Below, in pieces: positions 1 to 64,000 of a stretch of DNA of 64,000 nucleotides (position 1 is its first letter; each line of letters starts with the position of its first letter). The notes under the pieces were generated by a model. It saw nothing but the letters and a program-made list of their open reading frames with translations. It made no database searches and was not told where the DNA came from. The stretch is from Paludibacter sp. (lineage in GTDB: Bacteria > Bacteroidota > Bacteroidia > Bacteroidales > Paludibacteraceae): the NCBI GenBank assembly GCA_019163375.1, contig JAFLKK010000004.1, forward strand, positions 558,001 through 622,000. Reading direction: 5' to 3'. The translations under genes were made by a program, and so were the position numbers.

Positions 1-1624
1 TGGCAGTGATATAATCAACTAGACTCAATACCAGTTCATTGAACAGACGTGTTTCTATCGACAGAATTTTTTCCTCGGCTCCGAGAATCTTTTCTTCGTA
101 AATTTTTAATTCTTCCGTGATATAGCGCTCGGCATTTACCAACGTTTGTTTGCGAATCCATGTTTCGGGCACTTTGTCTTTGTGCATATTGCGCACTTCG
201 ATATAATAACCGAACACATTGTTGAAGCTGATCTTTAAGCTTGGAATGCCAGTGGCAGCACTTTCGCGTTCTTGTATTTTTTGAAGAAAATCCTTTCCTG
301 AAAAAGCCAGTTCGCGCAGTTCGTCCAAATCGGCATCAACGCCCGCCTTGATAACACTTCCACGATGAATAAAATTAGGAGGATCGTTATTTATCTCAGC
401 ATCTATCTTTTTTGAAATGACGGCACAGGCATTTAGCTGGTCGGCAATTTTACGCAACGTCTCATTGTCAGACTGAGAACCGGCCTGTTTGATAGGCTCA
501 ATGGCTTGAAGTGCTATTTTAAGTTGCACTACTTCACGCGGATTGATACGACCAACGGCTACTTTGGAGATGATACGTTCCAAATCGCCAATCAGATTTA
601 CATTTTGTTCGAGTAGTAATTTCAGATCGGGATTTTTGAAGAAATGCTCCACCACACTCAAGCGTTCATTGATAGGTTTGACATCTTTCAATGGAAAAGC
701 CACCCACCGTTTCAGCATGCGGGCTCCCATTGGGCTGATGGTTTTGTCAATTACATCCAACAACGTGCGGCCGCCTTCGTTAATTGTTCCGTACAACTCC
801 AGGTTACGAACGGTAAATCTATCCAACCAAACATAGCGTTCTTCTTCAATACGAGAAAGTTGTGTGATATGCCCGGTTTGTTGGTGATGCGTTAAGTCGA
901 GATAGTGAAGAATAGCACCGGCTGCTACAACAGCATTGGGCAAATTATCGACCCCAAATCCTTTCAGATTTTTAGTCTCAAAATGTTTCAACAATCGTTC
1001 GTTGGCGGAGTCGGGTGTGAAAGCCCAGTCTTCGAGTGCGTAGGTAAAGAATTTCGTTCCAAAGTTAGCTTCAAAATCCTTCCGTTTAGAGCGGTCGAAA
1101 AGAACCTCTTTGGGTCCGAAACTATTCAGTAGCTTGTCAATGTATTCGGCGGTTCCTTCGGCAACCAGAAATTCGCCGGTGGAAATATCTAAAAATGACA
1201 CACCAACACGATTTTTATTCAGATAAACGCTGGCAAGGAAATTATTTTCTTTGTGGTTGAGGGTGGTGTCGCTGTACGAAACCCCGGGAGTCACCAACTC
1301 GGTTACGCCACGTTTTACAATTTTCTTTGTAAGCTTAGGGTCTTCAAGTTGGTCGCAAATGGCCACGCGTAAACCTGCGCGCACCAGTTTTGGCAAGTAA
1401 GTATCGAGTGCATGGTGTGGGAAGCCGGCCAGTTCGATCGTTTTTCCGGATCCGTTTGCACGTTTAGTGAGTGTAATTCCAAGTACCTGCGAAGCTTTGA
1501 TGGCATCGGCAGAGAAGGTTTCGTAAAAATCACCGCAACGAAAAAGCAGAATCGCATCCGGATGCATCGCTTTAATTTCGTTGAACTGCTTCATCATCGG
1601 TGTTTCCACTATTTCATTTGCCAT
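1..1624 (-). CDS. mutS: DNA mismatch repair protein MutS (N-terminal part, runs off left edge)
   Basis: MutS recognises mismatches and short loops in DNA and starts mismatch repair. About 541 codons are visible, read from an ATG at 1622-1624. The mismatch-reading motif GDFYE is present, with Phe33 and Glu35 as the wedge and contact residues. It is followed by the connector, core and lever regions typical of MutS. The ATPase domain with its Walker motifs lies beyond the window. The reading frame is open throughout with no frameshift. The gene is separated by 155 bp from the glycosyltransferase on the same strand; nothing shows they share a transcript. Confidence 0.95.
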
Positions 1625-1779
1625 AATATATAAAGAATCCCTAACCGCTAAAAGGGCAATTAGGTTAGTTTTGTATCGTAAATTTTAAAAATGTAATTCT
1701 CTTTTGATCACCTCCGAAAACAAGACAGTATTTCAAAAAAATGCACACCATTCTTGTTCTGCTTTCGGGGTTTATAGGT

Positions 1780-2904
1780 TTATTTAAACAAACTGTCAAT
1801 TGCTTCGGTCATATGCGACCATGTGAATTTTTGTTTTTCTATTTTGATGTTTTCAATCATTATTTCTGCTCTGTTGTTGGTGTAAAAGTCAACAAGAGCG
1901 TCTGCAATATTTTTTGGCTCTACTTCTACCACGTACCCTACTTTTTTATCGGGAACGGTGGCGGCTAATCCTCCAACATTTGTTACCAGCATCGGTTTTT
2001 CGAAATGATACGCAATTTGGCTTACACCACTTTGAGTGGCGCTACGATAGGGTTGAGCAATTAAATCGGCCACGCTGAAATAGTTGCGAACCTCACTGTC
2101 GGGAATAAATCCGGTGCGTAATTCAACCAATCCTTCCAGTTTCAGATCAATGATTTGTTCCAGATAGGGTTGTGGATTTTCATAAAATTCACCGGCCACA
2201 ATTAATCTAACAGGAAACGCGCGTAATCGTTCATCGGCAAACGCTTCAATTAATAAATCCAGCCCTTTGTAGTAACGAATAAAACCAAAAAAGAGGATAT
2301 ATGGTTTTTGCTCGTACAGTCCCAACTTCATGGCTGCTTCTTTTTTTGTCAGACTCTCGCCGTAGTGGTCGTAGATAGGGTGGGGCGAAACAGCTTTGGG
2401 TTTGTTTTTTTTATCAAAACTGTTGATGTCGGCAACTACCGAGTCGGCCATGGCCACAAAGCCATCCATAGCAGATACAAAATACTTCGGAAATAGTTTG
2501 TCTAAAATGGTAGGTTCGTGAGGAATCATATTGTGAATAAGCCCAATCATTTTCGTTTTTGGTGAGCGGGCGTAGCGAGCGATAGTACCAAAACATGGAG
2601 CCATGAACGCCATCCAGTAACAGAAAATAACTTTGTCAGGCGCTTTTGCCTTGATTTGCAATCCTACTTTACGCCAGTTGAGAGGGCTCACAGAATTAAT
2701 AGCCCGCGTAATCTTCAAGTCCTTTGGGGTTAGTTCCTGAGAATATTGCGTATTCCCGGGAAATAAGAACGCAGGATATTGCAGTTTAAACGTCAGAATT
2801 TCCACCTCATGTCCTTGCTTTACATATTCGCGAGCCAAGCGTTCGTTATAAGCCGCCAATCCACCACGATATGGGAAAGCAGTACCAACAATTATAATTT
2901 TCAT
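1780..2904 (-). CDS. Glycosyltransferase family 4 protein
   Basis: 374 aa, cytoplasmic or membrane-associated sugar transferase of GT-B fold. The N-terminus (MKIIIVGTAFPYRGGLAAYN) is the glycine-rich acceptor side of a Rossmann domain. The C-terminal half holds the donor-binding segment LFFGFIRYYKGLDLLIEAF, followed by ADLIAQPYRSATQSG and a KPMLVTNVGG stretch, the usual GT4 series. Sugar and acceptor cannot be told. It stands alone rather than in a polysaccharide cluster. ATG at 2902-2904; a TAnnTTTG-like box lies 127 bp upstream. Confidence 0.85.
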   Translation of the reverse strand: MKIIIVGTAFPYRGGLAAYNERLAREYVKQGHEVEILTFKLQYPAFLFPGNTQYSQELTPKDLKITRAINSVSPLNWRKVGLQIKAKAPDKVIFCYWMAFMAPCFGTIARYARSPKTKMIGLIHNMIPHEPTILDKLFPKYFVSAMDGFVAMADSVVADINSFDKKNKPKAVSPHPIYDHYGESLTKKEAAMKLGLYEQKPYILFFGFIRYYKGLDLLIEAFADERLRAFPVRLIVAGEFYENPQPYLEQIIDLKLEGLVELRTGFIPDSEVRNYFSVADLIAQPYRSATQSGVSQIAYHFEKPMLVTNVGGLAATVPDKKVGYVVEVEPKNIADALVDFYTNNRAEIMIENIKIEKQKFTWSHMTEAIDSLFK

Positions 2905-3030
2905 ACTATAAATATTTTTGGATTACTATTAACAATACGCTAAAGAGACACAAATTTTCAAATTACATTCGGTTTTACTCGTAATTTAAGCCTCAAAACA
3001 ATAAAACTCGTACGAATTTCATATTGTTTG

Positions 3031-3038
3031 CAAAAGTA
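3031..3038 (-). promoter_or_regulatory. Possible -7 promoter box for the glycosyltransferase gene
   Basis: On the minus strand this reads TACTTTTG, which fits the Bacteroidetes -7 consensus TAnnTTTG. No clear TTG box is seen at the expected distance upstream, so the assignment rests on one element only. Confidence 0.3.
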
Positions 3039-3159
3039 CAAAATAATTTTTGGGGGTTGCCGTATAAATCGACTATTTTTTTGAAGTAAAAGTAAAAAAC
3101 AGAGCCGGCAATGTTCTTAAAAAATAATTATAGAGTAGGTTGTTCCTTCATTATTAGTG

Positions 3160-3762
3160 CTACAAACTGCAAAAGAAAGTCACAAAAAACGGTACGGAGA
3201 GATCCATGACAAGACCGTGGTAAATGGAAAGGATGCTGTAGTCCTTTCCCGAATTTCGTACGATGACAGGGAACGTGGTATCCATAGTGGTAGCACCTCC
3301 TGCCGAAATAGGCGAAAGTTTACCAAAGTACTTCACCATCCACGGCGCTAAAAGTAAGGTTATTACTTCGCGGAAAATATTGGATAGCAAAGCAATGGTG
3401 CCCAGCTCAACGCCTTTGTATTGGGTAATCAGAATGCTCGAAAGTGAATAATATCCGAAGCCTGCCCCAACCGATAAACAATCCGTCATGCTGCGGTTTT
3501 TCAGAAAAAAGCTCACTGCCACAACGCCCAGAAATGTTCCGGCTACAGTCATTAGTGGCAGGAAGATGAATCGGGGATTCAAGCTGCGAAATTGTCTTAA
3601 AGAATTCGGGTCGTTGCCAATGCTGATGCCTACCGCAAACATGAGGGCGCAAAGCACATAGAAACTGAAATTCAGGTGCAGTATTTCGGCAGGTAACCAA
3701 CGGAAGATGCCCAGCAGCAAGCCTGTGGCAAAAAACGAAAGTATAATCAGGCTCCCTTTCAT
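3160..3762 (-). CDS. LysO family lysine exporter, C-terminal (large) part
   Basis: 200 aa, very hydrophobic, with about six membrane segments. It matches the C-terminal part of LysO (DUF340), an inner-membrane exporter of lysine known from Escherichia coli. Its start codon overlaps the stop of the preceding small gene in an ATGA arrangement, which suggests translational coupling. Together the two chains (91 + 200 aa) make up about the length of one LysO, so the transporter is probably assembled from two polypeptides. Substrate is inferred from the family only. Confidence 0.8.
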   Translation of the reverse strand: MKGSLIILSFFATGLLLGIFRWLPAEILHLNFSFYVLCALMFAVGISIGNDPNSLRQFRSLNPRFIFLPLMTVAGTFLGVVAVSFFLKNRSMTDCLSVGAGFGYYSLSSILITQYKGVELGTIALLSNIFREVITLLLAPWMVKYFGKLSPISAGGATTMDTTFPVIVRNSGKDYSILSIYHGLVMDLSVPFFVTFFCSL

Positions 3763-4034
3763 GCTTTAACTGTTTTATTACGAACGGCCAACCATAATAT
3801 CCATGCAAAAACAACACTACCCAATGTTGCGCCACCGGCCAACAGAAACGCTTCGAAACCTAGTTTCCCAAATTGACGCACAATGGTTTCGTTGGCACCC
3901 ACTTCCAACCCGAGTAAAAACAATAACAACCAAATGAGTGTTGTAATTACCCAATGAATGAAACGGATTTTTTTATTTCGCAGCAGATAGCCAATGGCAA
4001 TTCCTGCAAACATAAATGATAGTACTGTGAACAT
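3759..4034 (-). CDS. LysO family transporter, N-terminal (small) part
   Basis: 91 aa with three predicted membrane helices. The FLLGLEVGANETIVRQFGKL stretch resembles the start of LysO (DUF340) exporters. It is the upstream partner of the 200-aa gene and ends inside that gene's start codon (4-bp overlap). A split LysO gene is, as I recall, common in Bacteroidales, so this is unlikely to be a fresh frameshift. The start is the ATG at 4032-4034. Confidence 0.78.
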   Translation of the reverse strand: MFTVLSFMFAGIAIGYLLRNKKIRFIHWVITTLIWLLLFLLGLEVGANETIVRQFGKLGFEAFLLAGGATLGSVVFAWILWLAVRNKTVKA

Positions 4035-4078
4035 GATTTTATGGGAGAATACGGATAAAAATTCATTTTTTGAGGCTA

Positions 4079-4086
4079 CAAAGATA
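4079..4086 (-). promoter_or_regulatory. -7 promoter box (TATCTTTG) for the LysO gene pair
   Basis: The minus strand reads TATCTTTG, an exact TAnnTTTG match, 44 bp before the small LysO gene. It faces away from the gpmI box about 100 bp further on, so this intergenic region would carry divergent promoters. No TTG box with good spacing is apparent. Confidence 0.45.
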
Positions 4087-4178
4087 ATCTTTCGGTTTCA
4101 AAAAACAGTATTTGTCGATTTTTGATTGATTTACTGATTTATTGATACTAACAGAATAAAAATGTGCAAAAAAAGACG

Positions 4179-4186
4179 TAATTTTG
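4179..4186 (+). promoter_or_regulatory. -7 promoter box (TAATTTTG) for gpmI
   Basis: TAATTTTG matches the Bacteroidetes TAnnTTTG box and lies 57 bp before the gpmI ATG. A matching TTG box is not obvious. Confidence 0.45.
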
Positions 4187-4243
4187 CACCTCGAAACAGC
4201 AATGTATTAGTTATCGTATAAAAATAATAAAATTCAGAATAAT

Positions 4244-5770
4244 ATGAGCAAAAAAGCATTACTTATGATTCTAGATGGCTGGGGAATTGGAAAGCCAACT
4301 CACTCAAATGTCATCTATAGCACACCAACTCCTTACATTGATTCGTTGGTTGCAAATTATCCTAATTCACAATTGTTGGCTGCAGGCGAAGATGTAGGAC
4401 TTCCTGATGGTCAGATGGGTAACTCTGAGGTAGGTCACTTAAATATTGGTGCCGGTCGTGTGGTGTATCAGGATTTGGTAAAAATCAATATTGCTTGTCG
4501 TGATAACAGCATTCTTCAAAATCCTGAAATTATCAGTGCATATTCGTATGCCCGCGATAATAAAAAGAAAATTCACTTCTTAGGGTTGGTCTCTGATGGT
4601 GGTGTCCACAGTTCGTTGGATCATTTGTTCAAATTGCTTGATATAGCTAAAGAATACGGTATTTTCGATGCATTCGTTCATTGTTTTATGGACGGTCGTG
4701 ATACCGATCCTCGTAGCGGAAAAGGGTTTATCGAACAACTGGTAGCGCATACTGCAGCAACAGATACAAAAATAGCTTCTATCGTGGGTCGTTATTATGC
4801 AATGGATCGTGACAAACGTTGGGACCGTGTAAAGAAATCGTACGATTTGTTGGTGAATGGCGTTGGCGAAACAGCTACCGACCTGGTTGCTGCCATGCAA
4901 GCGTCTTACGATGCAGGTGTAACCGATGAATTTGTAAATCCAATCGTAGCCGTTGATGCTGCAGGCAAACCATTGGCAACCATCGAAGCGGGTGATGTGG
5001 TTATTTTCTTCAACTACCGTAACGACCGTGCAAAAGAACTAACAGTTGTTCTGACGCAAACAGAAATGCCGGAAGAAGGAATGCATACCATTCCATTGGA
5101 ATATTACTGTATGACTCCTTACGACTCGAGCTACAAAGGATTGCACATTTTGTTTGATAAAGACAATGTACAAAATACCTTGGGTGAATATGTTTCTTCA
5201 TTAGGATTGAAACAATTGCGTATTGCCGAAACAGAAAAATTTGCTCACGTAACTTTCTTCTTCTCTGGTGGTCGCGAAAGTGAATTCGACGGTGAAGAAC
5301 GTATCCTGGTAGCTTCTCCAAAAGTAGCAACTTACGATCTTCAACCGGAAATGAGTGCTCCTGAAGTCGCCGATAAATTAGTGGCTGCATTGAATACAAA
5401 GAAATTTGATTTCGTGGCTCTTAATTTTGCCAACGGCGATATGGTGGGACACACCGGTATTTATGAAGCCATTCAAAAAGCGGTTACTACAGTTGATAAT
5501 TGTGTGAAACAAGTGGTGGAAGCTGCAAAAGCAAACGACTACGAAGTAATTATCATTGCCGACCACGGTAATGCCGACTTTGCAGAAAATGCCGACGGTT
5601 CGCCAAATACTGCACACTCATTGAATCCGGTTCCATTTATTTATGTGACCGAAAACAAAAATGCAAAAGTAGAAAACGGTATTTTAGCAGACGTTGCTCC
5701 TTCTATTTGTCAGATTTTAGGCATTCCACAACCTAAAGAAATGACGGGAAAAGGACTTATTAATGCATAA
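4244..5770 (+). CDS. gpmI: 2,3-bisphosphoglycerate-independent phosphoglycerate mutase
   Basis: 508 aa, the usual length for this metal-dependent glycolytic enzyme, which interconverts 3- and 2-phosphoglycerate in the cytoplasm. The N-terminus MILDGWGIG carries the first metal-binding Asp (residue 11). The nucleophile Ser61 sits in [13 protein letters not shown]. The C-terminal metal site is seen as [17 protein letters not shown] and [11 protein letters not shown]. The gene is followed by a good intrinsic terminator and has its own -7 box, so it appears monocistronic. Confidence 0.96.
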
Positions 5771-5795
5771 TTATTAATGCATAATGCATAATTAA

Positions 5796-5826
5796 AACGC
5801 TGTGGAAATTTTCTACAGCGTTTTTT
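5796..5826 (+). terminator. Intrinsic terminator after gpmI
   Basis: AACGCTGT pairs with ACAGCGTT around a short loop, and the stem runs into six T residues. It stands 26 bp after the gpmI stop. Just before it are short direct repeats of TAATGCATAAT. Confidence 0.85.
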
Positions 5827-5933
5827 GTATTTGAACATCATTGCAGATACAAAATTTAGGCTAAATGTGCTAATAATCTGCACAAAACACCAAATTATGG
5901 ATTATGAATTATGAATTACAAATTGAATATAGT

Positions 5934-5941
5934 TATCTTTG
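5934..5941 (+). promoter_or_regulatory. -7 promoter box (TATCTTTG) for metH
   Basis: TATCTTTG is an exact match to TAnnTTTG and is 19 bp before the metH ATG, giving a very short leader. That leaves no room in the transcript for a cobalamin or SAM riboswitch. An upstream TTG at the normal distance is not seen. Confidence 0.45.
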
Positions 5942-5960
5942 CACCTCAAAATAATGAAGA

Positions 5961-8900
5961 ATGAAACTAAGAAATGAACTTGAACATCGCATTTTAGTCC
6001 TGGACGGAGCGATGGGAACAATGATACAACGTTATAAACTTGCCGAAGCGGATTACCGTGGTGAGCGATTTGCGCAATGGAATAGCCTTGTGAAAGGAAA
6101 TAACGATTTGTTGGTGCTGACTCAGCCCGACATTATAAAAGCAATCCATTCGGAGTACCTGGAGGCTGGAGCCGATATTATTGAAACTAATACTTTCAAC
6201 GCTCAAACCATTTCGATGGACGACTACGGCATGGGATCGCTGGTGCGCGAAATAAATCTGGCAGGTGCGCGATTGGCTCGTCAGGCTGCGGATGAATTTA
6301 CGGCAAAGAATCCGGCTAAACCGCGCTTTGTGGCCGGTGCTGTTGGGCCTACCAACAAAACCGCCTCTATGTCGCCCGACGTAAATAACCCTGCTTTTCG
6401 TGCGGTTAGTTTCGACGATTTGGTGGTGGCATACAAAGAACAAATTCTGGCATTGATTGAAGGTGGCGTTGACGCACTTTTGATTGAGACTATTTTCGAT
6501 ACATTGAATGCGAAAGCGGCTATTTTTGCTGCCGAAGAAGCCATGGCCGAGTTGGACAAACGAGTGGAGATTATGCTCTCAGCGACCGTTGCCGATAAGA
6601 GCGGACGTACGCTTTCGGGTCAAACCATTCGTGCCTTTCTGGCTTCTATCGGTCATGCTAATTTGCTGTCGATAGGACTGAATTGTTCGTTTGGCGCACA
6701 CGATTTAAAACCCTACCTGCAAGAAATTTGCGCTCATTCATCATGGTTTGTAAGTGCATATCCCAATGCAGGTTTGCCCAATCAGTTTGGCGAGTACGAT
6801 GAGTCGCCTGAAATGATGGCAGCACAGGTAAAAGAGTATTTTGATGAAAAACTGGTAAATATTATTGGTGGATGTTGTGGTACTTCACCGGCTCATATTG
6901 CTGCTTATGGTGAATTAATTGAAGGTGCAGAAGTTAGAAAAATAAAAGTACAAAGCAACAGCTTGATATTATCAGGGTTGGAGCACCTGGAAATCACCTC
7001 ACCCCTAACATTTGACCTCTCCCCTAACCCCTCTCCCGAGGAGAGGGGGACAAGACCCGGGTACTACACAACCGATGCTGAAAACTGGAAATTCTTACAG
7101 CCTATCGCCAAAGAATTACGTCATAATCAAACTGATGCTGAAGATAAACTTTGGCAGGCACTTAGACGGAATAGCACCGGTTATAAAATTAAACGTCAAC
7201 ATGTAGTTGATGGTTATATTGCAGATTTTATTTGTATTGAGAAACGAGTTATAATTGAGATTGATGGAGGAGTTCATTTATCAACAGAACAAAAAAGCAA
7301 GGATGTCGAACGTTCAAGAGTTCTAAATACTCAGGGCTGGGAAGTTATTCGCTTCACAAACGAAGAGGTGTTGGATAAAGTCTCGATAGTAGTGGAAAAA
7401 ATAAAAAATATACTAGAGAGCAAACCAACTCCACCGCGAAATTCTACTACAACCAACGTTCCCCTCTCCTCGGGAGAGGGGTTAGGGGAGAGGTCAGACT
7501 TAGAACAGCAGGCAGTGAGGTCCTTATTCGTCAACATTGGTGAACGTTGTAACGTGGCAGGATCTCGTAAATTTCTTCGTTTGATAAATGAAAAGAAATA
7601 CGAAGAAGCGTTGGGGATAGCACGTAAACAAGTAGAGGATGGCGCTCAGATTATTGACATCAATATGGATGATGCCATGTTGGAGTCGAAAGAGGAGATG
7701 GTTACTTTTCTACATTATGTGGCTTCCGAACCGGAAATTACGCGTGTGCCCATCATGATCGACTCTTCTAAGTGGGAAGTTATCGAGGCCGGACTGAAAT
7801 GTTTGCAAGGCAAGTGTGTTGTCAACTCTATCAGTTTAAAAGAGGGTGAGGATGATTTCCTTGCTAAAGCACGCAAGATTCGTGCTTATGGCGCTGCTGC
7901 TGTGGTGATGGCTTTTGATGAAAAAGGGCAGGCCGATAGTTTCGAACGCAAGACGGAGATATGTACCCGGGCTTATCATTTATTAGTCGATAAAGTTGGT
8001 TTTCCACCCCAAGACATTATTTTCGACCCTAATATTCTTGCCATTGCAACCGGTATCGAGGAGCATAATAATTATGGAGTAGACTTTTTAAACGCTACCC
8101 GTTGGATTAAGAATAACTTACCTTACGCCAAGATAAGTGGCGGTGTCAGTAATCTGTCCTTCTCGTTTAGAGGAAATGATACCGTTCGTGAAGCTATTCA
8201 CAGCGTATTCTTGTATTATGCCATCAAAGAAGGCATGGATATGGGTATCGTGAATGCAGGTATGTTACAGATTTATCAGGACATTGAACCGGAACTGTTG
8301 GAGCATGTGGAAGATGTGGTACTCAACCGCCGACCGGATGCTACTGAGCGTATGATTGTTCTAGCCGAGAAAATAAAAAATCAGGCTACAGGAGTGAAAG
8401 AAGAAGTAGCGGATGAATGGCGTTCACGCCCTTTGCAAGGCCGACTGGAATATGCATTGATAAAAGGTATCAGCGAGTTTTTGGAAGAAGATTTGGCCGA
8501 AGCCTTGAAAGTGTACGACTCTGCTATTGAGATTATCGAGAAACCGCTGATGGGTGGAATGAATATCGTAGGTGATTTATTTGGCGACGGAAAAATGTTC
8601 TTACCTCAGGTGGTAAAAACAGCACGCACCATGAAAAAGGCCGTGGCTATTCTGCAACCCGTTATTGAAGCAGAGAAAGTGCCCGGACAAAGTTCATCGG
8701 CAGGCAAATTTCTAATTGCTACCGTGAAAGGCGATGTGCACGATATTGGTAAAAACATTGTGGCCGTGGTATTGGCCTGTAATAACTTCGAAGTGATTGA
8801 CCTGGGAGTGATGACGCCAACCGAAACCATTATACGCCGAGCGATAGAAGAAAAGGTTGACATTGTAGGCCTGAGTGGTTTGATTACCCCTTCGCTGGAA

Positions 8901-9209
8901 GAAATGACCATAGTGGCTGCCGAAATGGAGAAAGCCGGACTGAAAATACCGATCCTGATTGGTGGCGCAACGACATCAAAGATACATACAGCTGTGAAAA
9001 TCGCCCCCAACTACAGTGGAGCCGTAATTCACGTAAAAGATGCATCCGTCAATACGCATGTGGTGGCGCAGTTGATGAGTGCCAAAAATCAAGTGGAGTA
9101 CAAGGCCGGAATTGCCGCAGAATACGAAGTGTTGCGTCATAAACAAACCAAAAAGCCCGATTTGATCTCGCTGGAAAATGCGAAGAAAATGAAACCGAAC
9201 TTATTCTGA
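5961..9209 (+). CDS. metH: Cobalamin-dependent methionine synthase with in-frame DUF559 nuclease insertion
   Basis: MetH moves a methyl group from methyltetrahydrofolate to homocysteine through cobalamin. The 1082-aa frame has a homocysteine module (zinc ligands Cys242, Cys305 and Cys306 in GLNCSFG and GGCCGT), a pterin module starting at [17 protein letters not shown], and cap and B12 domains with the cobalt ligand His927 in GDVHDIG. It ends soon after the B12 domain, without the AdoMet activation module found in E. coli. Residues 352-512 are foreign: a DUF559 nuclease-like domain between two palindromic peptides (PNPSPEERG and [11 protein letters not shown]), placed exactly in the linker between the homocysteine and pterin modules. 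Without it the protein would be about 921 aa. The frame is uninterrupted, so the enzyme is probably functional. Confidence 0.93.
7014..7048 (+). repeat. Left 35-bp inverted repeat of the metH element
   Basis: Starts GACCTCTCCCCTAACCCC and ends with a hairpin of CCCCTCTCC and GGAGAGGGG around a 3-nt CGA loop. It is the exact reverse complement of 7461-7495. It translates to [12 protein letters not shown] within MetH. A second partial copy, CCTCACCCCTAAC, lies just before it at 6997-7009. Confidence 0.9.
7461..7495 (-). repeat. Right 35-bp inverted repeat of the metH element
   Basis: Exact reverse complement of the left repeat. It contains the same 9-bp-stem hairpin and ends GGTTAGGGGAGAGGTC. 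In the MetH frame it reads [12 protein letters not shown]. Confidence 0.9.
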
Positions 9210-9233
9210 TAAGCTGTTCGGATAAAACAATAT

Positions 9234-9268
9234 AAGGCTGAGTGCACTAGATGCATTCAGCCTTTTTT
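9234..9268 (+). terminator. Intrinsic terminator after metH
   Basis: AAGGCTGA pairs with TCAGCCTT, with an inner TGCA/TGCA pairing, then six T residues. It is 24 bp after the metH stop. Confidence 0.85.
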
Positions 9269-9354
9269 GTGATACAGCAGCTCTTTAGTTATACTTAACG
9301 AGCAATTAGATTTTCTTCCCGACTGCCTTTGTCGAATAAACCTGTTTACACAAG

Positions 9355-9459
9355 TTACCGGGCAGTAGTCTAACTGTGCTATGCAGGGATGACAAGACAC
9401 CATGCAGTAACGATATTGCACCATGCAGCAACGACACCGCACCATGAAGTTTGTAAAAA
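9355..9459. repeat. Five degenerate 21-bp tandem repeat units
   Basis: Units start at 9355, 9376, 9397, 9418 and 9439. The clearest core is CACCATGCAG followed by AACGA. The period is exactly 21 bp, with the middle units most alike. The minus strand reads as a cysteine-rich heptad (CMVxxxx), which I take as a by-product of the period. The array sits between two convergent terminators, in the spacer between metH and the next gene. Confidence 0.6.
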
Positions 9460-9460
9460 T

Positions 9461-9496
9461 AAAACCGCAGTTTGCCTGAAGAGCAACTGCGGTTTT
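9461..9496 (-). terminator. Intrinsic terminator of the 263-aa protein gene
   Basis: AAAACCGCAGTT pairs with AACTGCGGTTTT. On the minus strand the stem is followed by a T-rich stretch (TTTTATTTTT). It lies 37 bp past the stop of the minus-strand gene. Confidence 0.75.
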
Positions 9497-9532
9497 AGCG
9501 TTTTTAGAAGTATAGTATAACTCCGAGCGATA

Positions 9533-10324
9533 TTAAAGTGCTTGGGTATCGGGCGACTTACTAGTTGCTTTTGCTATTTTGACTATGTATTTAAATGTCA
9601 GTTTTGTCAGCGATTTGTATTCCGGGCTTTTTATCCCATAGACGGAGCGAACATAAGTTTTTACGTCAACCGACAGATCAATCATGCCTGTAATCGGAGT
9701 ATACAGAATTTCGTTTCGTTTGGCTCGTGCATGCCCAAAGTTGATAGTGGCAGCAATGGCACGGTCGTTTTTAGCTTTCAGATCGTTCCAAAAGGCACGC
9801 AGGCTAGCTGTTTTAAGCTCCGGTTCGTTAGGTGCATACTCGGATACCGATTCGAAATAGCTAATCAGTTCGTCGAAGTTTGCCAGCTGATTGTCGAAGC
9901 TCATTTGCGAAGTTGAAATCTCCTTTTCCAACTTTCCATCAGTAGTCAGCGCCATCGGGTCCACTGCTTTTTTTGTTTTGGCTCTACGTCCATGAATTTT
10001 ACGCGCAATGGTTTTAGCATTGTCGTCCACACGGTAAATGGTGGCAGTAGATTTCATGGCATCCATGCAGCGGGTTACCAGCGATCCTACCGGTTCGAAA
10101 GCGTCTGCACGTGCAGCCGAAGCATTTTTATACTCTGCTTTCGTCACGTTCATGGCGCTCATTGCCAGTTTGGCATCGACTCCAATTTGCTGTACCATTG
10201 GAATCTGAATCTCTTTTCGGGATGGATTATAAGCCGCCCCGAAGCTTAGTACTGTTGTGGTTAGTTGCTCCCAGTTAGCAACGTTTTTACTATGACCACT
10301 TTCTGAAATTTTACTCATACACAC
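9533..10324 (-). CDS. Conserved-looking hypothetical protein, 263 aa
   Basis: I do not recognise a named family. The protein is soluble, without a signal peptide or membrane segment, rich in Lys and Ala, and predicted mostly helical. A basic patch, KTIARKIHGRRAKTKKAV, lies mid-protein (about residues 103-120). The rest looks like helical hairpins. Two starts are possible, the ATG at 10322-10324 or one two codons later (10316-10318). It has its own -7 box and terminator, so it seems to be a single-gene unit. The basic patch might bind nucleic acid, but nothing else supports that. Confidence 0.75.
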   Translation of the reverse strand: MCMSKISESGHSKNVANWEQLTTTVLSFGAAYNPSRKEIQIPMVQQIGVDAKLAMSAMNVTKAEYKNASAARADAFEPVGSLVTRCMDAMKSTATIYRVDDNAKTIARKIHGRRAKTKKAVDPMALTTDGKLEKEISTSQMSFDNQLANFDELISYFESVSEYAPNEPELKTASLRAFWNDLKAKNDRAIAATINFGHARAKRNEILYTPITGMIDLSVDVKTYVRSVYGIKSPEYKSLTKLTFKYIVKIAKATSKSPDTQAL

Positions 10325-10418
10325 ATTGTTTTAAAAGTTATTATTGTTTTTAATTAAGTCCACAATATAAAACTACAAAACAGTGCTTTCTCTTGTATGT
10401 GATTTGAAATCGTTAATG

Positions 10419-10426
10419 CAAATATA
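10419..10426 (-). promoter_or_regulatory. -7 promoter box (TATATTTG) for the 263-aa protein gene
   Basis: The minus strand reads TATATTTG, an exact TAnnTTTG match, leaving a leader of about 95 nt. The upstream TTG box is not clear. Confidence 0.4.
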
Positions 10427-10626
10427 TAACTTTATTTTTTATGTGAAATAGCCTTGTTCTAGCTTCCGGTTGAAACCTCAAATCGTCCCCTTTCGCGAAA
10501 TCCGATAAATAAAGGATTTGAGCTCAATAAGCACACAAAATCACAAACTCTTAAAAAAATATAAATGTTACATTGGGGTGGGAGAGGGGATGTTTTAATG
10601 CGAAAATAGTCATCAAAACCAAGATG

Positions 10627-10654
10627 AAGTGGTTGGGGTTATCCACTTTTTTTG
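10627..10654 (+). terminator. Orphan terminator-like hairpin
   Basis: AAGTGG pairs with CCACTT around a 10-nt loop, then a run of T residues. No plus-strand gene precedes it within 1 kb, so it either ends an unseen small transcript or protects the cassette region from upstream transcription. Confidence 0.4.
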
Positions 10655-10762
10655 TTTTCTAAAAAATAATACCAAAAAATGGATATTAGGTTAATTATTA
10701 TTTGTATGTTTGTGGAGGAAAATAAACAACATCTTTCATAAAGTGGAAATAGGAGCAAGTCA

Positions 10763-10832
10763 CTTGCAGATATCCAGCTATATGGAGATGTATGTGCAAC
10801 TTAGTTACACAGATATTGGTGTTAGGTGCAAG
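10763..10832 (+). repeat. attC-like right end that opens the cassette array
   Basis: Ends with GTTAGGT at 10821-10827, which matches the integron R' box GTTRRRY exactly, followed by GCAAGCC. The left arm is degenerate (CTTGCA at 10763 can pair with TGCAAG). The bases after GTT are largely complementary to the R'' end of the first cassette at 11561-11575. Confidence 0.4.
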
Positions 10833-10867
10833 CCGAAAAAAAGAAACTACCTTACTAAAAGATTGAA

Positions 10868-11551
10868 ATGAAGCACAAAACTCTTTTGTTATTATTCCTA
10901 CTTTCGACAACAATTATGTTGTTTGGACAAGACTCTACAATGATTAAAGAGACTTGTGAGATGATTCAGGGCTTAAAAAACAAAGATGACATAGACTCTC
11001 AATCGAAAATCTTTTCAAAACAAATGCAAACTTTCTTCTTGTCTTCTTCAACTTTTAGCGAAAGAGAAAGCACTAAGCAAGCAGTTTTTAGATTTGGTTA
11101 TAAATTTATTAGAGAGTTGAATCGAAATTGTCAAGAATGTATAATACCCATTACAATTTCAAAAACTTATCTAACTGACATTGAAAGTAAGTTTAATAAA
11201 AACGAAGTTGACTCATTAGAACAAATATTGAGGACTGTAAGTCGAGGAAAAAACATTTATATTCAAATAATTACCATTGATGATTATTATCCATATAACT
11301 CGATAGAAGACTTTGCGAAAAAGTATAGAGCTGTTTGGGTTGAAAATACGACTTTTAAAAATGGAACAATTCTCATTGCTGTAAGTTTCACAAAAAGACA
11401 GATTAGAATTTCGACTAGTGAAAGTGCAATGAATTTACTGACAGATGAAGAGTGCACAGAAACTAACGACATTATGACACCATATTTTAAACAAGGAAAA
11501 TATTTTGAGGGTTTAATTGAAGGAGTGAAAAATATACGAAGGAAAATATAA
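10868..11551 (+). CDS. TPM domain-containing secreted protein
   Basis: 227 aa. Residues 1-20 form a signal peptide (KTLLLLFLLSTTIMLFGQ), so the protein is exported. The C-terminal half matches the TPM fold (TPM_phosphatase, as in YgcG and plant TLP18.3): DDYYPYNSIEDFAKKYRAVW, NGTILIAVSFTKRQIRISTS, and a closing TPYFKQGKYFEGLIEGV helix. There is no membrane anchor after the TPM domain, unlike many YgcG proteins. The N-terminal ~100 residues are not recognised. It is the first gene of the cassette array; the attC-like element begins 10 bp after its stop. Activity is unknown. Confidence 0.75.
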   Translation: MKHKTLLLLFLLSTTIMLFGQDSTMIKETCEMIQGLKNKDDIDSQSKIFSKQMQTFFLSSSTFSERESTKQAVFRFGYKFIRELNRNCQECIIPITISKTYLTDIESKFNKNEVDSLEQILRTVSRGKNIYIQIITIDDYYPYNSIEDFAKKYRAVWVENTTFKNGTILIAVSFTKRQIRISTSESAMNLLTDEECTETNDIMTPYFKQGKYFEGLIEGVKNIRRKI

Positions 11552-11560
11552 CGAAAGCAA

Positions 11561-11716
11561 AGCCTGGCCACTAACACACTATGGGCACAGACTGGCTGAC
11601 CCCAATAATTCGGGACAAACTGTGCATTCCGGCAGGTTTTGCTCCTGCCTGCCGCAGGCAAGCCATCGAATGCTCCCGCAAACCGCCATTGCCAATTGTC
11701 TCGTCGTTAGGGGAAG
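11561..11716 (+). repeat. attC-like element 1
   Basis: Left arm CACTAACACACTATGGGCA, right end GTCGTTAGGGG with R' GTTAGGG at 11706-11712. The centre contains GCCTGCCGCAGGC, a perfect palindrome. The left end AGCCTGGCCACTAAC is about 70% complementary to the start of its own cassette at 10821. Confidence 0.55.
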
Positions 11717-11747
11717 GGTCAAAATAAAGAAAAACACCCATTAGAGT

Positions 11748-12353
11748 ATGAAAATAGCTTACATTATCAATATTGGATTTCTTGTAGCGGGTGGACTTGT
11801 CTGCTTTCTGACAAGTTGTGGAGACCAAAAACCTCGTAACAATCCAAAACCGATTAAACAAGACACAACAAAACAGAAAACGATAGAAACAAAAGAAAAT
11901 GCTTTCGATGGATTGAGAAATATGGCATTTTCTGCAACACCGGAACAGCTCAAATTATCATTGCCGACAGACAAAGCTATTGTTTACGGAATTATAATGG
12001 ATTGGGGAATGGATGGTGCGACTGCGACAGTTGTTTCATATCAGACAGGAGATGCAAGTTTGTATTTAAGCTCAGGTGGCGGAGTTATTGGAGGCGGACA
12101 ACACGAAAATGTAAGTAGTGCTGCAAAACATTTTGTGAGTTTAGGACAAAGTTTTCTCGACAAGGCTACAAAGACAAAAAAAACGACTTTGCCTGAAACT
12201 GACATAATAAAATTCTACCTTTTGACAAACAAGGGAATTTTCGTTGGTCAAGAACAGATGAAGAATTTCGAAAATAGAAGTTCGACTTGGCTTTCTCTCT
12301 TTGAAGAAGCTAATCTTTTATTGACAGAACTTCGAAAAATAGCTGAAAAATAG
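11748..12353 (+). CDS. Hypothetical lipoprotein
   Basis: 201 aa. The N-terminus is a lipoprotein signal peptide with lipobox LTSC at about residues 21-24, so the chain is expected to be lipid-anchored in the envelope. A charged, low-complexity linker (KQDTTKQKTIETKEN) follows. The rest is a compact domain with a glycine-rich stretch SSGGGVIGGGQHENVSSAA near the middle. I do not recognise the family. It lies in the second cassette and is followed after 19 bp by a small membrane protein gene, with which it may be co-translated. Confidence 0.65.
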   Translation: MKIAYIINIGFLVAGGLVCFLTSCGDQKPRNNPKPIKQDTTKQKTIETKENAFDGLRNMAFSATPEQLKLSLPTDKAIVYGIIMDWGMDGATATVVSYQTGDASLYLSSGGGVIGGGQHENVSSAAKHFVSLGQSFLDKATKTKKTTLPETDIIKFYLLTNKGIFVGQEQMKNFENRSSTWLSLFEEANLLLTELRKIAEK

Positions 12354-12372
12354 AAAATAGGGAATAAGAAAT

Positions 12373-12741
12373 ATGAAGACAAAATTTAAAATCAAAGGAT
12401 TCTTACCATTATTGTTGAGTATACTATTCACGACTATAACTATATTTTTTGCGATTGATCTGTTTACAAATTCAATCGAACAAGATAAAATATTTGTAAG
12501 GTTAATCCTTCTTGTTTTCTTACTATTCACTATGACTTGGCTAATACTAGGTGAAGTGAAAAATAAATTTATCAAAGTGGAATTTAGTGACGACAAAATT
12601 TCTGTGGCGAAAATGGGTGGTTTGTTGCCAACAAAGGAATTTATACCGACAGAAATTGATGGATGGAAGTATTCGATATTAACTTCAAATGGAGGTAATG
12701 ATGAATATTTATATTTGTACTTAGACGGAAAAAAATTATAA
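12373..12741 (+). CDS. Small membrane protein with C-terminal soluble domain, probably frameshifted
   Basis: 122 aa as read. Two membrane helices (about residues 9-28 and 42-59) are followed by a soluble part, VKNKFIKVEFSDDKISVAKM, that looks like the start of a PH-like beta barrel. The frame stops right after DGKK at a run of seven A residues (12729-12735). One extra base there, or a -1 shift on the heptamer A AAA AAA in the correct phase, would extend the protein by a further 42 or so residues to 12863. The stop is therefore probably not the natural end. Function unknown. Confidence 0.55.
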   Translation: MKTKFKIKGFLPLLLSILFTTITIFFAIDLFTNSIEQDKIFVRLILLVFLLFTMTWLILGEVKNKFIKVEFSDDKISVAKMGGLLPTKEFIPTEIDGWKYSILTSNGGNDEYLYLYLDGKKL

Positions 12742-12863
12742 AAGTCTCAGAGTTTTATCATGAAAATTATGATGAGATTAAGCAATATGTAAAGAAGAGA
12801 TACAAAAACTTAGGGTTTGAGAGGTTTAGTTATTTGGACGAACTTAAAGAAATGTTTGAATAA
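12729..12863 (+). other. Frameshifted C-terminal continuation of the preceding gene
   Basis: In the -1 frame after the A7 run the sequence continues as KKIIKVSEFYHENYDEIKQY and ends FSYLDELKEMFE at a TAA at 12861-12863. The composition and the charged helical character suit the end of the same protein. Whether this is a sequencing error, a recent mutation or programmed frameshifting cannot be told from one copy. Confidence 0.5.
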
Positions 12864-12870
12864 AAAAGAA

Positions 12871-13036
12871 AACAACTGCTGTTGAAACGCTATGTGTCAT
12901 TTGCTGACTGATCCCGATAATTCTGGACAAGCTGTGCATTCCGGCAGTTTTGCTCCTGCCTGCCGCAGGCAAGCCCGCATTCACTTTGTCCGTCAGCTGA
13001 CGGACAAATACCTATAACCTCTGTCGTTAGGGGCTA
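12871..13036 (+). repeat. attC-like element 2
   Basis: The right end GTCGTTAGGGGCTAG (R' at 13026-13032) and the centre (GCCTGCCGCAGGC, then TTTGTCCGTCAGC with its reverse complement) match its neighbours. The left arm is diverged: it reads GCTGTTGAAACGCTATG where the others read CCCTAACACACGCTATG. This cassette also holds two genes rather than one, consistent with loss of an internal site or recombination. Confidence 0.5.
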
Positions 13037-13059
13037 GTTTAGAGAAAAGAAAGAAATAC

Positions 13060-14010
13060 ATGAATAGAGTGATTTTAGGATTTATCATACTACTTTTTTT
13101 GAGTTGTGGACACTCGAAAAAAGATATAATTGCAGTTGAGTTCAGAGCTCTTGAAAACTGTGACAAAAATGGAATTCCTAATGACTCATTAGCAAAATAT
13201 TATCCAATCGAATTATACCTAGATACAATTTTCGGATTTTTCAACGGATATGACATAATTCCATTTTCTGAAATAGGTAAAAGAAGATATGCACATAATT
13301 TCGACATTGACATAAGAACTTTGAAAGACACGTTCGAAATTGATTTGAAAAAGACCTCTACACAAAGAATGTATTCATACATGTATTATAAAATGAATGA
13401 ACCTATTTTGTATAGCCATTATTTAAAGAAAGACGTCTACCGATTGACCTCAATAAGATCAGGTTATCATACTCCATTAGTAGTAACAATTGAGAAATGT
13501 AGAGATAGCATTGTGTTAATTGTAAAAGAGCTAAATCGGCGTGTAGACTTTCCTTTTATCAAGAATCCTGGACCAATAGTATTTGTTGAACCTATTGACA
13601 CAAAGAAAGCAGACAAAAATGAAAAACTTCGTTGCAAGGCAATACAAAAAACTTTAGAAGACTCGATTGCAAAAGTTTACAGAAATTGCAACTATCATTT
13701 AGTTATGAATAAGCGAGTGAGAATTTCGAGAGCTGTTTGGGATTCTTTGGAAATTTTGGTGGACTCAGCTAAATTTTGGAAATCGAAACCTGAATTTGAT
13801 CTAAGCCAAGCCGAAGCAGATGATTCACGAATGATATTTGAAGGACATTCTGAAAATGGATACCAAATAAGGATTTCACCAAGTCTACATTTATATAATG
13901 GGCGGTACTTAAAGGCAGGTAGAGACAATTATGATTCGAAAAGCAGTTACACGAAGATTTTCAGATTTATTGCTAGACAAACAAGTTTGAAAGACGAAGA
14001 TATATATTGA
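13060..14010 (+). CDS. Hypothetical lipoprotein, 316 aa
   Basis: The signal peptide ends in LFLSCGHSKK, with the lipidated Cys at residue 16. The mature part is rich in Lys, Asp and Tyr with no recognised domain. The pattern of alternating strands and charged loops suggests an envelope protein facing the periplasm or outside. It is a one-gene cassette: its stop is 6 bp before the left arm of attC-like element 3, and its ATG follows element 2 by about 25 bp. I can assign no function. Confidence 0.65.
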   Translation: MNRVILGFIILLFLSCGHSKKDIIAVEFRALENCDKNGIPNDSLAKYYPIELYLDTIFGFFNGYDIIPFSEIGKRRYAHNFDIDIRTLKDTFEIDLKKTSTQRMYSYMYYKMNEPILYSHYLKKDVYRLTSIRSGYHTPLVVTIEKCRDSIVLIVKELNRRVDFPFIKNPGPIVFVEPIDTKKADKNEKLRCKAIQKTLEDSIAKVYRNCNYHLVMNKRVRISRAVWDSLEILVDSAKFWKSKPEFDLSQAEADDSRMIFEGHSENGYQIRISPSLHLYNGRYLKAGRDNYDSKSSYTKIFRFIARQTSLKDEDIY

Positions 14011-14016
14011 ATTAAA

Positions 14017-14140
14017 AACCAGCCCCTAACACACGCTATGGGCACAGGCTGGCTGACGTGCATTTAGCAGGTTTTGCTCCCGCATTCACTTTGTCCGTCA
14101 GCCGACGGACAAATGCCCATAGCCCGGTCGTTATGTGGCA
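14017..14140 (+). repeat. attC-like element 3
   Basis: The best-formed copy. The left arm CCCCTAACACACGCTATGGG faces the right arm TGCCCATAGCCCGGTCGTTA; GCTATGGGCA pairs perfectly with TGCCCATAGC, and TAAC with GTTA, as in attC L and R boxes. The centre holds the hairpin TTTGTCCGTC/GACGGACAAA. R' reads GTTATGT at 14130-14136. Confidence 0.6.
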
Positions 14141-14166
14141 GTTATAAAAAAGAAAAGAAGACAGGA

Positions 14167-14886
14167 ATGACAAATCGAATTTTACGAGATATTAGATTCT
14201 ACGAAAGCAATTCACATAATGTTGAAGGACATTATCCTGGAGAACTTGGGAATTATTTTAAGCCGACAACTGACACAAAATATATTGGACAAAGAATCGC
14301 GAGAAAATTAAATGAACTAAGTTTCATTTCGGGAACTTTCGACCACATTTATATCAACCTTACAACTGCTCTCGATAAAAATGAAATTCTGATTTCCAAA
14401 AGGTTTATAGACAAAAGAATTCAATATGTTGATTATGGGTTAGAGCCTAGCGAATTCAATTCTTTGAATGAATCAGAAAGAGACAAATTTACGACTGAAT
14501 TAGTTTTTAAAACTTTGAAGCGGCTTTATGAAACAGAGATTTCTTGCTTACAGTTGATTGACGAGGCAAAACAGATAATTGATAAATTCTGCGACAAAAT
14601 TGTTATTGAATACAAGAATAAAAAAACAAAAGATTATAAAGTATATATTGGTTACCAGATACGACCTGAGCGAAATTCCGATTTGTCGAGAATGATTTTG
14701 CATTATATCGACAAGAATACTGACTTCAATTGTGACGTTGACTTGTATCACTATGGGGATATTTATTCCATGGTCGACACAATTAAAATTATTGACAATC
14801 AAATTATTTTGCTACCGAAAAAATCATTTGAAGCTGAAATTGTAGCAAAACATTACGATAAACCGTTTGTGTTTGATATAAAATAA
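14167..14886 (+). CDS. Hypothetical cytoplasmic protein, 239 aa
   Basis: No signal peptide or membrane segment. The protein is Asp/Lys/Ile-rich and mixed alpha/beta. The frame is open back to 14074, but that part is the attC-like repeat, so I chose the ATG at 14167, which follows an A-rich leader. The segment KTLKRLYETEISCLQLIDEA looks like a long helix. The C-terminus, HYDKPFVFDIK, comes 17 bp before the next attC-like left arm. The family is not recognised. Confidence 0.65.
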   Translation: MTNRILRDIRFYESNSHNVEGHYPGELGNYFKPTTDTKYIGQRIARKLNELSFISGTFDHIYINLTTALDKNEILISKRFIDKRIQYVDYGLEPSEFNSLNESERDKFTTELVFKTLKRLYETEISCLQLIDEAKQIIDKFCDKIVIEYKNKKTKDYKVYIGYQIRPERNSDLSRMILHYIDKNTDFNCDVDLYHYGDIYSMVDTIKIIDNQIILLPKKSFEAEIVAKHYDKPFVFDIK

Positions 14887-14896
14887 TGAAAAGGAG

Positions 14897-14990
14897 ATAA
14901 CTAGCCCATAACACACGCTCTTATGTTCATTGGTTGGCTGACCCCGATAATTTGGGGCAAGCTATATCGCATTTAGTTGAAACTGCCTTT
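14897..14990 (+). repeat. attC-like element 4 (left half only)
   Basis: Begins CTAGCCCATAACACACGC, the same left arm as element 3, then TGGTTGGCTGACCCCGATAA as in elements 1 and 2. No right arm with GTTRRRY follows before the AraC gene. The R'' box still pairs with the start of its own cassette at 14130, so only the downstream half is missing. This marks the end of the array. Confidence 0.55.
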
Positions 14991-15021
14991 TAGCTCCCTT
15001 CTTTCGCCACGAAATAAATAG

Positions 15022-15029
15022 TATATTTG
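15022..15029 (+). promoter_or_regulatory. -7 promoter box (TATATTTG) for the AraC gene
   Basis: Exact TAnnTTTG match 24 bp before the regulator's ATG. The expected upstream TTG position falls in the remnant of attC-like element 4 and shows no clear box. Confidence 0.45.
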
Positions 15030-15053
15030 CAATAGATAAACAGATTAAGGTAT

Positions 15054-15968
15054 ATGGACGCAAGTGATGCTATCTCCTATTTTAAGGATATAAGCGCTTT
15101 TCTGAAAGCGTTGAAAACGGTTGCGCCACAGTCCAATCTTTTTCATATCCATCGCCACGAAGATGCTCCCGAAACACATTCGGAGGAAACGCAGCTGTTT
15201 CGTACCAATACTTTTTCGGTGTCGTTGCTCACTGATGGCGAAGCGACCTACAAAATAGGCATGCGGGAATACAGTATGAAGCCGGGCTCTTTCTATTTTA
15301 TGTCGCCACAGCAGTTGCGGTACTATAAAAAGATCAAACCCTGGAAAGGCTATGTGTTTGTGTTTTCGGAAGAATTTATCCGCTTATTTTCCGGCAGTTC
15401 TATTTACACGGAATATCCATTCTTCAAACTGGATGCTAATGTGCAGCTTCAACTGAACAAGGAGCAACTGGCAGATTTGATTCCGTTACTGGAAGAGATG
15501 CATGCTCATTATACCGGCGCCGAAACCGACAAGTTGAAATACATTTTCCATTATATGTCGTTGGTTTTGCTCAATGCCCGTAAATGGTATGCCGAACAAC
15601 ATGCTGCGGTACCGGAAACCGATAAGCCGGCTACACTGTCGAAACTATTCGACGACCTGCTGGAAAAGCATTTCTTCGAAATAGCTTCGCAACATGCCGA
15701 CAAGTTGCTAAGCGTGTCCGACTTTGCCGCTCAACTAAACGTAAGTGCCAACTACCTGAGCGATACGGTAAAAAAAGAGACCGGCAAAACACCTACCCAA
15801 ATTATAAAAGAGCGCACCATTCTTGAAGCAAAATCCTTGCTTCGCAATACCCGACTCACTGTTTCGGAAGTAGCCTACTTTTTGCTTTTTGACGATCCAT
15901 CCTATTTCGCCAAGTACTTTAAAGCAGCCACAGGGGTATCTCCGTCCGATTTCAAAGACCAAAAATAA
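15054..15968 (+). CDS. AraC family transcriptional regulator
   Basis: 304 aa. The N-terminal ~170 residues form a cupin-like sensing domain (TFSVSLLTDGEATYKIG, MKPGSFYFMSPQQLRYYK). The C-terminal ~100 residues hold the double helix-turn-helix of AraC proteins: LSVSDFAAQLNVSANYLSD for the first helix pair and LTVSEVAYFLLFDDPSYFAK for the second, ending GVSPSDFK. It binds DNA and probably controls the adjacent small membrane protein and oxidoreductase genes, since the next -7 box follows within 70 bp. The ligand is unknown. Confidence 0.9.
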   Translation: MDASDAISYFKDISAFLKALKTVAPQSNLFHIHRHEDAPETHSEETQLFRTNTFSVSLLTDGEATYKIGMREYSMKPGSFYFMSPQQLRYYKKIKPWKGYVFVFSEEFIRLFSGSSIYTEYPFFKLDANVQLQLNKEQLADLIPLLEEMHAHYTGAETDKLKYIFHYMSLVLLNARKWYAEQHAAVPETDKPATLSKLFDDLLEKHFFEIASQHADKLLSVSDFAAQLNVSANYLSDTVKKETGKTPTQIIKERTILEAKSLLRNTRLTVSEVAYFLLFDDPSYFAKYFKAATGVSPSDFKDQK

Positions 15969-16032
15969 ACCTTTCAGTAAATTTTACCCGAATAGCAGTA
16001 AATAGTGCCGGACCCGCAAGGTTCGTGCACTG

Positions 16033-16040
16033 TACCTTTG
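16033..16040 (+). promoter_or_regulatory. -7 promoter box (TACCTTTG) downstream of the AraC gene
   Basis: Fits TAnnTTTG and lies 26 bp before the small membrane protein ATG, suggesting a promoter controlled by the AraC regulator. No TTG box is visible, which would suit an activator-dependent promoter. Confidence 0.4.
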
Positions 16041-16066
16041 TATCATTAATTCAAACTAAAAATGAT

Positions 16067-16327
16067 ATGGAACTACTTTTTAAATACTATGGGCTCGACT
16101 GGTTGTCGATACTATTAAGCATTATTGCTGTGATTAAACTTGGAAATCGTGTGAAATGGGGCTTTATTGCCTTCCTTGCTGCCAACATCCTCTGGATACT
16201 TATTGGAGTTACGTTACTAAAAAGTTATGCTATCGCTGTTGGAAATACTGTGTTTTTGATAACCAACCTCAGAGGCTATTTTAAATGGAGTACTCCGAAC
16301 GAAGCAAAAGAAAAATCTGTTTTATAA
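16067..16327 (+). CDS. Small integral membrane protein, 86 aa
   Basis: About three membrane helices (LDWLSILLSIIAVIKLG, WGFIAFLAANILWILIGVTL, IAVGNTVFLITNLRGYFKW). The layout, with a Trp/Asn-rich core and the ending NLRGYFKW, recalls one repeat unit of PnuC- or SWEET-like transporters, but the similarity is weak. An upstream in-frame codon at 16025 exists; the ATG at 16067 just after an A-rich stretch is preferred because it starts at the hydrophobic region. It sits between the AraC gene and the reductase, 34 bp before the latter, probably in one operon. Confidence 0.7.
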   Translation: MELLFKYYGLDWLSILLSIIAVIKLGNRVKWGFIAFLAANILWILIGVTLLKSYAIAVGNTVFLITNLRGYFKWSTPNEAKEKSVL

Positions 16328-16361
16328 AAATTCAACAACGAACATTTTAAATAATAAAGAT

Positions 16362-17429
16362 ATGAGCACAAGTAATTTATTTTCGCCCCTGACTATTCGT
16401 AGTCTGACACTTAAAAACAGAATCGCATTATCTCCCATGCAACAATATTGCGCCGTAGATGGCAAACCCACCAATTGGCATATGGTACATCTGGGCAGTC
16501 GCGCTATAGGCGGTGCCGGATTAATCATTACCGAATGTACGGCTGTTTCGCCCGAAGGAATGAACACACTCGCTGATGTAGGGTTGTGGAATGCCGAACA
16601 GGTAGAAGCGTGGAAACCCATCGTGCAGTTTGTACAGGAACAAGGTTCGGCTATTGCCGTACAGCTTTGGCATTCGGGCGGGAAGGGGAGTCATACGCAC
16701 CCCAACGAAGGTTTTAAACCGTTGACCGTAGAAAATGGTGGTTGGATAACAAAGAGCTCCTCAGCAACTGTGATGAGCGGTGTTGTTCCGGAAGAATTAT
16801 CAGTTGAAGAGATTCAACAGATTAAGACTGACTTTGTAGAAGCCGCTAAACGGGCGGTAGAAGCCGGCTTCGACACCATAGAATTGCATGCCGGTCATGG
16901 TTATTTGTTTCATCAGTTCTATTCGGCGGTTATCAATCACAGAACCGATGAATACGGTGGCAATTTCGAAAACAGAATCCGGTTCTTGATCGAAACTGTT
17001 CAGGCAGTGCGGGAAGTGATCCCTGAAACAATGCCTTTGCTTGTCCGAATTTCGGCTGTCGACTATCTGGATACACCGGAAGCGTGGACCATGGAAGACA
17101 GTCTGAAACTGTCCGGTATACTTGCTGAAAACGGGGTGGATTTTATTACGGCTTCGGGTGGTGGATTTGCGCATGTCGATAAATCGTTGGTTCACCCCGG
17201 CTACCAACTTCCGTTTGCAACTGCCATCAAAGGGCAAACAGGTATCCTGACCGGAACTGTAGGAATGATAACCAATGCGGAACAGGCCAACCAAATTATT
17301 GTCGATGGGGAAGCAGATGTAGTCGTTGTAGCCCGGGAGTATTTGCGCAATCCACATTTTGCTATAAATGCCGCACACGAATTGAATCTGGAAACTGACA
17401 TCCCCTGGCAATACAAAAGGGGCTATTAA
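16362..17429 (+). CDS. NADH:flavin oxidoreductase, Old Yellow Enzyme family (YqjM-like)
   Basis: 355 aa TIM-barrel FMN enzyme that reduces activated C=C bonds with NAD(P)H. Visible signatures are LKNRIALSPMQQYCA at the flavin edge, the substrate-binding ELHAGHGYLFHQF (His pair), NHRTDEYGGNFENRIRF, and the phosphate-binding C-terminal part GTVGMITNAEQANQI. The length and NxENRxRF motif suit the YqjM subgroup. Its physiological substrate is unknown. It is probably co-transcribed with the small membrane protein upstream and controlled by the AraC regulator. Confidence 0.92.
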   Translation: MSTSNLFSPLTIRSLTLKNRIALSPMQQYCAVDGKPTNWHMVHLGSRAIGGAGLIITECTAVSPEGMNTLADVGLWNAEQVEAWKPIVQFVQEQGSAIAVQLWHSGGKGSHTHPNEGFKPLTVENGGWITKSSSATVMSGVVPEELSVEEIQQIKTDFVEAAKRAVEAGFDTIELHAGHGYLFHQFYSAVINHRTDEYGGNFENRIRFLIETVQAVREVIPETMPLLVRISAVDYLDTPEAWTMEDSLKLSGILAENGVDFITASGGGFAHVDKSLVHPGYQLPFATAIKGQTGILTGTVGMITNAEQANQIIVDGEADVVVVAREYLRNPHFAINAAHELNLETDIPWQYKRGY

Positions 17430-17994
17430 ACCCAATTGAACCTGTATCAAGAAATTCTCATTCAGCGCAGCAGTATTCCAATGCTCCATTCGTTTTAGTG
17501 AGAGATACTATTTGACATTGTGTTTTAAGAAAATAAAATACAATTCAATAATGTGGGAACTCCTGTTATTGTATTCAAAACGGCTTATTTCGAGCCTTTT
17601 CTGCAGCCTTCAATCGACGCTGAATAGATTTTTAGGGGCGATAGTATCCTTCTAATGTAGGCTTTTTCTAAAGTAGGTTTAAAATAAATGACTTATATGC
17701 AAATTTTCGTTGCGTATTGTGAAGGGGTATGCCTTATAAAAAAGACGGTATTCTTTGGATGTTGCAGAAATGTAACACGCGGATAAATTTCTGTTACTAA
17801 TTCACGCTGTGATGTAACGAGTGTGTAACAAAATGGTATGTGGGCATCGTGCTGATATTTTAATAAATAGTATGTTTGTAGTGACGAGGAAACCAATGTT
17901 TAACAACTAAATTTTTATTTTGTATGAAAACGTAATAAACGTTAAGCAATTATTAGTCAAACGTATTATAAACAATTTATTAAATGATCAAATC
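17430..17994. other. Intergenic region and promoter zone upstream of susC
   Basis: Contains a weak hairpin GGCT/AGCC with TTTT near 17582 that may end the reductase transcript, and a TATGTTTG box (exact TAnnTTTG) at 17871-17878, 117 bp before the chosen susC start. No credible gene is seen. The long leader could hold regulatory structure, but I see no obvious stem. Confidence 0.5.
17871..17878 (+). promoter_or_regulatory. -7 promoter box (TATGTTTG) for the xylan locus
   Basis: Exact match to TAnnTTTG, with a leader of about 110 nt to susC. No TTG box at normal spacing, consistent with a promoter that needs an activator encoded elsewhere. Confidence 0.4.
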
Positions 17995-20900
17995 ATGAAA
18001 ATCACGAAAACTATTAGGCTGATTTGCCTATTATTCTTTCTAGTTCCGATGGCTGCATTTGCACAGTCGGTTTCCGTAAAAGGAATTGTAAATGACGCAA
18101 AGGGAGAGCCCCTCATCGGTGTTAATGTAATAGAGGTTGGATCCAGTGTTGGAACCATAACTGACATTAATGGATCTTTCACATTGAAAGTATCTCCAAC
18201 AGCTAAATTGAAAGTTTCCTATTTAGGATACCAAACTGCCATGGTAGAAGTAGGTGGAAAAACGAATCTGAATGTAGTACTACAGGATGACAACAAATTA
18301 TTAGAAGAAGTAGTAGTAGTTGGTTATGGAACGCAACGAAAAGAAGCGGTGACCGGTTCTGTGGTATCAATGAAAGGAGACATTATGCGCGAAGTGCCAT
18401 CTGCAAATTTATCGCAAGCTTTACAAGGACGTATAGCTGGGGTGGAAATGTCACAAACTTCTTCTAAACCGGGTGCCGAAATGCAAATTCGTATTCGCGG
18501 TACGCGTTCGCTTACTGCCAGTAACGACCCACTGGTTGTACTTGATGGTATACCTTTTGCAGGAAATATTAGTGATATTAACCCAAGTGAAATCAAGAGT
18601 ATAGACATTTTGAAAGATGCCTCGGCAACTGCTATTTATGGATCGCGTGGTGCTAACGGTGTACTCTTAGTAACAACTAATAGAGGACAAAGCGGTCAGC
18701 AAGCCAAAGTAACCTATAATGGCTACTATGGTGTAAGCCAGGTTTTTTCTAAAATAGATATGATGAATGGCGATGAGTTTGCAGCAATGAGGGCTTATGC
18801 TAATATGGCTGCTTACAAAACGAACACAGCCGATGAAGTTGCAGGAACAAACACCGATTGGCAAGACTTGTTTTATAAAACAGGTGCTGTTCAAAATCAC
18901 GATGTAGGTGTTTCAGGCGGAACAGAACACGGTGCTTATACTTTTGGACTGGGCTATTACAAAAATCAAGGTATAGTACCTTTGGAAGGATATCGTCGTC
19001 TTTCGTTGCGCGGTAGCCTTGATCAGGAAATTGGTAAGCTTTTCCGTGTCGGTTTCACAACAAATAGTAACTATAATATAACCGAATCAGCTAGTTCGGG
19101 AGGTTTATATCAGGTATTATCGAGTGATCCACTTCTTAATCCTTATAATACTGATGGCTCTTGGAAAAGAACCGTAGATATGCCGGCAGATAAAGGTAAT
19201 TGGGTATATACCAGAGATATTGTGGAAGCAAATAAAGACCGTATGCTTAGTCAAACTAAGGGCTTCGGGTCTTATAATACGGCTTATGGCGAGGTGAAAA
19301 TTCCAGGTGTTGAAGGTTTGAAATATCGTGTTAATCTAGGATTGAACTTTCGTACATCAACCGGAGGTAGCTATACTGGACAAGGAATAAATAGCGCTTC
19401 AGAAACTAATCCTTCGTCGGCTTCCGTTAGTAATTCTCTGACTACCAACTGGGCAATTGAGAATTTGGTTAACTATGACCGCACCTTTGCCGAAAAACAT
19501 CAAATAAATGCTGTAGCAATGTATTCGGCCGAAGAAACTATGTATAATCGTTCACGGATGACTGCAAAAGGTGTTGCCGAGAATTTTCAATGGTATAATT
19601 TGGGTATGACTGATGGCGAAAGATCTATTCTTCCTGGAGATCAAGCATATGAAAAGAGCGGCTTGCAGTCATATATGGGGCGTGTAATGTATTCGTACGA
19701 TAGTCGTTATATGATTTCGGCTACTGTTCGTTCCGATGGTTCTTCAAGATTGGCGCCGGGACATAAATGGCATACTTATCCAGCTATATCTGCAGGTTGG
19801 AATGTAAAGAAAGAGAAATTTATGGAGAATGTAAATTGGCTTGACAATCTAAAGTTGAGAGTAGGTTATGGAGAAACCTCCAATCAGGCTGTTGCTCCTT
19901 ATGCTACGCTGGGTGGATTGAGTACCCGACCTTATAACTTCGGAGATGCGAGTGCTAATTTTACAACAGGTACTTATGTTAGTACGCTGCCAAACCCAAC
20001 ATTGGGATGGGAGTTTTCTAAAACATGGAACTATGGTCTTGATTTCAGCTTACTAAAGAACCGTCTGTCCGGTACATTAGAATACTATGTAACCAACACC
20101 GAAGATCTTTTGTTGAGTGTAGCTCTTCCTCAAACATCGGGTGTCGGAAGTTACATGGCAAATGTAGGAGCAACTCAAAACAAGGGTTTTGAATTTTCGC
20201 TCAACGGAACTATATTGGACAACCTTAATGGTTGGACTTGGACTGCTGGCGTCAACTTCTACACGAACAAAAATAAAATTGTAGCTCTTGCTTCAAGGAA
20301 TCTTAGAGACGAAGGTAACGCGTGGTTTGTAGGTTACTCCAGTAATGTAATTTATGCAGCCAAAAAAATTGGATTATGGCAAGAAGGTGATCCCTATATG
20401 GATATTCTTGAACCGGGCGGTAATGTGGGTATGATTAAGGTAGAATATCTCGGCGATTATTACAAAGAAGGGGACGTTATACCGACAGGCAGAAAAGTAG
20501 GAGACCCTGTAAGAGCGATGGATGGAGGTGGTAAAGACCGCCAAATTATTGAAGTTGATCCCGATTTTCAAGGTGGTTTCAATACCACTGTAGGATACAA
20601 AGGATTCGATCTTACTGTGATTGGTGCTTTTAAGAGCGGAGGTACGTTAGTTAGTTCGCTTTACTCTGGTAACGGCTACCTGAATATGTTGTCTGGTCGT
20701 AGAGGACAAGTTGATGTTGATTATTGGACACCGGAAAATACAGGTGCTACTTACCCAAAACCAGGAGGAATTATGAGCGGGGATAATCCGAAATACGCTA
20801 ATACATTGGCTCTCTTTGATGCTTCGTATTTGAAAGTGCGTACCATTACCTTAGGGTATAATTTTAATAAAGGATTAGTTAAAAGTCTTGGCGTCCAAAA

Positions 20901-21102
20901 TTTGCGGGTTTATGCCACTGTTCAAAATCCATTTGTATTGTTTGCGCCTTACACCAACGAAACAGGTATGGATCCCGAAACTAACTCCTACGGCGATGAA
21001 AATATGGCTTCAGGAGGTTTAGTCAGCAGACGTATCCTGACAGTTGGAACCAACTCTCCATCTACCCGTAACTACTTGTTAGGTGTTAGTTTGACTTTTT
21101 GA
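17995..21102 (+). CDS. SusC/RagA family TonB-linked outer membrane protein
   Basis: 1035 aa from the ATG at 17995, chosen because it begins the signal peptide (MKITKTIRLICLLFFLVPMA, cleaved after FAQ). A carboxypeptidase-regulatory-like beta-sandwich follows (VKGIVNDAKGEPLIGVNVIE). Next come the TonB box region EEVVVVGYGTQRKEAVTGSV and the plug (VVLDGIPFAG, SIDILKDASATAIYGSRGAN). The rest is the 22-strand barrel. It imports oligosaccharides across the outer membrane with TonB energy, working with the SusD lipoprotein next door. Its neighbours point to glucuronoxylan fragments as cargo. Confidence 0.95.
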   Translation: MKITKTIRLICLLFFLVPMAAFAQSVSVKGIVNDAKGEPLIGVNVIEVGSSVGTITDINGSFTLKVSPTAKLKVSYLGYQTAMVEVGGKTNLNVVLQDDNKLLEEVVVVGYGTQRKEAVTGSVVSMKGDIMREVPSANLSQALQGRIAGVEMSQTSSKPGAEMQIRIRGTRSLTASNDPLVVLDGIPFAGNISDINPSEIKSIDILKDASATAIYGSRGANGVLLVTTNRGQSGQQAKVTYNGYYGVSQVFSKIDMMNGDEFAAMRAYANMAAYKTNTADEVAGTNTDWQDLFYKTGAVQNHDVGVSGGTEHGAYTFGLGYYKNQGIVPLEGYRRLSLRGSLDQEIGKLFRVGFTTNSNYNITESASSGGLYQVLSSDPLLNPYNTDGSWKRTVDMPADKGNWVYTRDIVEANKDRMLSQTKGFGSYNTAYGEVKIPGVEGLKYRVNLGLNFRTSTGGSYTGQGINSASETNPSSASVSNSLTTNWAIENLVNYDRTFAEKHQINAVAMYSAEETMYNRSRMTAKGVAENFQWYNLGMTDGERSILPGDQAYEKSGLQSYMGRVMYSYDSRYMISATVRSDGSSRLAPGHKWHTYPAISAGWNVKKEKFMENVNWLDNLKLRVGYGETSNQAVAPYATLGGLSTRPYNFGDASANFTTGTYVSTLPNPTLGWEFSKTWNYGLDFSLLKNRLSGTLEYYVTNTEDLLLSVALPQTSGVGSYMANVGATQNKGFEFSLNGTILDNLNGWTWTAGVNFYTNKNKIVALASRNLRDEGNAWFVGYSSNVIYAAKKIGLWQEGDPYMDILEPGGNVGMIKVEYLGDYYKEGDVIPTGRKVGDPVRAMDGGGKDRQIIEVDPDFQGGFNTTVGYKGFDLTVIGAFKSGGTLVSSLYSGNGYLNMLSGRRGQVDVDYWTPENTGATYPKPGGIMSGDNPKYANTLALFDASYLKVRTITLGYNFNKGLVKSLGVQNLRVYATVQNPFVLFAPYTNETGMDPETNSYGDENMASGGLVSRRILTVGTNSPSTRNYLLGVSLTF

Positions 21103-21121
21103 TAACTTATAAATTAATATA

Positions 21122-23092
21122 ATGATGAAAAAGATAAATATTAAAGTTATGATGGGAGCAGCGTTTATGTTGTTTCTGTCCGCATGTAGCAGTATCTTGG
21201 AAGAACAGCCACGCGCTACTTATGAACCAGGTTTTTTTACAACAAAGGAAGGCGTTCAGAGCGGGTTGACCTCTATGTATGCTCACTTGCGTTACATTTA
21301 TGGACAAGGATATTACTATAACATTACCCTTACCGGTACTGATGAATACACTTGGGCAAATAGCGCCGATGGAAACTTTAAAGATGCTGATATGACCAGT
21401 GGTGGAACTATGACACCATCAACTTCTCGAGCCGATGTGGTTTGGAATAATGCATTCCCAAACATCAACACCGCAAGTGGTGTAATCGAAAATGCAGAAG
21501 CTGTAGGTTTGGTTCCGTCCTTAATTGCCGAAGCAAGATTCTTCCGTGCATTCGATTATTTTCAGTTAGTTCAAACCTTCGGTGGAGTTCCGCTTGATTT
21601 GGGTGGAGGCATTCTCAAATTTAATAAATCTACAATAAGAACATCAGTGCGTAATACGGTGCCTGAAGTTTATACGATTGGTATATTTCCGGACTTGAAA
21701 CAAGCTATCACCGACTTGCCTGATGCACCTCGTATTGTAGGAGCTGCTACAAAAACGGTTGCTCGTCTTTATTTGGCTAAGGCTTATCTGACTTATGCAT
21801 GGTGGTTACAAAATCCTAACAATGTTCCAACCTATCCGGCTTCACCTCGTACAGATCCCGATGGACATGATGCAAAATGGTATTTTCAACAAGCTTATGA
21901 TATATCTATTGAAGCAATTGTCAATCCAGGAACTTTTGGCTTACAATCAACTTATTACAAAGTTCACTTAGCACAAAATGACCGCAACAACGAAATCTTG
22001 TTGTTTGCTGACCATACCAATGCAAGCGAACAATATAATGGTGGAATTAGTTTCTCGTACGGAAACGGTGAAGCCCCGGATAATTTTGCATGTTGGATGG
22101 TTACGCCACAAATGGAGAATTTAAGAAGTGCAAAAAAAGCAGATGGAACAGATGTTACAGGTTCTGTATTGCGTGAAGCTATACAATGGGGTGGTCGTCC
22201 CTGGACACGTATGGCTCCCACACAAGGTGTTTTTACAAAAACTTTTGCTGACAAAACCAATGATTCGCGTTTTGACGGTACTTTTACATCTGTTTATCGC
22301 AGCAACTGGAATAAACAAGCAAGTACTGCATCAATTACTACTATGTATAATGCCAACAAGTTACCGGTAGGTGTTGGTGATGCCATACTGTCTTTCTTAC
22401 CGGATGAAACATTGGCTGGTTCTATTAACTATACAACTGGTAAAAGCAACATTGGTGCTGGTGAAATTCCGGGAAGAGCTGATTATGTTATTTCTCCACG
22501 GGGTATAAATCGACAATATTTTCCTGGTCTTTGGAAAATTGGAACCTATCGTACAGATAACGGCACAGGACTAGGAACTCCTAATGGTAGTACTTGTCGT
22601 CCATTTGATATCGCCAAATTCTCAGAACTATTCTTCGTAGCTGCTGAAGCCGCTGTAATGGGTGCCAATACTAAGGCTGTAACAGGAACCTATGCTAATG
22701 ATGGAACTGCAAGAGGATTAGTGAATGTAATACGTGCAAGAGCAGGTAAATGGAGCTATAGCAATGCTGAAAATAAAGTGAAAGTAGAAGACCACAGTGC
22801 TGAAATGATTGCAGCAACTCCGGCTACGATAGATGTCAATTATATCTTGGCTGAACGTTCTCGCGAGTTTTTTGGCGAAGGCTATCGTTGGTTCGACTTG
22901 GTTCGCACTCAAAAATGGGAAGAAATTGCCGGTACGTACGAAATTGCTGATACTGGTACTCATACTCCCAAGACATTTACCCGTGTTATCAACAAAGCGG
23001 TTCATTACCTGCGTCCAATTCCTCAAGCGCAAATTGATAGGTTGGATATGACTACTGAAGAAAAAGCAGCTTATCAGAATCCCGGATATTAA
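21122..23092 (+). CDS. SusD/RagB family glycan-binding lipoprotein
   Basis: 656 aa. A lipoprotein signal with LFLSACSS places it on the outer surface. The SusD fold is recognisable from AEARFFRAFDYFQLVQTFGG, typical of the TPR core, and from the C-terminal LAERSREFFGEGYRWFDLVR and HYLRPIPQAQIDRL. It forms the lid of the SusC pore and binds the oligosaccharide. The gene starts 19 bp after susC, in the same operon. Two ATG codons in tandem (21122 and 21125) can serve as start. Confidence 0.95.
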   Translation: MMKKINIKVMMGAAFMLFLSACSSILEEQPRATYEPGFFTTKEGVQSGLTSMYAHLRYIYGQGYYYNITLTGTDEYTWANSADGNFKDADMTSGGTMTPSTSRADVVWNNAFPNINTASGVIENAEAVGLVPSLIAEARFFRAFDYFQLVQTFGGVPLDLGGGILKFNKSTIRTSVRNTVPEVYTIGIFPDLKQAITDLPDAPRIVGAATKTVARLYLAKAYLTYAWWLQNPNNVPTYPASPRTDPDGHDAKWYFQQAYDISIEAIVNPGTFGLQSTYYKVHLAQNDRNNEILLFADHTNASEQYNGGISFSYGNGEAPDNFACWMVTPQMENLRSAKKADGTDVTGSVLREAIQWGGRPWTRMAPTQGVFTKTFADKTNDSRFDGTFTSVYRSNWNKQASTASITTMYNANKLPVGVGDAILSFLPDETLAGSINYTTGKSNIGAGEIPGRADYVISPRGINRQYFPGLWKIGTYRTDNGTGLGTPNGSTCRPFDIAKFSELFFVAAEAAVMGANTKAVTGTYANDGTARGLVNVIRARAGKWSYSNAENKVKVEDHSAEMIAATPATIDVNYILAERSREFFGEGYRWFDLVRTQKWEEIAGTYEIADTGTHTPKTFTRVINKAVHYLRPIPQAQIDRLDMTTEEKAAYQNPGY

Positions 23093-23118
23093 TTATAGAT
23101 AAAAAGTAACAATAATAT

Positions 23119-23158
23119 GGCTGGTTGGGAATCAAATAATAGAGAGTCCCAATCAGCC
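23119..23158 (+). terminator. Hairpin after susD (weak or partial terminator)
   Basis: GGCTGGTTGGGA pairs with TCCCAATCAGCC with a 16-nt loop. No T-run follows, so it may serve to stabilise the susCD message or reduce read-through into the glycosidase genes rather than stop transcription. Confidence 0.45.
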
Positions 23159-23499
23159 ATACTCATTACATCAGGGAGTGTAAATAAAGGCTGAATGTCG
23201 TCAATATTTAATATAAATTCGGTTGCGAAAATATTGAATTTAATCATCTGTTGATATTAAATATTTTTTGTAATTTTAGGCGCCTTTAAAAAACAAATGC
23301 AGAAGTTAGACTTTCGACCGTTGAAACCAATTCTTTTTACGGTTGAAAGTTTTTGATTTCAATAGAAATGGATTTATAGTGAGCTGGTTGACCGGCAACC
23401 GGCGTTGTGCTTGTTCCTCGCCCGACCGTTTGTAAAAGGAATGATTGTCTTGCCGTTAATGAGGAACTTTATAGGATTAAAAAATCAAATATATTACCC
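23159..23499. other. Spacer between susD and the GH3 gene
   Basis: About 340 bp without a credible gene. It has AT-rich stretches and a short inverted pair, TTTCGACCGTTGAAACC and GGTTGAAAGT near 23310-23350. No clear TAnnTTTG box was found, so the downstream genes may depend on read-through. Confidence 0.4.
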
Positions 23500-26148
23500 A
23501 TGAGAAAATTTATAGTGTTGAGCAGCTTTTTGTTCATCGTATCCATGTTGTCTTTTTCACAAAAACAACAGGCACAATTACCTTATCAAAAAACGGAGTT
23601 GAGTTTTGAACAACGTACGGAGGATTTACTTTCGCGTCTCACCTTACAGGAAAAAGTGGATTTGATGCGATACGATTCGCCGGCCATTCCGCGGATGGGA
23701 ATTCCTGCATATAACTGGTGGAATGAGTGCTTGCATGGCGTTGCACGATCAGGTCTGGCCACCGTTTTTCCTCAGGCTATTGGTATGGCTGCCATGTGGG
23801 ACGGAAACGAAATGTCATCTATTGCTAATGCTATCTCCGACGAAGCGCGTGCAAAATATCATGACTATATATCCCGCGATAAACGTGGAATTTATCAGGG
23901 GCTGACGTATTGGACACCTAATATCAATATATTTCGCGATCCACGTTGGGGTAGGGGAATGGAGACTTATGGCGAAGATCCTTATCTGACAGGTGAATTG
24001 GCTGTGCCTTTTGTAAAAGGGTTGCAGGGAGATGATCCGAAGTATTTTAAACTGGTTGCCACAGCTAAACACTTTGCAGTACATAGTGGTCCCGAATCTA
24101 CACGTCACTCGGCCGACATTTGGCCAACCGATCGCGATATGGCCGAAACCTATACTCCGCATTTCAAAAAAGTAGTAAAGGACGCTCAGGTTTATTCTGT
24201 TATGTGCGCGTATCAGCGACTTAAAGGTGCACCCTGTTGTGGTAATAAGTTTTTAGAAAGTATGCTGCGCGATAAATGGGGATTTAAAGGCTATATTGTT
24301 TCCGATTGCTGGGCAGTAGTCGATTTTTTTGATAAAAAAGCTCACCACGTGGTAAATACACGCGAAGAGGCTGCTGCGATGGCCGTAAAAGCAGGCACGG
24401 ATTTAAACTGTGGTAGTAGTTATCCGGCTTTGGTAAAAGCCGTTAAGAAAGGATTGATTACCGAAGCTGAACTAAACGTGTCGGTGCGACGTGTGATTAT
24501 GGCACGCATGAAATTAGGGATGTTTGATCCGGATGAAAATGTAAAATTTGCTCAAATCCCCTTTTCGGTGGTGGATAGCAAGGAGCATCAGGAATTGGCA
24601 CTGGATGCCGCACGTAAATCGTTAGTGTTGCTCAAAAATGCCAATAATCTATTGCCCCTAAGTAAAAATCTGAAAAAAGTAGCTGTTATCGGACCTAATG
24701 CCGACGACCTGGAAGTTTTACTTGCCAATTACAACGGTTATCCTTCCAGTCCGAAAACACCACTCGCCGGAATCCGCGAAAAACTACCCAATTCGGAAGT
24801 CGTTTTTGCCCAAGGGTGCGAGCTCGCTGCAAAATTACCATATTTTCAGGCTGTTCCGTCCAATGTTCTGTATACCGATGAAAGTATGACGCAACATGGA
24901 TTGAAAGCCAATTATTTCGATAATCCAAATTGGAAGGGAAAGCCAAAACACAGCCGTGTGGATGCAAATGTAGATTTTATATGGCGCACGACAGCTCCTT
25001 TTGCTGATATGAAATACGATGCATTTTCTGCAAACTGGAGTGGTGTGTTGGTACCCACCATCAGTGGAGAATATGCTCTTGGCGCCGAAGGTCTTTCCGG
25101 ATTTAATTTATATATCGACGGTAAACTGGTGACCAAATGGAAAGATGTTCATCACCCACGCAAAATGTACGAATTGTTCAATCTGGTTGCCGGCAAAAAA
25201 TATAAAATTAGACTTGAATATCTTCAACACAATACCGATTACTCGATCATGCGTTTGTTGTGGAGTATGCCGAAACCCAACCTGAAGCAAGAAGCTGTGG
25301 AGCTGGCAAAATCTTCGGATGCAGTTATTTTGTGTATGGGTTTGAGTCCGCTGTTGGAAGGTGAGGAGATGAAAGTGAAGGTTGATGGTTTCTCGGGTGG
25401 CGACCGCCTGGACATTCAACTGCCGGCTACGCAAAGCGAATTGATTAAAGAGATATACAAACTGGGTAAGCCTACCGTGTTGGTATTGCTCAATGGTAGT
25501 GCCCTGGCTTTCAACTGGGAAGCGGAATATGTTCCGGCCATTCTCGAAGCGTGGTATCCGGGTCAGGCCGGCGGAACTGCTATTGCCGATGTGCTTTTTG
25601 GTGATTACAATCCTTCGGGTCGTTTGCCTCTGACATTTTATAAATCAATCGATCAAATTCCTGCTTTCGACGATTATAATATGACGGGGAAAACCTATCG
25701 CTACTTTAAAAAGGATCCATTGTACGAATTTGGTTACGGATTAAGTTATTCAACCTTCGAATATGAAACGATACAGGCACCTGCCGAAATTAAAGCCGGA
25801 GAAACGCTTGAATTGACTGTTAATGTAAAGAATACAAGCAATGTGGATGGTGATGAAATTGTTCAACTTTATGTTTCATTGCCCGATTCGAAATTCCCTG
25901 TTCCTATTCGTTCTTTGCAAGGCTTCAATCGCATTCATTTAAAAGCAGGTGAAACCAAACCGGTGCGCTTTAGTATTACTCCGGATAAGATGGCTGCTTT
26001 CGATGATAATAGCGTAGCTCAGGTGCGTGCCGGTAGAGTGCTGGTGTCGGTAGGTGGAAAACAACCCGATAATGCGTCTATCGAAAATAAGAAAGTAGCT
26101 AGCAAAACGATTCAGGTTACCGGCGATACCTTTAATGTACCGGAATAA
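23500..26148 (+). CDS. Glycoside hydrolase family 3 protein with PA14 domain (beta-xylosidase/beta-glucosidase)
   Basis: 882 aa from the ATG at 23500, which starts a signal peptide (MRKFIVLSSFLFIVSMLSFS). The GH3 N-domain shows ETYGEDPYLTGEL, ATAKHFAVHSGPE and the nucleophile Asp in GYIVSDCWAVVDFF. The alpha/beta sandwich follows (AARKSLVLLKNANNLLPL, KKVAVIGPNADD). It is split by a PA14 domain at about residues 465-600 (GLKANYFDNPNWKGK, TISGEYALGAEGLSGFNLYI). The C-terminus is the fibronectin-III-like domain. It removes terminal sugars from the outside end of oligosaccharides; xylose is most likely given the GH67 neighbour. Confidence 0.93.
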   Translation: MRKFIVLSSFLFIVSMLSFSQKQQAQLPYQKTELSFEQRTEDLLSRLTLQEKVDLMRYDSPAIPRMGIPAYNWWNECLHGVARSGLATVFPQAIGMAAMWDGNEMSSIANAISDEARAKYHDYISRDKRGIYQGLTYWTPNINIFRDPRWGRGMETYGEDPYLTGELAVPFVKGLQGDDPKYFKLVATAKHFAVHSGPESTRHSADIWPTDRDMAETYTPHFKKVVKDAQVYSVMCAYQRLKGAPCCGNKFLESMLRDKWGFKGYIVSDCWAVVDFFDKKAHHVVNTREEAAAMAVKAGTDLNCGSSYPALVKAVKKGLITEAELNVSVRRVIMARMKLGMFDPDENVKFAQIPFSVVDSKEHQELALDAARKSLVLLKNANNLLPLSKNLKKVAVIGPNADDLEVLLANYNGYPSSPKTPLAGIREKLPNSEVVFAQGCELAAKLPYFQAVPSNVLYTDESMTQHGLKANYFDNPNWKGKPKHSRVDANVDFIWRTTAPFADMKYDAFSANWSGVLVPTISGEYALGAEGLSGFNLYIDGKLVTKWKDVHHPRKMYELFNLVAGKKYKIRLEYLQHNTDYSIMRLLWSMPKPNLKQEAVELAKSSDAVILCMGLSPLLEGEEMKVKVDGFSGGDRLDIQLPATQSELIKEIYKLGKPTVLVLLNGSALAFNWEAEYVPAILEAWYPGQAGGTAIADVLFGDYNPSGRLPLTFYKSIDQIPAFDDYNMTGKTYRYFKKDPLYEFGYGLSYSTFEYETIQAPAEIKAGETLELTVNVKNTSNVDGDEIVQLYVSLPDSKFPVPIRSLQGFNRIHLKAGETKPVRFSITPDKMAAFDDNSVAQVRAGRVLVSVGGKQPDNASIENKKVASKTIQVTGDTFNVPE

Positions 26149-26257
26149 AATAATCCTTTCGAAGTGCAAAAGGTGGCTTGCTTTTTGTGCTTCGATGCGT
26201 TATTTGAATGTCATAAACGTTTTTTTGTTTAAAAGAAATTTGTCCAATTGCCCAATA

Positions 26258-28441
26258 ATGAAAACAATATATTCAATATTCTTCTTTTTTATTCTGATTT
26301 CGGGTTCGCTTTCTGCAGAGAATGGAAGTAAACTATGGTTAAGGTATCAGCCTGCGACAACAATAGAAAGTTCGCTTGTGCAGTTTTCATCGGTTGTATG
26401 TCTCGAAAAAGGAAACCTTCTTCGTTCGGCAACGAATGAATTGAAGATGGCGTATTCGGAGATGACCGGAAAAGAAATGCCTGTTTCAGTTGTCCCACAA
26501 TCAAACTCATTGTTGCTCGGAACTCTTCAGAATAAATACATTCGCAGTCTTAATATCGGAAAAGAACTTGCGCAGCTCGGGTCGGAAGGATTTGTAATTC
26601 GGAGGGTAAAGTTGAATGCTGACTCTTGTACTGTTATTGCTTCGGCTGGTGAGCAGGGTGTTTTGTACGGCGTTTTTCATTTGCTCCGAATGTTACAAAC
26701 AAATTCTTGTTCCTTCAACGTGAAGGAACATCCTTCTTACAAAGTGCGTATTCTGAATCATTGGGACAATCTGGATGGGAGTGTTGAACGTGGTTATGCA
26801 GGTCACTCCATTTGGAAATGGGATGAGCTTCCGGCAACGATTTCGCCCCGCTACGCAGAATATGCACGTGCCAATGCGTCTATTGGAATCAATGCTACGG
26901 TATTGAACAATGTAAATGCTTCGCCTGAGATGCTTTCTACTGAGAATTTGTTGAAGGTGAAAGCCATTGCTGCCGTGTTGCGATCGTATAATATCCGGGC
27001 ATATTTGTCCATTAATTTTTCATCGCCAAAAGAACTGGGCGGTTTGTCTACTTCCGATCCGTTGAATGCTGATGTTCGTAAATGGTGGAAAAATAAAGCA
27101 GCAGAGGTTTATAAACTAATCCCCGATTTCGGAGGATTTCTTGTAAAAGCGAATTCCGAAGGTTTGCCCGGTCCGATGGATTACGGACGTACACATGTGG
27201 ATGGTGCCAATATGCTTGCAGACGCATTGAAACCCTTTGGTGGAATAGTGATGTGGCGTGCATTTGTGTATGAGCCGGGCGATGATAGGGTAAAGTTGGC
27301 TTACAACGAATTTCATAAGTTCGATGGGCAGTTTCGCGACAATGTGATTATTCAGGTAAAGAACGGTCCGGTTGATTTTCAGCCACGCGAGCCTTTTAGT
27401 CCTTTGTTTGGTGCTATGAAAAAAACGGCTTTAATGCCCGAACTGCAGATTACACAGGAATATCTTGGACATAGCAATCATTTGGTTTTCCTGTCCTCCA
27501 TGTGGAAAGAATTTTTAGATGCCGATACACATGCAGCCGGTGATGGGACTACCATTTCGAAGCTAACTACCGGGGAGGTTTATCCCCAAAAAATAACTGC
27601 TTTTGCCGGTGTTGCCAATATTGGGAATGATGACAACTGGTGTGGTCACCATTTTGCGCAAGCCAACTGGTACGCGTTCGGAAGGCTGGCGTGGAATAAC
27701 CAACTTTCGAGCGAGCAAATTGCTGATGAGTGGATTAAAATGACGTTTAATAGACAACTGACGGCGGACAGCGGACAACAGGAAATAAAAATGTCTCAAC
27801 AAGTATCCAGGGATAGTTGTCTGTTGGCAGTTAAGAAAATGATGCTATCTTCGCACCAAACTGCAGTGGACTATATGATGCCACTCGGGTTGCACCATAT
27901 CTTTGCGTGGACTCACCACTATGGTCCTGAGCCATGGTGCGATATCCCGGGCGCTCGACCCGACTGGTTGCCAAAATATTACCACAAGGCTGATTCTATC
28001 GGACTTGGTTTTGACAGGACTACCAATGGAAGCAATGCTGTAAGTCAGTATGCTTCGCCCTTAAAAGAGCAATTCAACGATATGAACCAATGCCCTGATA
28101 AATATCTGCTTTGGTTCCAACATGTGCCGTGGAACTTCCGCATGAAAAGTGGGAAAACGCTGTGGAATGAGTTGTGTTATACTTACGACAAGGGTGTTCA
28201 ATCGGTACGCGAATATCAGAAAATTTGGGATAAGGCAGAACCTTTTGTCGATGCCCAACGGTTTGCGGAAGTGCAGTCGAAATTACGTATTCAGGCTCGT
28301 GATGCTGTTTGGTGGAAAGATGCCTGTTTGCTCTATTTCCAAACTTTTTCAAAGCAACCAATTCCGTATGACATTGAGCGACCTGTGCACGATTTGGATA
28401 GTTTGAAAGCGATAAAACTGGATATGAAACATCATAATTAA
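26258..28441 (+). CDS. Alpha-glucuronidase, glycoside hydrolase family 67
   Basis: 727 aa from the ATG at 26258, which begins a signal peptide (FFFFILISGSLSAENG). GH67 enzymes cut (4-O-methyl)glucuronic acid from the end of xylo-oligosaccharides. Characteristic segments are RILNHWDNLDGSVERGYAG, SIGINATVLNNVN, the active-site strand FGGFLVKANSEGLPGP, VMWRAFVYEP, and the C-terminal LGLHHIFAWTHHYGPEPW. The frame is open about 120 bases further upstream, into the end of the GH3 gene; I prefer the internal ATG because of the signal peptide. It works with the GH3 enzyme and feeds glucuronate to the next two genes. Confidence 0.93.
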   Translation: MKTIYSIFFFFILISGSLSAENGSKLWLRYQPATTIESSLVQFSSVVCLEKGNLLRSATNELKMAYSEMTGKEMPVSVVPQSNSLLLGTLQNKYIRSLNIGKELAQLGSEGFVIRRVKLNADSCTVIASAGEQGVLYGVFHLLRMLQTNSCSFNVKEHPSYKVRILNHWDNLDGSVERGYAGHSIWKWDELPATISPRYAEYARANASIGINATVLNNVNASPEMLSTENLLKVKAIAAVLRSYNIRAYLSINFSSPKELGGLSTSDPLNADVRKWWKNKAAEVYKLIPDFGGFLVKANSEGLPGPMDYGRTHVDGANMLADALKPFGGIVMWRAFVYEPGDDRVKLAYNEFHKFDGQFRDNVIIQVKNGPVDFQPREPFSPLFGAMKKTALMPELQITQEYLGHSNHLVFLSSMWKEFLDADTHAAGDGTTISKLTTGEVYPQKITAFAGVANIGNDDNWCGHHFAQANWYAFGRLAWNNQLSSEQIADEWIKMTFNRQLTADSGQQEIKMSQQVSRDSCLLAVKKMMLSSHQTAVDYMMPLGLHHIFAWTHHYGPEPWCDIPGARPDWLPKYYHKADSIGLGFDRTTNGSNAVSQYASPLKEQFNDMNQCPDKYLLWFQHVPWNFRMKSGKTLWNELCYTYDKGVQSVREYQKIWDKAEPFVDAQRFAEVQSKLRIQARDAVWWKDACLLYFQTFSKQPIPYDIERPVHDLDSLKAIKLDMKHHN

Positions 28442-28518
28442 TATGCCAATTTGTCAATGTGCTAATTATTTGACTGTTGTCTTGGCTCTTGACTCTTGGT
28501 TCTTTTGTCTTTAAAAAT

Positions 28519-29685
28519 ATGGAAAAAACGTGGCGTTGGTTTGGGCGTAAAGATAATATTACGCTGGATATGCTCCGACAAATCGGAGTAGAAGGAATTG
28601 TGACTGCATTGCATGATGTACCAAGCGGTGAAGTGTGGACACTTGAAGCAATCACCGAATTGAAAGCTTATATAGAAAGTTACGGCCTTCGTTGGTCGGT
28701 GGTGGAGAGTTTACCGGTTTCGGAGAGTATAAAATATGGTGGAGCCAACAGAGAACAATTGCTCGAAAATTATAAAATCAGTTTGGCTAATTTGGGAAAA
28801 GCCGGTATCAAAACGGTTGTGTATAATTTTATGCCGGTGATCGACTGGATTCGTACCGACCTGAATTATAAACTTGCCGATGGAACTTCTACGCTCTATT
28901 TTGATAAAATCCGTTTTGCTTATTTCGATTGCTATATCCTGAATAGGGAAGGAGCTGCTGCTGATTACTCAACGGATGAGATGAAGCAGGTAAATGCATT
29001 GAATAAAACAATTTCGGAGGAAGAAAAAGCAGAACTAATCAATACCATTATTGTAAAAACACAGGGTTTTGTAAATGATAGTTTTAAAGGAAATGTTCTA
29101 AAACCCGTGGAGCTGTTCAATCAATTGCTGGAACTTTACAAAGGCATTGATAAAAATCAATTGCGTGCTAACCTGAAATATTTTTTGGAAAGTGTAATCC
29201 CTACGGCCGAACAGTATGGTGTGAATCTTTGTGTTCATCCGGACGATCCTCCCTATCCGGTGTTGGGATTGCCACGTATTGTGGGTAATGTCGATGATAT
29301 TGAATGGATACTGAATGCCGATAAGAGCCCTAACAATGGCTTCACCTTCTGTGCCGGTTCACTCAGCTCGGGTTTACACAACGATGTTCCTGCTATGGCG
29401 CAGAAATTTGCAAAGCGCACGCATTTTGTTCACTTGCGAAGCACAGAAGTGGCTGATAATGGTAACTTTATGGAAGCATCGCACCTCGAAGGTCGTGGTC
29501 ATTTGGTAGAACTGGTTCGCATTTTCGAAAGCGAAAATCCGGGCTTACCCATGCGAGTAGATCACGGAAAATTAATGCTGACGGATGGAGATACCAAGCA
29601 CAATCCCGGCTATTCGTTTCTCGGACGCATGTTTGCCCTGGCTCAGGTGTCGGGCATAATGGCAGCGGTAGACAGTAAAAAATGA
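28519..29685 (+). CDS. uxuA: Mannonate dehydratase
   Basis: 388 aa, close to the family's usual length. UxuA dehydrates D-mannonate to 2-keto-3-deoxygluconate in glucuronate catabolism. Recognisable segments are MEKTWRWFGRKDNITLDMLR at the N-terminus, KTVVYNFMPVIDWIRTDL, VNLCVHPDDPPYPVLGLPRI with metal ligands, and FVHLRSTEVADNGNFMEASH and MRVDHGKLM near the end. The ATG at 28519 gives the canonical start; an upstream in-frame extension is ignored. It lies between the alpha-glucuronidase and the SDR gene, matching its place in the pathway. Confidence 0.94.
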   Translation: MEKTWRWFGRKDNITLDMLRQIGVEGIVTALHDVPSGEVWTLEAITELKAYIESYGLRWSVVESLPVSESIKYGGANREQLLENYKISLANLGKAGIKTVVYNFMPVIDWIRTDLNYKLADGTSTLYFDKIRFAYFDCYILNREGAAADYSTDEMKQVNALNKTISEEEKAELINTIIVKTQGFVNDSFKGNVLKPVELFNQLLELYKGIDKNQLRANLKYFLESVIPTAEQYGVNLCVHPDDPPYPVLGLPRIVGNVDDIEWILNADKSPNNGFTFCAGSLSSGLHNDVPAMAQKFAKRTHFVHLRSTEVADNGNFMEASHLEGRGHLVELVRIFESENPGLPMRVDHGKLMLTDGDTKHNPGYSFLGRMFALAQVSGIMAAVDSKK

Positions 29686-29751
29686 AAAAATATAGGAATG
29701 CAGAGATGTAGGGCTTAGAAAATAGTAAATGATAAAATAGTAAATTTGATT

Positions 29752-30567
29752 ATGAACGATTTATTTAGTATTAAAGGAAAGGTAGCCATTATCACCGGAG
29801 CATGTGGTGTGCTGGGTGGTAGCGTGGCACAAAGTTTTGTTGCATCAGGAGCCAAAGTAGTGGCCATTGGTACCAAACAGGAAAAACTGGATGCCAAAGT
29901 AAAGGAATTATCCGAATTGGGTGGCGATGTGATTGGTTTTGTAGGCAATGTTCTCGATATCGCAAGTCTGGAAAAAATAGCGGCGGATGTGGTTACCAAA
30001 TGGGGGCGCATAGATATTTTACTGAACATAGCCGGTGGTAATATCCCCGGAGCTACACTGATGCCCGATCAGAGTTTTTTCGAAATGGAGATTTCGAAGT
30101 GGGATGCTGTAACCAATTTGAATATGAATGGAACGGTATATCCGAGTTATGTTTTCGGAAAAGTGATGGCCGAACAAAAAACAGGAAGTATTATTAATAT
30201 ATCTTCGATGGCAGCTATGCAGTCGATGACACGTGTGCCGGGATATTCGGCAGCAAAAGCGGCAGTTGGCAATTTCACGCAATGGATGGCGATGGAAATG
30301 GCGATGAAGTATGGCGATGGTATACGTGTAAATGCTATTGCTCCGGGCTTTTTTATTGGAGAGCAAAATCGTGCAGTGCTCATTAATCCCGATGGTTCGT
30401 TGACCGATCGCAGTCTTAAGGTAATTGCTAATACACCCATGAGACGTTTTGGAGACATAAACGAATTGAACGGAGCAGTTCAATTTTTATGTTCTTCGGC
30501 GGCCAGCTTTATCACCGGTGTAGTGTTGCCCATTGATGGAGGTTTTAGCTCGTTTAGCGGAGTGTAA
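29752..30567 (+). CDS. SDR family oxidoreductase, probable D-mannonate (fructuronate) oxidoreductase
   Basis: 271 aa Rossmann-fold dehydrogenase. The cofactor loop is ITGACGVLGGSVAQSF; ILLNIAGGNIPGA is the NAG-type motif. The catalytic Ser and the Tyr-x-x-x-Lys are in IINISSMAAMQ and VPGYSAAKAAV. Family relatives next to uxuA reduce D-fructuronate to D-mannonate, replacing the unrelated UxuB. This role is inferred from position. I use the ATG at 29752 rather than an upstream TTG. It is the last gene of the xylan locus. Confidence 0.85.
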   Translation: MNDLFSIKGKVAIITGACGVLGGSVAQSFVASGAKVVAIGTKQEKLDAKVKELSELGGDVIGFVGNVLDIASLEKIAADVVTKWGRIDILLNIAGGNIPGATLMPDQSFFEMEISKWDAVTNLNMNGTVYPSYVFGKVMAEQKTGSIINISSMAAMQSMTRVPGYSAAKAAVGNFTQWMAMEMAMKYGDGIRVNAIAPGFFIGEQNRAVLINPDGSLTDRSLKVIANTPMRRFGDINELNGAVQFLCSSAASFITGVVLPIDGGFSSFSGV

Positions 30568-30738
30568 ATTTTCAACCGTATTTGCAGAATAACAGTCAAT
30601 AAATCAGTATTAAAGTGCGTCTATTGTCTACATTTAAAGAATGCGGATAATAGATGCATTTTTCGTGAGAAAACCAGCGTTAAATTCAATCTGAATACTT
30701 GATTTTCAGTAGAAAGAAAAATATTTTGCATGATGGTA

Positions 30739-30768
30739 TTGTTCATCAAAATATTATGTCTATCTTTG
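30739..30768 (+). promoter_or_regulatory. Promoter of the str/ribosomal protein cluster
   Basis: TTG at 30739-30741, a 19-bp spacer and TATCTTTG at 30761-30768: a complete Bacteroidetes -33/-7 promoter. It lies 67 bp before rpsL and probably drives the long cluster behind it. Confidence 0.65.
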
Positions 30769-30835
30769 CAACCCATTTTGGAGAAAAACCAACAGGATAT
30801 AAATAAACTATTTAAGTTATCAAAAACAAAGTAAA

Positions 30836-31258
30836 ATGCCTACAATTCAACAATTAGTTAGAAAAGGAAGAGCAGAACTCATTGACAAAAGCAAATCGCC
30901 AGCGTTGGATTCTTGTCCACAACGTCGAGGAGTTTGTGTTCGTGTTTACACTACTACCCCTAAAAAACCGAACTCGGCTATGCGTAAAGTTGCCCGTGTA
31001 CGTTTAACTAACCAAAAAGAAGTGAATGCTTACATTCCTGGTGAAGGACACAATTTGCAAGAGCACTCTATCGTAATGGTACGTGGTGGTCGTGTAAAAG
31101 ATCTTCCAGGGGTTCGTTATCACGTGGTTCGTGGAACACTAGATACATCCGGTGTTGCTGGTCGTACTCAACGTCGTTCTAAATACGGAACAAAACGTCC
31201 AAAACCAGGACAAGCAGTGGCCGCAAAAGGTGCACCAGCTAAAGGTAAAAAGAAATAA
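30836..31258 (+). CDS. rpsL: 30S ribosomal protein S12
   Basis: 140 aa decoding-centre protein. [19 protein letters not shown] and the [13 protein letters not shown] loop are intact, so both lysines at which streptomycin resistance arises are wild type. The C-terminus is extended by a short Lys/Ala tail. First gene of the cluster, directly after a clear promoter. Confidence 0.97.
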
Positions 31259-31442
31259 CAAGAATTGACGGATAAGCGTTTTAATTCGCTGTCCCAATTG
31301 CAGTTCTAAAAAACAACAAAATCAAGTTTAACACTTGTTTGAGTTTTCAGGAAGCAGATGAAAGTTGAGTAAATGATTCAGAGGAATCGTTGAAGTAAGA
31401 CTAAAGCAACTAAAAAAACAAAAACGGAAATTTTCAAGAAAA

Positions 31443-31919
31443 ATGAGAAAATCGAAACCAAAAAAGAGGATCGTATTACCTGATCCGGTTTTCAATGAGT
31501 CGATGGTTACAAAGTTTGTAAACCACTTGATGTATGATGGTAAAAAATCTACCGCATTTGACATTTTCTATTCATCGCTCGAAACTGTTAAAAACAAGCT
31601 TCCGAACGAAGAAAAATCCCCTCTCGAAGTTTGGAAAAAAGCCCTCGAAAATATTACTCCATTAGTGGAAGTAAAATCTCGTCGTGTTGGTGGTGCTACA
31701 TTCCAAGTCCCTACTGAAATCCGTGCAGACCGCAAGGAATCAATTTCAATGAAAAATCTTATATTGTACTCACGCAAACGCGGAGGTCGCTCGATGGCTG
31801 ATAAATTAGCTGCCGAAATCGTTGATGCATTCAATAACCAGGGTGGTGCTTTCAAACGTAAAGAAGACATGCACCGTATGGCTGAAGCCAACCGCGCATT
31901 TGCTCACTTTAGATTTTAA
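31443..31919 (+). CDS. rpsG: 30S ribosomal protein S7
   Basis: 158 aa primary 16S rRNA binder of the small-subunit head. It is recognised from [20 protein letters not shown] and the terminal [13 protein letters not shown] 184-bp spacer separates it from rpsL, long for this operon and without an evident structure. Confidence 0.97.
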
Positions 31920-31958
31920 TTGAAATAAAACATTTAAAAGTAAAATCATAGTTATCAA

Positions 31959-34079
31959 ATGGCTAAAGGAGATTTAATTTATAACAGAAACATCGGTATC
32001 ATGGCGCATATCGACGCCGGAAAGACAACTACTTCTGAGCGTATTTTGTTCTACACAGGTTTGACACACAAAATCGGTGAAGTTCATGATGGTGCTGCTA
32101 CTATGGACTGGATGGAACAAGAGCAAGAACGTGGTATTACTATCACTTCTGCTGCTACAACTACATCGTGGGATTATTTAGGTGAAAAATATAAAATTAA
32201 CCTTATTGACACTCCGGGACACGTTGACTTTACCGTCGAGGTAGAGCGTTCATTGCGTATTTTGGATGGTGCTGTTGCTACTTTCTGTGCTGTTGGTGGT
32301 GTTGAGCCTCAATCAGAAACAGTGTGGCGTCAGGCTGACAAATACAATGTACCTCGTATCGGTTTTGTAAACAAAATGGACCGCTCTGGTGCCGACTTCT
32401 TTGAAGTTGTTCGCCAGGTGAGAACTGTTTTGGGTGCTAAACCATGTCCTATTCAAATTCCAATCGGAGCTGAAGAAAAATTCAAAGGCGTTATCGATTT
32501 AGTGAAGATGAAAGCAATTCTTTGGCATGATGAAACCATGGGTGCTCAATATGACGTGGAAGAAATTCCTGCCGACTTATTGGAAGAAGCTCAAGAGTGG
32601 AGAGATAAAATGCTCGAAACGATTGCTGAATATGATGATGTATTGATGGAGAAATTCTTTGATGATCCTTCAACAATTACTGTTGATGAAATTCAAGCAG
32701 CTATCCGTAAAGCTACACTTTCAATGGAAATTAATCCAATGATTTGTGGTTCGGCTTTCAAAAATAAAGGTGTACAAACTATGCTTGACGCAGTTTGTGC
32801 TTACCTTCCAAGTCCAATGGATACTCCCGAAACAATCGGATTTGATCCACGTGACCCTGAAAAACAAGTAGTACGTCACCCTGATGCTTCTGAACCATTG
32901 TGTGCATTGGCATTTAAGATTGCTACCGACCCTTATGTTGGTCGTTTGTGTTTCTTCAGAGTTTACTCAGGAAAACTGGAAGCAGGTTCTTATATTTTCA
33001 ATACTCGTACTGGAAAGAAAGAACGTATTTCTCGTATCTTCCAAATGCACTCTAACAAACAAAACGCTGTAGAATTAATTTCTGCCGGTGATATTGGTGC
33101 TGGAGTTGGATTTAAAGATATTCGTACAGGTGATACTTTGTGCGACGAGAACAATCAGGTAACATTGGAATCTATGGACTTCCCTGCACCGGTTATCGGT
33201 ATTTCTATTGAGCCTAAAACTCAAAAGGACTTAGATAAATTAGGTTTAGGATTGTCTAAATTAGCTGAAGAAGATCCAACATTTACAGTTCATACTCAAG
33301 AACAATCTGGTCAGACTATTATTAGTGGTATGGGTGAACTTCACCTTGAAATCATTATCGATCGTTTGAAACGTGAGTTCAAAGTAGAATGTAACCAAGG
33401 TCGTCCTCAGGTTAATTACAAAGAAGCCATTACTCAAGAAGTTCAATTACGTGAAACTTACAAGAAACAATCGGGTGGACGTGGTAAATTCGCGGACATG
33501 ATTGTAAAAGTAGGACCAATGGATAAAGACTTCGAAGGTGGTCCATTACAATTCGTTGATCAGGTTAAGGGTGGTAATATTCCTAAAGAATTTATTCCTT
33601 CTATTCAAAAAGGATTTGCTAACGCTATGAAAAATGGTGTTTTGGCAGGTTTCCCATTGGATAACTTGAAAGTGACTGTACTTGATGGTTCATTCCACGC
33701 GGTTGACTCGGATCAATTATCTTTCGAAATTTGTGCTTCTCTAGCTTATAAATCAGCTTGCGCTAAAGCTAAACCTGTTCTTTTGGAACCAATCATGAAA
33801 ATGGAAGTGGTAACACCGGAAGAAAACATGGGTGATGTTATTGGTGACTTAAACAAACGTCGTGGACAAGTTGAAGGTATGGAATCAAGCCGCTCAGGAG
33901 CTCGTGTTGTAAAAGCAAAAGTGCCTTTATCTGAAACATTCGGATATGTTACTGCTTTACGTACTATCTCTTCGGGTCGTGCAACTTCTTCAATGGAATT
34001 CGATCACTACGCTGAAGTAACCAACTCTATTGCGAAAGTAGTAGTAGCTGAAGCTAAGGGTAAAGTAGAATTACTATAA
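31959..34079 (+). CDS. fusA: Elongation factor G
   Basis: 706 aa translocase GTPase. The P-loop [17 protein letters not shown] and NKMD are intact, and all five domains are present to the terminal [10 protein letters not shown]. It catalyses ribosome translocation. It lies 39 bp after rpsG. The tuf gene, which follows fusA in E. coli, is not here. Confidence 0.98.
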
Positions 34080-34084
34080 AATTT

Positions 34085-34125
34085 GACAACGGACAACGGT
34101 CGATTTTCGACTGTTGTCTGTTGAC
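34085..34125 (+). other. Long RNA hairpin in the fusA-rpsJ spacer
   Basis: Nineteen bases (GACAACGGACAACGGTCGA) pair with the following 19 (TCGACTGTTGTCTGTTGAC) around a loop of 3 nt, with mostly Watson-Crick and some G-U pairs and one mismatch. No T-run follows, so it is not a classic terminator. It starts 6 bp after the fusA stop, at the boundary between the str and S10 units, and could mark an mRNA processing or attenuation site. Confidence 0.6.
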
Positions 34126-34194
34126 TTATAATAGCCGGATAGTGAATGACTCTTATTCGGTAATACATCAAAACAAATAAATATAAAAACGACA

Positions 34195-34500
34195 ATGAGT
34201 CAAAAAATCAGAATCAAACTGAAATCTTACGATCACAACTTGGTTGACAAATCAGCTGAGAAAATCGTAAAAACAGTGAAAGCTACAGGAGCTGTGGTAA
34301 GCGGACCAATTCCATTGCCAACTCACACACGTATTTTTACAGTGAACAGTGCAACTTTCGTAAACAAAAAGTCGCGCGAGCAATTTAAACTTTGTTCTTA
34401 CAAACGTCTAATTGACATTTATAGCTCAACCAGCAAAACTGTTGATGCTCTTATGAAATTAGAATTGCCAAGTGGGGTAGAAGTAGAAATTAAAGTATAA
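34195..34500 (+). CDS. rpsJ: 30S ribosomal protein S10
   Basis: 101 aa. Matches S10/NusE through [20 protein letters not shown] and [14 protein letters not shown]. Besides its ribosomal role in the 30S head, it acts as the transcription factor NusE. First gene of the S10 part of the cluster, after the hairpin-containing spacer. Confidence 0.97.
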
Positions 34501-34585
34501 TACACCCTAGCGATAGGGAAACAATAATTAATAAACAATGATCGATCCCCCATATTGGGGTTAAGGGTCTTAAACAACAATTGAA

Positions 34586-35203
34586 ATGCCAGGATTATTA
34601 GGAAAAAAAATCGGAATGACATCCGTTTTCAGTGCCGATGGTAAAAATGTACCATGTACTGTTATTGAAGCAGGTCCTTGTGTTGTTACTCAAATCAAAA
34701 CTGTAGGAACCGATGGTTACGAAGCTGTTCAGGTAGGTTTTCAGGCTAAGACTGAAAAACATACTAACAAAGCTGAGGCCGGAATTTTCAAAGCAGCAGG
34801 AGTAGCTCCTCAAAGACACTTGGTTGAGTTCAAAGGATTCGAAAGTGAATTCAAATTAGGTGATGCAATCACCGTTGAAATGTTTGAAGAAGATACGTTT
34901 GTTGACGTAGTCGGAACTTCAAAAGGTAAAGGATTCCAAGGTGTTGTAAAACGCCACGGTTTCGCTGGGGTAGGACAAGCTACACACGGTCAACATAACC
35001 GTTTGAGAGCGCCGGGTTCATTAGGAGCTTCATCGTATCCTTCTCGCGTATTCAAAGGAATGCGTATGGCTGGTCGTATGGGTGGTGACAAAGTTACCAT
35101 GCAAAATCTACAAGTATTAAAAGTAATTCCGGAACACAATTTGATTTTGATCAAAGGTTCAGTTCCAGGAGCGAAAGGTTCAATCGTAATCATCAATAAA
35201 TAA
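34586..35203 (+). CDS. rplC: 50S ribosomal protein L3
   Basis: 205 aa, one of the first proteins to bind 23S r[23 protein letters not shown] and the long extension [20 protein letters not shown], which reaches toward the peptidyl transferase centre, are clear. The 85-bp spacer before it contains short hairpins (CCCTA/TAGGG, CCCC/GGGG). Confidence 0.97.
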
Positions 35204-35205
35204 CC

Positions 35206-35835
35206 ATGGAACTTAGTATATTAAACATCAAAGGAGAAGACACAGGAAGAAAAGTATCGTTAAGCGATGCCATCTTCGGTATTGAGCCAAATGACCATGC
35301 TATTTATTTAGATGTGAAACAATATTTGGCTAATCAACGTCAGGGAACTCACTCGTCAAAAGGCCGTAGCCAATTGTCTGGTAGTACACGTAAATTAGGA
35401 AAACAAAAAGGTAGCGGTGGCGCTCGTCCGGGTGATATTAAATCGGGTGTTCGTGTCGGCGGTGGTCGTATGTTCGGTCCTACTCCACGTGATTATCATT
35501 TCAAATTGAACAAAAAAGTAAAACAACTTGCACGTAAATCTGCTTTATCATATAAAGCGATTAACAACCAAATATTTGTTGTTGAGAACTTGAATTTCGA
35601 AACTCCAAAAACGAAAGAATTTGTAGCATTGACAAAAAGTTTGCAAGTGGCTGATAAAAAGCCACTAATAATTTTATCGTCTGCAAATAAAAACGTATAT
35701 TTGTCGGCTCGTAATTTAAATACGGCTAAAGTTGTAACTGTCTCAGAATTAAGTACTTATATAGTTCTTAATGCTAAGACTCTTGTGTTAACTGAGGATT
35801 CAGTTGCAGCAGTAGAACAAATTTTTAAAGCATAA
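35206..35835 (+). CDS. rplD: 50S ribosomal protein L4
   Basis: 209 aa. [20 protein letters not shown] and [13 protein letters not shown] form the extended loop that lines the exit tunnel. In E. coli L4 also represses its own operon; no equivalent leader is recognised here. Starts 2 bp after rplC, so translation is probably coupled. Confidence 0.97.
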
Positions 35836-35848
35836 GGAGGCACAGAAT

Positions 35849-36139
35849 ATGGGAATTATCGTAAAACCGATCGTTACAGAAAAAATGACAAAGCTTAGCG
35901 ACAAATTAAATCGTTACGCTTTCAGAGTGCAAAAAGACGCGAACAAGATTGAAATCAAGCAAGCGGTTGAAGCAATGTACAATGTAACTATTGAAGATGT
36001 AAATACCTTAATTGTAGCACCTAAGCAAAAAAGCCGTTCTACAAAAGCTGGTATCATTAAAGGAAGTACTTCCGCTTATAAAAAAGCGATTGTTACAGTG
36101 AAACAAGGTGAACAAATTGATTTTTATAGTAATATTTAA
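35849..36139 (+). CDS. rplW: 50S ribosomal protein L23
   Basis: 96 aa, sits at the tunnel exit where it docks trigger factor and [23 protein letters not shown] and [19 protein letters not shown] are typical. A rare AGGAGG-like ribosome site (AAGGAGGCACAG) precedes it, unusual in this phylum. Confidence 0.96.
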
Positions 36140-36147
36140 ACAGACAA

Positions 36148-36972
36148 ATGGCTGTACGTAAACTAAGACCCACAACACCGGGGCAGAGACACAAAGTTAT
36201 TGGTACATTCGATACAATTACTACGAATGCACCAGAGAAATCTCTTGTGAGAGGCGGATCAAAATCCGGAGGTCGTAACCACGATGGTAAAATGACCATG
36301 CGCTACTTAGGTGGCGGTCACAAGAAGAAATATAGAGTAATTGATTTCAAACGCAGCAAGGATGGTGTTCCTGCAACAGTAAAAGAAATCGAATACGATC
36401 CGAATCGTTCGGCACGTATCGCATTGCTTTTCTATGCTGATGGTGAAAAAACTTACATACTTGCGCCAAATGGATTGCAGGTAGGTCAACAAGTTCTTTC
36501 AGGAGCTGAAGCTTCACCAGAAGTTGGAAACGCATTGCCTTTGCAAAACATTCCATTAGGTACAATAATTCATAATATTGAATTACGTCCTGGACAAGGT
36601 GCCGCGATGGTACGTTCAGCTGGAACATTTGCTCAACTCACTTCACGTGAGGAAAAGTATGCCATTGTAAAATTGCCTTCAGGTGAGGTTCGTAAGATTC
36701 TTTCTACTTGTAAAGCCACAATTGGTAGTGTTGGTAATTCTGACCACGCGTTAGAAAGATCAGGTAAAGCAGGTCGCTCACGCTGGCTTGGACGTCGTCC
36801 GAGAGTTAGAGGTGTTGCCATGAACCCAGTCGATCACCCAATGGGTGGTGGTGAAGGTCGCGCATCAGGTGGACACCCACGTTCTCGTAAAGGTTTATTA
36901 GCTAAGGGATACAAAACACGTGCACCTAAAAAGCAATCAAGCCAATATATTATTGAAAGAAAGAAAAAATAA
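36148..36972 (+). CDS. rplB: 50S ribosomal protein L2
   Basis: 274 aa, essential for subunit joining and peptidyl transfer. The highly conserved C-terminal loop [20 protein letters not shown] is intact. Standard length; 8 bp after rplW. Confidence 0.97.
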
Positions 36973-36994
36973 TCGAAAAAATTAAGTAAATAAT

Positions 36995-37261
36995 ATGAGC
37001 CGTTCATTAAAAAAAGGACCATACATCAACTTGAAGCTAGAGAAGAAAGTTTTAACCATGAATGAAGCCGGTAAAAAAACCGTTATCAAAACATGGGCTC
37101 GTGCTTCAATGTTATCACCTGATTTTGTTGGTCACACAATTGCAGTTCACAATGGTAATAAGTTTATTCCCGTATATGTAACCGAAAATATGGTAGGACA
37201 CAAGTTAGGTGAATTTTCACCTACTCGTAACTTCCGCGGTCACGGTGGTAAGAAAAAATAA
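36995..37261 (+). CDS. rpsS: 30S ribosomal protein S19
   Basis: 88 aa protein of the 30S head, partner of S13. [18 protein letters not shown] and [20 protein letters not shown] are diagnostic. Confidence 0.97.
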
Positions 37262-37304
37262 TCCATTGAAATAAAAATTAGAAAAAAATAAAAATTCTGT
37301 AACA

Positions 37305-37715
37305 ATGGGTGCAAGAAAAAAAATATCAGCAGACGAAAGAAAAGAGGCTCAAAAAACTCTTTACTTTGCTAAGCTAAATGGCGTACCAACTTCACCACGT
37401 AAAATGCGCCTTGTGGCTGACATGATTCGTGGAATGGAGGTAAATAAAGCCTTAAGTGTTCTGAAGTTTTCTTCTAAAGAAGCTTCTGGAAGATTAGAAA
37501 AATTGCTTAAATCAGCTATCGCTAACTGGGAAACCAAAACTGAGCAAAAAGCTGACAACGCAAACTTATACATAAGTTCAATTTGTGTCGATTCAGCAAC
37601 TATGATGAAACGTCTTCGCACAGCCCCACAAGGTCGTGGATACCGTATTCGCAAACGTTCGAATCACGTAACATTGTATGTAGATTCAAAAATTACTAAC
37701 GATAACCAAATTTAA
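37305..37715 (+). CDS. rplV: 50S ribosomal protein L22
   Basis: 136 aa, with the beta hairpin that lines the exit tunnel and can give macrolide resistance ([20 protein letters not shown] is unaltered in outline). The N-terminus has a short basic extension ([14 protein letters not shown]) compared with E. coli. Confidence 0.96.
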
Positions 37716-37721
37716 TGCTCG

Positions 37722-38489
37722 ATGGGACAAAAAATTAATCCAATAAGTAACCGTTTAGGTATTATACGTGGATGGGATTCTAACTGGTATGGTGGCAACA
37801 ATTATGGTGACACTTTGGTAGAAGACCACAAAATAAGAAAATATCTTAATGCCCGTCTTGCAAAAGCTAGTTTGTCGCGTATCATTATTGAACGTACTCT
37901 TAAGCTAGTTACTATCACTATTTGTACAGCTCGTCCCGGTATCATTATCGGAAAAGGTGGACAAGAAGTTGATAAATTAAAAGAAGAGTTAAAGAAAATT
38001 ACAGACAAAGAAATTCAGTTGAACATTTTCGAAGTAAAACGTCCTGAACTTGATGCTGTAATTGTTGCTAACAACATTGCTCGTCAGGTTGAAGGCAAAA
38101 TTGCTTACCGTCGTGCAACGAAAATGGCTATCCAGTCAACAATGCGCATGGGAGCTGAAGGAATCAAAGTAATGTGTTCAGGTCGTCTGAATGGTGCCGA
38201 GATGGCACGTTCGGAAATGTATAAAGAAGGAAGAACTCCTCTTCATACCTTCAGAGCTGATATTGATTATGCTCACGCTGAGGCATTGACTAAAGTAGGT
38301 TTAATTGGTATCAAAGTATGGATTTGTCGTGGTGAAATCTACGGTAAAAAAGACTTAGCTCCTAACTTTACAGCTACTAAAGAAACTTCACGCGGTGAAC
38401 GTGGCGGTAATGATCGTGGTGATCGTTATAGCGATCGTTCGAAAAACGACCGTGGAGCTGGCAAAGGTGGCTTCAAAAAGAAAAAATAA
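37722..38489 (+). CDS. rpsC: 30S ribosomal protein S3
   Basis: 255 aa. The KH domain ([20 protein letters not shown]) binds mRNA at the entry channel. The C-terminus carries a Gly/Arg/Asp-rich tail of about 35 residues ([18 protein letters not shown]) beyond the usual fold. Starts 6 bp after rplV. Confidence 0.97.
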
Positions 38490-38524
38490 TTAAACTGTTA
38501 TTAATGAATTTGTAAGTAAATATT

Positions 38525-38959
38525 ATGTTACAACCAAAAAAGACAAAGTTCAGGAGACAGCAAAAGGGGCGCATGAAAGGAAATGCCCAAAGAGGTAATC
38601 AGTTAGCGTTCGGTTCATTCGGAATTAAATCCCTTGAATCAAAATGGTTAACTGGTCGTCAAATTGAAGCCGCCCGTATTGCCGTAACCCGTTATATGCA
38701 AAGACAAGGACAAATTTGGATTCGTGTGTTTCCAGATAAACCTATTACCAAGAAACCTGCAGAGGTACGTATGGGTAAGGGTAAAGGTGCTCCGGAAGGA
38801 TTTGTTGCTCCTATTACCCCGGGACGTATGCTATTCGAAGTAGAAGGTGTATCCTTCGAAATTGCTAAAGAAGCATTGCGTTTAGCTGCTCAAAAACTAC
38901 CCGTAACTACTAAGTTTGTAGTTAGACGAGATTATGATTTCACCTCTTTAAATGCGTAA
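38525..38959 (+). CDS. rplP: 50S ribosomal protein L16
   Basis: 144 aa, near the A site of the 50S subunit. [19 protein letters not shown], and [20 protein letters not shown] with the loop near the peptidyl transferase centre, are clear. Confidence 0.97.
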
Positions 38960-38964
38960 GGAAA

Positions 38965-39159
38965 ATGAAAACAAGAGAAATTAAAGAATTAAATACAAAA
39001 GAGATTCAAGAACGTATGGCTGCTCAAGAAGAGCAATTGAGTCGTTTAAAAATGAATCACGCCATTTCTCCGCTTGACAATCCAATGCAAATTAAAGTGG
39101 TTCGTAGAACTGTTGCACGTCTTGCTACTGAGTTACGTCAGAGAGAAATTAATAATTAA
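38965..39159 (+). CDS. rpmC: 50S ribosomal protein L29
   Basis: 64 aa two-helix protein at the tunnel exit, recognised by [20 protein letters not shown] and [16 protein letters not shown]. It lies 5 bp after rplP. Confidence 0.95.
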
Positions 39160-39172
39160 AATCATGACCCTG

Positions 39173-39430
39173 ATGGAATCAAGAAATTTAAGAAAAGAAA
39201 GAACGGGTGTCGTTTTCAGTAATAAAATGGATAAAACCATTACTGTTGCTGTAAAATGGAAAGAAAAACACCCTATTTACGGAAAATTCGTAAATAAGAC
39301 TAAGAAATATCACGCTCATGATGAGAAAAACGATTGCAACATTGGTGACACTGTACGCATCATGGAAACTCGTCCTTTGAGTAAACTAAAAAGATGGAGA
39401 TTAACTGAAATTATCGAAAGAGTTAAGTAA
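39173..39430 (+). CDS. rpsQ: 30S ribosomal protein S17
   Basis: 85 aa OB-fold protein: [20 protein letters not shown] and [20 protein letters not shown]. The frame is open upstream into rpmC; I chose the ATG at 39173 (MESRNLRKE) as it matches the family's N-terminus. The ATG at 39164 is the alternative. Confidence 0.95.
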
Positions 39431-39432
39431 TT

Positions 39433-39798
39433 ATGATACAACAAGAATCAAGACTCATAGTAGCCGATAACAGTGGAGCAAAAACAGTTCTTTGTATTCG
39501 TGTATTAGGAGGAACAAGCAAACGTTACGCTACACTCGGCGATATTATCGTTGTGGCAGTAAAAAGTGTTATTCCTTCTGGAGACATTAAAAAGGGCGTT
39601 GTCTCTAAGGCAGTTATCGTTCGTACAAAAAAAGAAGTTCGTCGTGCAGATGGCTCTTATATACGTTTCGATGATAACGCTTGCGTATTGTTAAATACCG
39701 CTGGCGAAATCCGTGGAAGCCGTATCTTCGGCCCTGTAGCTCGTGAATTGCGTGCTACTAATATGAAAATCATATCACTTGCACCTGAAGTGCTTTAA
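39433..39798 (+). CDS. rplN: 50S ribosomal protein L14
   Basis: 121 aa, part of the intersubunit bridge. [20 protein letters not shown] and [13 protein letters not shown] are diagnostic. Only 2 bp after rpsQ. Confidence 0.97.
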
Positions 39799-39819
39799 TC
39801 TTCGAAAAACAAAATAGTG

Positions 39820-40131
39820 ATGAGTAAATTACACATAAAAAAAGGTGATACCGTTTACGTAAATACTGGTGTTGACAAAGGCAAAACCGGTCGCGTGCTA
39901 GAAATTCTTGTGAAAGACAAACGCGCTATTGTAGAAGGTGTTAATTTGGTCTCAAAGAGCACCAAACCGAATGCGAAAAGTCCTCAAGGAGGTATAATCA
40001 AGAAAGAAGCAACTATTCATATCTCTAATTTAAACCCAGTTGAAAACGGGAAACCCGTTCGTGTTGGTCGTAAATTAAATGCAGAAGGTAAATTGGTGCG
40101 TGTTTCTTTAAAATCAGGAGAGGAAATCTAA
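39820..40131 (+). CDS. rplX: 50S ribosomal protein L24
   Basis: 103 aa with the KOW motif ([20 protein letters not shown]). An in-frame GTG precedes by one codon, but the ATG at 39820 is the natural start. It initiates 50S assembly. Ends 1 bp before rplE. Confidence 0.95.
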
Positions 40132-40132
40132 A

Positions 40133-40678
40133 ATGAACACAGCAAGTTTAAAACAAGATTATAGAGAACGTATCGTTCCTATCTTAATGAAAGAATTTGG
40201 TTACAGCTCAGTTATGCAATCTCCTAAATTGGAGAAAATTGTTCTTAACCAAGGTCTGGGAATAGCAGTAGCAGATAAAAAAATTATCGAAGTTGCTATC
40301 AACGAAATGACTACAATTACAGGTCAAAAAGCAGTAGCAACTATTTCTAAAAACGATATTTCTAACTTCAAATTGCGTAAAAAAATGCCTATCGGTGTTC
40401 GTGTAACGTTACGTGGAGATAAAATGTATGAGTTTCTTGAAAGATTGGTACGTGTTGCTTTGCCACGTATGCGTGACTTCAAGGGGATTGCTAATAAATT
40501 GGACGGAAGAGGTAACTATACATTAGGTATCCAAGAACAAATTATTTTCCCTGAAATCAATATCGATGGTCTTACTCGTTTGTTGGGTATGAACATTACT
40601 TTTGTAACAACTGCTAAAACTGATGAAGAAGGTTTCGCATTGTTGAAAGAATTTGGATTACCATTCAAAAAAAACTAA
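40133..40678 (+). CDS. rplE: 50S ribosomal protein L5
   Basis: 181 aa 5S rRNA-binding protein of the central protuberance. [34 protein letters not shown] and [16 protein letters not shown] are typical. Confidence 0.97.
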
Positions 40679-40690
40679 TTTAGACATACA

Positions 40691-40960
40691 ATGGCAAAAG
40701 AATCAATGAAAGCCCGCGAGGTGAAAAGAGCCAAAATGGTTGCTAAATACGCTGAAAAAAGAGCAAAATATATCGCAGAAGGCAACTATGAAGCCCTTCA
40801 ATCGATCCCTAAAAATGCTTCTCCAGTACGTCTTCACAACCGTTGCAAACTTACTGGTCGTCCAAAAGGATATATTCGTCAGTTTGGTATCTCGCGTATT
40901 CAATTTCGTGAAATGGCATCTAACGGTTTAATCCCGGGTGTTAGAAAAGCAAGCTGGTAA
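40691..40960 (+). CDS. rpsN: 30S ribosomal protein S14 (zinc-free long form)
   Basis: 89 aa, the long type that lacks the four-cysteine zinc site of the 61-aa form. [20 protein letters not shown] near the end is diagnostic. Being zinc-independent, it does not need replacing under zinc starvation. Confidence 0.96.
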
Positions 40961-40967
40961 TTGTAAA

Positions 40968-41042
40968 AGACAAGGCTTGCCTTGTCTGCACAATATCAAA
41001 AATGAAATCAAGTTAAATATTGTCCCGAAAGCCGGGATCAAT
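40968..41042 (+). other. Two hairpins in the rpsN-rpsH spacer
   Basis: AGACAAGGC/GCCTTGTCT (40968-40987, 2-nt loop) is a perfect stem. ATTGTCCCG/CGGGATCAAT (41019-41042) is a near-perfect one. The spacer is 96 bp in a cluster where most genes are a few bp apart. No T-run follows either stem. They could set the level of the downstream genes or mark a processing site. Confidence 0.5.
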
Positions 41043-41056
41043 TTAAAAACAATTAT

Positions 41057-41452
41057 ATGACAGATCCAATAGCAGATTATCTTACCCGATTGCGGAACGC
41101 CATTAAAGCAAACCACCGAGTGGTTGAAGTTCCAGCATCGAATTTGAAAAAAGAAATGACCCGGATATTGCACGAGAAAGGCTATATCCTCAACTACAAA
41201 TTTGTAGAAGAAGGTCCACAAGGCACTATTAAAATTGCTTTGAAGTACGATCAAGTTAACAAAGTTAGCTCGATTAAAAAAATGATCAGAGTTTCTACTC
41301 CCGGTCTTCGTCAATATGTTGGCTACAAAGATATGCCACGTGTATTGAATGGATTGGGTATTGCAATTCTTTCTACTTCTAAAGGTGTTATGACCAACAA
41401 AGAAGCACTCGGTTTAAAATTGGGTGGTGAAGTTATTTGTTACATTTATTAA
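41057..41452 (+). CDS. rpsH: 30S ribosomal protein S8
   Basis: 131 aa. MTDPIADYLTRLRNAIKANH and VLNGLGIAILSTSKGVMTN are diagnostic. S8 binds the 16S central domain, and in E. coli represses its own operon. Confidence 0.97.
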   Translation: MTDPIADYLTRLRNAIKANHRVVEVPASNLKKEMTRILHEKGYILNYKFVEEGPQGTIKIALKYDQVNKVSSIKKMIRVSTPGLRQYVGYKDMPRVLNGLGIAILSTSKGVMTNKEALGLKLGGEVICYIY

Positions 41453-41467
41453 TAGGAGGAAAGAAAT

Positions 41468-42019
41468 ATGTCAAGAATAGGAAAATTACCCATAAGCGTA
41501 CCTGCCGGTGTTACAATCACGGTACAGGATGCGTTGGTTACCGTAAAAGGTCCAAAAGGAGTTTTGTCTCAACAAATCGATCCTAATGTAGTAGTAACAA
41601 TTGAGGATGGCATTTGTCACGTAACTCGTCAAAACGATGAGAAACAAAGCCGTTCTTTTCATGGTTTGTATCGTTCATTGATCCAAAACATGGTTGTAGG
41701 TGTTTCAGAAGGTTACAAAAAGACCTTGGAATTAGTTGGTGTTGGTTATCGTGTATCGAACCAAGGTCAGGTATTAGAATTCGCTTTAGGTTATACTCAC
41801 AATATCTTTTTGAGTTTACCTGATGTTATCAAAATTGAAACAAAAAGCGAACGTAACCAAAACCCTGTACTCATTTTGGAATGTTGCGACAAACAATTGA
41901 TTGGTCAAGTTTGCGCAAAAATTCGTTCATTCCGTAAGCCTGAGCCATACAAAGGAAAAGGTGTTAAATTCGCGGGTGAAATACTTCGCCGCAAAGCAGG
42001 TAAATCTGCTGGTAAATAA
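41468..42019 (+). CDS. rplF: 50S ribosomal protein L6
   Basis: 183 aa of two tandem similar domains. MSRIGKLPISVPAGVTITVQ and the C-terminal KPEPYKGKGVKFAGEILRRK are clear. Preceded by a Shine-Dalgarno-like TAGGAGGAAAG, rare among the genes here. Confidence 0.97.
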   Translation: MSRIGKLPISVPAGVTITVQDALVTVKGPKGVLSQQIDPNVVVTIEDGICHVTRQNDEKQSRSFHGLYRSLIQNMVVGVSEGYKKTLELVGVGYRVSNQGQVLEFALGYTHNIFLSLPDVIKIETKSERNQNPVLILECCDKQLIGQVCAKIRSFRKPEPYKGKGVKFAGEILRRKAGKSAGK

Positions 42020-42040
42020 TTTACGTAAACTTGTGAAATT

Positions 42041-42385
42041 ATGACTAGAAAATTCGATAGAAGAATAAGAATAAAAGCACATATCCGACACAAAGTGTCT
42101 GGAACTGCACAAAGACCACGATTGACCGTATTCAGAAGCAATACTCAAATTTACGCTCAACTTGTTGACGACGTTAATGGAGTAACATTGGCTGCTGCAT
42201 CTTCTTTAGGTCTTAAAGAAAAAGTAACTAAATCAGAACAAGCTGCCATTGTAGGCAAAAAGGTAGCTCAAGTTGCTCAAGAAGCCGGAATTACAGCTGT
42301 GATTTTTGACCGTAACGGTTATTTATATCACGGTAGAGTTAAACAATTAGCTGAAGCTGCTCGCGAAGGTGGTCTTAAATTTTAA
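42041..42385 (+). CDS. rplR: 50S ribosomal protein L18
   Basis: 114 aa 5S rRNA binder. [19 protein letters not shown] and [20 protein letters not shown] are diagnostic. Confidence 0.97.
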
Positions 42386-42391
42386 TCAAGT

Positions 42392-42910
42392 ATGGCAACA
42401 AATATGAATAAAGTTAAATCGACCAACGATTTAGAATTGAAAGACAGATTAGTAGCTATTAATCGTGTTACTAAAGTTACCAAAGGTGGACGTACATTCA
42501 GTTTCTCTGCAATTGTTGTAGTTGGAAACGAAGATGGTATCGTAGGTTGGGGACTAGGTAAAGCCGGTGAGGTAACTGCTGCAATTGCAAAAGGAACTGA
42601 AGCTGCAAAGAAAAACTTGATTAAAGTACCTGTTCAAAACGGTACTATCCCTCACGCTCAATTGTCGAAATTTGGTGGAGCTCAGGTTTTCATTAGCCCT
42701 GCATCACATGGTACAGGAGTAAAAGCGGGTGGTGCGATGCGTGCGGTACTCGAAAGTGTTGGTATTACCGATGTATTGGCCAAATCTAAAGGTTCATCGA
42801 ATCCTCACAACTTAGTAAAAGCTACTATTGTAGCTTTGGGTGAACTTCGTGATGCTCATACAGTAGCTCAAAACAGAGGTGTTTCACTTGATACAGTGTT
42901 TAACGGATAA
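42392..42910 (+). CDS. rpsE: 30S ribosomal protein S5
   Basis: 172 aa. [37 protein letters not shown] and [19 protein letters not shown] belong to the double-stranded-RNA-binding and C-terminal domains, which help decoding accuracy. Confidence 0.97.
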
Positions 42911-42921
42911 AACGTAAAATT

Positions 42922-43098
42922 ATGGCAACAATAAAAATTAAACAAGTAAAAAGTAAAATCAAATGTCCTAAAGTTCAGAAATTGACTTTGGAAGCATTAG
43001 GTTTGAAAAAAATGAATGCCGTAGTTGAACACGAAGCAACTCCTCAAATTTTGGGAATGGTTGCACGAGTGCATCACTTGGTTGAAGTTATCAAATAG
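42922..43098 (+). CDS. rpmD: 50S ribosomal protein L30
   Basis: 58 aa, found by reading the gap between rpsE and rplO: starts MATIKIKQVKSKIKCP and ends RVHHLVEVIK at TAG 43096-43098. Ferredoxin-like fold with LTLEALGLKKMNAVVEH in the middle. Position is as in other spc operons. Confidence 0.95.
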   Translation: MATIKIKQVKSKIKCPKVQKLTLEALGLKKMNAVVEHEATPQILGMVARVHHLVEVIK

Positions 43099-43129
43099 TA
43101 TTATTCTTTGAATCTTTAAAAAATAAGAT

Positions 43130-43576
43130 ATGAATTTAAGTAATTTAACCCCTGCAGTTGGTTCTGTAAAAACTAGAAAAAGAATTGGTCGTGGTACCGG
43201 ATCTGGATTAGGTGGAACCTCTACAAAAGGGCACAAAGGACAGAAGTCACGTTCTGGATACTCGAAAAAGGTTGGTTTTGAAGGTGGTCAAATGCCTATT
43301 CAACGTCGTTTGCCGAAATTCGGTTTTAAAAATGTAAACCGTGTTGAATACAAAGCTATCAACATCGATACACTTCAAACATTAGCTCAAACTAATAACT
43401 TAACTAAAATAAGCGTAAGCGATTTGAGAGAAGCAGGTTTTGTTTCAAGAACTGCTTTGGTAAAAATCTTAGGTAAGGGAGTTTTGACTGTGAAAATTGA
43501 AGTTGAAGCTAATGGGTTCTCTAAATCTGCTGAAGAAGCAATTGTAGCCGCAGGTGGAACCATAGTAAAATTGTAA
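43130..43576 (+). CDS. rplO: 50S ribosomal protein L15
   Basis: 148 aa. The Gly-rich basic N-terminus (KRIGRGTGSGLGGTSTKGHK) winds into the 23S rRNA, followed by GFEGGQMPIQRRLPKFGF. Directly upstream of secY, as in most bacteria. Confidence 0.97.
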   Translation: MNLSNLTPAVGSVKTRKRIGRGTGSGLGGTSTKGHKGQKSRSGYSKKVGFEGGQMPIQRRLPKFGFKNVNRVEYKAINIDTLQTLAQTNNLTKISVSDLREAGFVSRTALVKILGKGVLTVKIEVEANGFSKSAEEAIVAAGGTIVKL

Positions 43577-43580
43577 GAAC

Positions 43581-44921
43581 ATGAAACTAATAGAGACAAT
43601 AAAAAATATCTGGAAGATTGAAGACCTTCGTAATAGACTTCTCACAACTTTCTTGTTAGTATTGATTTATCGTTTTGGTTCTTATATTGTACTTCCGGGT
43701 ATTGACCCTAATGCTTTGACAGCATTAAAATCGCAAACAAGCGGTGGTCTTCTCGCTTTATTAGACATGTTTTCGGGTGGTGCTTTTGCAAATGCTTCGG
43801 TATTTGCATTAGGTATCATGCCATACATTTCTGCATCTATCGTTATCCAGTTATTGACTATTGCGGTGCCTTATTTCCAAAAAATGCAACGCGAAGGTGA
43901 AAGTGGACGTCGTAAGATGAATCAATATACCCGTTACCTGACCGTAATTATTTTATTGTTGCAAGGTCCTTCGTATTTAATAAACCTTAGCGTTCAGTTG
44001 GCTCAAGCGGGCTCGGCTATACCTAGTGGATTTATGTTTACACTGACCTCTACATTAATTCTTTGCGGTGGTAGCATGTTTGTAATGTGGCTCGGTGAGC
44101 GTATTACTGATAAAGGTATTGGTAACGGTATATCATTTATTATCTTGGTGGGTATTATTTCACGCTTTCCGGGTGCTATTATCAAAGAGTTTGCTTCACG
44201 TTTAGGTGATGCAGGTGGTGGTTTGGTAATGTTCCTTGGAGAACTGATCGTGCTTCTGTTGGTAATTGCTGCTTCGATAATGCTTGTGCAAGGAACTCGT
44301 AAGATTCCGGTACAATATGCAAAACGCGTAGTTGGTAATAAACAATATGGTGGTGTTCGTCAGTATATTCCATTAAAAATAAATGCAGCAGGTGTTATGC
44401 CTATCATTTTTGCGCAAGCAATTATGTTTATACCTGCAACATTAGCCGGTTTCGCTCATTCTGATGCAATGACAGGATTTGTAAGTGCATTTATGAATAC
44501 GACCGGTGTTTGGTATAACTTAGTATTTGGTTTCTTAATCGTGATATTTACGTATTTCTATACAGCTATTACAATTAATCCAACTCAAATGGCTGAAGAA
44601 ATGAAACGTAATAATGGTTTCATTCCTGGTATCAAACCCGGTAAACGTACCGCTGAGTATCTTGATTTAATTATGTCTCGTATCACTTTGCCTGGTTCTA
44701 TATTCCTTGCATTTATTGCTATTATGCCTGCTTTTGCAAGTGTAGTTGGAATTAATCAGTCATTTGCTGCATTCTTTGGTGGAACTTCATTGTTGATTTT
44801 GGTTGGGGTAGTACTTGACACACTTCAACAAATCGAAAGCCACTTATTAATGCGACATTACGATGGTTTGCTTAAATCAGGTAGAATAAAAGGACGCACA
44901 GGTGGTGCCGCTGCATATTAA
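43581..44921 (+). CDS. secY: Protein translocase subunit SecY
   Basis: 446 aa, ten membrane helices. The central channel of the Sec translocon in the inner membrane. MFSGGAFANASVFALGIMPY is the plug and TM2 start; MQREGESGRRKMNQYTRYLT and KRTAEYLDLIMSRITLPGS are the cytoplasmic loops that touch SecA and the ribosome. Starts 4 bp after rplO. Confidence 0.97.
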   Translation: MKLIETIKNIWKIEDLRNRLLTTFLLVLIYRFGSYIVLPGIDPNALTALKSQTSGGLLALLDMFSGGAFANASVFALGIMPYISASIVIQLLTIAVPYFQKMQREGESGRRKMNQYTRYLTVIILLLQGPSYLINLSVQLAQAGSAIPSGFMFTLTSTLILCGGSMFVMWLGERITDKGIGNGISFIILVGIISRFPGAIIKEFASRLGDAGGGLVMFLGELIVLLLVIAASIMLVQGTRKIPVQYAKRVVGNKQYGGVRQYIPLKINAAGVMPIIFAQAIMFIPATLAGFAHSDAMTGFVSAFMNTTGVWYNLVFGFLIVIFTYFYTAITINPTQMAEEMKRNNGFIPGIKPGKRTAEYLDLIMSRITLPGSIFLAFIAIMPAFASVVGINQSFAAFFGGTSLLILVGVVLDTLQQIESHLLMRHYDGLLKSGRIKGRTGGAAAY

Positions 44922-44933
44922 AACAATATCTGA

Positions 44934-45719
44934 ATGATTTTTTTAAAATCGGACGAAGAAATAGAATTGCTTCGTATCAGTAATCAAATTGTGGCTAAAA
45001 CGTTAGCTGAAATGGCAAAAATAATTACGCCGGGCATTAGCACAGCGCAATTGGATAAAATTGCCGAAGAATATATTAGGGATAATGGCGCCGTACCGGG
45101 TTTTCTCGGTTACGGTGGCTTCCCGAAATCTATTTGTACCTCAGTAAACGATCAGGTAGTTCACGGTATACCTTCCGACAAAATTATTTTGGAAGACGGT
45201 GATATTATTTCTGTAGATTGTGGTGCATATATTAATGGTTTTCATGGCGACTCAGCATATACTTTTTGTGTAGGCGATGTGAAGCCGGAGATTGTTGATT
45301 TATTGCGTACAACTAAAGAATCTTTATACAAAGGTATAGAGCAAGCACAAGAAGGTCGCCGCTTAGGTGATTTAGGAAATGCAATTCAAAGTTATTGTGA
45401 AGAACGCGGTTATTCTGTTGTTCGTGAAATGATAGGACATGGTGTTGGACGCAAATTGCACGAAGCACCCGAAGTTCCTAATTATGGACGAAAAGGAAAC
45501 GGAATAATGCTGAAATCAGGAATGACCATAGCTATTGAGCCTATGATTAATATGGGAGCGAGAAACTTAGTGTTTGAAAAGGATGGTTGGACTACCCGAA
45601 CGATTGATCGGAAACCTTCTGCCCACTTTGAACATTCAATTGCAATACGACGTGGAAAAGCCGATATACTTTCGAGTTTTGAATATATAGAACAAATTTT
45701 AGGGAATAAAGCAATTTAA
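44934..45719 (+). CDS. map: Methionine aminopeptidase, type I
   Basis: 261 aa enzyme that removes the initiator Met from nascent proteins. The five metal ligands are visible: Asp pair in SVDCGAYINGFHGDSAYTF, His in MIGHGVGRKLHEAP, Glu in TIAIEPMINMG and Glu in AHFEHSIAI. The adk gene, often found between secY and map, is absent. Confidence 0.97.
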   Translation: MIFLKSDEEIELLRISNQIVAKTLAEMAKIITPGISTAQLDKIAEEYIRDNGAVPGFLGYGGFPKSICTSVNDQVVHGIPSDKIILEDGDIISVDCGAYINGFHGDSAYTFCVGDVKPEIVDLLRTTKESLYKGIEQAQEGRRLGDLGNAIQSYCEERGYSVVREMIGHGVGRKLHEAPEVPNYGRKGNGIMLKSGMTIAIEPMINMGARNLVFEKDGWTTRTIDRKPSAHFEHSIAIRRGKADILSSFEYIEQILGNKAI

Positions 45720-45722
45720 TAT

Positions 45723-45941
45723 ATGGCCAAACAAACTGCAATAGAACAAGATGGAAAGATAATCGAAGCATTATCAAACGCCATGTTTCGCGTCGAGTTG
45801 GAAAACGGTCACGTAATTACAGCTCATATCTCTGGCAAAATGCGTATGCATTATATAAAAATTTTGACCGGTGATAAAGTGAAAGTTGAAATGTCGCCTT
45901 ATGATTTGTCAAAAGGAAGAATCTCTTTTAGATATAAATAA
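45723..45941 (+). CDS. infA: Translation initiation factor IF-1
   Basis: 72 aa OB-fold factor that occupies the A site during initiation. [20 protein letters not shown] and GRISFRYK are typical. Starts 3 bp after map. Confidence 0.96.
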
Positions 45942-45957
45942 AATTAAATATTTCCCC

Positions 45958-46074
45958 ATGAAAGTAAGAGCATCTGTAAAAAAACGCACCGACGATTGTA
46001 AAATCGTGCGGAGAAAAGGGCGTTTGTATGTTATCAACAAAAAAAATCCTAAGTTTAAACAACGTCAAGGATAA
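45958..46074 (+). CDS. rpmJ: 50S ribosomal protein L36 (zinc-free form)
   Basis: 38 aa from the ATG at 45958: [20 protein letters not shown], ending NPKFKQRQG. Only one of the usual Cys/His zinc ligands remains (Cys14), so this is the zinc-free type seen in Bacteroidetes. Frame is open upstream into infA, but the family N-terminus fixes the start. Confidence 0.95.
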
Positions 46075-46101
46075 TTATTTATTTTTTGAAAAAATAAGTT
46101 T

Positions 46102-46482
46102 ATGGCTATAAGAATTGTCGGAGTAGATTTACCTCAAAACAAAAGAGGAGAAGTTGGATTGACTTATATCTACGGAATAGGTCGCAATAGTGCAAAAAAG
46201 ATTTTAGAAACTGCCGGTGTTGACATCAACATCAAAGTGAAAGATTGGACAGACGACCAAGCATCTAAGATCCGCGAGATCATTGGGATAGGATACAAAG
46301 TGGAAGGTGACCTTCGCTCTGAAGTACAAACCAACATCAAGCGATTGATGGACATTGGTTGTTACCGTGGAGTTCGCCACCGTATTGGCCTACCATTGAG
46401 AGGACAAAGTACGAAAAATAATGCTCGTACTCGTAAAGGTAAAAAGAAAACAGTTGCTAACAAGAAAAAAGCAACTAAATAA
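46102..46482 (+). CDS. rpsM: 30S ribosomal protein S13
   Basis: 126 aa. [40 protein letters not shown] and [12 protein letters not shown] are diagnostic. Contacts tRNA and the 50S subunit from the 30S head. Starts the alpha part of the cluster. Confidence 0.97.
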
Positions 46483-46534
46483 GGTTATTAACTGTTTGCG
46501 AATTTTAGAAAAAGCAAAATAATATTCAATTAAT

Positions 46535-46924
46535 ATGGCAAAGAAAACAGTTGCAGCCAAAAAGAGAGTCGTTAAAGTAGACGGTGTAGGTCAATTGCAC
46601 GTACATTCATCATTTAATAACATTATTGTTACACTTGCAAATGGTAGCGGTCAAGTAATATCTTGGTCATCTGCCGGTAAGATGGGATTCCGTGGCTCAA
46701 AGAAAAACACTCCTTACGCAGCTCAAATGGCAGCACAGGATTGCTCAAAAGTTGCATTAGATTTAGGTTTGAAGAAAGTGAAAGCCTATGTAAAAGGACC
46801 AGGTAACGGTCGTGAATCAGCAATTCGTACTATTCACGGTGCAGGTATCGAAGTAACAGAAATTGTTGATGTTACCCCACTTCCACACAATGGTTGTCGT
46901 CCTCCTAAAAGGAGAAGAGTGTAA
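46535..46924 (+). CDS. rpsK: 30S ribosomal protein S11
   Basis: 129 aa platform protein. [20 protein letters not shown] and [18 protein letters not shown] are typical. Confidence 0.97.
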
Positions 46925-47070
46925 TTCGTAATCGAGTTTCCTCGGCAGTCGAATAGGTGAAATATAAAAAATAGATTGCATTTAAACCTCTCTGCAGTCG
47001 CGGCTGTAATAAGTTTCGACCAATTTGTGCACGTGGAACACATAATCAATTTTAAACAAAAAATAAAACA

Positions 47071-47676
47071 ATGGCAAGATATATTGGACCAAAGTCAAGA
47101 ATAGCTCGTAAATTTGGTGAAGCTATTTTCGGACCAGATAAAGTGTTAGCTAAAAAGAACTACCCTCCTGGACAACATGGTCAAGGTCGTCGTAAAAAAA
47201 CGTCGGAGTACGGTATTCAATTACGCGAAAAACAAAAAGCAAAGTATACTTACGGTGTGTTGGAGAAACAATTCCGTAACATGTACGAAAAAGCTCAACG
47301 TACTAAAGGTGTAACCGGTGAAGTATTATTACAATTACTGGAATCACGTTTGGATAACTTAGTGTTTCGTTTAGGATTTGCTCCTACTCGTTCAGGTGCT
47401 CGCCAATTGGTTAGTCACAAACACATTACAGTTGATGGCAAAGTAGTAAACATTGCTTCTTGTCATATCAAACCTGGTCAGGTGATTGCAGTTCGTGAAA
47501 AAAACAAATCAATGGAAGTTATCAATGCTTCTTTGGAAGGTTTTAACCACAGCAAATACCCTTGGATTGAATGGAATGCTTCTTTAATGGGCGGAACTTA
47601 TTTACATGTTCCAGAACGTGAAGATATTCCTGAAAATATCAAAGAACAGTTAATCGTTGAGTTGTACTCTAAATAA
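47071..47676 (+). CDS. rpsD: 30S ribosomal protein S4
   Basis: 201 aa primary assembly protein with an S4 RNA-binding domain ([38 protein letters not shown]). In E. coli S4 represses the alpha operon. The spacer before it is 146 bp, long for this cluster, with short complementary stretches (GCAGTCG-type) but no clear known binding structure. Confidence 0.97.
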
Positions 47677-47687
47677 TAAGTGAATCC

Positions 47688-48680
47688 ATGGCTATATTAG
47701 CATTTCAAAAGCCCGAAAAGGTTATCATGATGGAAGCCGACGCATTTCATGGCAAATTTGAATTTCGTCCGCTAGAACCCGGTTACGGTATTACAGTAGG
47801 TAATGCTTTGCGCCGTATCCTATTGTCTTCACTAGAAGGTTTCGCTATTACTTCCATCAAAATAGAAGGAATCGATCATGAGTATTCAACTATTCCGGGA
47901 GTAATCGATGATGTTACAAACATCATTTTAAATTTGAAACAAGTGCGTTTCAAACAAATAGTTGAAGATATCGAAAACGAGAAAGTGACTATTACAGTTT
48001 CTGGAGTAAATTCTTTTAAGGCTGGTGATATTGGAAAATATTTTACCGGTTTTGAAGTGCTTAACCCACAATTAGTAATTTGCGAACTTGATCCTTCTGC
48101 CAGTTTCCAAATTGACATTACGGTGAATAAAGGACGTGGTTACGCTCCGTCGGAAGAAAACAAACCAGCTAACGCTGAGATTGGTGTTATTCCGATTGAT
48201 GCTATCTTTACGCCAATACGTAACGTAAAGTATTCGATTGAAAATTACCGTGTGGAACAAGTTACCGATTACGAGAAATTAGTAATTGAAATTAGTACCG
48301 ATGGTTCTATTCATCCGAAAGATGCCTTGAAAGAAGCTGCTAAAATTCTAATTCACCACTTTATGTTATTCTCTGACGAGAAAATCTCGTTGGAAGTAAC
48401 CGAAGGTGAAGGTAGTGATGAGTTTGACGAAGAAATCTTGCATATGCGTCAATTGCTTAAAACAAAATTGACTGATCTCGAACTATCTGTTCGTGCTCTC
48501 AACTGTTTGAAAGCTGCTGATGTGGATACTTTAGGTCAATTGGCCGGATATCACCGTCATGATTTATTGAAGTTCCGTAACTTCGGTAAAAAATCTCTCA
48601 CCGAGTTAGATGAAAAATTAGAAAGCTTGAATCTGTCATTTGGAATGGATATCGCTAAATATAAATTAGAAAAAGAGTAA
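47688..48680 (+). CDS. rpoA: DNA-directed RNA polymerase subunit alpha
   Basis: 330 aa. The N-terminal dimerisation domain shows [20 protein letters not shown]. The C-terminal domain, which contacts DNA UP elements and activators, is [20 protein letters not shown] followed by [17 protein letters not shown] charged linker joins them. Normal length. Confidence 0.98.
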
Positions 48681-48684
48681 AGAG

Positions 48685-49188
48685 ATGAGACATAATAAAA
48701 AATTTAACCACTTAGGCCGTAAAACGGCTCACAGAAAGGCGATGTTGTCCAATATGGCTTCTTCTCTTATTCAACATAAGAGAATTGCTACTACTTTGGC
48801 TAAAGCTAAAGCCTTGCAAGTTTATGTAGAACCATTGTTGACGAAATCAAAAGAAGATACAACACACTCACGTCGTACAGTATTTAGTCACTTGCAAAAT
48901 AAAGAAATGGTAACTGAACTATTTCAAAATGTTGCAGTGAAAATTGCTAACCGTCCGGGAGGTTATACTCGTATTTTACGTACAGGTTTCCGTTTAGGTG
49001 ATAACGCAGAAATGTGTATCATCGAATTGGTTGACTACAACGAAAATATGTTGAAAGAAAAGGCTGTTAAGAAAGCTGCGCGTACGCGTCGTTCTACAGC
49101 TGCTAAGAAAGAAACTGCTGCTCCGGTAGCAGCTGAAGCTTCGGTTGCTGCACCAGTTGCAACTGAAGAAACTCCAGCAGCTGAGTAA
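48685..49188 (+). CDS. rplQ: 50S ribosomal protein L17
   Basis: 167 aa. The core ([40 protein letters not shown]) is followed by an Ala/Pro/Glu-rich tail of roughly 45 residues ([20 protein letters not shown]) typical of Bacteroidetes L17. Last gene of the cluster, followed by a strong terminator. Confidence 0.96.
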
Positions 49189-49213
49189 TTCAAAATCAAA
49201 ACTTTCTGAATTG

Positions 49214-49246
49214 AAAAGGGAAAGGCTTAGGCTTTTCCCTTTTTTT
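49214..49246 (+). terminator. Intrinsic terminator of the ribosomal protein cluster
   Basis: AAAAGGGAAAGGC and GCTTTTCCCTTTT form the stem, running into seven T residues. It is 26 bp after rplQ. Confidence 0.85.
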
Positions 49247-49317
49247 GTTCTTTTTTGAAGTGTTTCGTCCTTAGAATAGCACATTTTTAGTGATTTTGTG
49301 CATTAATTGTATAATAA

Positions 49318-49349
49318 TTGCACATTTATGAAATAAATGTGTAATTTTG
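49318..49349 (+). promoter_or_regulatory. Promoter of the FadL-type gene
   Basis: TTG at 49318-49320, a 21-bp spacer, TAATTTTG at 49342-49349: a full -33/-7 pair, 79 bp before the start codon. Confidence 0.55.
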
Positions 49350-49427
49350 CAGTTCAAAATTTCATGCAATTTAACGCATGCTTTCTTTGAGATATTGATT
49401 CATATATAAAAACTAAAAAAACAATTT

Positions 49428-51062
49428 ATGACGAAGAGACTTTTGATTATTGCATTTCTTTCTTTGACCGTTGGTTCAACATTCGCCGGTGGTTTATTGA
49501 CTAATACAAATCAGAGTGTACATTTTTTACGTAATCCGGCACGTGACGCTTCTACCGAAATTGATGCCGTTTATACCAACCCCGCAGGTTTGATTTTCTT
49601 ATCCGATGGTTTTCATCTTGCACTTACTAACCAAAGCGTTTTCCAAACGCGTACTATTACTTCTACTTTTGCCCCATTTGCTGCATATAACGATGGTAAT
49701 GCAACCAAAGTGTATAAAGGTGAAGCATCAGCACCGATAGTTCCCAGCTTTCAGTTTGCTTATAAAAAAGATAGATATGCTATTTCTGCATCATTCGCTG
49801 TGACCGGTGGTGGAGGTAAAGCGGTGTTTAATCATGGATTGCCTTCATTCGAAGCGCCTATATCGATGTTACCTTTTTCGCTTACATCTAAAGGTGTTAA
49901 CACTACAAGCTATTCTGTTGACAGCTATATGGAGGGAAAGCAGTTTATCTTTGGACTTCAATTGAACGGTTCTTATAAGTTCAATGATGCATTGTCTGGT
50001 GCATTGGGAATGCGTTTAAATATTGTAAACAATGCGTATGTTGGACACTTGAAGAATATAATGATTAATCCAAATCAACCTGCTTTTGGAGCTTTATACA
50101 ATGGTTCATCATTGGTTTCAGCACCAAAATTCTTCACTGATGCAGCGACCGTCTTAAGTGGATGGTCTACAGGTGCAACAAGTTATGTGGCAGGTTTACA
50201 GCAAATTGTTTCAGGTGGTGGTGGTACAGTATTGCTCGCAAATGGTACTGCCGCAGGTTTGAATACAACTCAAATTGCTCAGATTCAGGGATTGTTAGGA
50301 GCTGCTGGTTTAACTCCTGCGCAAATAGGTGCTATTAATATTCAAACAGCACAGGGTACATTAGCCGCAGCTGCTCCGGTTTTTGCCGGAAAAGCCACAG
50401 CTATGACAACAAGTGCAGCATCCACTGCTGATAAGCAGTTGGATTGTACACAAACTGGTTGGGGAGTAACACCTATTTTAAGTTTAAACTATCATGTGAG
50501 CGGTTTGAACCTTGCAGCAAAATATGAATTTAAAAGTGCGTTGAACGTACAGAATAATACTGTTGTGGATAATACCGGTTTATATGCCGATGGTGTGAAT
50601 ACGCCTCACGATATCCCTGCATTACTGACGATAGGAGGAGAGTATCAATTGTGTGAAAAATTGAAAGTATCTGGAGGTTATCACCATTTTTTCGATTCTG
50701 ATGCTAAAATGGCGAATAATAAGCAACAATATATCAATGGTGGAGTGAACGAGTATTTGTTTGGTACCGAGTACAGCATTAATGAAGTGTTGATGGTTAG
50801 TGCCGGTGGACAAATAACCCGTACAGGCGCTAAGGATGCTTACCAAAGCGATATGAGTTTTAGCTTGAACTCCTATTCTCTCGGTTTTGGTGGTGCTGTG
50901 AAAATCACTCCGGATTTGAGACTGAATATTGCGTATTTCTTTACCAACTATTCTGACTGGACGAAAGCATCTGCTAACTACAACGGAACAACTTTAGCCG
51001 GAACAGATGTATTTAGCCGTACGAACAAAGTTTTTGGTATTGGAGTGGATTATAAATTCTAA
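49428..51062 (+). CDS. OmpP1/FadL/TodX family outer membrane transporter
   Basis: 544 aa outer membrane beta barrel for hydrophobic substrates such as fatty acids. The signal peptide (LLIIAFLSLTVGSTFAGG) is cleaved just before the N-terminal hatch; NPARDASTEIDAVYTNPAGL is the family's NPA signature. It ends with the aromatic barrel closing strand VFGIGVDYKF. A loop of about 140 residues in the middle (residues ~230-330), rich in Ala, Gly, Thr and Gln, makes it longer than E. coli FadL. A single-gene unit with its own promoter and terminator. Confidence 0.9.
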   Translation: MTKRLLIIAFLSLTVGSTFAGGLLTNTNQSVHFLRNPARDASTEIDAVYTNPAGLIFLSDGFHLALTNQSVFQTRTITSTFAPFAAYNDGNATKVYKGEASAPIVPSFQFAYKKDRYAISASFAVTGGGGKAVFNHGLPSFEAPISMLPFSLTSKGVNTTSYSVDSYMEGKQFIFGLQLNGSYKFNDALSGALGMRLNIVNNAYVGHLKNIMINPNQPAFGALYNGSSLVSAPKFFTDAATVLSGWSTGATSYVAGLQQIVSGGGGTVLLANGTAAGLNTTQIAQIQGLLGAAGLTPAQIGAINIQTAQGTLAAAAPVFAGKATAMTTSAASTADKQLDCTQTGWGVTPILSLNYHVSGLNLAAKYEFKSALNVQNNTVVDNTGLYADGVNTPHDIPALLTIGGEYQLCEKLKVSGGYHHFFDSDAKMANNKQQYINGGVNEYLFGTEYSINEVLMVSAGGQITRTGAKDAYQSDMSFSLNSYSLGFGGAVKITPDLRLNIAYFFTNYSDWTKASANYNGTTLAGTDVFSRTNKVFGIGVDYKF

Positions 51063-51083
51063 CGAGAGTTTGCTCTTGTAACT

Positions 51084-51117
51084 AAAAAAGGGAAAAGCTG
51101 GTGCTTTTCCCTTTTTT
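51084..51117. terminator. Bidirectional terminator between the FadL and Nudix genes
   Basis: AAAAAAGGGAAAAGC pairs perfectly with GCTTTTCCCTTTTTT around TGGT. The A-tract and T-tract let it work on both strands, for the two convergent genes. Confidence 0.9.
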
Positions 51118-51127
51118 AGTTTAATAT

Positions 51128-52285
51128 TTATTTTCCACCACTGGGCTGCTGGTAAATGACTTCCTTTAATTTGCAATTGCAATTGCATTTTCCGGTCTCC
51201 AACAATCCACTTCGTTGCAGTAGATCGTATTCTATTTTGAAATTCTCGGTGAATATACCTTTGTCAAGGTTTTCTTCAATTTGTTGCTGTGTCCACCATT
51301 TTGTCAATTCAATAAAGGTTGGATTTGGATTTATCTCTGTAAGCTGGCAACTGACAAACAGAAAGGCGTATTGGTGCTCTTTAGGGGTTTCGCTTATATA
51401 GTTGGACAGATACATGTATTTTACTCCTTTAAGTGCATACCGCTCCTCTGTAGTGCGATCAATGCATTGTTCTATTGTTTCTCCTACACGCACATGATTA
51501 GAAATGGCTGTATCCCAAAAGCCGGGGAATATTAAATCTTCAGCCGAGCGTTTTTGCATAAAAATCATACCTTTGTCTACCAAAATTACCCGCACAATCG
51601 GGTGCATGTATTTTTTCTCGTCGGAGAGGCTTGTCAGATGTTGTATACTACCAATGATTTTGCCCTGTTCACTGACTATCGGCCACCATTCTTCACTAAC
51701 CAGCTTTGAACGGATAATATACACACGTACCACTTCAAAAACAGAGAGCGTTAGAATGATCCCAATAAAGATAGCCTGTAAAACCTGAAAGTAAACTGAA
51801 TAATTTGCAGGGGCAAGTACACGAAGCATTAAATTTGAAGAAATATAAACCAGAAGTACAAAGAACATTGCCCAAAAAGCCCGGTACAATTCATTGAAAT
51901 TATTCGACATGGGAATCAGGCGTGGTACTATTTGCAAAATCAGGCGTTGTATCTGTTTGCGGAAAAGTAGAAACAGTATGACAAAGGCAAGTACAACGAG
52001 TTTATCTTCTACACCCTGAAAAAGCATTGGTAGTGGCAACAAGGAGGCAAGACTGGCAAAAATACCAATCCCCATAAACATAAACGTGAATACGAGGTTC
52101 CAAATGAAAATTTGATTGTATCGGAAGTAAATGTAAATTACTATGCTAAAAGCAACCGGAAATGCTACTTTCCATGCTATATCCATGCCCCAAAGTTCGT
52201 CGACTACCAAAAATAAGAGTAGTGGTAAGAAATGGAGCACGGGGTTAAAAAAAGATTCTTTTATTTGTTTTTTTAGTTTTATCAT
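51128..52285 (-). CDS. Integral membrane protein with C-terminal Nudix-like domain
   Basis: 385 aa. Residues 1 to ~215 have about six membrane helices in pairs. A Nudix-type domain follows from ~235: HPIVRVILVDKGMIFMQKR, then a degenerate Nudix box in RVGETIEQCIDRTTEERYAL. There the leading Gly is missing and the usual RExxEE core reads RTTEER, so one metal-binding Glu is kept but hydrolysis is uncertain. The tail is Cys-rich (GKCNCNCKLKE). A membrane-tethered Nudix domain is unusual; it may sense rather than cut a nucleotide. The gene is convergent with the FadL gene. Confidence 0.75.
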   Translation of the reverse strand: MIKLKKQIKESFFNPVLHFLPLLLFLVVDELWGMDIAWKVAFPVAFSIVIYIYFRYNQIFIWNLVFTFMFMGIGIFASLASLLPLPMLFQGVEDKLVVLAFVILFLLFRKQIQRLILQIVPRLIPMSNNFNELYRAFWAMFFVLLVYISSNLMLRVLAPANYSVYFQVLQAIFIGIILTLSVFEVVRVYIIRSKLVSEEWWPIVSEQGKIIGSIQHLTSLSDEKKYMHPIVRVILVDKGMIFMQKRSAEDLIFPGFWDTAISNHVRVGETIEQCIDRTTEERYALKGVKYMYLSNYISETPKEHQYAFLFVSCQLTEINPNPTFIELTKWWTQQQIEENLDKGIFTENFKIEYDLLQRSGLLETGKCNCNCKLKEVIYQQPSGGK

Positions 52286-52382
52286 ATCAGTCAGCTAGTG
52301 TCATCGAAATACTAACAACGGTAACCAATTATAGTTTGTTTTGGAATAAAAAAAGAACCAAAGTGTAGTTTTTGCATGTTTC

Positions 52383-52415
52383 TCTGTGTAAAAAGGGTAG
52401 TCTCTTTTACACAGA
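52383..52415. repeat. Inverted repeat between the Nudix and riboflavin synthase genes
   Basis: TCTGTGTAAAA pairs with TTTTACACAGA over an 11-nt loop. No T-run follows in the direction of either gene. It lies downstream of ribE and upstream of the Nudix gene, both on the minus strand; it could be a weak terminator or an operator. Confidence 0.45.
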
Positions 52416-52474
52416 AAAACCACAAAGAAGAGCATTCCTTGTGGATTTTCATATTCGATAAGCACCTCTATGAT

Positions 52475-53077
52475 TTAGCTAAACGCCATCATTCGGCTTA
52501 CGTATTTTCCAATAATGTCAAATTCGATGTTCACTACTGTGCCTACTTCAATTTGGTGGAAATTGGTATGTTCGTAGGTGTATGGAATAATGGCTACCTG
52601 AAAGCTATTGTCGGTAGGGTTGCACACGGTAAGGCTGACACCATTAACCGTAGCCGAACCTTTGTCGACGGTCATGTATCCACGTTTGGCCATCACACTG
52701 TCAAATGCATATTCGAAAGTAAAGTACCAACTGCCATCGGCTTCTTTTACTTCGGTGCAGACCGCTGTTTGGTCAACATGTCCCTGAACGATATGGCCGT
52801 CCAGACGACCGTTCATAAGCATGCTGCGTTCAAGATTTACCTTGCTGCCCGGTACGAGAAGTCCAAGGTTGGTGCAGTCCAGCGTTTCTTTGATGGCGGT
52901 AACAGTGTAAGTGTCGTCTTTTATCGAAACAACGGTAAGGCAAACGCCATTATGGGCTACACTTTGGTCAATTTTTAATTCGTTGGTGAACGAACATGCC
53001 ATGGTTATATGCAAATTTTCCTGTTCTTTGTTTAGTGCAACTACGGTGGCTGCTTCTTCAATTATTCCTGAAAACAT
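52475..53077 (-). CDS. ribE: Riboflavin synthase, alpha subunit
   Basis: 200 aa. Converts two 6,7-dimethyl-8-ribityllumazine molecules into riboflavin. It has two lumazine-binding repeats: MFSGIIEEAATVV and NGVCLTVV in the first, GYMTVDKGSATVNGVSLTV in the second, with GHIVQGHVDQTA at the junction. No other rib genes are nearby and no FMN riboswitch is seen in the short upstream region. Confidence 0.95.
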   Translation of the reverse strand: MFSGIIEEAATVVALNKEQENLHITMACSFTNELKIDQSVAHNGVCLTVVSIKDDTYTVTAIKETLDCTNLGLLVPGSKVNLERSMLMNGRLDGHIVQGHVDQTAVCTEVKEADGSWYFTFEYAFDSVMAKRGYMTVDKGSATVNGVSLTVCNPTDNSFQVAIIPYTYEHTNFHQIEVGTVVNIEFDIIGKYVSRMMAFS

Positions 53078-53166
53078 ATTATTTATATTTACAATTTGAT
53101 GATTTACAATTTACTGCTGATTGCGAACTAAAGATGAATTGATTCTTCAGAATACTATTTCATTCC

Positions 53167-55347
53167 TTATCTCGATACACTTTTTACACCTTTTACCAGT
53201 TTGATTTTTTTTACGATATCTTCCAGTTCCTTGGTGTCACTCACCATAATGGTAAGGTTGCCCTGAAACAGTCCTGCGCTTGAATCGATGGAGATGGAGC
53301 GCAAAGAGATGTTTTTTTCTTTGGATATCAGCGACGTTACATTCGTTACAATACCAATATCGTCGTGCCCTACAATGTGCAAGGTGATGGGGTACTGCGA
53401 TCCGATGGATTTGCCGGACCACCGTGCATTGACGATACGATACCCTAAACGAGCAATCATTTGAGGCGCATTCGGACAGTCGGTACGATGGATTTTGATA
53501 CCTCCCGATACAGATACAAAGCCAAATACATCATCACCATAAATAGGATGGCAGCAATTGGCCAGTTTGAAGTCGATACCTTTCAAATTTTCTCCGATAA
53601 CGAGTACATCTTCTTTGCTTGATGTTTCTACATTCGTATCTTTCGAAAACGAATCCGCTTTTCGCGATTCGGGTTGTTCCGGTAAGGTTTGTTTGTCCAA
53701 ATCCAGATAGGCATCCCGCACTATGTGCATGTCCAATTTTTCGTGGGCTATTTCCTGATAGAAGTCACTAACCGTTTTGAATCCTTTTTTCTTGGCCAGA
53801 CGAGAAAGTTTTCCATCGTCGAGCTCTATTTTCCAGTTCTTGAAGCGGCGTACGATGGTTTCACGACCCATTTCTGCATCTTTAAACTCTACATCTTTAA
53901 GCGCCTGACGAATCTTCGTTTTTGCTCTCGAGGTGGTAACCACTTTCAACCATGCAGGGTTCGGCTTTTGCGTGGGCGAAGTCAATACTTTTACCTGATC
54001 GCCGTTGTTGAGCACATATTTGATGGGCATGTTTTTGCCATTAACCTGTGCTCCCACACATTTCGAACCTAAGGCGGTGTGAATGGAAAAAGCAAAGTCG
54101 AGCGCAGTGGCACCTTTGGGCAGCTTGTGTAAATCGCCGTTTGGGGTGAAAACAAAGACTTCTTTATCGTACAAATTCAACTTGAATTCATCCATGAAGT
54201 CTACCGCGTTCAATTCGGGGTTTTCGAGTATCTCCCGAATGTTTTTCAACCATTCGTCCATGCCCGATTCACTTTTGATACCTTTGTATTTCCAGTGTGC
54301 AGCAAGTCCTTTTTCGGCCACCTCGTCCATACGCACGCTTCGAATCTGAACTTCCACCCATCTACCTTCGGGTCCCAACACGGTAGTGTGGAGACTTTCA
54401 TATCCATTTGTTTTAGGGATAGAAAGCCAGTCGCGTAAGCGTTTGGGGTTGGGTTGGTACATATCGGCTACGATGGAGTAAGCCTGCCAACATGCAGCTT
54501 TTTCCTTTTCGAAAGGTACATCGAAAATGATGCGGATGGCAAAAAGGTCGTATATGTTTTCGAAAGGTGTATTCTGTTTTTTTATTTTATTATAAATGGA
54601 ATTGATAGACTTTGTACGTCCTTTTATCTCAAACGTAAATCCCAACGCTTCAATTTTCTGTTTCAACGGAGTGATAAACTCTGATATAAATTGATCGCGC
54701 GAGCTTTTTGTTTCATTTATTTTGGTGGCAATTTCACGATAAATATCTCTGTTGGTATATTTCAACGAAAGATCTTCTAGCTCTGTTTTGATGGCATACA
54801 ATCCCATACGGTGGGCGAGTGGTGCATACAAAAATGAACTTTCGCGGGCGGTATTCTGCCGGTCTTCTTCCGATGCTGTATCCAGCTCGCGCATGGTTTG
54901 CAGATGTTCGGCGATGATGATAAGAATAACGCGAATATCTTGTGCGAAAGTAAGGAATAGCTTTCTGAAATTTTCGGTTTCGAGCGACGAATTGCGGGCA
55001 TATAATTCCTGTACCCGTATCATTCCCTGCATGATGGATGAGATCTGGGTGTTGAATGTTTTTTCAATTTCTTCAACCGACAGCAACTTTTTCTCTACCA
55101 TTTCGTGAAGAAGGATGCTCAACACGGCGGCCTTTCCGAGTCCGATTTCTGATAATAAGATTTCTGTAATCTTTATCTTTGTAGAAATATGTTTTTCAAT
55201 GTTTTGCTCTTTCGGCGAAACCTGATTGGAAAATTTGATGAAAATATTTTTTAATTCCTTCCTCTCATCGTAGGCGAAAAGGTTGGAGTGCGCGCTCACT
55301 ATCTTGCGATACAGAGTAGCTATGGTATGTGTTTGAGTCGTTTTCAT
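53167..55347 (-). CDS. RelA/SpoT family (p)ppGpp synthetase with degenerate hydrolase domain
   Basis: 726 aa stringent-response enzyme. The HD domain is altered: the usual HD-VVED reads HEMVEK (His81, Glu82), and the later metal-site LADRLHNMR reads IAEHLQTMR. Both catalytic Asp positions are therefore Glu and the hydrolase is probably inactive. The synthetase domain is intact (FEIKGRTKSINSIYNKIKK, IPKTNGYESLHTTVLGPEGR, EKGLAAHWKYK). TGS (VFVFTPNGDLHKLPKGATAL) and a C-terminal ACT domain follow. It should make ppGpp on starved ribosomes; a second, bifunctional enzyme is expected elsewhere in the genome. Confidence 0.9.
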   Translation of the reverse strand: MKTTQTHTIATLYRKIVSAHSNLFAYDERKELKNIFIKFSNQVSPKEQNIEKHISTKIKITEILLSEIGLGKAAVLSILLHEMVEKKLLSVEEIEKTFNTQISSIMQGMIRVQELYARNSSLETENFRKLFLTFAQDIRVILIIIAEHLQTMRELDTASEEDRQNTARESSFLYAPLAHRMGLYAIKTELEDLSLKYTNRDIYREIATKINETKSSRDQFISEFITPLKQKIEALGFTFEIKGRTKSINSIYNKIKKQNTPFENIYDLFAIRIIFDVPFEKEKAACWQAYSIVADMYQPNPKRLRDWLSIPKTNGYESLHTTVLGPEGRWVEVQIRSVRMDEVAEKGLAAHWKYKGIKSESGMDEWLKNIREILENPELNAVDFMDEFKLNLYDKEVFVFTPNGDLHKLPKGATALDFAFSIHTALGSKCVGAQVNGKNMPIKYVLNNGDQVKVLTSPTQKPNPAWLKVVTTSRAKTKIRQALKDVEFKDAEMGRETIVRRFKNWKIELDDGKLSRLAKKKGFKTVSDFYQEIAHEKLDMHIVRDAYLDLDKQTLPEQPESRKADSFSKDTNVETSSKEDVLVIGENLKGIDFKLANCCHPIYGDDVFGFVSVSGGIKIHRTDCPNAPQMIARLGYRIVNARWSGKSIGSQYPITLHIVGHDDIGIVTNVTSLISKEKNISLRSISIDSSAGLFQGNLTIMVSDTKELEDIVKKIKLVKGVKSVSR

Positions 55348-55453
55348 AAGGAATGGGCGGTTGGTGAGTGCAATAAATATTAATATATAGCACTGAATAA
55401 AAACATCTTAGCCAAGTTGAACTCATTGATACAGAAATGAGCCAATTGTAGTG

Positions 55454-55488
55454 CAAATATACGACACAAAATTCAAGAACATACCAAA
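55454..55488 (-). promoter_or_regulatory. Promoter of the RelA/SpoT gene
   Basis: On the minus strand TATATTTG (55454-55461) is an exact -7 box, with TTTG 23 bp upstream, at the long end of normal spacing. The leader is about 105 nt. Confidence 0.4.
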
Positions 55489-55573
55489 TTAGATTAGAAA
55501 AAGTCAGTTTGACGGTGATATGCACCGAATTGCATAAAAACGCAAAATAAGACGATAAAAAATGCATAGAAAA

Positions 55574-55603
55574 TTGATGAGTGGATTTTTCTTTCTAAAT
55601 TTG
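55574..55603 (+). promoter_or_regulatory. Promoter of the DUF3822-rsmD genes
   Basis: TTG at 55574-55576, a 19-bp spacer and TAAATTTG at 55596-55603. Together with the minus-strand boxes near 55460 it makes a divergent promoter region. Confidence 0.6.
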
Positions 55604-55653
55604 CAAACCGTAAAGGTTTTTTGAATTGAATTTTACAAATTTGTTACTTTAAT

Positions 55654-56373
55654 ATGGAAAAAGTTTCCTCAACAAGGGATTATAATCAATATAGCTTATC
55701 CATTCGATTTAGTTCGGATGGATTTTCTTTATCGGTGCACGATGAATTAAACAAGTTACTTTCCATAAAAAAAGTATCGGCCTTCCTATACTCCCTTTCG
55801 GAGGAAGAAATTATACATTTGCTGATGCATGAGCCTGAACTTCAGGTGAACTGCAAGAATATACGATTGGTTTGCGAGTTGGATACATACGCTTTTGTGC
55901 CCGCTTCAATTTTTAAACCGGAGCAGGCAGAGTTGTTTTTATTTTATCAGGATAAAAAAGACAAACCCGAAATGACACTTTACAATGAACTGGCCGACTG
56001 GGACATGGTAAATGTTTTTTCAATTCCGTTGGCTTTGCATGCTGCACTCACACATATGTACCCCGATGTGGTTTTGGAGCATCATTTGAGTAATTTTTTT
56101 ACGGATAAGATTAATCCAAACAATAACAACTGCCTTCAGATTTGGGTGCGGTCTAAAATGATGGATGTGGTGGTAATGACCGATGCCAAACCTGTTCTGA
56201 TAAACAGTTTTACCTATCGCAGTACCGAAGATTTTGTGTATTTTACGCTTCATGTATTTGAGCAACTGTCGCTCAGCACCGAAAAATACGATGTGAGACT
56301 GCACGGAATGCATAAACTGAATGATTTGCAGATGAATGTTCAGAAATACGTGAAAACGGTGGTGTATTGCTAA
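55654..56373 (+). CDS. DUF3822 family protein
   Basis: 239 aa cytoplasmic protein without signal or membrane segment. It matches the Bacteroidetes-specific DUF3822 family in length, in the start (YSLSIRFSSDGFSLSVHDE) and in its usual place before rsmD. The duplicated pattern of strands and helices suggests an actin-like ATPase fold, but I see no convincing nucleotide motif. Function unknown; co-transcription with rsmD (46 bp apart) hints at a link to ribosome or cell-envelope housekeeping. Confidence 0.8.
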   Translation: MEKVSSTRDYNQYSLSIRFSSDGFSLSVHDELNKLLSIKKVSAFLYSLSEEEIIHLLMHEPELQVNCKNIRLVCELDTYAFVPASIFKPEQAELFLFYQDKKDKPEMTLYNELADWDMVNVFSIPLALHAALTHMYPDVVLEHHLSNFFTDKINPNNNNCLQIWVRSKMMDVVVMTDAKPVLINSFTYRSTEDFVYFTLHVFEQLSLSTEKYDVRLHGMHKLNDLQMNVQKYVKTVVYC

Positions 56374-56419
56374 TTGTTAGTTGACAGTTAGAACCAACAA
56401 ATTTTTAAATTGAATTACG

Positions 56420-56956
56420 ATGAGAATTATTAGTGGAAAATATAAGGGACGTAGAATTAGTGCGCCAAGTAATATCACAGCACGTCCTACAACCGATTTT
56501 GCCAAAGAGGGTTTGTTTAATTTGTTGAACAACCGGATAGATTTTGAAGGGATTGATGTGCTTGATTTATTTGCAGGAACGGGTGGGATAGGAGTGGAGT
56601 TTGTATCGCGCGACTGCAAGAGTGTTATCAGTATTGAGCAAAATGAACGTCACTGTGCTTTTATTCGCAAGGTATGTGCTGAATTGAAGATTGATAACCT
56701 GTCGTTGATGAGAACGGATGTTTTCAAGTTCATAAACAGTTGTCACACGCAGTTCGATATGATTTTTGCCGATCCTCCTTACGAGTTGGATAAACTGGCA
56801 GAGATTCCGAATCTTATTTTTGCGCAGAACATGCTTAAACCCGATGGACTTTTCGTGCTGGAACATTCGTCTAAGAATAGTTTTGAGCTTCACCCTAACT
56901 TTAGCGACCACCGCAGCTATGGAAGCGTAAACTTTACTTTTTTTGAAATGAAATAG
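56420..56956 (+). CDS. rsmD: 16S rRNA (guanine(966)-N(2))-methyltransferase RsmD
   Basis: 178 aa SAM-dependent methyltransferase acting on 30S particles. MRIISGKYKGRRISAP is the family N-terminus. VLDLFAGTGGIGVEFVSR is the SAM-binding motif I and MIFADPPYEL the catalytic NPPY-type motif IV. Length is standard. Probably in an operon with the DUF3822 gene. Confidence 0.95.
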   Translation: MRIISGKYKGRRISAPSNITARPTTDFAKEGLFNLLNNRIDFEGIDVLDLFAGTGGIGVEFVSRDCKSVISIEQNERHCAFIRKVCAELKIDNLSLMRTDVFKFINSCHTQFDMIFADPPYELDKLAEIPNLIFAQNMLKPDGLFVLEHSSKNSFELHPNFSDHRSYGSVNFTFFEMK

Positions 56957-57033
56957 ATTAATCAGTCATCAGTCAACAGTCAACAGTTTCTAGTTTGTGT
57001 ATCTCTCTCTGGTATAAATAAGGGTAAGAATAA

Positions 57034-58281
57034 ATGAGTGGATTATTTAAAAGCGACGCGTTCACGGCGGTTCGGAATAGCAATTTTAGATATTTTTTAG
57101 GGTATAGGTTTTTTATGACAATGGCCACATTGATGCAATCGGTAATTGTAAGTTGGCACATGTATTATCTCACTCACAATGTACTTTGGTTAGGGCTTAT
57201 CGGATTGGTGGAAGTGATTCCGCAGATTTCCATTTCGCTTTTTGCCGGGCATTATATCGATTTGTGGAATCGGAAAAAGATAGTCAGAAACTCCACAATA
57301 ATTCTATTAATAGGGTCTTCTATCTTGGCCATTTACAGTCTCGAATCCTTTCACTCCTTCGAACGGTTGGGAATTTGGCCTATCTTCATCACTATTTTCC
57401 TTACCGGACTTTCAAGAGGTATACTAATGCCGGCACATACAGCTTTGTTGGGGCAGTTGGTAGATAAAAAGGATTATGCTAATGCAGCCACCTGGAGCAG
57501 TGCCAACTGGCAGATTGGGGCTGTAATGGGACCGGCGCTGGGCGGTTTGATTTATGGTTTCTCTACGATTACCGTTGCGTATAGTTCCATTATATTTATC
57601 TACTTCATTTCGTTGTACATGATTAGTCGTGTGCAAATAAAACACATCGTAAACAAGGCGCTTACGGCCGATGAGGATATTTTCAGCAGGATACGGGAAG
57701 GTATTCGCTTTGTTCTCCAATCGCCCGAGTTACTGGGCGCTTTTTCGCTCGATATGTTTGCGGTGTTGTTTGGAGGGGCGGTGGCTTTGTTGCCTGTTTT
57801 TGCTTCCGACGTTTTACATGTTGGTCCTGAAGGACTCGGATTCTTGCGGGCCTGTCCTGCAATCGGAGCTATCATGATGTCGTTTTACCTGATGTTTTAT
57901 CCACCGGTTCATAATAGCGGACGCACATTGTTGCTCGCTGTTTCGGCTTTCGGATTGTGCATGATTGGTTTCGCATTTTCGCACTGGTTTTGGTTGTCGG
58001 CACTACTGTTGTTGTTGAGTGGGTTGTTCGACAACGTAAGCGTGGTTATTCGTGGCACTATCCTACAACTTTATACCCCCGAGCATATGCGCGGACGTGT
58101 GGCGTCGGTCAATAGCATTTTTATCGGTTCGTCCAACGAATTGGGTGCTTTCGAATCGGGAGTTACTGCCAAGCTGATGGGACTTGTTCCTTCAGTGGCA
58201 TTTGGTGGTATTATGACTTTGATTGTTGTGGGCACAACGGCTAAGATAAATCCGGTACTGCGCAGGTTGTCGTTGAAGTAA
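57034..58281 (+). CDS. MFS transporter (MFS_3/EntS-like)
   Basis: 415 aa, about 12 membrane helices. The cytoplasmic loop motif GHYIDLWNRKKIVRNS between helices 2 and 3 is the MFS signature A variant. GRILMPAHTAL-like SRGILMPAHTALLGQLVDKK and the loop TPEHMRGRVASVNSIFIGSS in the second half place it with the MFS_3/EntS exporters. The substrate is unknown; the subfamily exports siderophores or drugs. It lies 77 bp after rsmD, so it may belong to the same transcript. Confidence 0.9.
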   Translation: MSGLFKSDAFTAVRNSNFRYFLGYRFFMTMATLMQSVIVSWHMYYLTHNVLWLGLIGLVEVIPQISISLFAGHYIDLWNRKKIVRNSTIILLIGSSILAIYSLESFHSFERLGIWPIFITIFLTGLSRGILMPAHTALLGQLVDKKDYANAATWSSANWQIGAVMGPALGGLIYGFSTITVAYSSIIFIYFISLYMISRVQIKHIVNKALTADEDIFSRIREGIRFVLQSPELLGAFSLDMFAVLFGGAVALLPVFASDVLHVGPEGLGFLRACPAIGAIMMSFYLMFYPPVHNSGRTLLLAVSAFGLCMIGFAFSHWFWLSALLLLLSGLFDNVSVVIRGTILQLYTPEHMRGRVASVNSIFIGSSNELGAFESGVTAKLMGLVPSVAFGGIMTLIVVGTTAKINPVLRRLSLK

Positions 58282-58417
58282 TGTGGCTAGGAACGGGTAA
58301 TGGATAAATGTAAAACTCTTTGATAAATCCTCTACTACTTAATCAGACTGTGTTGACAAGAATTTGGATAAGAAAATGTTCTAAATAATAAATATTATTG
58401 ATCTGTTTCCGAGTCTC

Positions 58418-58542
58418 GACCTTTCCCTAAATCCCTCTCCCAAGGAGAGGGACTTTACTGAGTGAAAGCTAATAGCTATGCCTCTAAATATGAGATGCTG
58501 TGTCCCCTTTCTCCTTTGGAGAAAGGGTTAGGGATAGAGGTC
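58418..58542. mobile_element. 125-bp palindrome-bounded element related to the metH insertion, without cargo
   Basis: Left end GACCTTTCCCTAAATCCC with hairpin CCCTCTCC/GGAGAGGG; right end inverted, TTAGGGATAGAGGTC with hairpin CCTTTCTCC/GGAGAAAGG. The order of blocks (GACCT, CCCTAA, hairpin) equals that of the 35-bp repeats in metH, but the arms are imperfect. About 50 bp of unrelated sequence lies between. It sits in the spacer after the MFS gene and carries no ORF. It is best seen as a MITE-like relative of the DUF559 element; the rest of this 354-bp spacer shows nothing. Confidence 0.6.
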
Positions 58543-58635
58543 AAAATAAGCAAAGATGATTCATATATGCAAATTTGATAAATATATCAATAATAGTTAT
58601 CACTTACTCATATTTGGAGAATGTATTGTTTTTCC

Positions 58636-59553
58636 TTATTTCTTTATCTCGTACCAACCACTTTCCTTCATCCAAGCATCCAGAATAGGCATCCATAGCG
58701 CTGTAGAGCCGGGACTGGTGGTGAGGTTGATGGCATGTCCGCCGTGAGGAAAAATATGAAGCGACGCATCCACTCCTTTTTCACGCAGGGCGGTGTAGAA
58801 GAAAATACTGTTGAGAGACGGAACACCTTTGTCGTCATTGGCATGAAAGAGTATGGCAGGTGGAGTTTGTTCCGTTACATGCAACTGAGTCGAGTACTGG
58901 TTGATCAATTCTGCGCTTGCATCTTTCCCTAATAAATTCTCGCGAGAGCCTTTGTGCGCGTACGGATCGGACAGCGTGATGACCGGCGAAAGCAATATCA
59001 TAAAATCGGGGCGAAAAGAGTAATTGCTCAGCGAATCCTTTACTGCCGAAACATCATTGCTGTAAACACCCAGCGACGAGGCTAAATGTCCACCCGCAGA
59101 AGTCCCGAAAACGCCAACTTTGGAAGTAGAATAACCATATTTAGATGCCAGCATTCGCATCATTCTTAATGCCCGTTGTCCATCTTGCAATGGTCCAATC
59201 TCACGCTGCAGCAAATCCGGACTTACCGGTAGGCGGTATTTCAATACAAAGGCCGTTCCGCCAATGCTGTTGATGTATTTTGCTATCTGAGAACCACTCA
59301 CTACATGCGCCAACCGAACATAACCACCACCGGGAATAATCAACACAGCAAAACCACGATTTTCCTCCTTCGAAGGTGTGTACACTTCAATATTCGGATT
59401 GGCTACCACAAATTGCCGTTCGTTGGCAATGCTGTCAGTCATGTGCAGCCCTTTGCTGTTGGGTAGTTTCCCTGGCTCCCACAGTGGAATGACTTGTTGT
59501 GCAGAGCTTGCCAATGAGCAAAAGATGATAACCGAAAGAAGCAGTTTTTTCAT
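58636..59553 (-). CDS. Secreted alpha/beta hydrolase (BD-FAE-like esterase)
   Basis: 305 aa from the ATG at 59551-59553, which opens a signal peptide (MKKLLLSVIIFCSLASSAQQ). The oxyanion region is VLIIPGGGYVRLAHVVSG, the nucleophile Ser is in VGVFGTSAGGHLASSLGV, the acid in FHANDDKGVPSLNS and the His in HIFPHGGHAINL. This pattern is typical of carbohydrate or feruloyl/acetyl esterases of the BD-FAE/Axe type. A role in xylan deacetylation would fit the locus at 18-30 kb, but the two are far apart. A TTG further upstream is rejected as the start. Confidence 0.87.
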   Translation of the reverse strand: MKKLLLSVIIFCSLASSAQQVIPLWEPGKLPNSKGLHMTDSIANERQFVVANPNIEVYTPSKEENRGFAVLIIPGGGYVRLAHVVSGSQIAKYINSIGGTAFVLKYRLPVSPDLLQREIGPLQDGQRALRMMRMLASKYGYSTSKVGVFGTSAGGHLASSLGVYSNDVSAVKDSLSNYSFRPDFMILLSPVITLSDPYAHKGSRENLLGKDASAELINQYSTQLHVTEQTPPAILFHANDDKGVPSLNSIFFYTALREKGVDASLHIFPHGGHAINLTTSPGSTALWMPILDAWMKESGWYEIKK

Positions 59554-59664
59554 GATGATATTGAATGTTGGTGTCAAGACTTCAAAAGTAATTTGTTTCT
59601 GAGAAGTTGATGGCCATTAATTGATATTTTTAGTGTAATTATTGGCGGAAATGATTGAAACAGG

Positions 59665-59710
59665 AATTCCATGTCGCACCCTGCCATTGGCGGAGGTTGG
59701 ACATGGAATT
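59665..59710. repeat. Inverted repeat downstream of the MscS gene
   Basis: AATTCCATGTC and GACATGGAATT pair over a 24-nt loop. It lies between the 3' end of the MscS gene and the 5' end of the esterase gene. No T-run in the minus direction, so a terminator role is uncertain. Confidence 0.45.
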
Positions 59711-59733
59711 TTCTACAGAGTTTTATTCAGACC

Positions 59734-60564
59734 TTATTTTTTCTCCTGCAGATGCACCACCATTTGAGGGGCTGGAGTGCTCAGCTTGTTATCCTTTAGT
59801 AGTTTGTACACCTTTTCGTTCATCTGAAAGTGCACATCCCAATAATCGGAATTGTTTACCCATGCTCTGACAACCAAACTCGCGGAGCTATCGCTCAATT
59901 CGGAAAAACCCATGAAATACGCAGGCTCATTCAGTATGCGGCTGTCTTCAGCAATAAAGGTAGTGATGGATTTTTTGAAATCATCGATATTATCTTTGTA
60001 GGCAATGCTAAACTTCCAGTCAACTCTTCGTAGTGGTTCGGCCGAAAAGTTAGTAAGTGAAGCGGTAGAAAGCGGTCCGTTAGGAATAACGATAAGCTTT
60101 TTATCGACAGTGTTTAAGTGCGTGGTAAAAATGCTAATCTCCTTTACAGTACCCGAAAAGCCTTGTGCCTCGATAAAATCGCCTACTTTAAACGGTTTAA
60201 ACACCAATACGATAACTCCTCCGGCGAAATTCTGCAAGGTCCCCGATAAAGCCATACCTACCGCCAAACCTGCTGCACCCAAAATAGCAATAAAGGAAGT
60301 CATTTGGATGCCTACCATTCCCATTACGGTGATGAATAACAGAACTTTCAACAGTACATTGGTGAGGCTCATCATAAACGAAACCAGCGATTGATCCAAT
60401 TTTGCTTTTTGTAAGGATTTGCCGGCCATCTTTGTGGCAAGCTTAATAACCCATAAACCCACTATGAGTACGATGATGGCGCCGATTAATTTCGGGCCGT
60501 AATCAAAACCTAGATTTACTACTTTGTCGATGTAATTTTGTGCTACTGAAATTTGGTCGTTCAT
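59734..60564 (-). CDS. Small-conductance mechanosensitive channel (MscS family)
   Basis: 276 aa, minimal MscS layout. Three N-terminal helices, the last being the pore helix with Gly/Ala packing (ILGAAGLAVGMALSGTLQNF). The beta domain follows (FKVGDFIEAQGFSGTVKEIS, IPNGPLSTASLTNFS), then the C-terminal alpha/beta domain. It opens on membrane tension to protect against osmotic downshock. Alone on the minus strand, 145 bp from the next gene. Confidence 0.93.
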   Translation of the reverse strand: MNDQISVAQNYIDKVVNLGFDYGPKLIGAIIVLIVGLWVIKLATKMAGKSLQKAKLDQSLVSFMMSLTNVLLKVLLFITVMGMVGIQMTSFIAILGAAGLAVGMALSGTLQNFAGGVIVLVFKPFKVGDFIEAQGFSGTVKEISIFTTHLNTVDKKLIVIPNGPLSTASLTNFSAEPLRRVDWKFSIAYKDNIDDFKKSITTFIAEDSRILNEPAYFMGFSELSDSSASLVVRAWVNNSDYWDVHFQMNEKVYKLLKDNKLSTPAPQMVVHLQEKK

Positions 60565-60709
60565 TTTTGAAATGTGTGCAATAAATTTTCCTACTCGTCA
60601 GGCTTTTCAGTTCCGCCCCTGTTTTTTAGTGGTTTTGGTCTCCACATATTGTTTTACTTTCTTTTGGCTGTTACGGTTTACATAAACTGTGCCAAGAAGC
60701 TAATTCTCT

Positions 60710-60925
60710 TTACGAAATTAGAATTGAACCCACAATCAAGGCAACTATCACAATAATCATTAGAATAAATGAAGTGACAGCTTTGGGATTTCCAAAATTT
60801 ACATTCCAGCCTACGCCGGGACTTGCTTTCGGAACAAGGAAATTAGGATCATTCTTGTTTACATAAATGCCACCATTCAAATAGATAAGTTTATCACTAA
60901 TATAATCAATCCAGTTCTTTTTCAT
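60710..60925 (-). CDS. DUF5808-like small membrane protein
   Basis: 71 aa. The segment YVNKNDPNFLVPKASPGVGW followed by NVNFGNPKA resembles the DUF5808 pattern (NPEDPR-LFVPKR-GWT-NF). A single C-terminal membrane helix, SFILMIIVIVALIVGSILIS, anchors it. Function unknown. It precedes the two orphan lipoprotein genes on the same strand but need not belong with them. Confidence 0.65.
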   Translation of the reverse strand: MKKNWIDYISDKLIYLNGGIYVNKNDPNFLVPKASPGVGWNVNFGNPKAVTSFILMIIVIVALIVGSILIS

Positions 60926-61003
60926 AATGATTTTGTTTTAGTTGACATTTACATCTTTTATCTTGTCACGGTTCACAGAACCGCGCCAGCGTGAGGGTGG
61001 GTT

Positions 61004-61570
61004 TTAGTCAGATTGGTGAATCCATTTATATTTGTCATTCTCGTTTGTTATTACTCCTCCACCAACTTCATCTTCTTCTACAAAAATTGATGTATTCTTC
61101 AACTTTGTAATTGTGTCACCTAAAATATCTCCAGTTTTGTTGTCAAAAATGATTTCAAATGTTGTTGAGTCTTTTAAAACGCCCCAAAAGTCAACCCAAT
61201 TGAAATTAGTCAAATGTGCGAATTTTTCTCCAAAGCCTAATTTCGTTTGTTTATGAGACTTTCCGTCAGTTATAATTATTCCAGAATTCTTTTGTTTTTT
61301 GAATTCAGCCTTGTCTACAACTCCGTCTCCATTAAAGTCTTCATGTATAATCTCGTCTAGATTGTAAATCCTGTAATTTTTATATTCAGAATTCAGGCTT
61401 TCTTCTCGGAATTTCTTAAGCTTATTGATAGAATCAGTTTCTATGTTTGAAATTGTATAATTAGAATCTTGTTTGACGACGTTTTCGGATAGAAATGCTT
61501 TCTTTTGGTTTTGTTGTCCGCAACCCAAAAACAACAAAATAGTCGATAAAATTAGAAATTGTTTCTTCAT
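61004..61570 (-). CDS. Hypothetical lipoprotein with EF-hand-like calcium loop
   Basis: 188 aa from the ATG at 61568-61570; an upstream TTG is ignored. The lipobox LFLGC places the lipidated Cys at residue 17. Near the middle HEDFNGDGVVDKAEFKKQ is a clear DxNxDGxxDxxE calcium loop of the EF-hand/dockerin type. The C-terminal half shows no known domain. The gene is AT-rich like the cassette genes at 11-15 kb, and follows a cassette-like end in the same direction, but I see no attC-like element after it. Confidence 0.65.
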   Translation of the reverse strand: MKKQFLILSTILLFLGCGQQNQKKAFLSENVVKQDSNYTISNIETDSINKLKKFREESLNSEYKNYRIYNLDEIIHEDFNGDGVVDKAEFKKQKNSGIIITDGKSHKQTKLGFGEKFAHLTNFNWVDFWGVLKDSTTFEIIFDNKTGDILGDTITKLKNTSIFVEEDEVGGGVITNENDKYKWIHQSD

Positions 61571-61779
61571 GTTCAAGTTGTTTTTTTTTCTTTTTTTCTA
61601 GAATAACTATTCCTCCTCCCAGTATATAGAAATGTGCAAATGTGGATAGTTCAAGCTTTACGAAGTGTAGCTTGGACCAGTTTTCAACTGATTTAAAACC
61701 AACATTACAAACGTTCTAGGTTTTAGTACAATGCTTGCCCGACTACCGGCGGATTACGCTGCGCCTAAATTTGCGCTAT

Positions 61780-61880
61780 TCACCGAGTGCAAAACAACGA
61801 ACTTGGACGAATAGAGTAAAACCACTGGAATGCACGTCAGCCAGCCAATGAACAAGCGTGTATTAGCAGCATGCCGTTTC
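61780..61880 (-). repeat. attC-like left arm (minus strand), element 5
   Basis: On the minus strand it reads GCATGCTGCTAATACACGC, then TTGGCTGGCTGACGTGCATT, the same order as elements 3 and 4 at 14.0 and 14.9 kb. The end CGGCATGCTGCTAAT is complementary to GTTGGCAGCAGCCG at 62517-62504, the start of its own cassette, with one gap. The right arm is not recognisable; the rest of this 323-bp spacer (61571-61893) shows nothing else. Confidence 0.5.
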
Positions 61881-61893
61881 GTTTCTAGTGTTG

Positions 61894-62481
61894 TTAGTAA
61901 TAAGTGCTATAAGAGTTAAAATCTGATTCATTACCTATATTTTTCTTGAGAAATTTCAAGATTTCTTTTTTCGTCTTAAAGTCATGCAATATATTAGCAT
62001 GCCATAATCCTGTTACTTGTTGATTCTTGTGTTTGATGATAAGAATATGTTCTGATTCTCCTATTCCTCCAGAAAAGTATGCAATTAACGTGATATTGTC
62101 TCCCAAACCAAGATAAACAAGTTGTCTCGCAGGTAATTCTTCAACAACATCGTCAGTCACTTGCCATTTTTCGCCATAATCGGCAATTGAAAAGTTGTCA
62201 GCTGTCATACGATTTAAAGTTTTCCTTATGAAGTTTGGAATTTCATTCGCTTTTTTCTTTTCTTTCAGATTTTTTTTTTCAAGTTCAGCTATTAATACCG
62301 GTAGTTTCTCATCTGAAAGTAATAATGATTTATCAATAATAGGTTCGTGAAAATAATTTGGATATTTTCTTTTTAATACAATAGAGTCTTTTTGACTTGA
62401 TTGACTTGACTTATTCGTACAAGCACAAAAAATCGTCAAGATAAGTCCAATAATTAATTTTATTCTAATTGAATCATTCAT
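61894..62481 (-). CDS. Hypothetical lipoprotein, 195 aa
   Basis: The signal peptide ends in TIFCACTNKSS, with a lipobox around residues 18-21. A Ser/Lys-rich linker leads to a soluble domain with LPARQLVYLGLGDNITLIAY in the middle and a Lys-rich helix near the end (KTKKEILKFLKKNIG). The family is not recognised. The gene lies between two complementary cassette-type ends (62517 and 61876), so it looks like a single integron-type cassette on the minus strand. Confidence 0.65.
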   Translation of the reverse strand: MNDSIRIKLIIGLILTIFCACTNKSSQSSQKDSIVLKRKYPNYFHEPIIDKSLLLSDEKLPVLIAELEKKNLKEKKKANEIPNFIRKTLNRMTADNFSIADYGEKWQVTDDVVEELPARQLVYLGLGDNITLIAYFSGGIGESEHILIIKHKNQQVTGLWHANILHDFKTKKEILKFLKKNIGNESDFNSYSTYY

Positions 62482-62681
62482 AAATCTTGTCTTATTTTTT
62501 TTACGGCTGCTGCCAACACCTATTCACCCCCAGTTCACTCCCGTTATTCCTTGTTTTATCCGGATATACCCGGTAAACAGGACATATATTGCCTTTATGG
62601 GTAGTGTCAGTTATTTTTACACTGCACAAACATACAAAATGTTATGAATGTTACCAATATTTTTTCTAACTATTTGTAAAT

Positions 62682-62721
62682 AAAAAGACCGCCTTTGGTG
62701 TTGATACCAAAGGCGGCTTTC
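62682..62721 (-). terminator. Intrinsic terminator, minus strand, downstream of the 21-bp repeat array
   Basis: AAAGACCGCCTTTGGT pairs with ACCAAAGGCGGCTTT around a 6-nt loop. On the minus strand the stem is followed by TCTTTTTATTT. It would end a transcript coming from the repeat array. Confidence 0.7.
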
Positions 62722-62744
62722 GGAGATGTTCTTTTTGGGTTGTT

Positions 62745-63185
62745 TTATTACTTGTTCAGGTTGGCTATTCCTCCGTTGAGGTGGATTACTCGTCCGATGA
62801 GGTATATTATTCCTCCGTTGAGGTGGATTACTCGTCCGATGAGGTATATTATTCCTCCATTGAGGTAGATTACTTCTCCGATGAGGTCTATTATTCCTCC
62901 GTTGAGGTTCAACAACCATACCGTGGGGTTCCTCTACTCAAAATTGGGGTCTTCTAACCCCAAGGATGGGGTTCTTGATAGGTCGGTTGGGGTTGTATAA
63001 CCTCAATGTAGGGTTGATGAACCGTATTTTAGGGTTGTATAACCTCAACGGATGGTTAATGAACCCCATCGATGCTATTTTACTCCCTTTTGCAGGTGTA
63101 AAGAACCCCGCGTTCGGTGTCGAGATCCGCTCTCCCGGTTTATTTAGAGTGCCTCTTGAAGTCGCACCCCGAATAGGCACGCAAC
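62745..63185. repeat. Degenerate 21-bp tandem repeat array (about 21 units)
   Basis: Units begin at 62745 and every 21 bp up to about 63165. In the first part, units alternate between TATTCCTCCGTTGAGGTGGA and TACTCGTCCGATGAGGTATA (20 of 21 bases shown). Further on the sequence drifts, but the C-C / G-G spacing is kept (AACCTCAATGTAGGGTT, GAACCGTATTTTAGGGTT). Many units can form small hairpins such as CCTC-GAGG or GGTT-AACC. Open frames across it exist on both strands only because the period is a multiple of three. I treat it as non-coding; the region on either side to 62482 and 63415 holds only hairpins. Confidence 0.65.
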
Positions 63186-63283
63186 CTCATTAAAAATAAA
63201 TCATTATTGTCGGTGAAAATCCGTTTATTCGGTGTATTCCGTGTGCTGCTTATCGTAACAGCAGCTGTTCGGTGGGATTGAAA

Positions 63284-63325
63284 AACGCAAACTCATCCTA
63301 TGACTTCAAGTCATAGGATGAGTTT
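63284..63325 (-). terminator. Intrinsic terminator of the FabH-like gene
   Basis: AAACTCATCCTATGACTT pairs with AAGTCATAGGATGAGTTT around a single base: an 18-bp perfect stem. On the minus strand GCGTTTTTC follows. It is 91 bp past the stop; between them are two direct copies of TTACTGATAACTG. Confidence 0.8.
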
Positions 63326-63415
63326 GAATACTACAAAATGGTTCAATATGCTGTACCTGAAACTAATGGGTACATTACTTCCTGCTTACTGATAACTGTT
63401 TACTGATAACTGATT

Positions 63416-64000
63416 TTACGCTTGATAAACGAATGCATTGATATTCATCCCTGCACCTACCGAGGCGAAAACCACTTTGTCACCTTTGTTTATTTGGTGT
63501 TCGGGCATTTCACCTTTCATGATCAAATCCAGCAAAGTAGGCAATGTAGCTACAGAAGTATTTCCCAGCGTGCCCACCGTCATTGGCATTACACCTTCAG
63601 GCGATTCTTTGATGTCATAAAGGGCATACAATCTTTTCAGGATGGCATCGTCCATTTTGCCGTTCGCCTGGTGTATAAGCACTTTAGTTATTTCGGTAAT
63701 GTCGGTATTACTTTTCTCCAAACAGGCCTTAATAGCTTGCGGAACGGTTTCCAACGCGTATTGGTACAGGCGGCGACCATTCATTTTGAGGAACAAATCA
63801 TCTCCTTTTTCGAAATCGGGGTTGTACGATTTACCCATTAACAGCAATCCTGCATGATGTAAGGTGTCGGAGCGTGTTTTGTGAGCAAGGATACCGATAG
63901 GTTTTGTACTTTCTTTGGCTTCCAATACCACAGCACCTGCACCGTCGGCATATAACATACAATCACGGTCGTGCGGATCGCTGATTCTCGACAATACCTC
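63416..64000 (-). CDS. 3-oxoacyl-ACP synthase III (FabH-like), C-terminal part
   Basis: 195 codons are visible and the frame runs off the right edge. The thiolase-fold C-terminal half is clear: MLYADGAGAVVLEA, the catalytic His in KVLIHQANGKMDDAILKRL and the catalytic Asn in GTLGNTSVATLPTLL, ending with VVFASVGAGMNINAFVY. The nucleophilic Cys is beyond the window. It condenses an acyl-CoA with malonyl-ACP. Whether it is the housekeeping FabH or a paralogue of secondary metabolism cannot be judged; the NTSVATLP wording is more like the latter group. Confidence 0.9.
   Translation of the reverse strand, partial: EVLSRISDPHDRDCMLYADGAGAVVLEAKESTKPIGILAHKTRSDTLHHAGLLLMGKSYNPDFEKGDDLFLKMNGRRLYQYALETVPQAIKACLEKSNTDITEITKVLIHQANGKMDDAILKRLYALYDIKESPEGVMPMTVGTLGNTSVATLPTLLDLIMKGEMPEHQINKGDKVVFASVGAGMNINAFVYQA

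Follow-up and report, generated by a model that had tools for sequence, protein, structure and literature searches.

The nuclease-driven parasites of essential genes known to us, introns and inteins, remove themselves from the product of the gene that they occupy. Rickettsia palindromic elements (RPEs) are palindromic and translated in frame inside unrelated protein genes, and the parts of the sources consulted describe units of about 150 bp with a peptide, making no mention of an enzyme (PMC10969869, PMC5656822). REPINs are doublets of inverted hairpin repeats that are dispersed without an enzyme and presented, in the text consulted, as extragenic (PMC3116915). The DUF559/Vsr-like nucleases, such as the gonococcal protein 3hrl and VsrA of Caulobacter, belong to the same domain family as the nuclease discussed here; in contrast to it, they stand alone, and neither palindromes nor embedding in a host protein is described for them in the part of the source consulted (PMC12907096). 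A literature search for DUF559 in combination with inverted repeats or palindromes found no such element within its scope, which lay outside most subscription papers and all preprints.

The elements described here form a real class: they are bounded by palindromes, encode a probable nuclease, are widespread in Bacteroidota and lie in frame inside housekeeping proteins. The founding case is located in metH, within a stretch of 64,000 nucleotides from a Paludibacter sp. genome (hereafter the window, meaning that whole stretch), and comprises the following features:

5961..9209, plus strand: metH (cobalamin-dependent methionine synthase), which contains the element, a single frame of 1082 aa
6996..7009, plus strand: left-end remnant of an element that is older and of a different MetH type (ACCTCACCCCTAAC); these letters begin the elements of L074 and L087 here
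7013..7051, plus strand: left inverted-repeat arm with its own hairpin (CCCCTCTCC/GGAGAGGGG), from repeat search and folding
7101..7415, plus strand: DUF559 (PF04480) domain, a probable nuclease, with D422, E433 and D435, from Pfam, an AlphaFold2 model and a fold match
7458..7496, plus strand: right inverted-repeat arm with its own hairpin, from repeat search and folding
7515..7522, plus strand: right-end remnant of the older element (GTGAGGTC), which precedes SLFVNIG; these letters end the elements of L074, L091 and L093 here

In the Pfam layout of this MetH, the homocysteine module (S-methyl_trans, aa 12-317) is followed by DUF559 (382-485), Pterin_bind (527-765) and then the B12 domains, which agrees with the sequence-only reading of one open metH frame with an insert between the homocysteine and pterin modules. 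The extent of 7014..7495 given in that reading has to be widened, however, as the foreign stretch is larger: 175 residues separate LEI from SLFVNIG, against a few in empty alleles. The elements L074, L087, L091 and L093, found in metH of relatives, are of another type, and since ends of that older type lie outside the newer arms, the window shows a newer element nested within an older one. The newer element measures 484 nt between its outer repeat ends. Its inverted repeat of 39 nt is 97% complementary, with 36 nt perfect, so that the perfect inverted repeats reported earlier are indeed present, and a scan of each window half finds no other pair of repeats within 1200 nt of each other that matches it in both length and exactness. 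Each arm also forms a hairpin by itself, at about -10 kcal/mol (z -2.0 and -2.5), and as RNA the two arms pair into a single long stem (z -11 against shuffles). The insert was checked to be free of any Met and may, as was suggested, be designed to be read through. Apart from its MetH domains, this protein has Pfam matches at E up to 0.001 to nothing but DUF559 and its relative MTES_1575, with no Hint or intein domain. The genome of the window contains only one other DUF559, located in a short frame where a contig ends. Since it has no match to the metE family (Meth_synt_2; control found in 10/14), this MetH is probably its only methionine synthase.

The metH of the genus apparently stops after the B12 domains, no activation domain being present in the Pfam listing of the window MetH, and insert-free whole-frame MetH proteins of the genus are about 910-950 aa long, compared with about 1205-1254 aa for most of the other families in the order. 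Elsewhere in the window, a 24-nt palindrome, TTTGTCCGTCAGC(T/C)GACGGACAAA, occurs twice, 1.1 kb apart (12985-13008 and 14090-14113), an 85-nt inverted repeat (62879-63071) is 72% complementary with 23 nt between its arms, and Rfam matches an S4-Bacteroidia ribosomal leader (46974-47006, plus strand) and a DUF805 RNA (60584-60650, minus strand).

Membership of the inserted domain in DUF559 is indicated by a profile score of 114.9 bits (E 4.1e-32), against a gathering score of 20.6, and by the retention of D, E and D, which we take to be the PD-(D/E)XK triad; the full domain with D422, E433 and D435 had been recognised correctly from the letters. The three residues are invariant in 15 copies and in 58 chosen copies, and 31 of the 32 intragenic copies of the genus retain them, the exception being a PurL copy (L094) that has lost the second Asp. 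A profile search returns 3hrl (1.3e-30) and 3r3p, a mobile intron protein (1.4e-6). With the AlphaFold2 model of the domain (pLDDT 85.6), the only solved folds at E <=0.001 are 3hrl, a DUF559 structure, and then two chains of the homing endonuclease I-Bth0305I; in the alignment to the latter (3r3p) the first Asp is unmatched and the second stands opposite an Asn. When the insert is modelled in its MetH context, confidence is low (pLDDT 50.5), the DUF559 fold is the same as alone and the palindrome-coded stretches fall below 50. The fold and the D/E/D residues would suit a nuclease that cuts the insert-free allele, and the DUF559 domain of the element is a probable DNA-cutting enzyme.

The occupancy of the metH site is patchy among relatives. 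The protein was sought in 60 of them and a tree was built from 28 genus genes, of which 9 are filled, 2 scarred and 17 empty, dispersed over the tree; the scars (L024 and L010) are in-frame palindrome remnants without the nuclease. Filled and empty states require seven changes on the host tree, and their clustering is barely above that of shuffled labels (as low in 60 of 500 shuffles for 'empty' and 157 of 500 for 'filled'). The sister of the window on this tree, G024 (support 92/89), carries a scar, and the sisters G013 and G025 (support 100/99) have different element types at the identical place. 'Empty' is defined by adjacent matches and short frames for G030, G034 and G006, and by junctions checked by eye for the others; five loci yielded no junction (L029, L030, L032, L033 and L035). 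The idea that all related genomes share the insert at this site, with no copies in other genes, is contradicted, since insert-free alleles, scars and copies in further genes are all found among relatives.

Within the genus, PF04480 is matched in 30 of 40 genomes. From 81 places, the window included, 8 partial or divergent ones were dropped (G018:C237 is left out), and the remaining 73 copies are divided into 32 inside long frames and 41 in short frames. The hosts identified by NCBIfam are MetH, IleS (two sites), ValS, LeuS, PurL and UvrA, and those identified by Pfam are a type-ISP methylase, an N6_N4 methylase and a DUF5107/TPR protein. One IleS frame of 1442 aa (L065:4242-8567, G023) contains two DUF559 elements of different lineages, both of its sites being filled. 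Five non-metH sites were surveyed in 26 genomes, with states given for the matches listed: PurL is filled in 6, without nuclease in 18, hidden by N in 1 and not found in 1; LeuS is filled in 5, without nuclease in 19 and not found in 2; ValS is filled in 3 and without nuclease in 23; the second site of IleS is filled in 3, without nuclease in 22 and not found in 1; and the first site of IleS is filled in 2, has mini-elements in 4, neither in 19 and was not found in 1. An allele scored as without nuclease may still hide a small scar, as does LeuS of G025, where C116:7699-8052 holds a palindrome match at C116:7891-7923. All 19 filled aminoacyl-tRNA synthetase and PurL alleles among the matches listed are one open frame each, and no second, insert-free copy of the host was found in their genomes, again among the matches listed. 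Nor does any of the 52 short-frame copies, from the genus and the named genomes together, represent an out-of-frame interruption of a host in the set.

At each of these five sites, a short host loop of 2-14 codons is replaced by the element: EQADGEK in PurL, NVKGQDFNF in LeuS, EGEDGFA in ValS, 2-14 residues at the first site of IleS and NKELIDNHTN or the like at the second. In MetH, a few residues are replaced. These loops are presumably hairpin tips or linkers of the host enzymes. In the proposed comparison with insert-free relatives, which are not close ones, the host loop is seen to be replaced, and a target duplication of the kind left by insertion sequences or MITEs was not recognised. 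Elements without the nuclease exist too. In-frame mini-elements of 99-129 nt lacking DUF559 occupy the first IleS site in G021, G013, G028 and G002, both arms being well preserved in two of them (L080 and L084), and a two-palindrome insert lies in frame within a frame of at least 669 aa in G028 (L360). Several consecutive palindromes surround a DUF559 copy in L085 (G002:C98) and L136 (G005:C44); in G002:C98, three palindromes follow each other at 306 nt (1635, 1941 and 2247), as if a unit had been duplicated inside the type-ISP methylase frame.

Beyond the genus, PF04480 is matched in 222 of 392 genomes of the phylum, and the matches listed include numerous copies within frames of 800-1480 aa as well as numerous short-frame ones. 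A collection of named genomes contains at least 545 confirmed relatives, the best 80 of which were kept. In 68 of these 80 the frame continues for over 120 residues beyond the domain in one direction or both; the set is biased by a query made from in-frame copies and includes two genus loci (L262 and L274). The long-frame hosts among the best 80 represent about 20 protein families. Above the NCBIfam cut-off are IcmF, AroC, a DEXH helicase, Acs, IspF, RecG, Gmk, ArgB, IspG, WecB and RecJ; below it are RlmB-like, LegC-like aminotransferase, alpha-xylosidase-like, CaiB-like and RecB/AddA-like proteins, and seven hosts were named by eye from their residues (L241, L242, L245, L259, L271, L279 and L299). 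The named copies include a second site entered in LeuS and in MetH, and a Prevotella group (IspF, Gmk, RlmB-like, ArgB) in which DUF559 precedes the host protein rather than sitting within it. Two of the best 80 are from outside Bacteroidota (L301, Anaerolineales; L256, Nomurabacteria). A search across Bacteroidota, as suggested at the outset, reveals in-frame copies in many host genes.

The repeats accompany the domain in most of these places. Counted at a score of at least 14, with copies too near the locus end left out, flanking inverted repeats are present in 27 of 32 long-frame copies of the genus, compared with 1 of 96 control positions taken from those loci, and in 22 of 34 short-frame copies (control 1/102); among the named copies, the figures are 36 of 62 in long frames (control 2/186) and 9 of 9 in short frames (control 0/27). 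What had been seen at one locus, a palindrome-bounded, nuclease-encoding insert in frame in a host protein, recurs in many hosts. As for carriers, phages offer only distant relatives (the best-ranked viral contig has 42% identity over the domain, with a maximum of 48% over part of it), and relatives on plasmids and phages remain below 60% identity. A defence system was likewise set aside, the PADLOC matches being weak (best 3.5e-5).

Element lineages follow the host site. When 181 copies are placed on a tree, the host-site labels need 49 changes, compared with 111 when shuffled and a minimum of 36 (L262 and L274, duplicates of genus contigs, were dropped from the trees and L229 was omitted from the clade test). 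The copies of PurL, ValS, IcmF and the first IleS site form one group each. The LeuS hairpin copies do not, a tree with 30 of them held as a single clade being rejected (p-AU 6e-49, quick tree), so that unrelated lineages entered the same LeuS loop. Copies of one lineage also occur in different genes. The element type of the window groups with LeuS copies of one Dysgonamonadaceae, one Prevotellaceae, one Tannerella and one Bacteroidales genome, with a support (82-83) that is not strong, and this grouping likely reflects a jump between genes. Moreover, a MetH-type element lies within a TPR protein of G024, whose relatives are without the element or, in G035, show a palindrome scar in the corresponding position.

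The insert is younger than the surrounding gene in the best same-site pairs. The dS of DUF559 is 0.13 in ValS (L066/L071), against 0.90 and 0.81 in the host flanks, 0.47 in PurL (L073/L082), against 1.68 and 1.43, and 0.35 in LeuS (L088/L090), against 1.17 and 1.77; it lies under that of both host flanks in 12 of 16 same-site pairs. Silent-codon identity in the same three pairs is 90/97 against 254/395 in the flanks (ValS, p 3e-9), 79/97 against 286/514 (PurL, p 9e-7) and 71/88 against 244/426 (LeuS, p 4e-5), and these three best p-values survive correction for 138 pairs. Altogether, silent identity is higher in DUF559 than in the flanks in 104 of 138 pairs and in 22 of 36 independent pairs (Wilcoxon p 0.014), with the reservation that pairs were ranked by DUF559 similarity, which favours such a signal, and that older pairs, near the level of unrelated copies (0.45), are little informative. 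In the best pairs, the low silent divergence of the insert relative to its host gene means that the element moved between species once the hosts had split. Horizontal spread into the same site, a feature of homing elements, is accordingly seen in the best pairs, the signal being absent in 14 of 36 independent ones. The dN/dS of DUF559, which ranges over 0.07-0.25 where it is finite (15 pairs), is well below 1 and exceeds that of the host flanks (0.02-0.11).

We consider it fairly probable that this is a mobile element, consisting of inverted C-rich hairpin repeats round a DUF559 gene, that sits in frame in loops of housekeeping proteins as an unspliced passenger domain. The best reading of the sequence comparisons, held with the same degree of belief, is that of an unspliced, homing-like parasite. 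In such a scheme, the nuclease would be made as part of the host protein and would cut the element-free allele, or DNA at hairpins, whereupon repair from the filled copy would paste the element in. The need for a host gene that is present only once would keep the element in frame and in a loop, new genes would be seeded by less frequent cuts elsewhere, and copies losing the nuclease might persist as palindrome pairs or single palindromes. A bolder version, to which we lean slightly less than to its contrary, would make it a self-propagating unspliced homing element in which a needed enzyme is fused to a nuclease, the repeats serve both as DNA ends and as peptide linkers, and tolerant loops of LeuS, IleS, ValS, MetH and PurL are lasting addresses across the phylum. 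With inteins and group I introns (I-Bth0305I) the element has in common conserved single-copy hosts, site-tied lineages, horizontal spread into the same site and a nuclease. It differs from them in that it has no intein domain, its frame is open throughout, nothing is seen to remove the insert, and its ends are inverted palindromes.

The strongest competitor, which we nevertheless regard as unlikely, is transposition of the REPIN kind: DUF559, or a trans-acting enzyme such as a Y1/RAYT transposase, would read single-strand hairpins and copy palindromes, and selection would let the in-frame copies in needed genes survive, no homing between alleles being required. The arms do fold as hairpins, and palindromes do occur elsewhere. 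An arm-model search of 40 genomes, in which 150 candidates per genome were scored, detects them in 30 genomes at E 0.01 (0 to 48 per genome among the candidates scored). G028 stands out with 68 matches at E 0.1, as inverted doublets and singles, and the window's own genome has few (7 matches). Inverted hairpin doublets dispersed in a genome, as in G028, are what REPIN/RAYT systems show in the text consulted, from which the present element differs by having DUF559, not a tyrosine transposase, between its repeats, and by the many full copies inside protein genes. A lineage found in different genes, such as the MetH type in the TPR protein of G024, would also suit transposition. The number of palindromes tracks that of DUF559 copies (rho 0.55, p 2e-4) and equally that of Y1 transposases (rho 0.55); given genome size and the other enzyme, rho is 0.35 for DUF559 (p 0.03) and 0.25 for Y1 (p 0.13), which gives this competitor some room. 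Y1_Tnp is present in 33 of 40 genus genomes. However, a palindrome end lies in the Y1 frame or within 300 nt in none of the 11 Y1 loci examined from a longer list, and two genomes with elements have no Y1_Tnp match, G006 and G021, the latter with 2 elements and 11 palindromes. A Y1 transposase acting in trans was rejected on these loci, despite the correlation. Moreover, random transposition does not predict lineages tied to one host site. A tight pairing of palindrome type with DUF559 type was not upheld either, being only partial: dispersed palindromes share the type of the resident element in G028 (19 of 30 examined), and G005 contradicts it.

Four of the 40 genomes have palindromes without a DUF559 match; two of them, G011 with 23 and G026 with 17 palindromes, may have elements without a resident enzyme, or the gaps of fragmented assemblies. 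Y1_Tnp domains of the RAYT-like kind are themselves found in frame, in proteins of 783-1336 aa, before GGFDVVIGNPPY, presumably a methylase motif (L493 in G017, L494 in G022, L495 in G024 and L496 in G035); Y1_Tnp inside long frames may represent another enzyme class that behaves likewise.

Passive spread, in which filled alleles would pass between species by ordinary homologous recombination and DUF559 would be a tolerated or host-useful passenger with its nuclease uninvolved, is less probable still, and we doubt it. It can draw on the low dN/dS of the domain and on the ValS pair L066/L071, where the right flank is shared over about 100 codons (80/94 codons within 100, 28/47 beyond), as in any recombination tract. 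This is the only clear co-conversion tract, in one pair of 32; PurL L073/L082 has at most a mild rise in the left flank (57/83, then 23/50), and the LeuS pair L088/L090 combines a young insert with no young flank, which passive spread would not lead one to expect. Nor would it account for unrelated lineages entering the same LeuS loop, or for hairpin inverted repeats flanking most copies at any site. Over 32 filled-filled, 71 empty-empty and 108 filled-empty pairs, the pooled test reveals no co-conversion excess (synonymous identity near filled sites is 0.61 on the left and 0.53 on the right, and far from them 0.53 and 0.57), so that co-conversion was abandoned as a general signature. The early proposal of a homing- or intein-type parasite without splicing, against which this pooled result counts, is on the whole indirectly supported by site-tied lineages, inserts younger than the host gene in the best pairs, patchy occupancy, different types in sister species and a fold whose nearest solved match, after a DUF559 structure, is a homing endonuclease.

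An old vertical domain insertion with many losses, retained for a function in the host, is very improbable: same-site copies do form clades in the genus (PurL, LeuS, ValS) and in-frame scars attest losses, but in the best pairs the insert has diverged far less at silent sites than the host gene, sisters carry different types, the arms in the window are near-perfect and the tree is patchy. An assembly or annotation artefact has a negligible chance, since, although many relatives are metagenome bins, N runs lie at the site in L086 and L190 and the metH frame of G031 is broken upstream of the element, intragenic copies recur in named records that carry no MAG label: Gillisia mitskevichiae DSM 19839 and G. 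marina (LeuS), Winogradskyella sediminis DSM 28134 (MetH), Segatella baroniae DSM 16972 (before Gmk), Marinilabilia salmonicolor (IleS) and Flavobacterium difficile (RecG).

Compared with RPEs as the consulted sources portray them, the element is likewise palindromic and in frame in protein genes, and the mini-elements of IleS (99-129 nt) are RPE-like; the full element differs in its length of 484 nt, its nuclease domain and its site-tied lineages, a distinction drawn from the descriptions. Fitting homing elements, RPEs and REPINs in part, and lacking a defining feature of inteins, RPEs and REPINs alike, the element is therefore filed under none of them. It appears to work most like a homing element, and the class looks like an undescribed kind of genetic parasite.

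Unlike introns and inteins, this parasite seems to stay in the product of its host gene. The annotation of the enzymes concerned is to be corrected, in that the DUF559 domain is a passenger and not part of the host enzymes. In addition, the element would supply palindromic repeats that lie in frame, as RPEs do, with an enzyme. If the nuclease drives the spread, the class would be a natural gene drive that needs no splicing; it would be a means by which universal enzymes gain inserted domains, and its occupied sites would constitute a natural list of the loops of LeuS, IleS, ValS, MetH and PurL able to accommodate a folded domain of about 110 residues.
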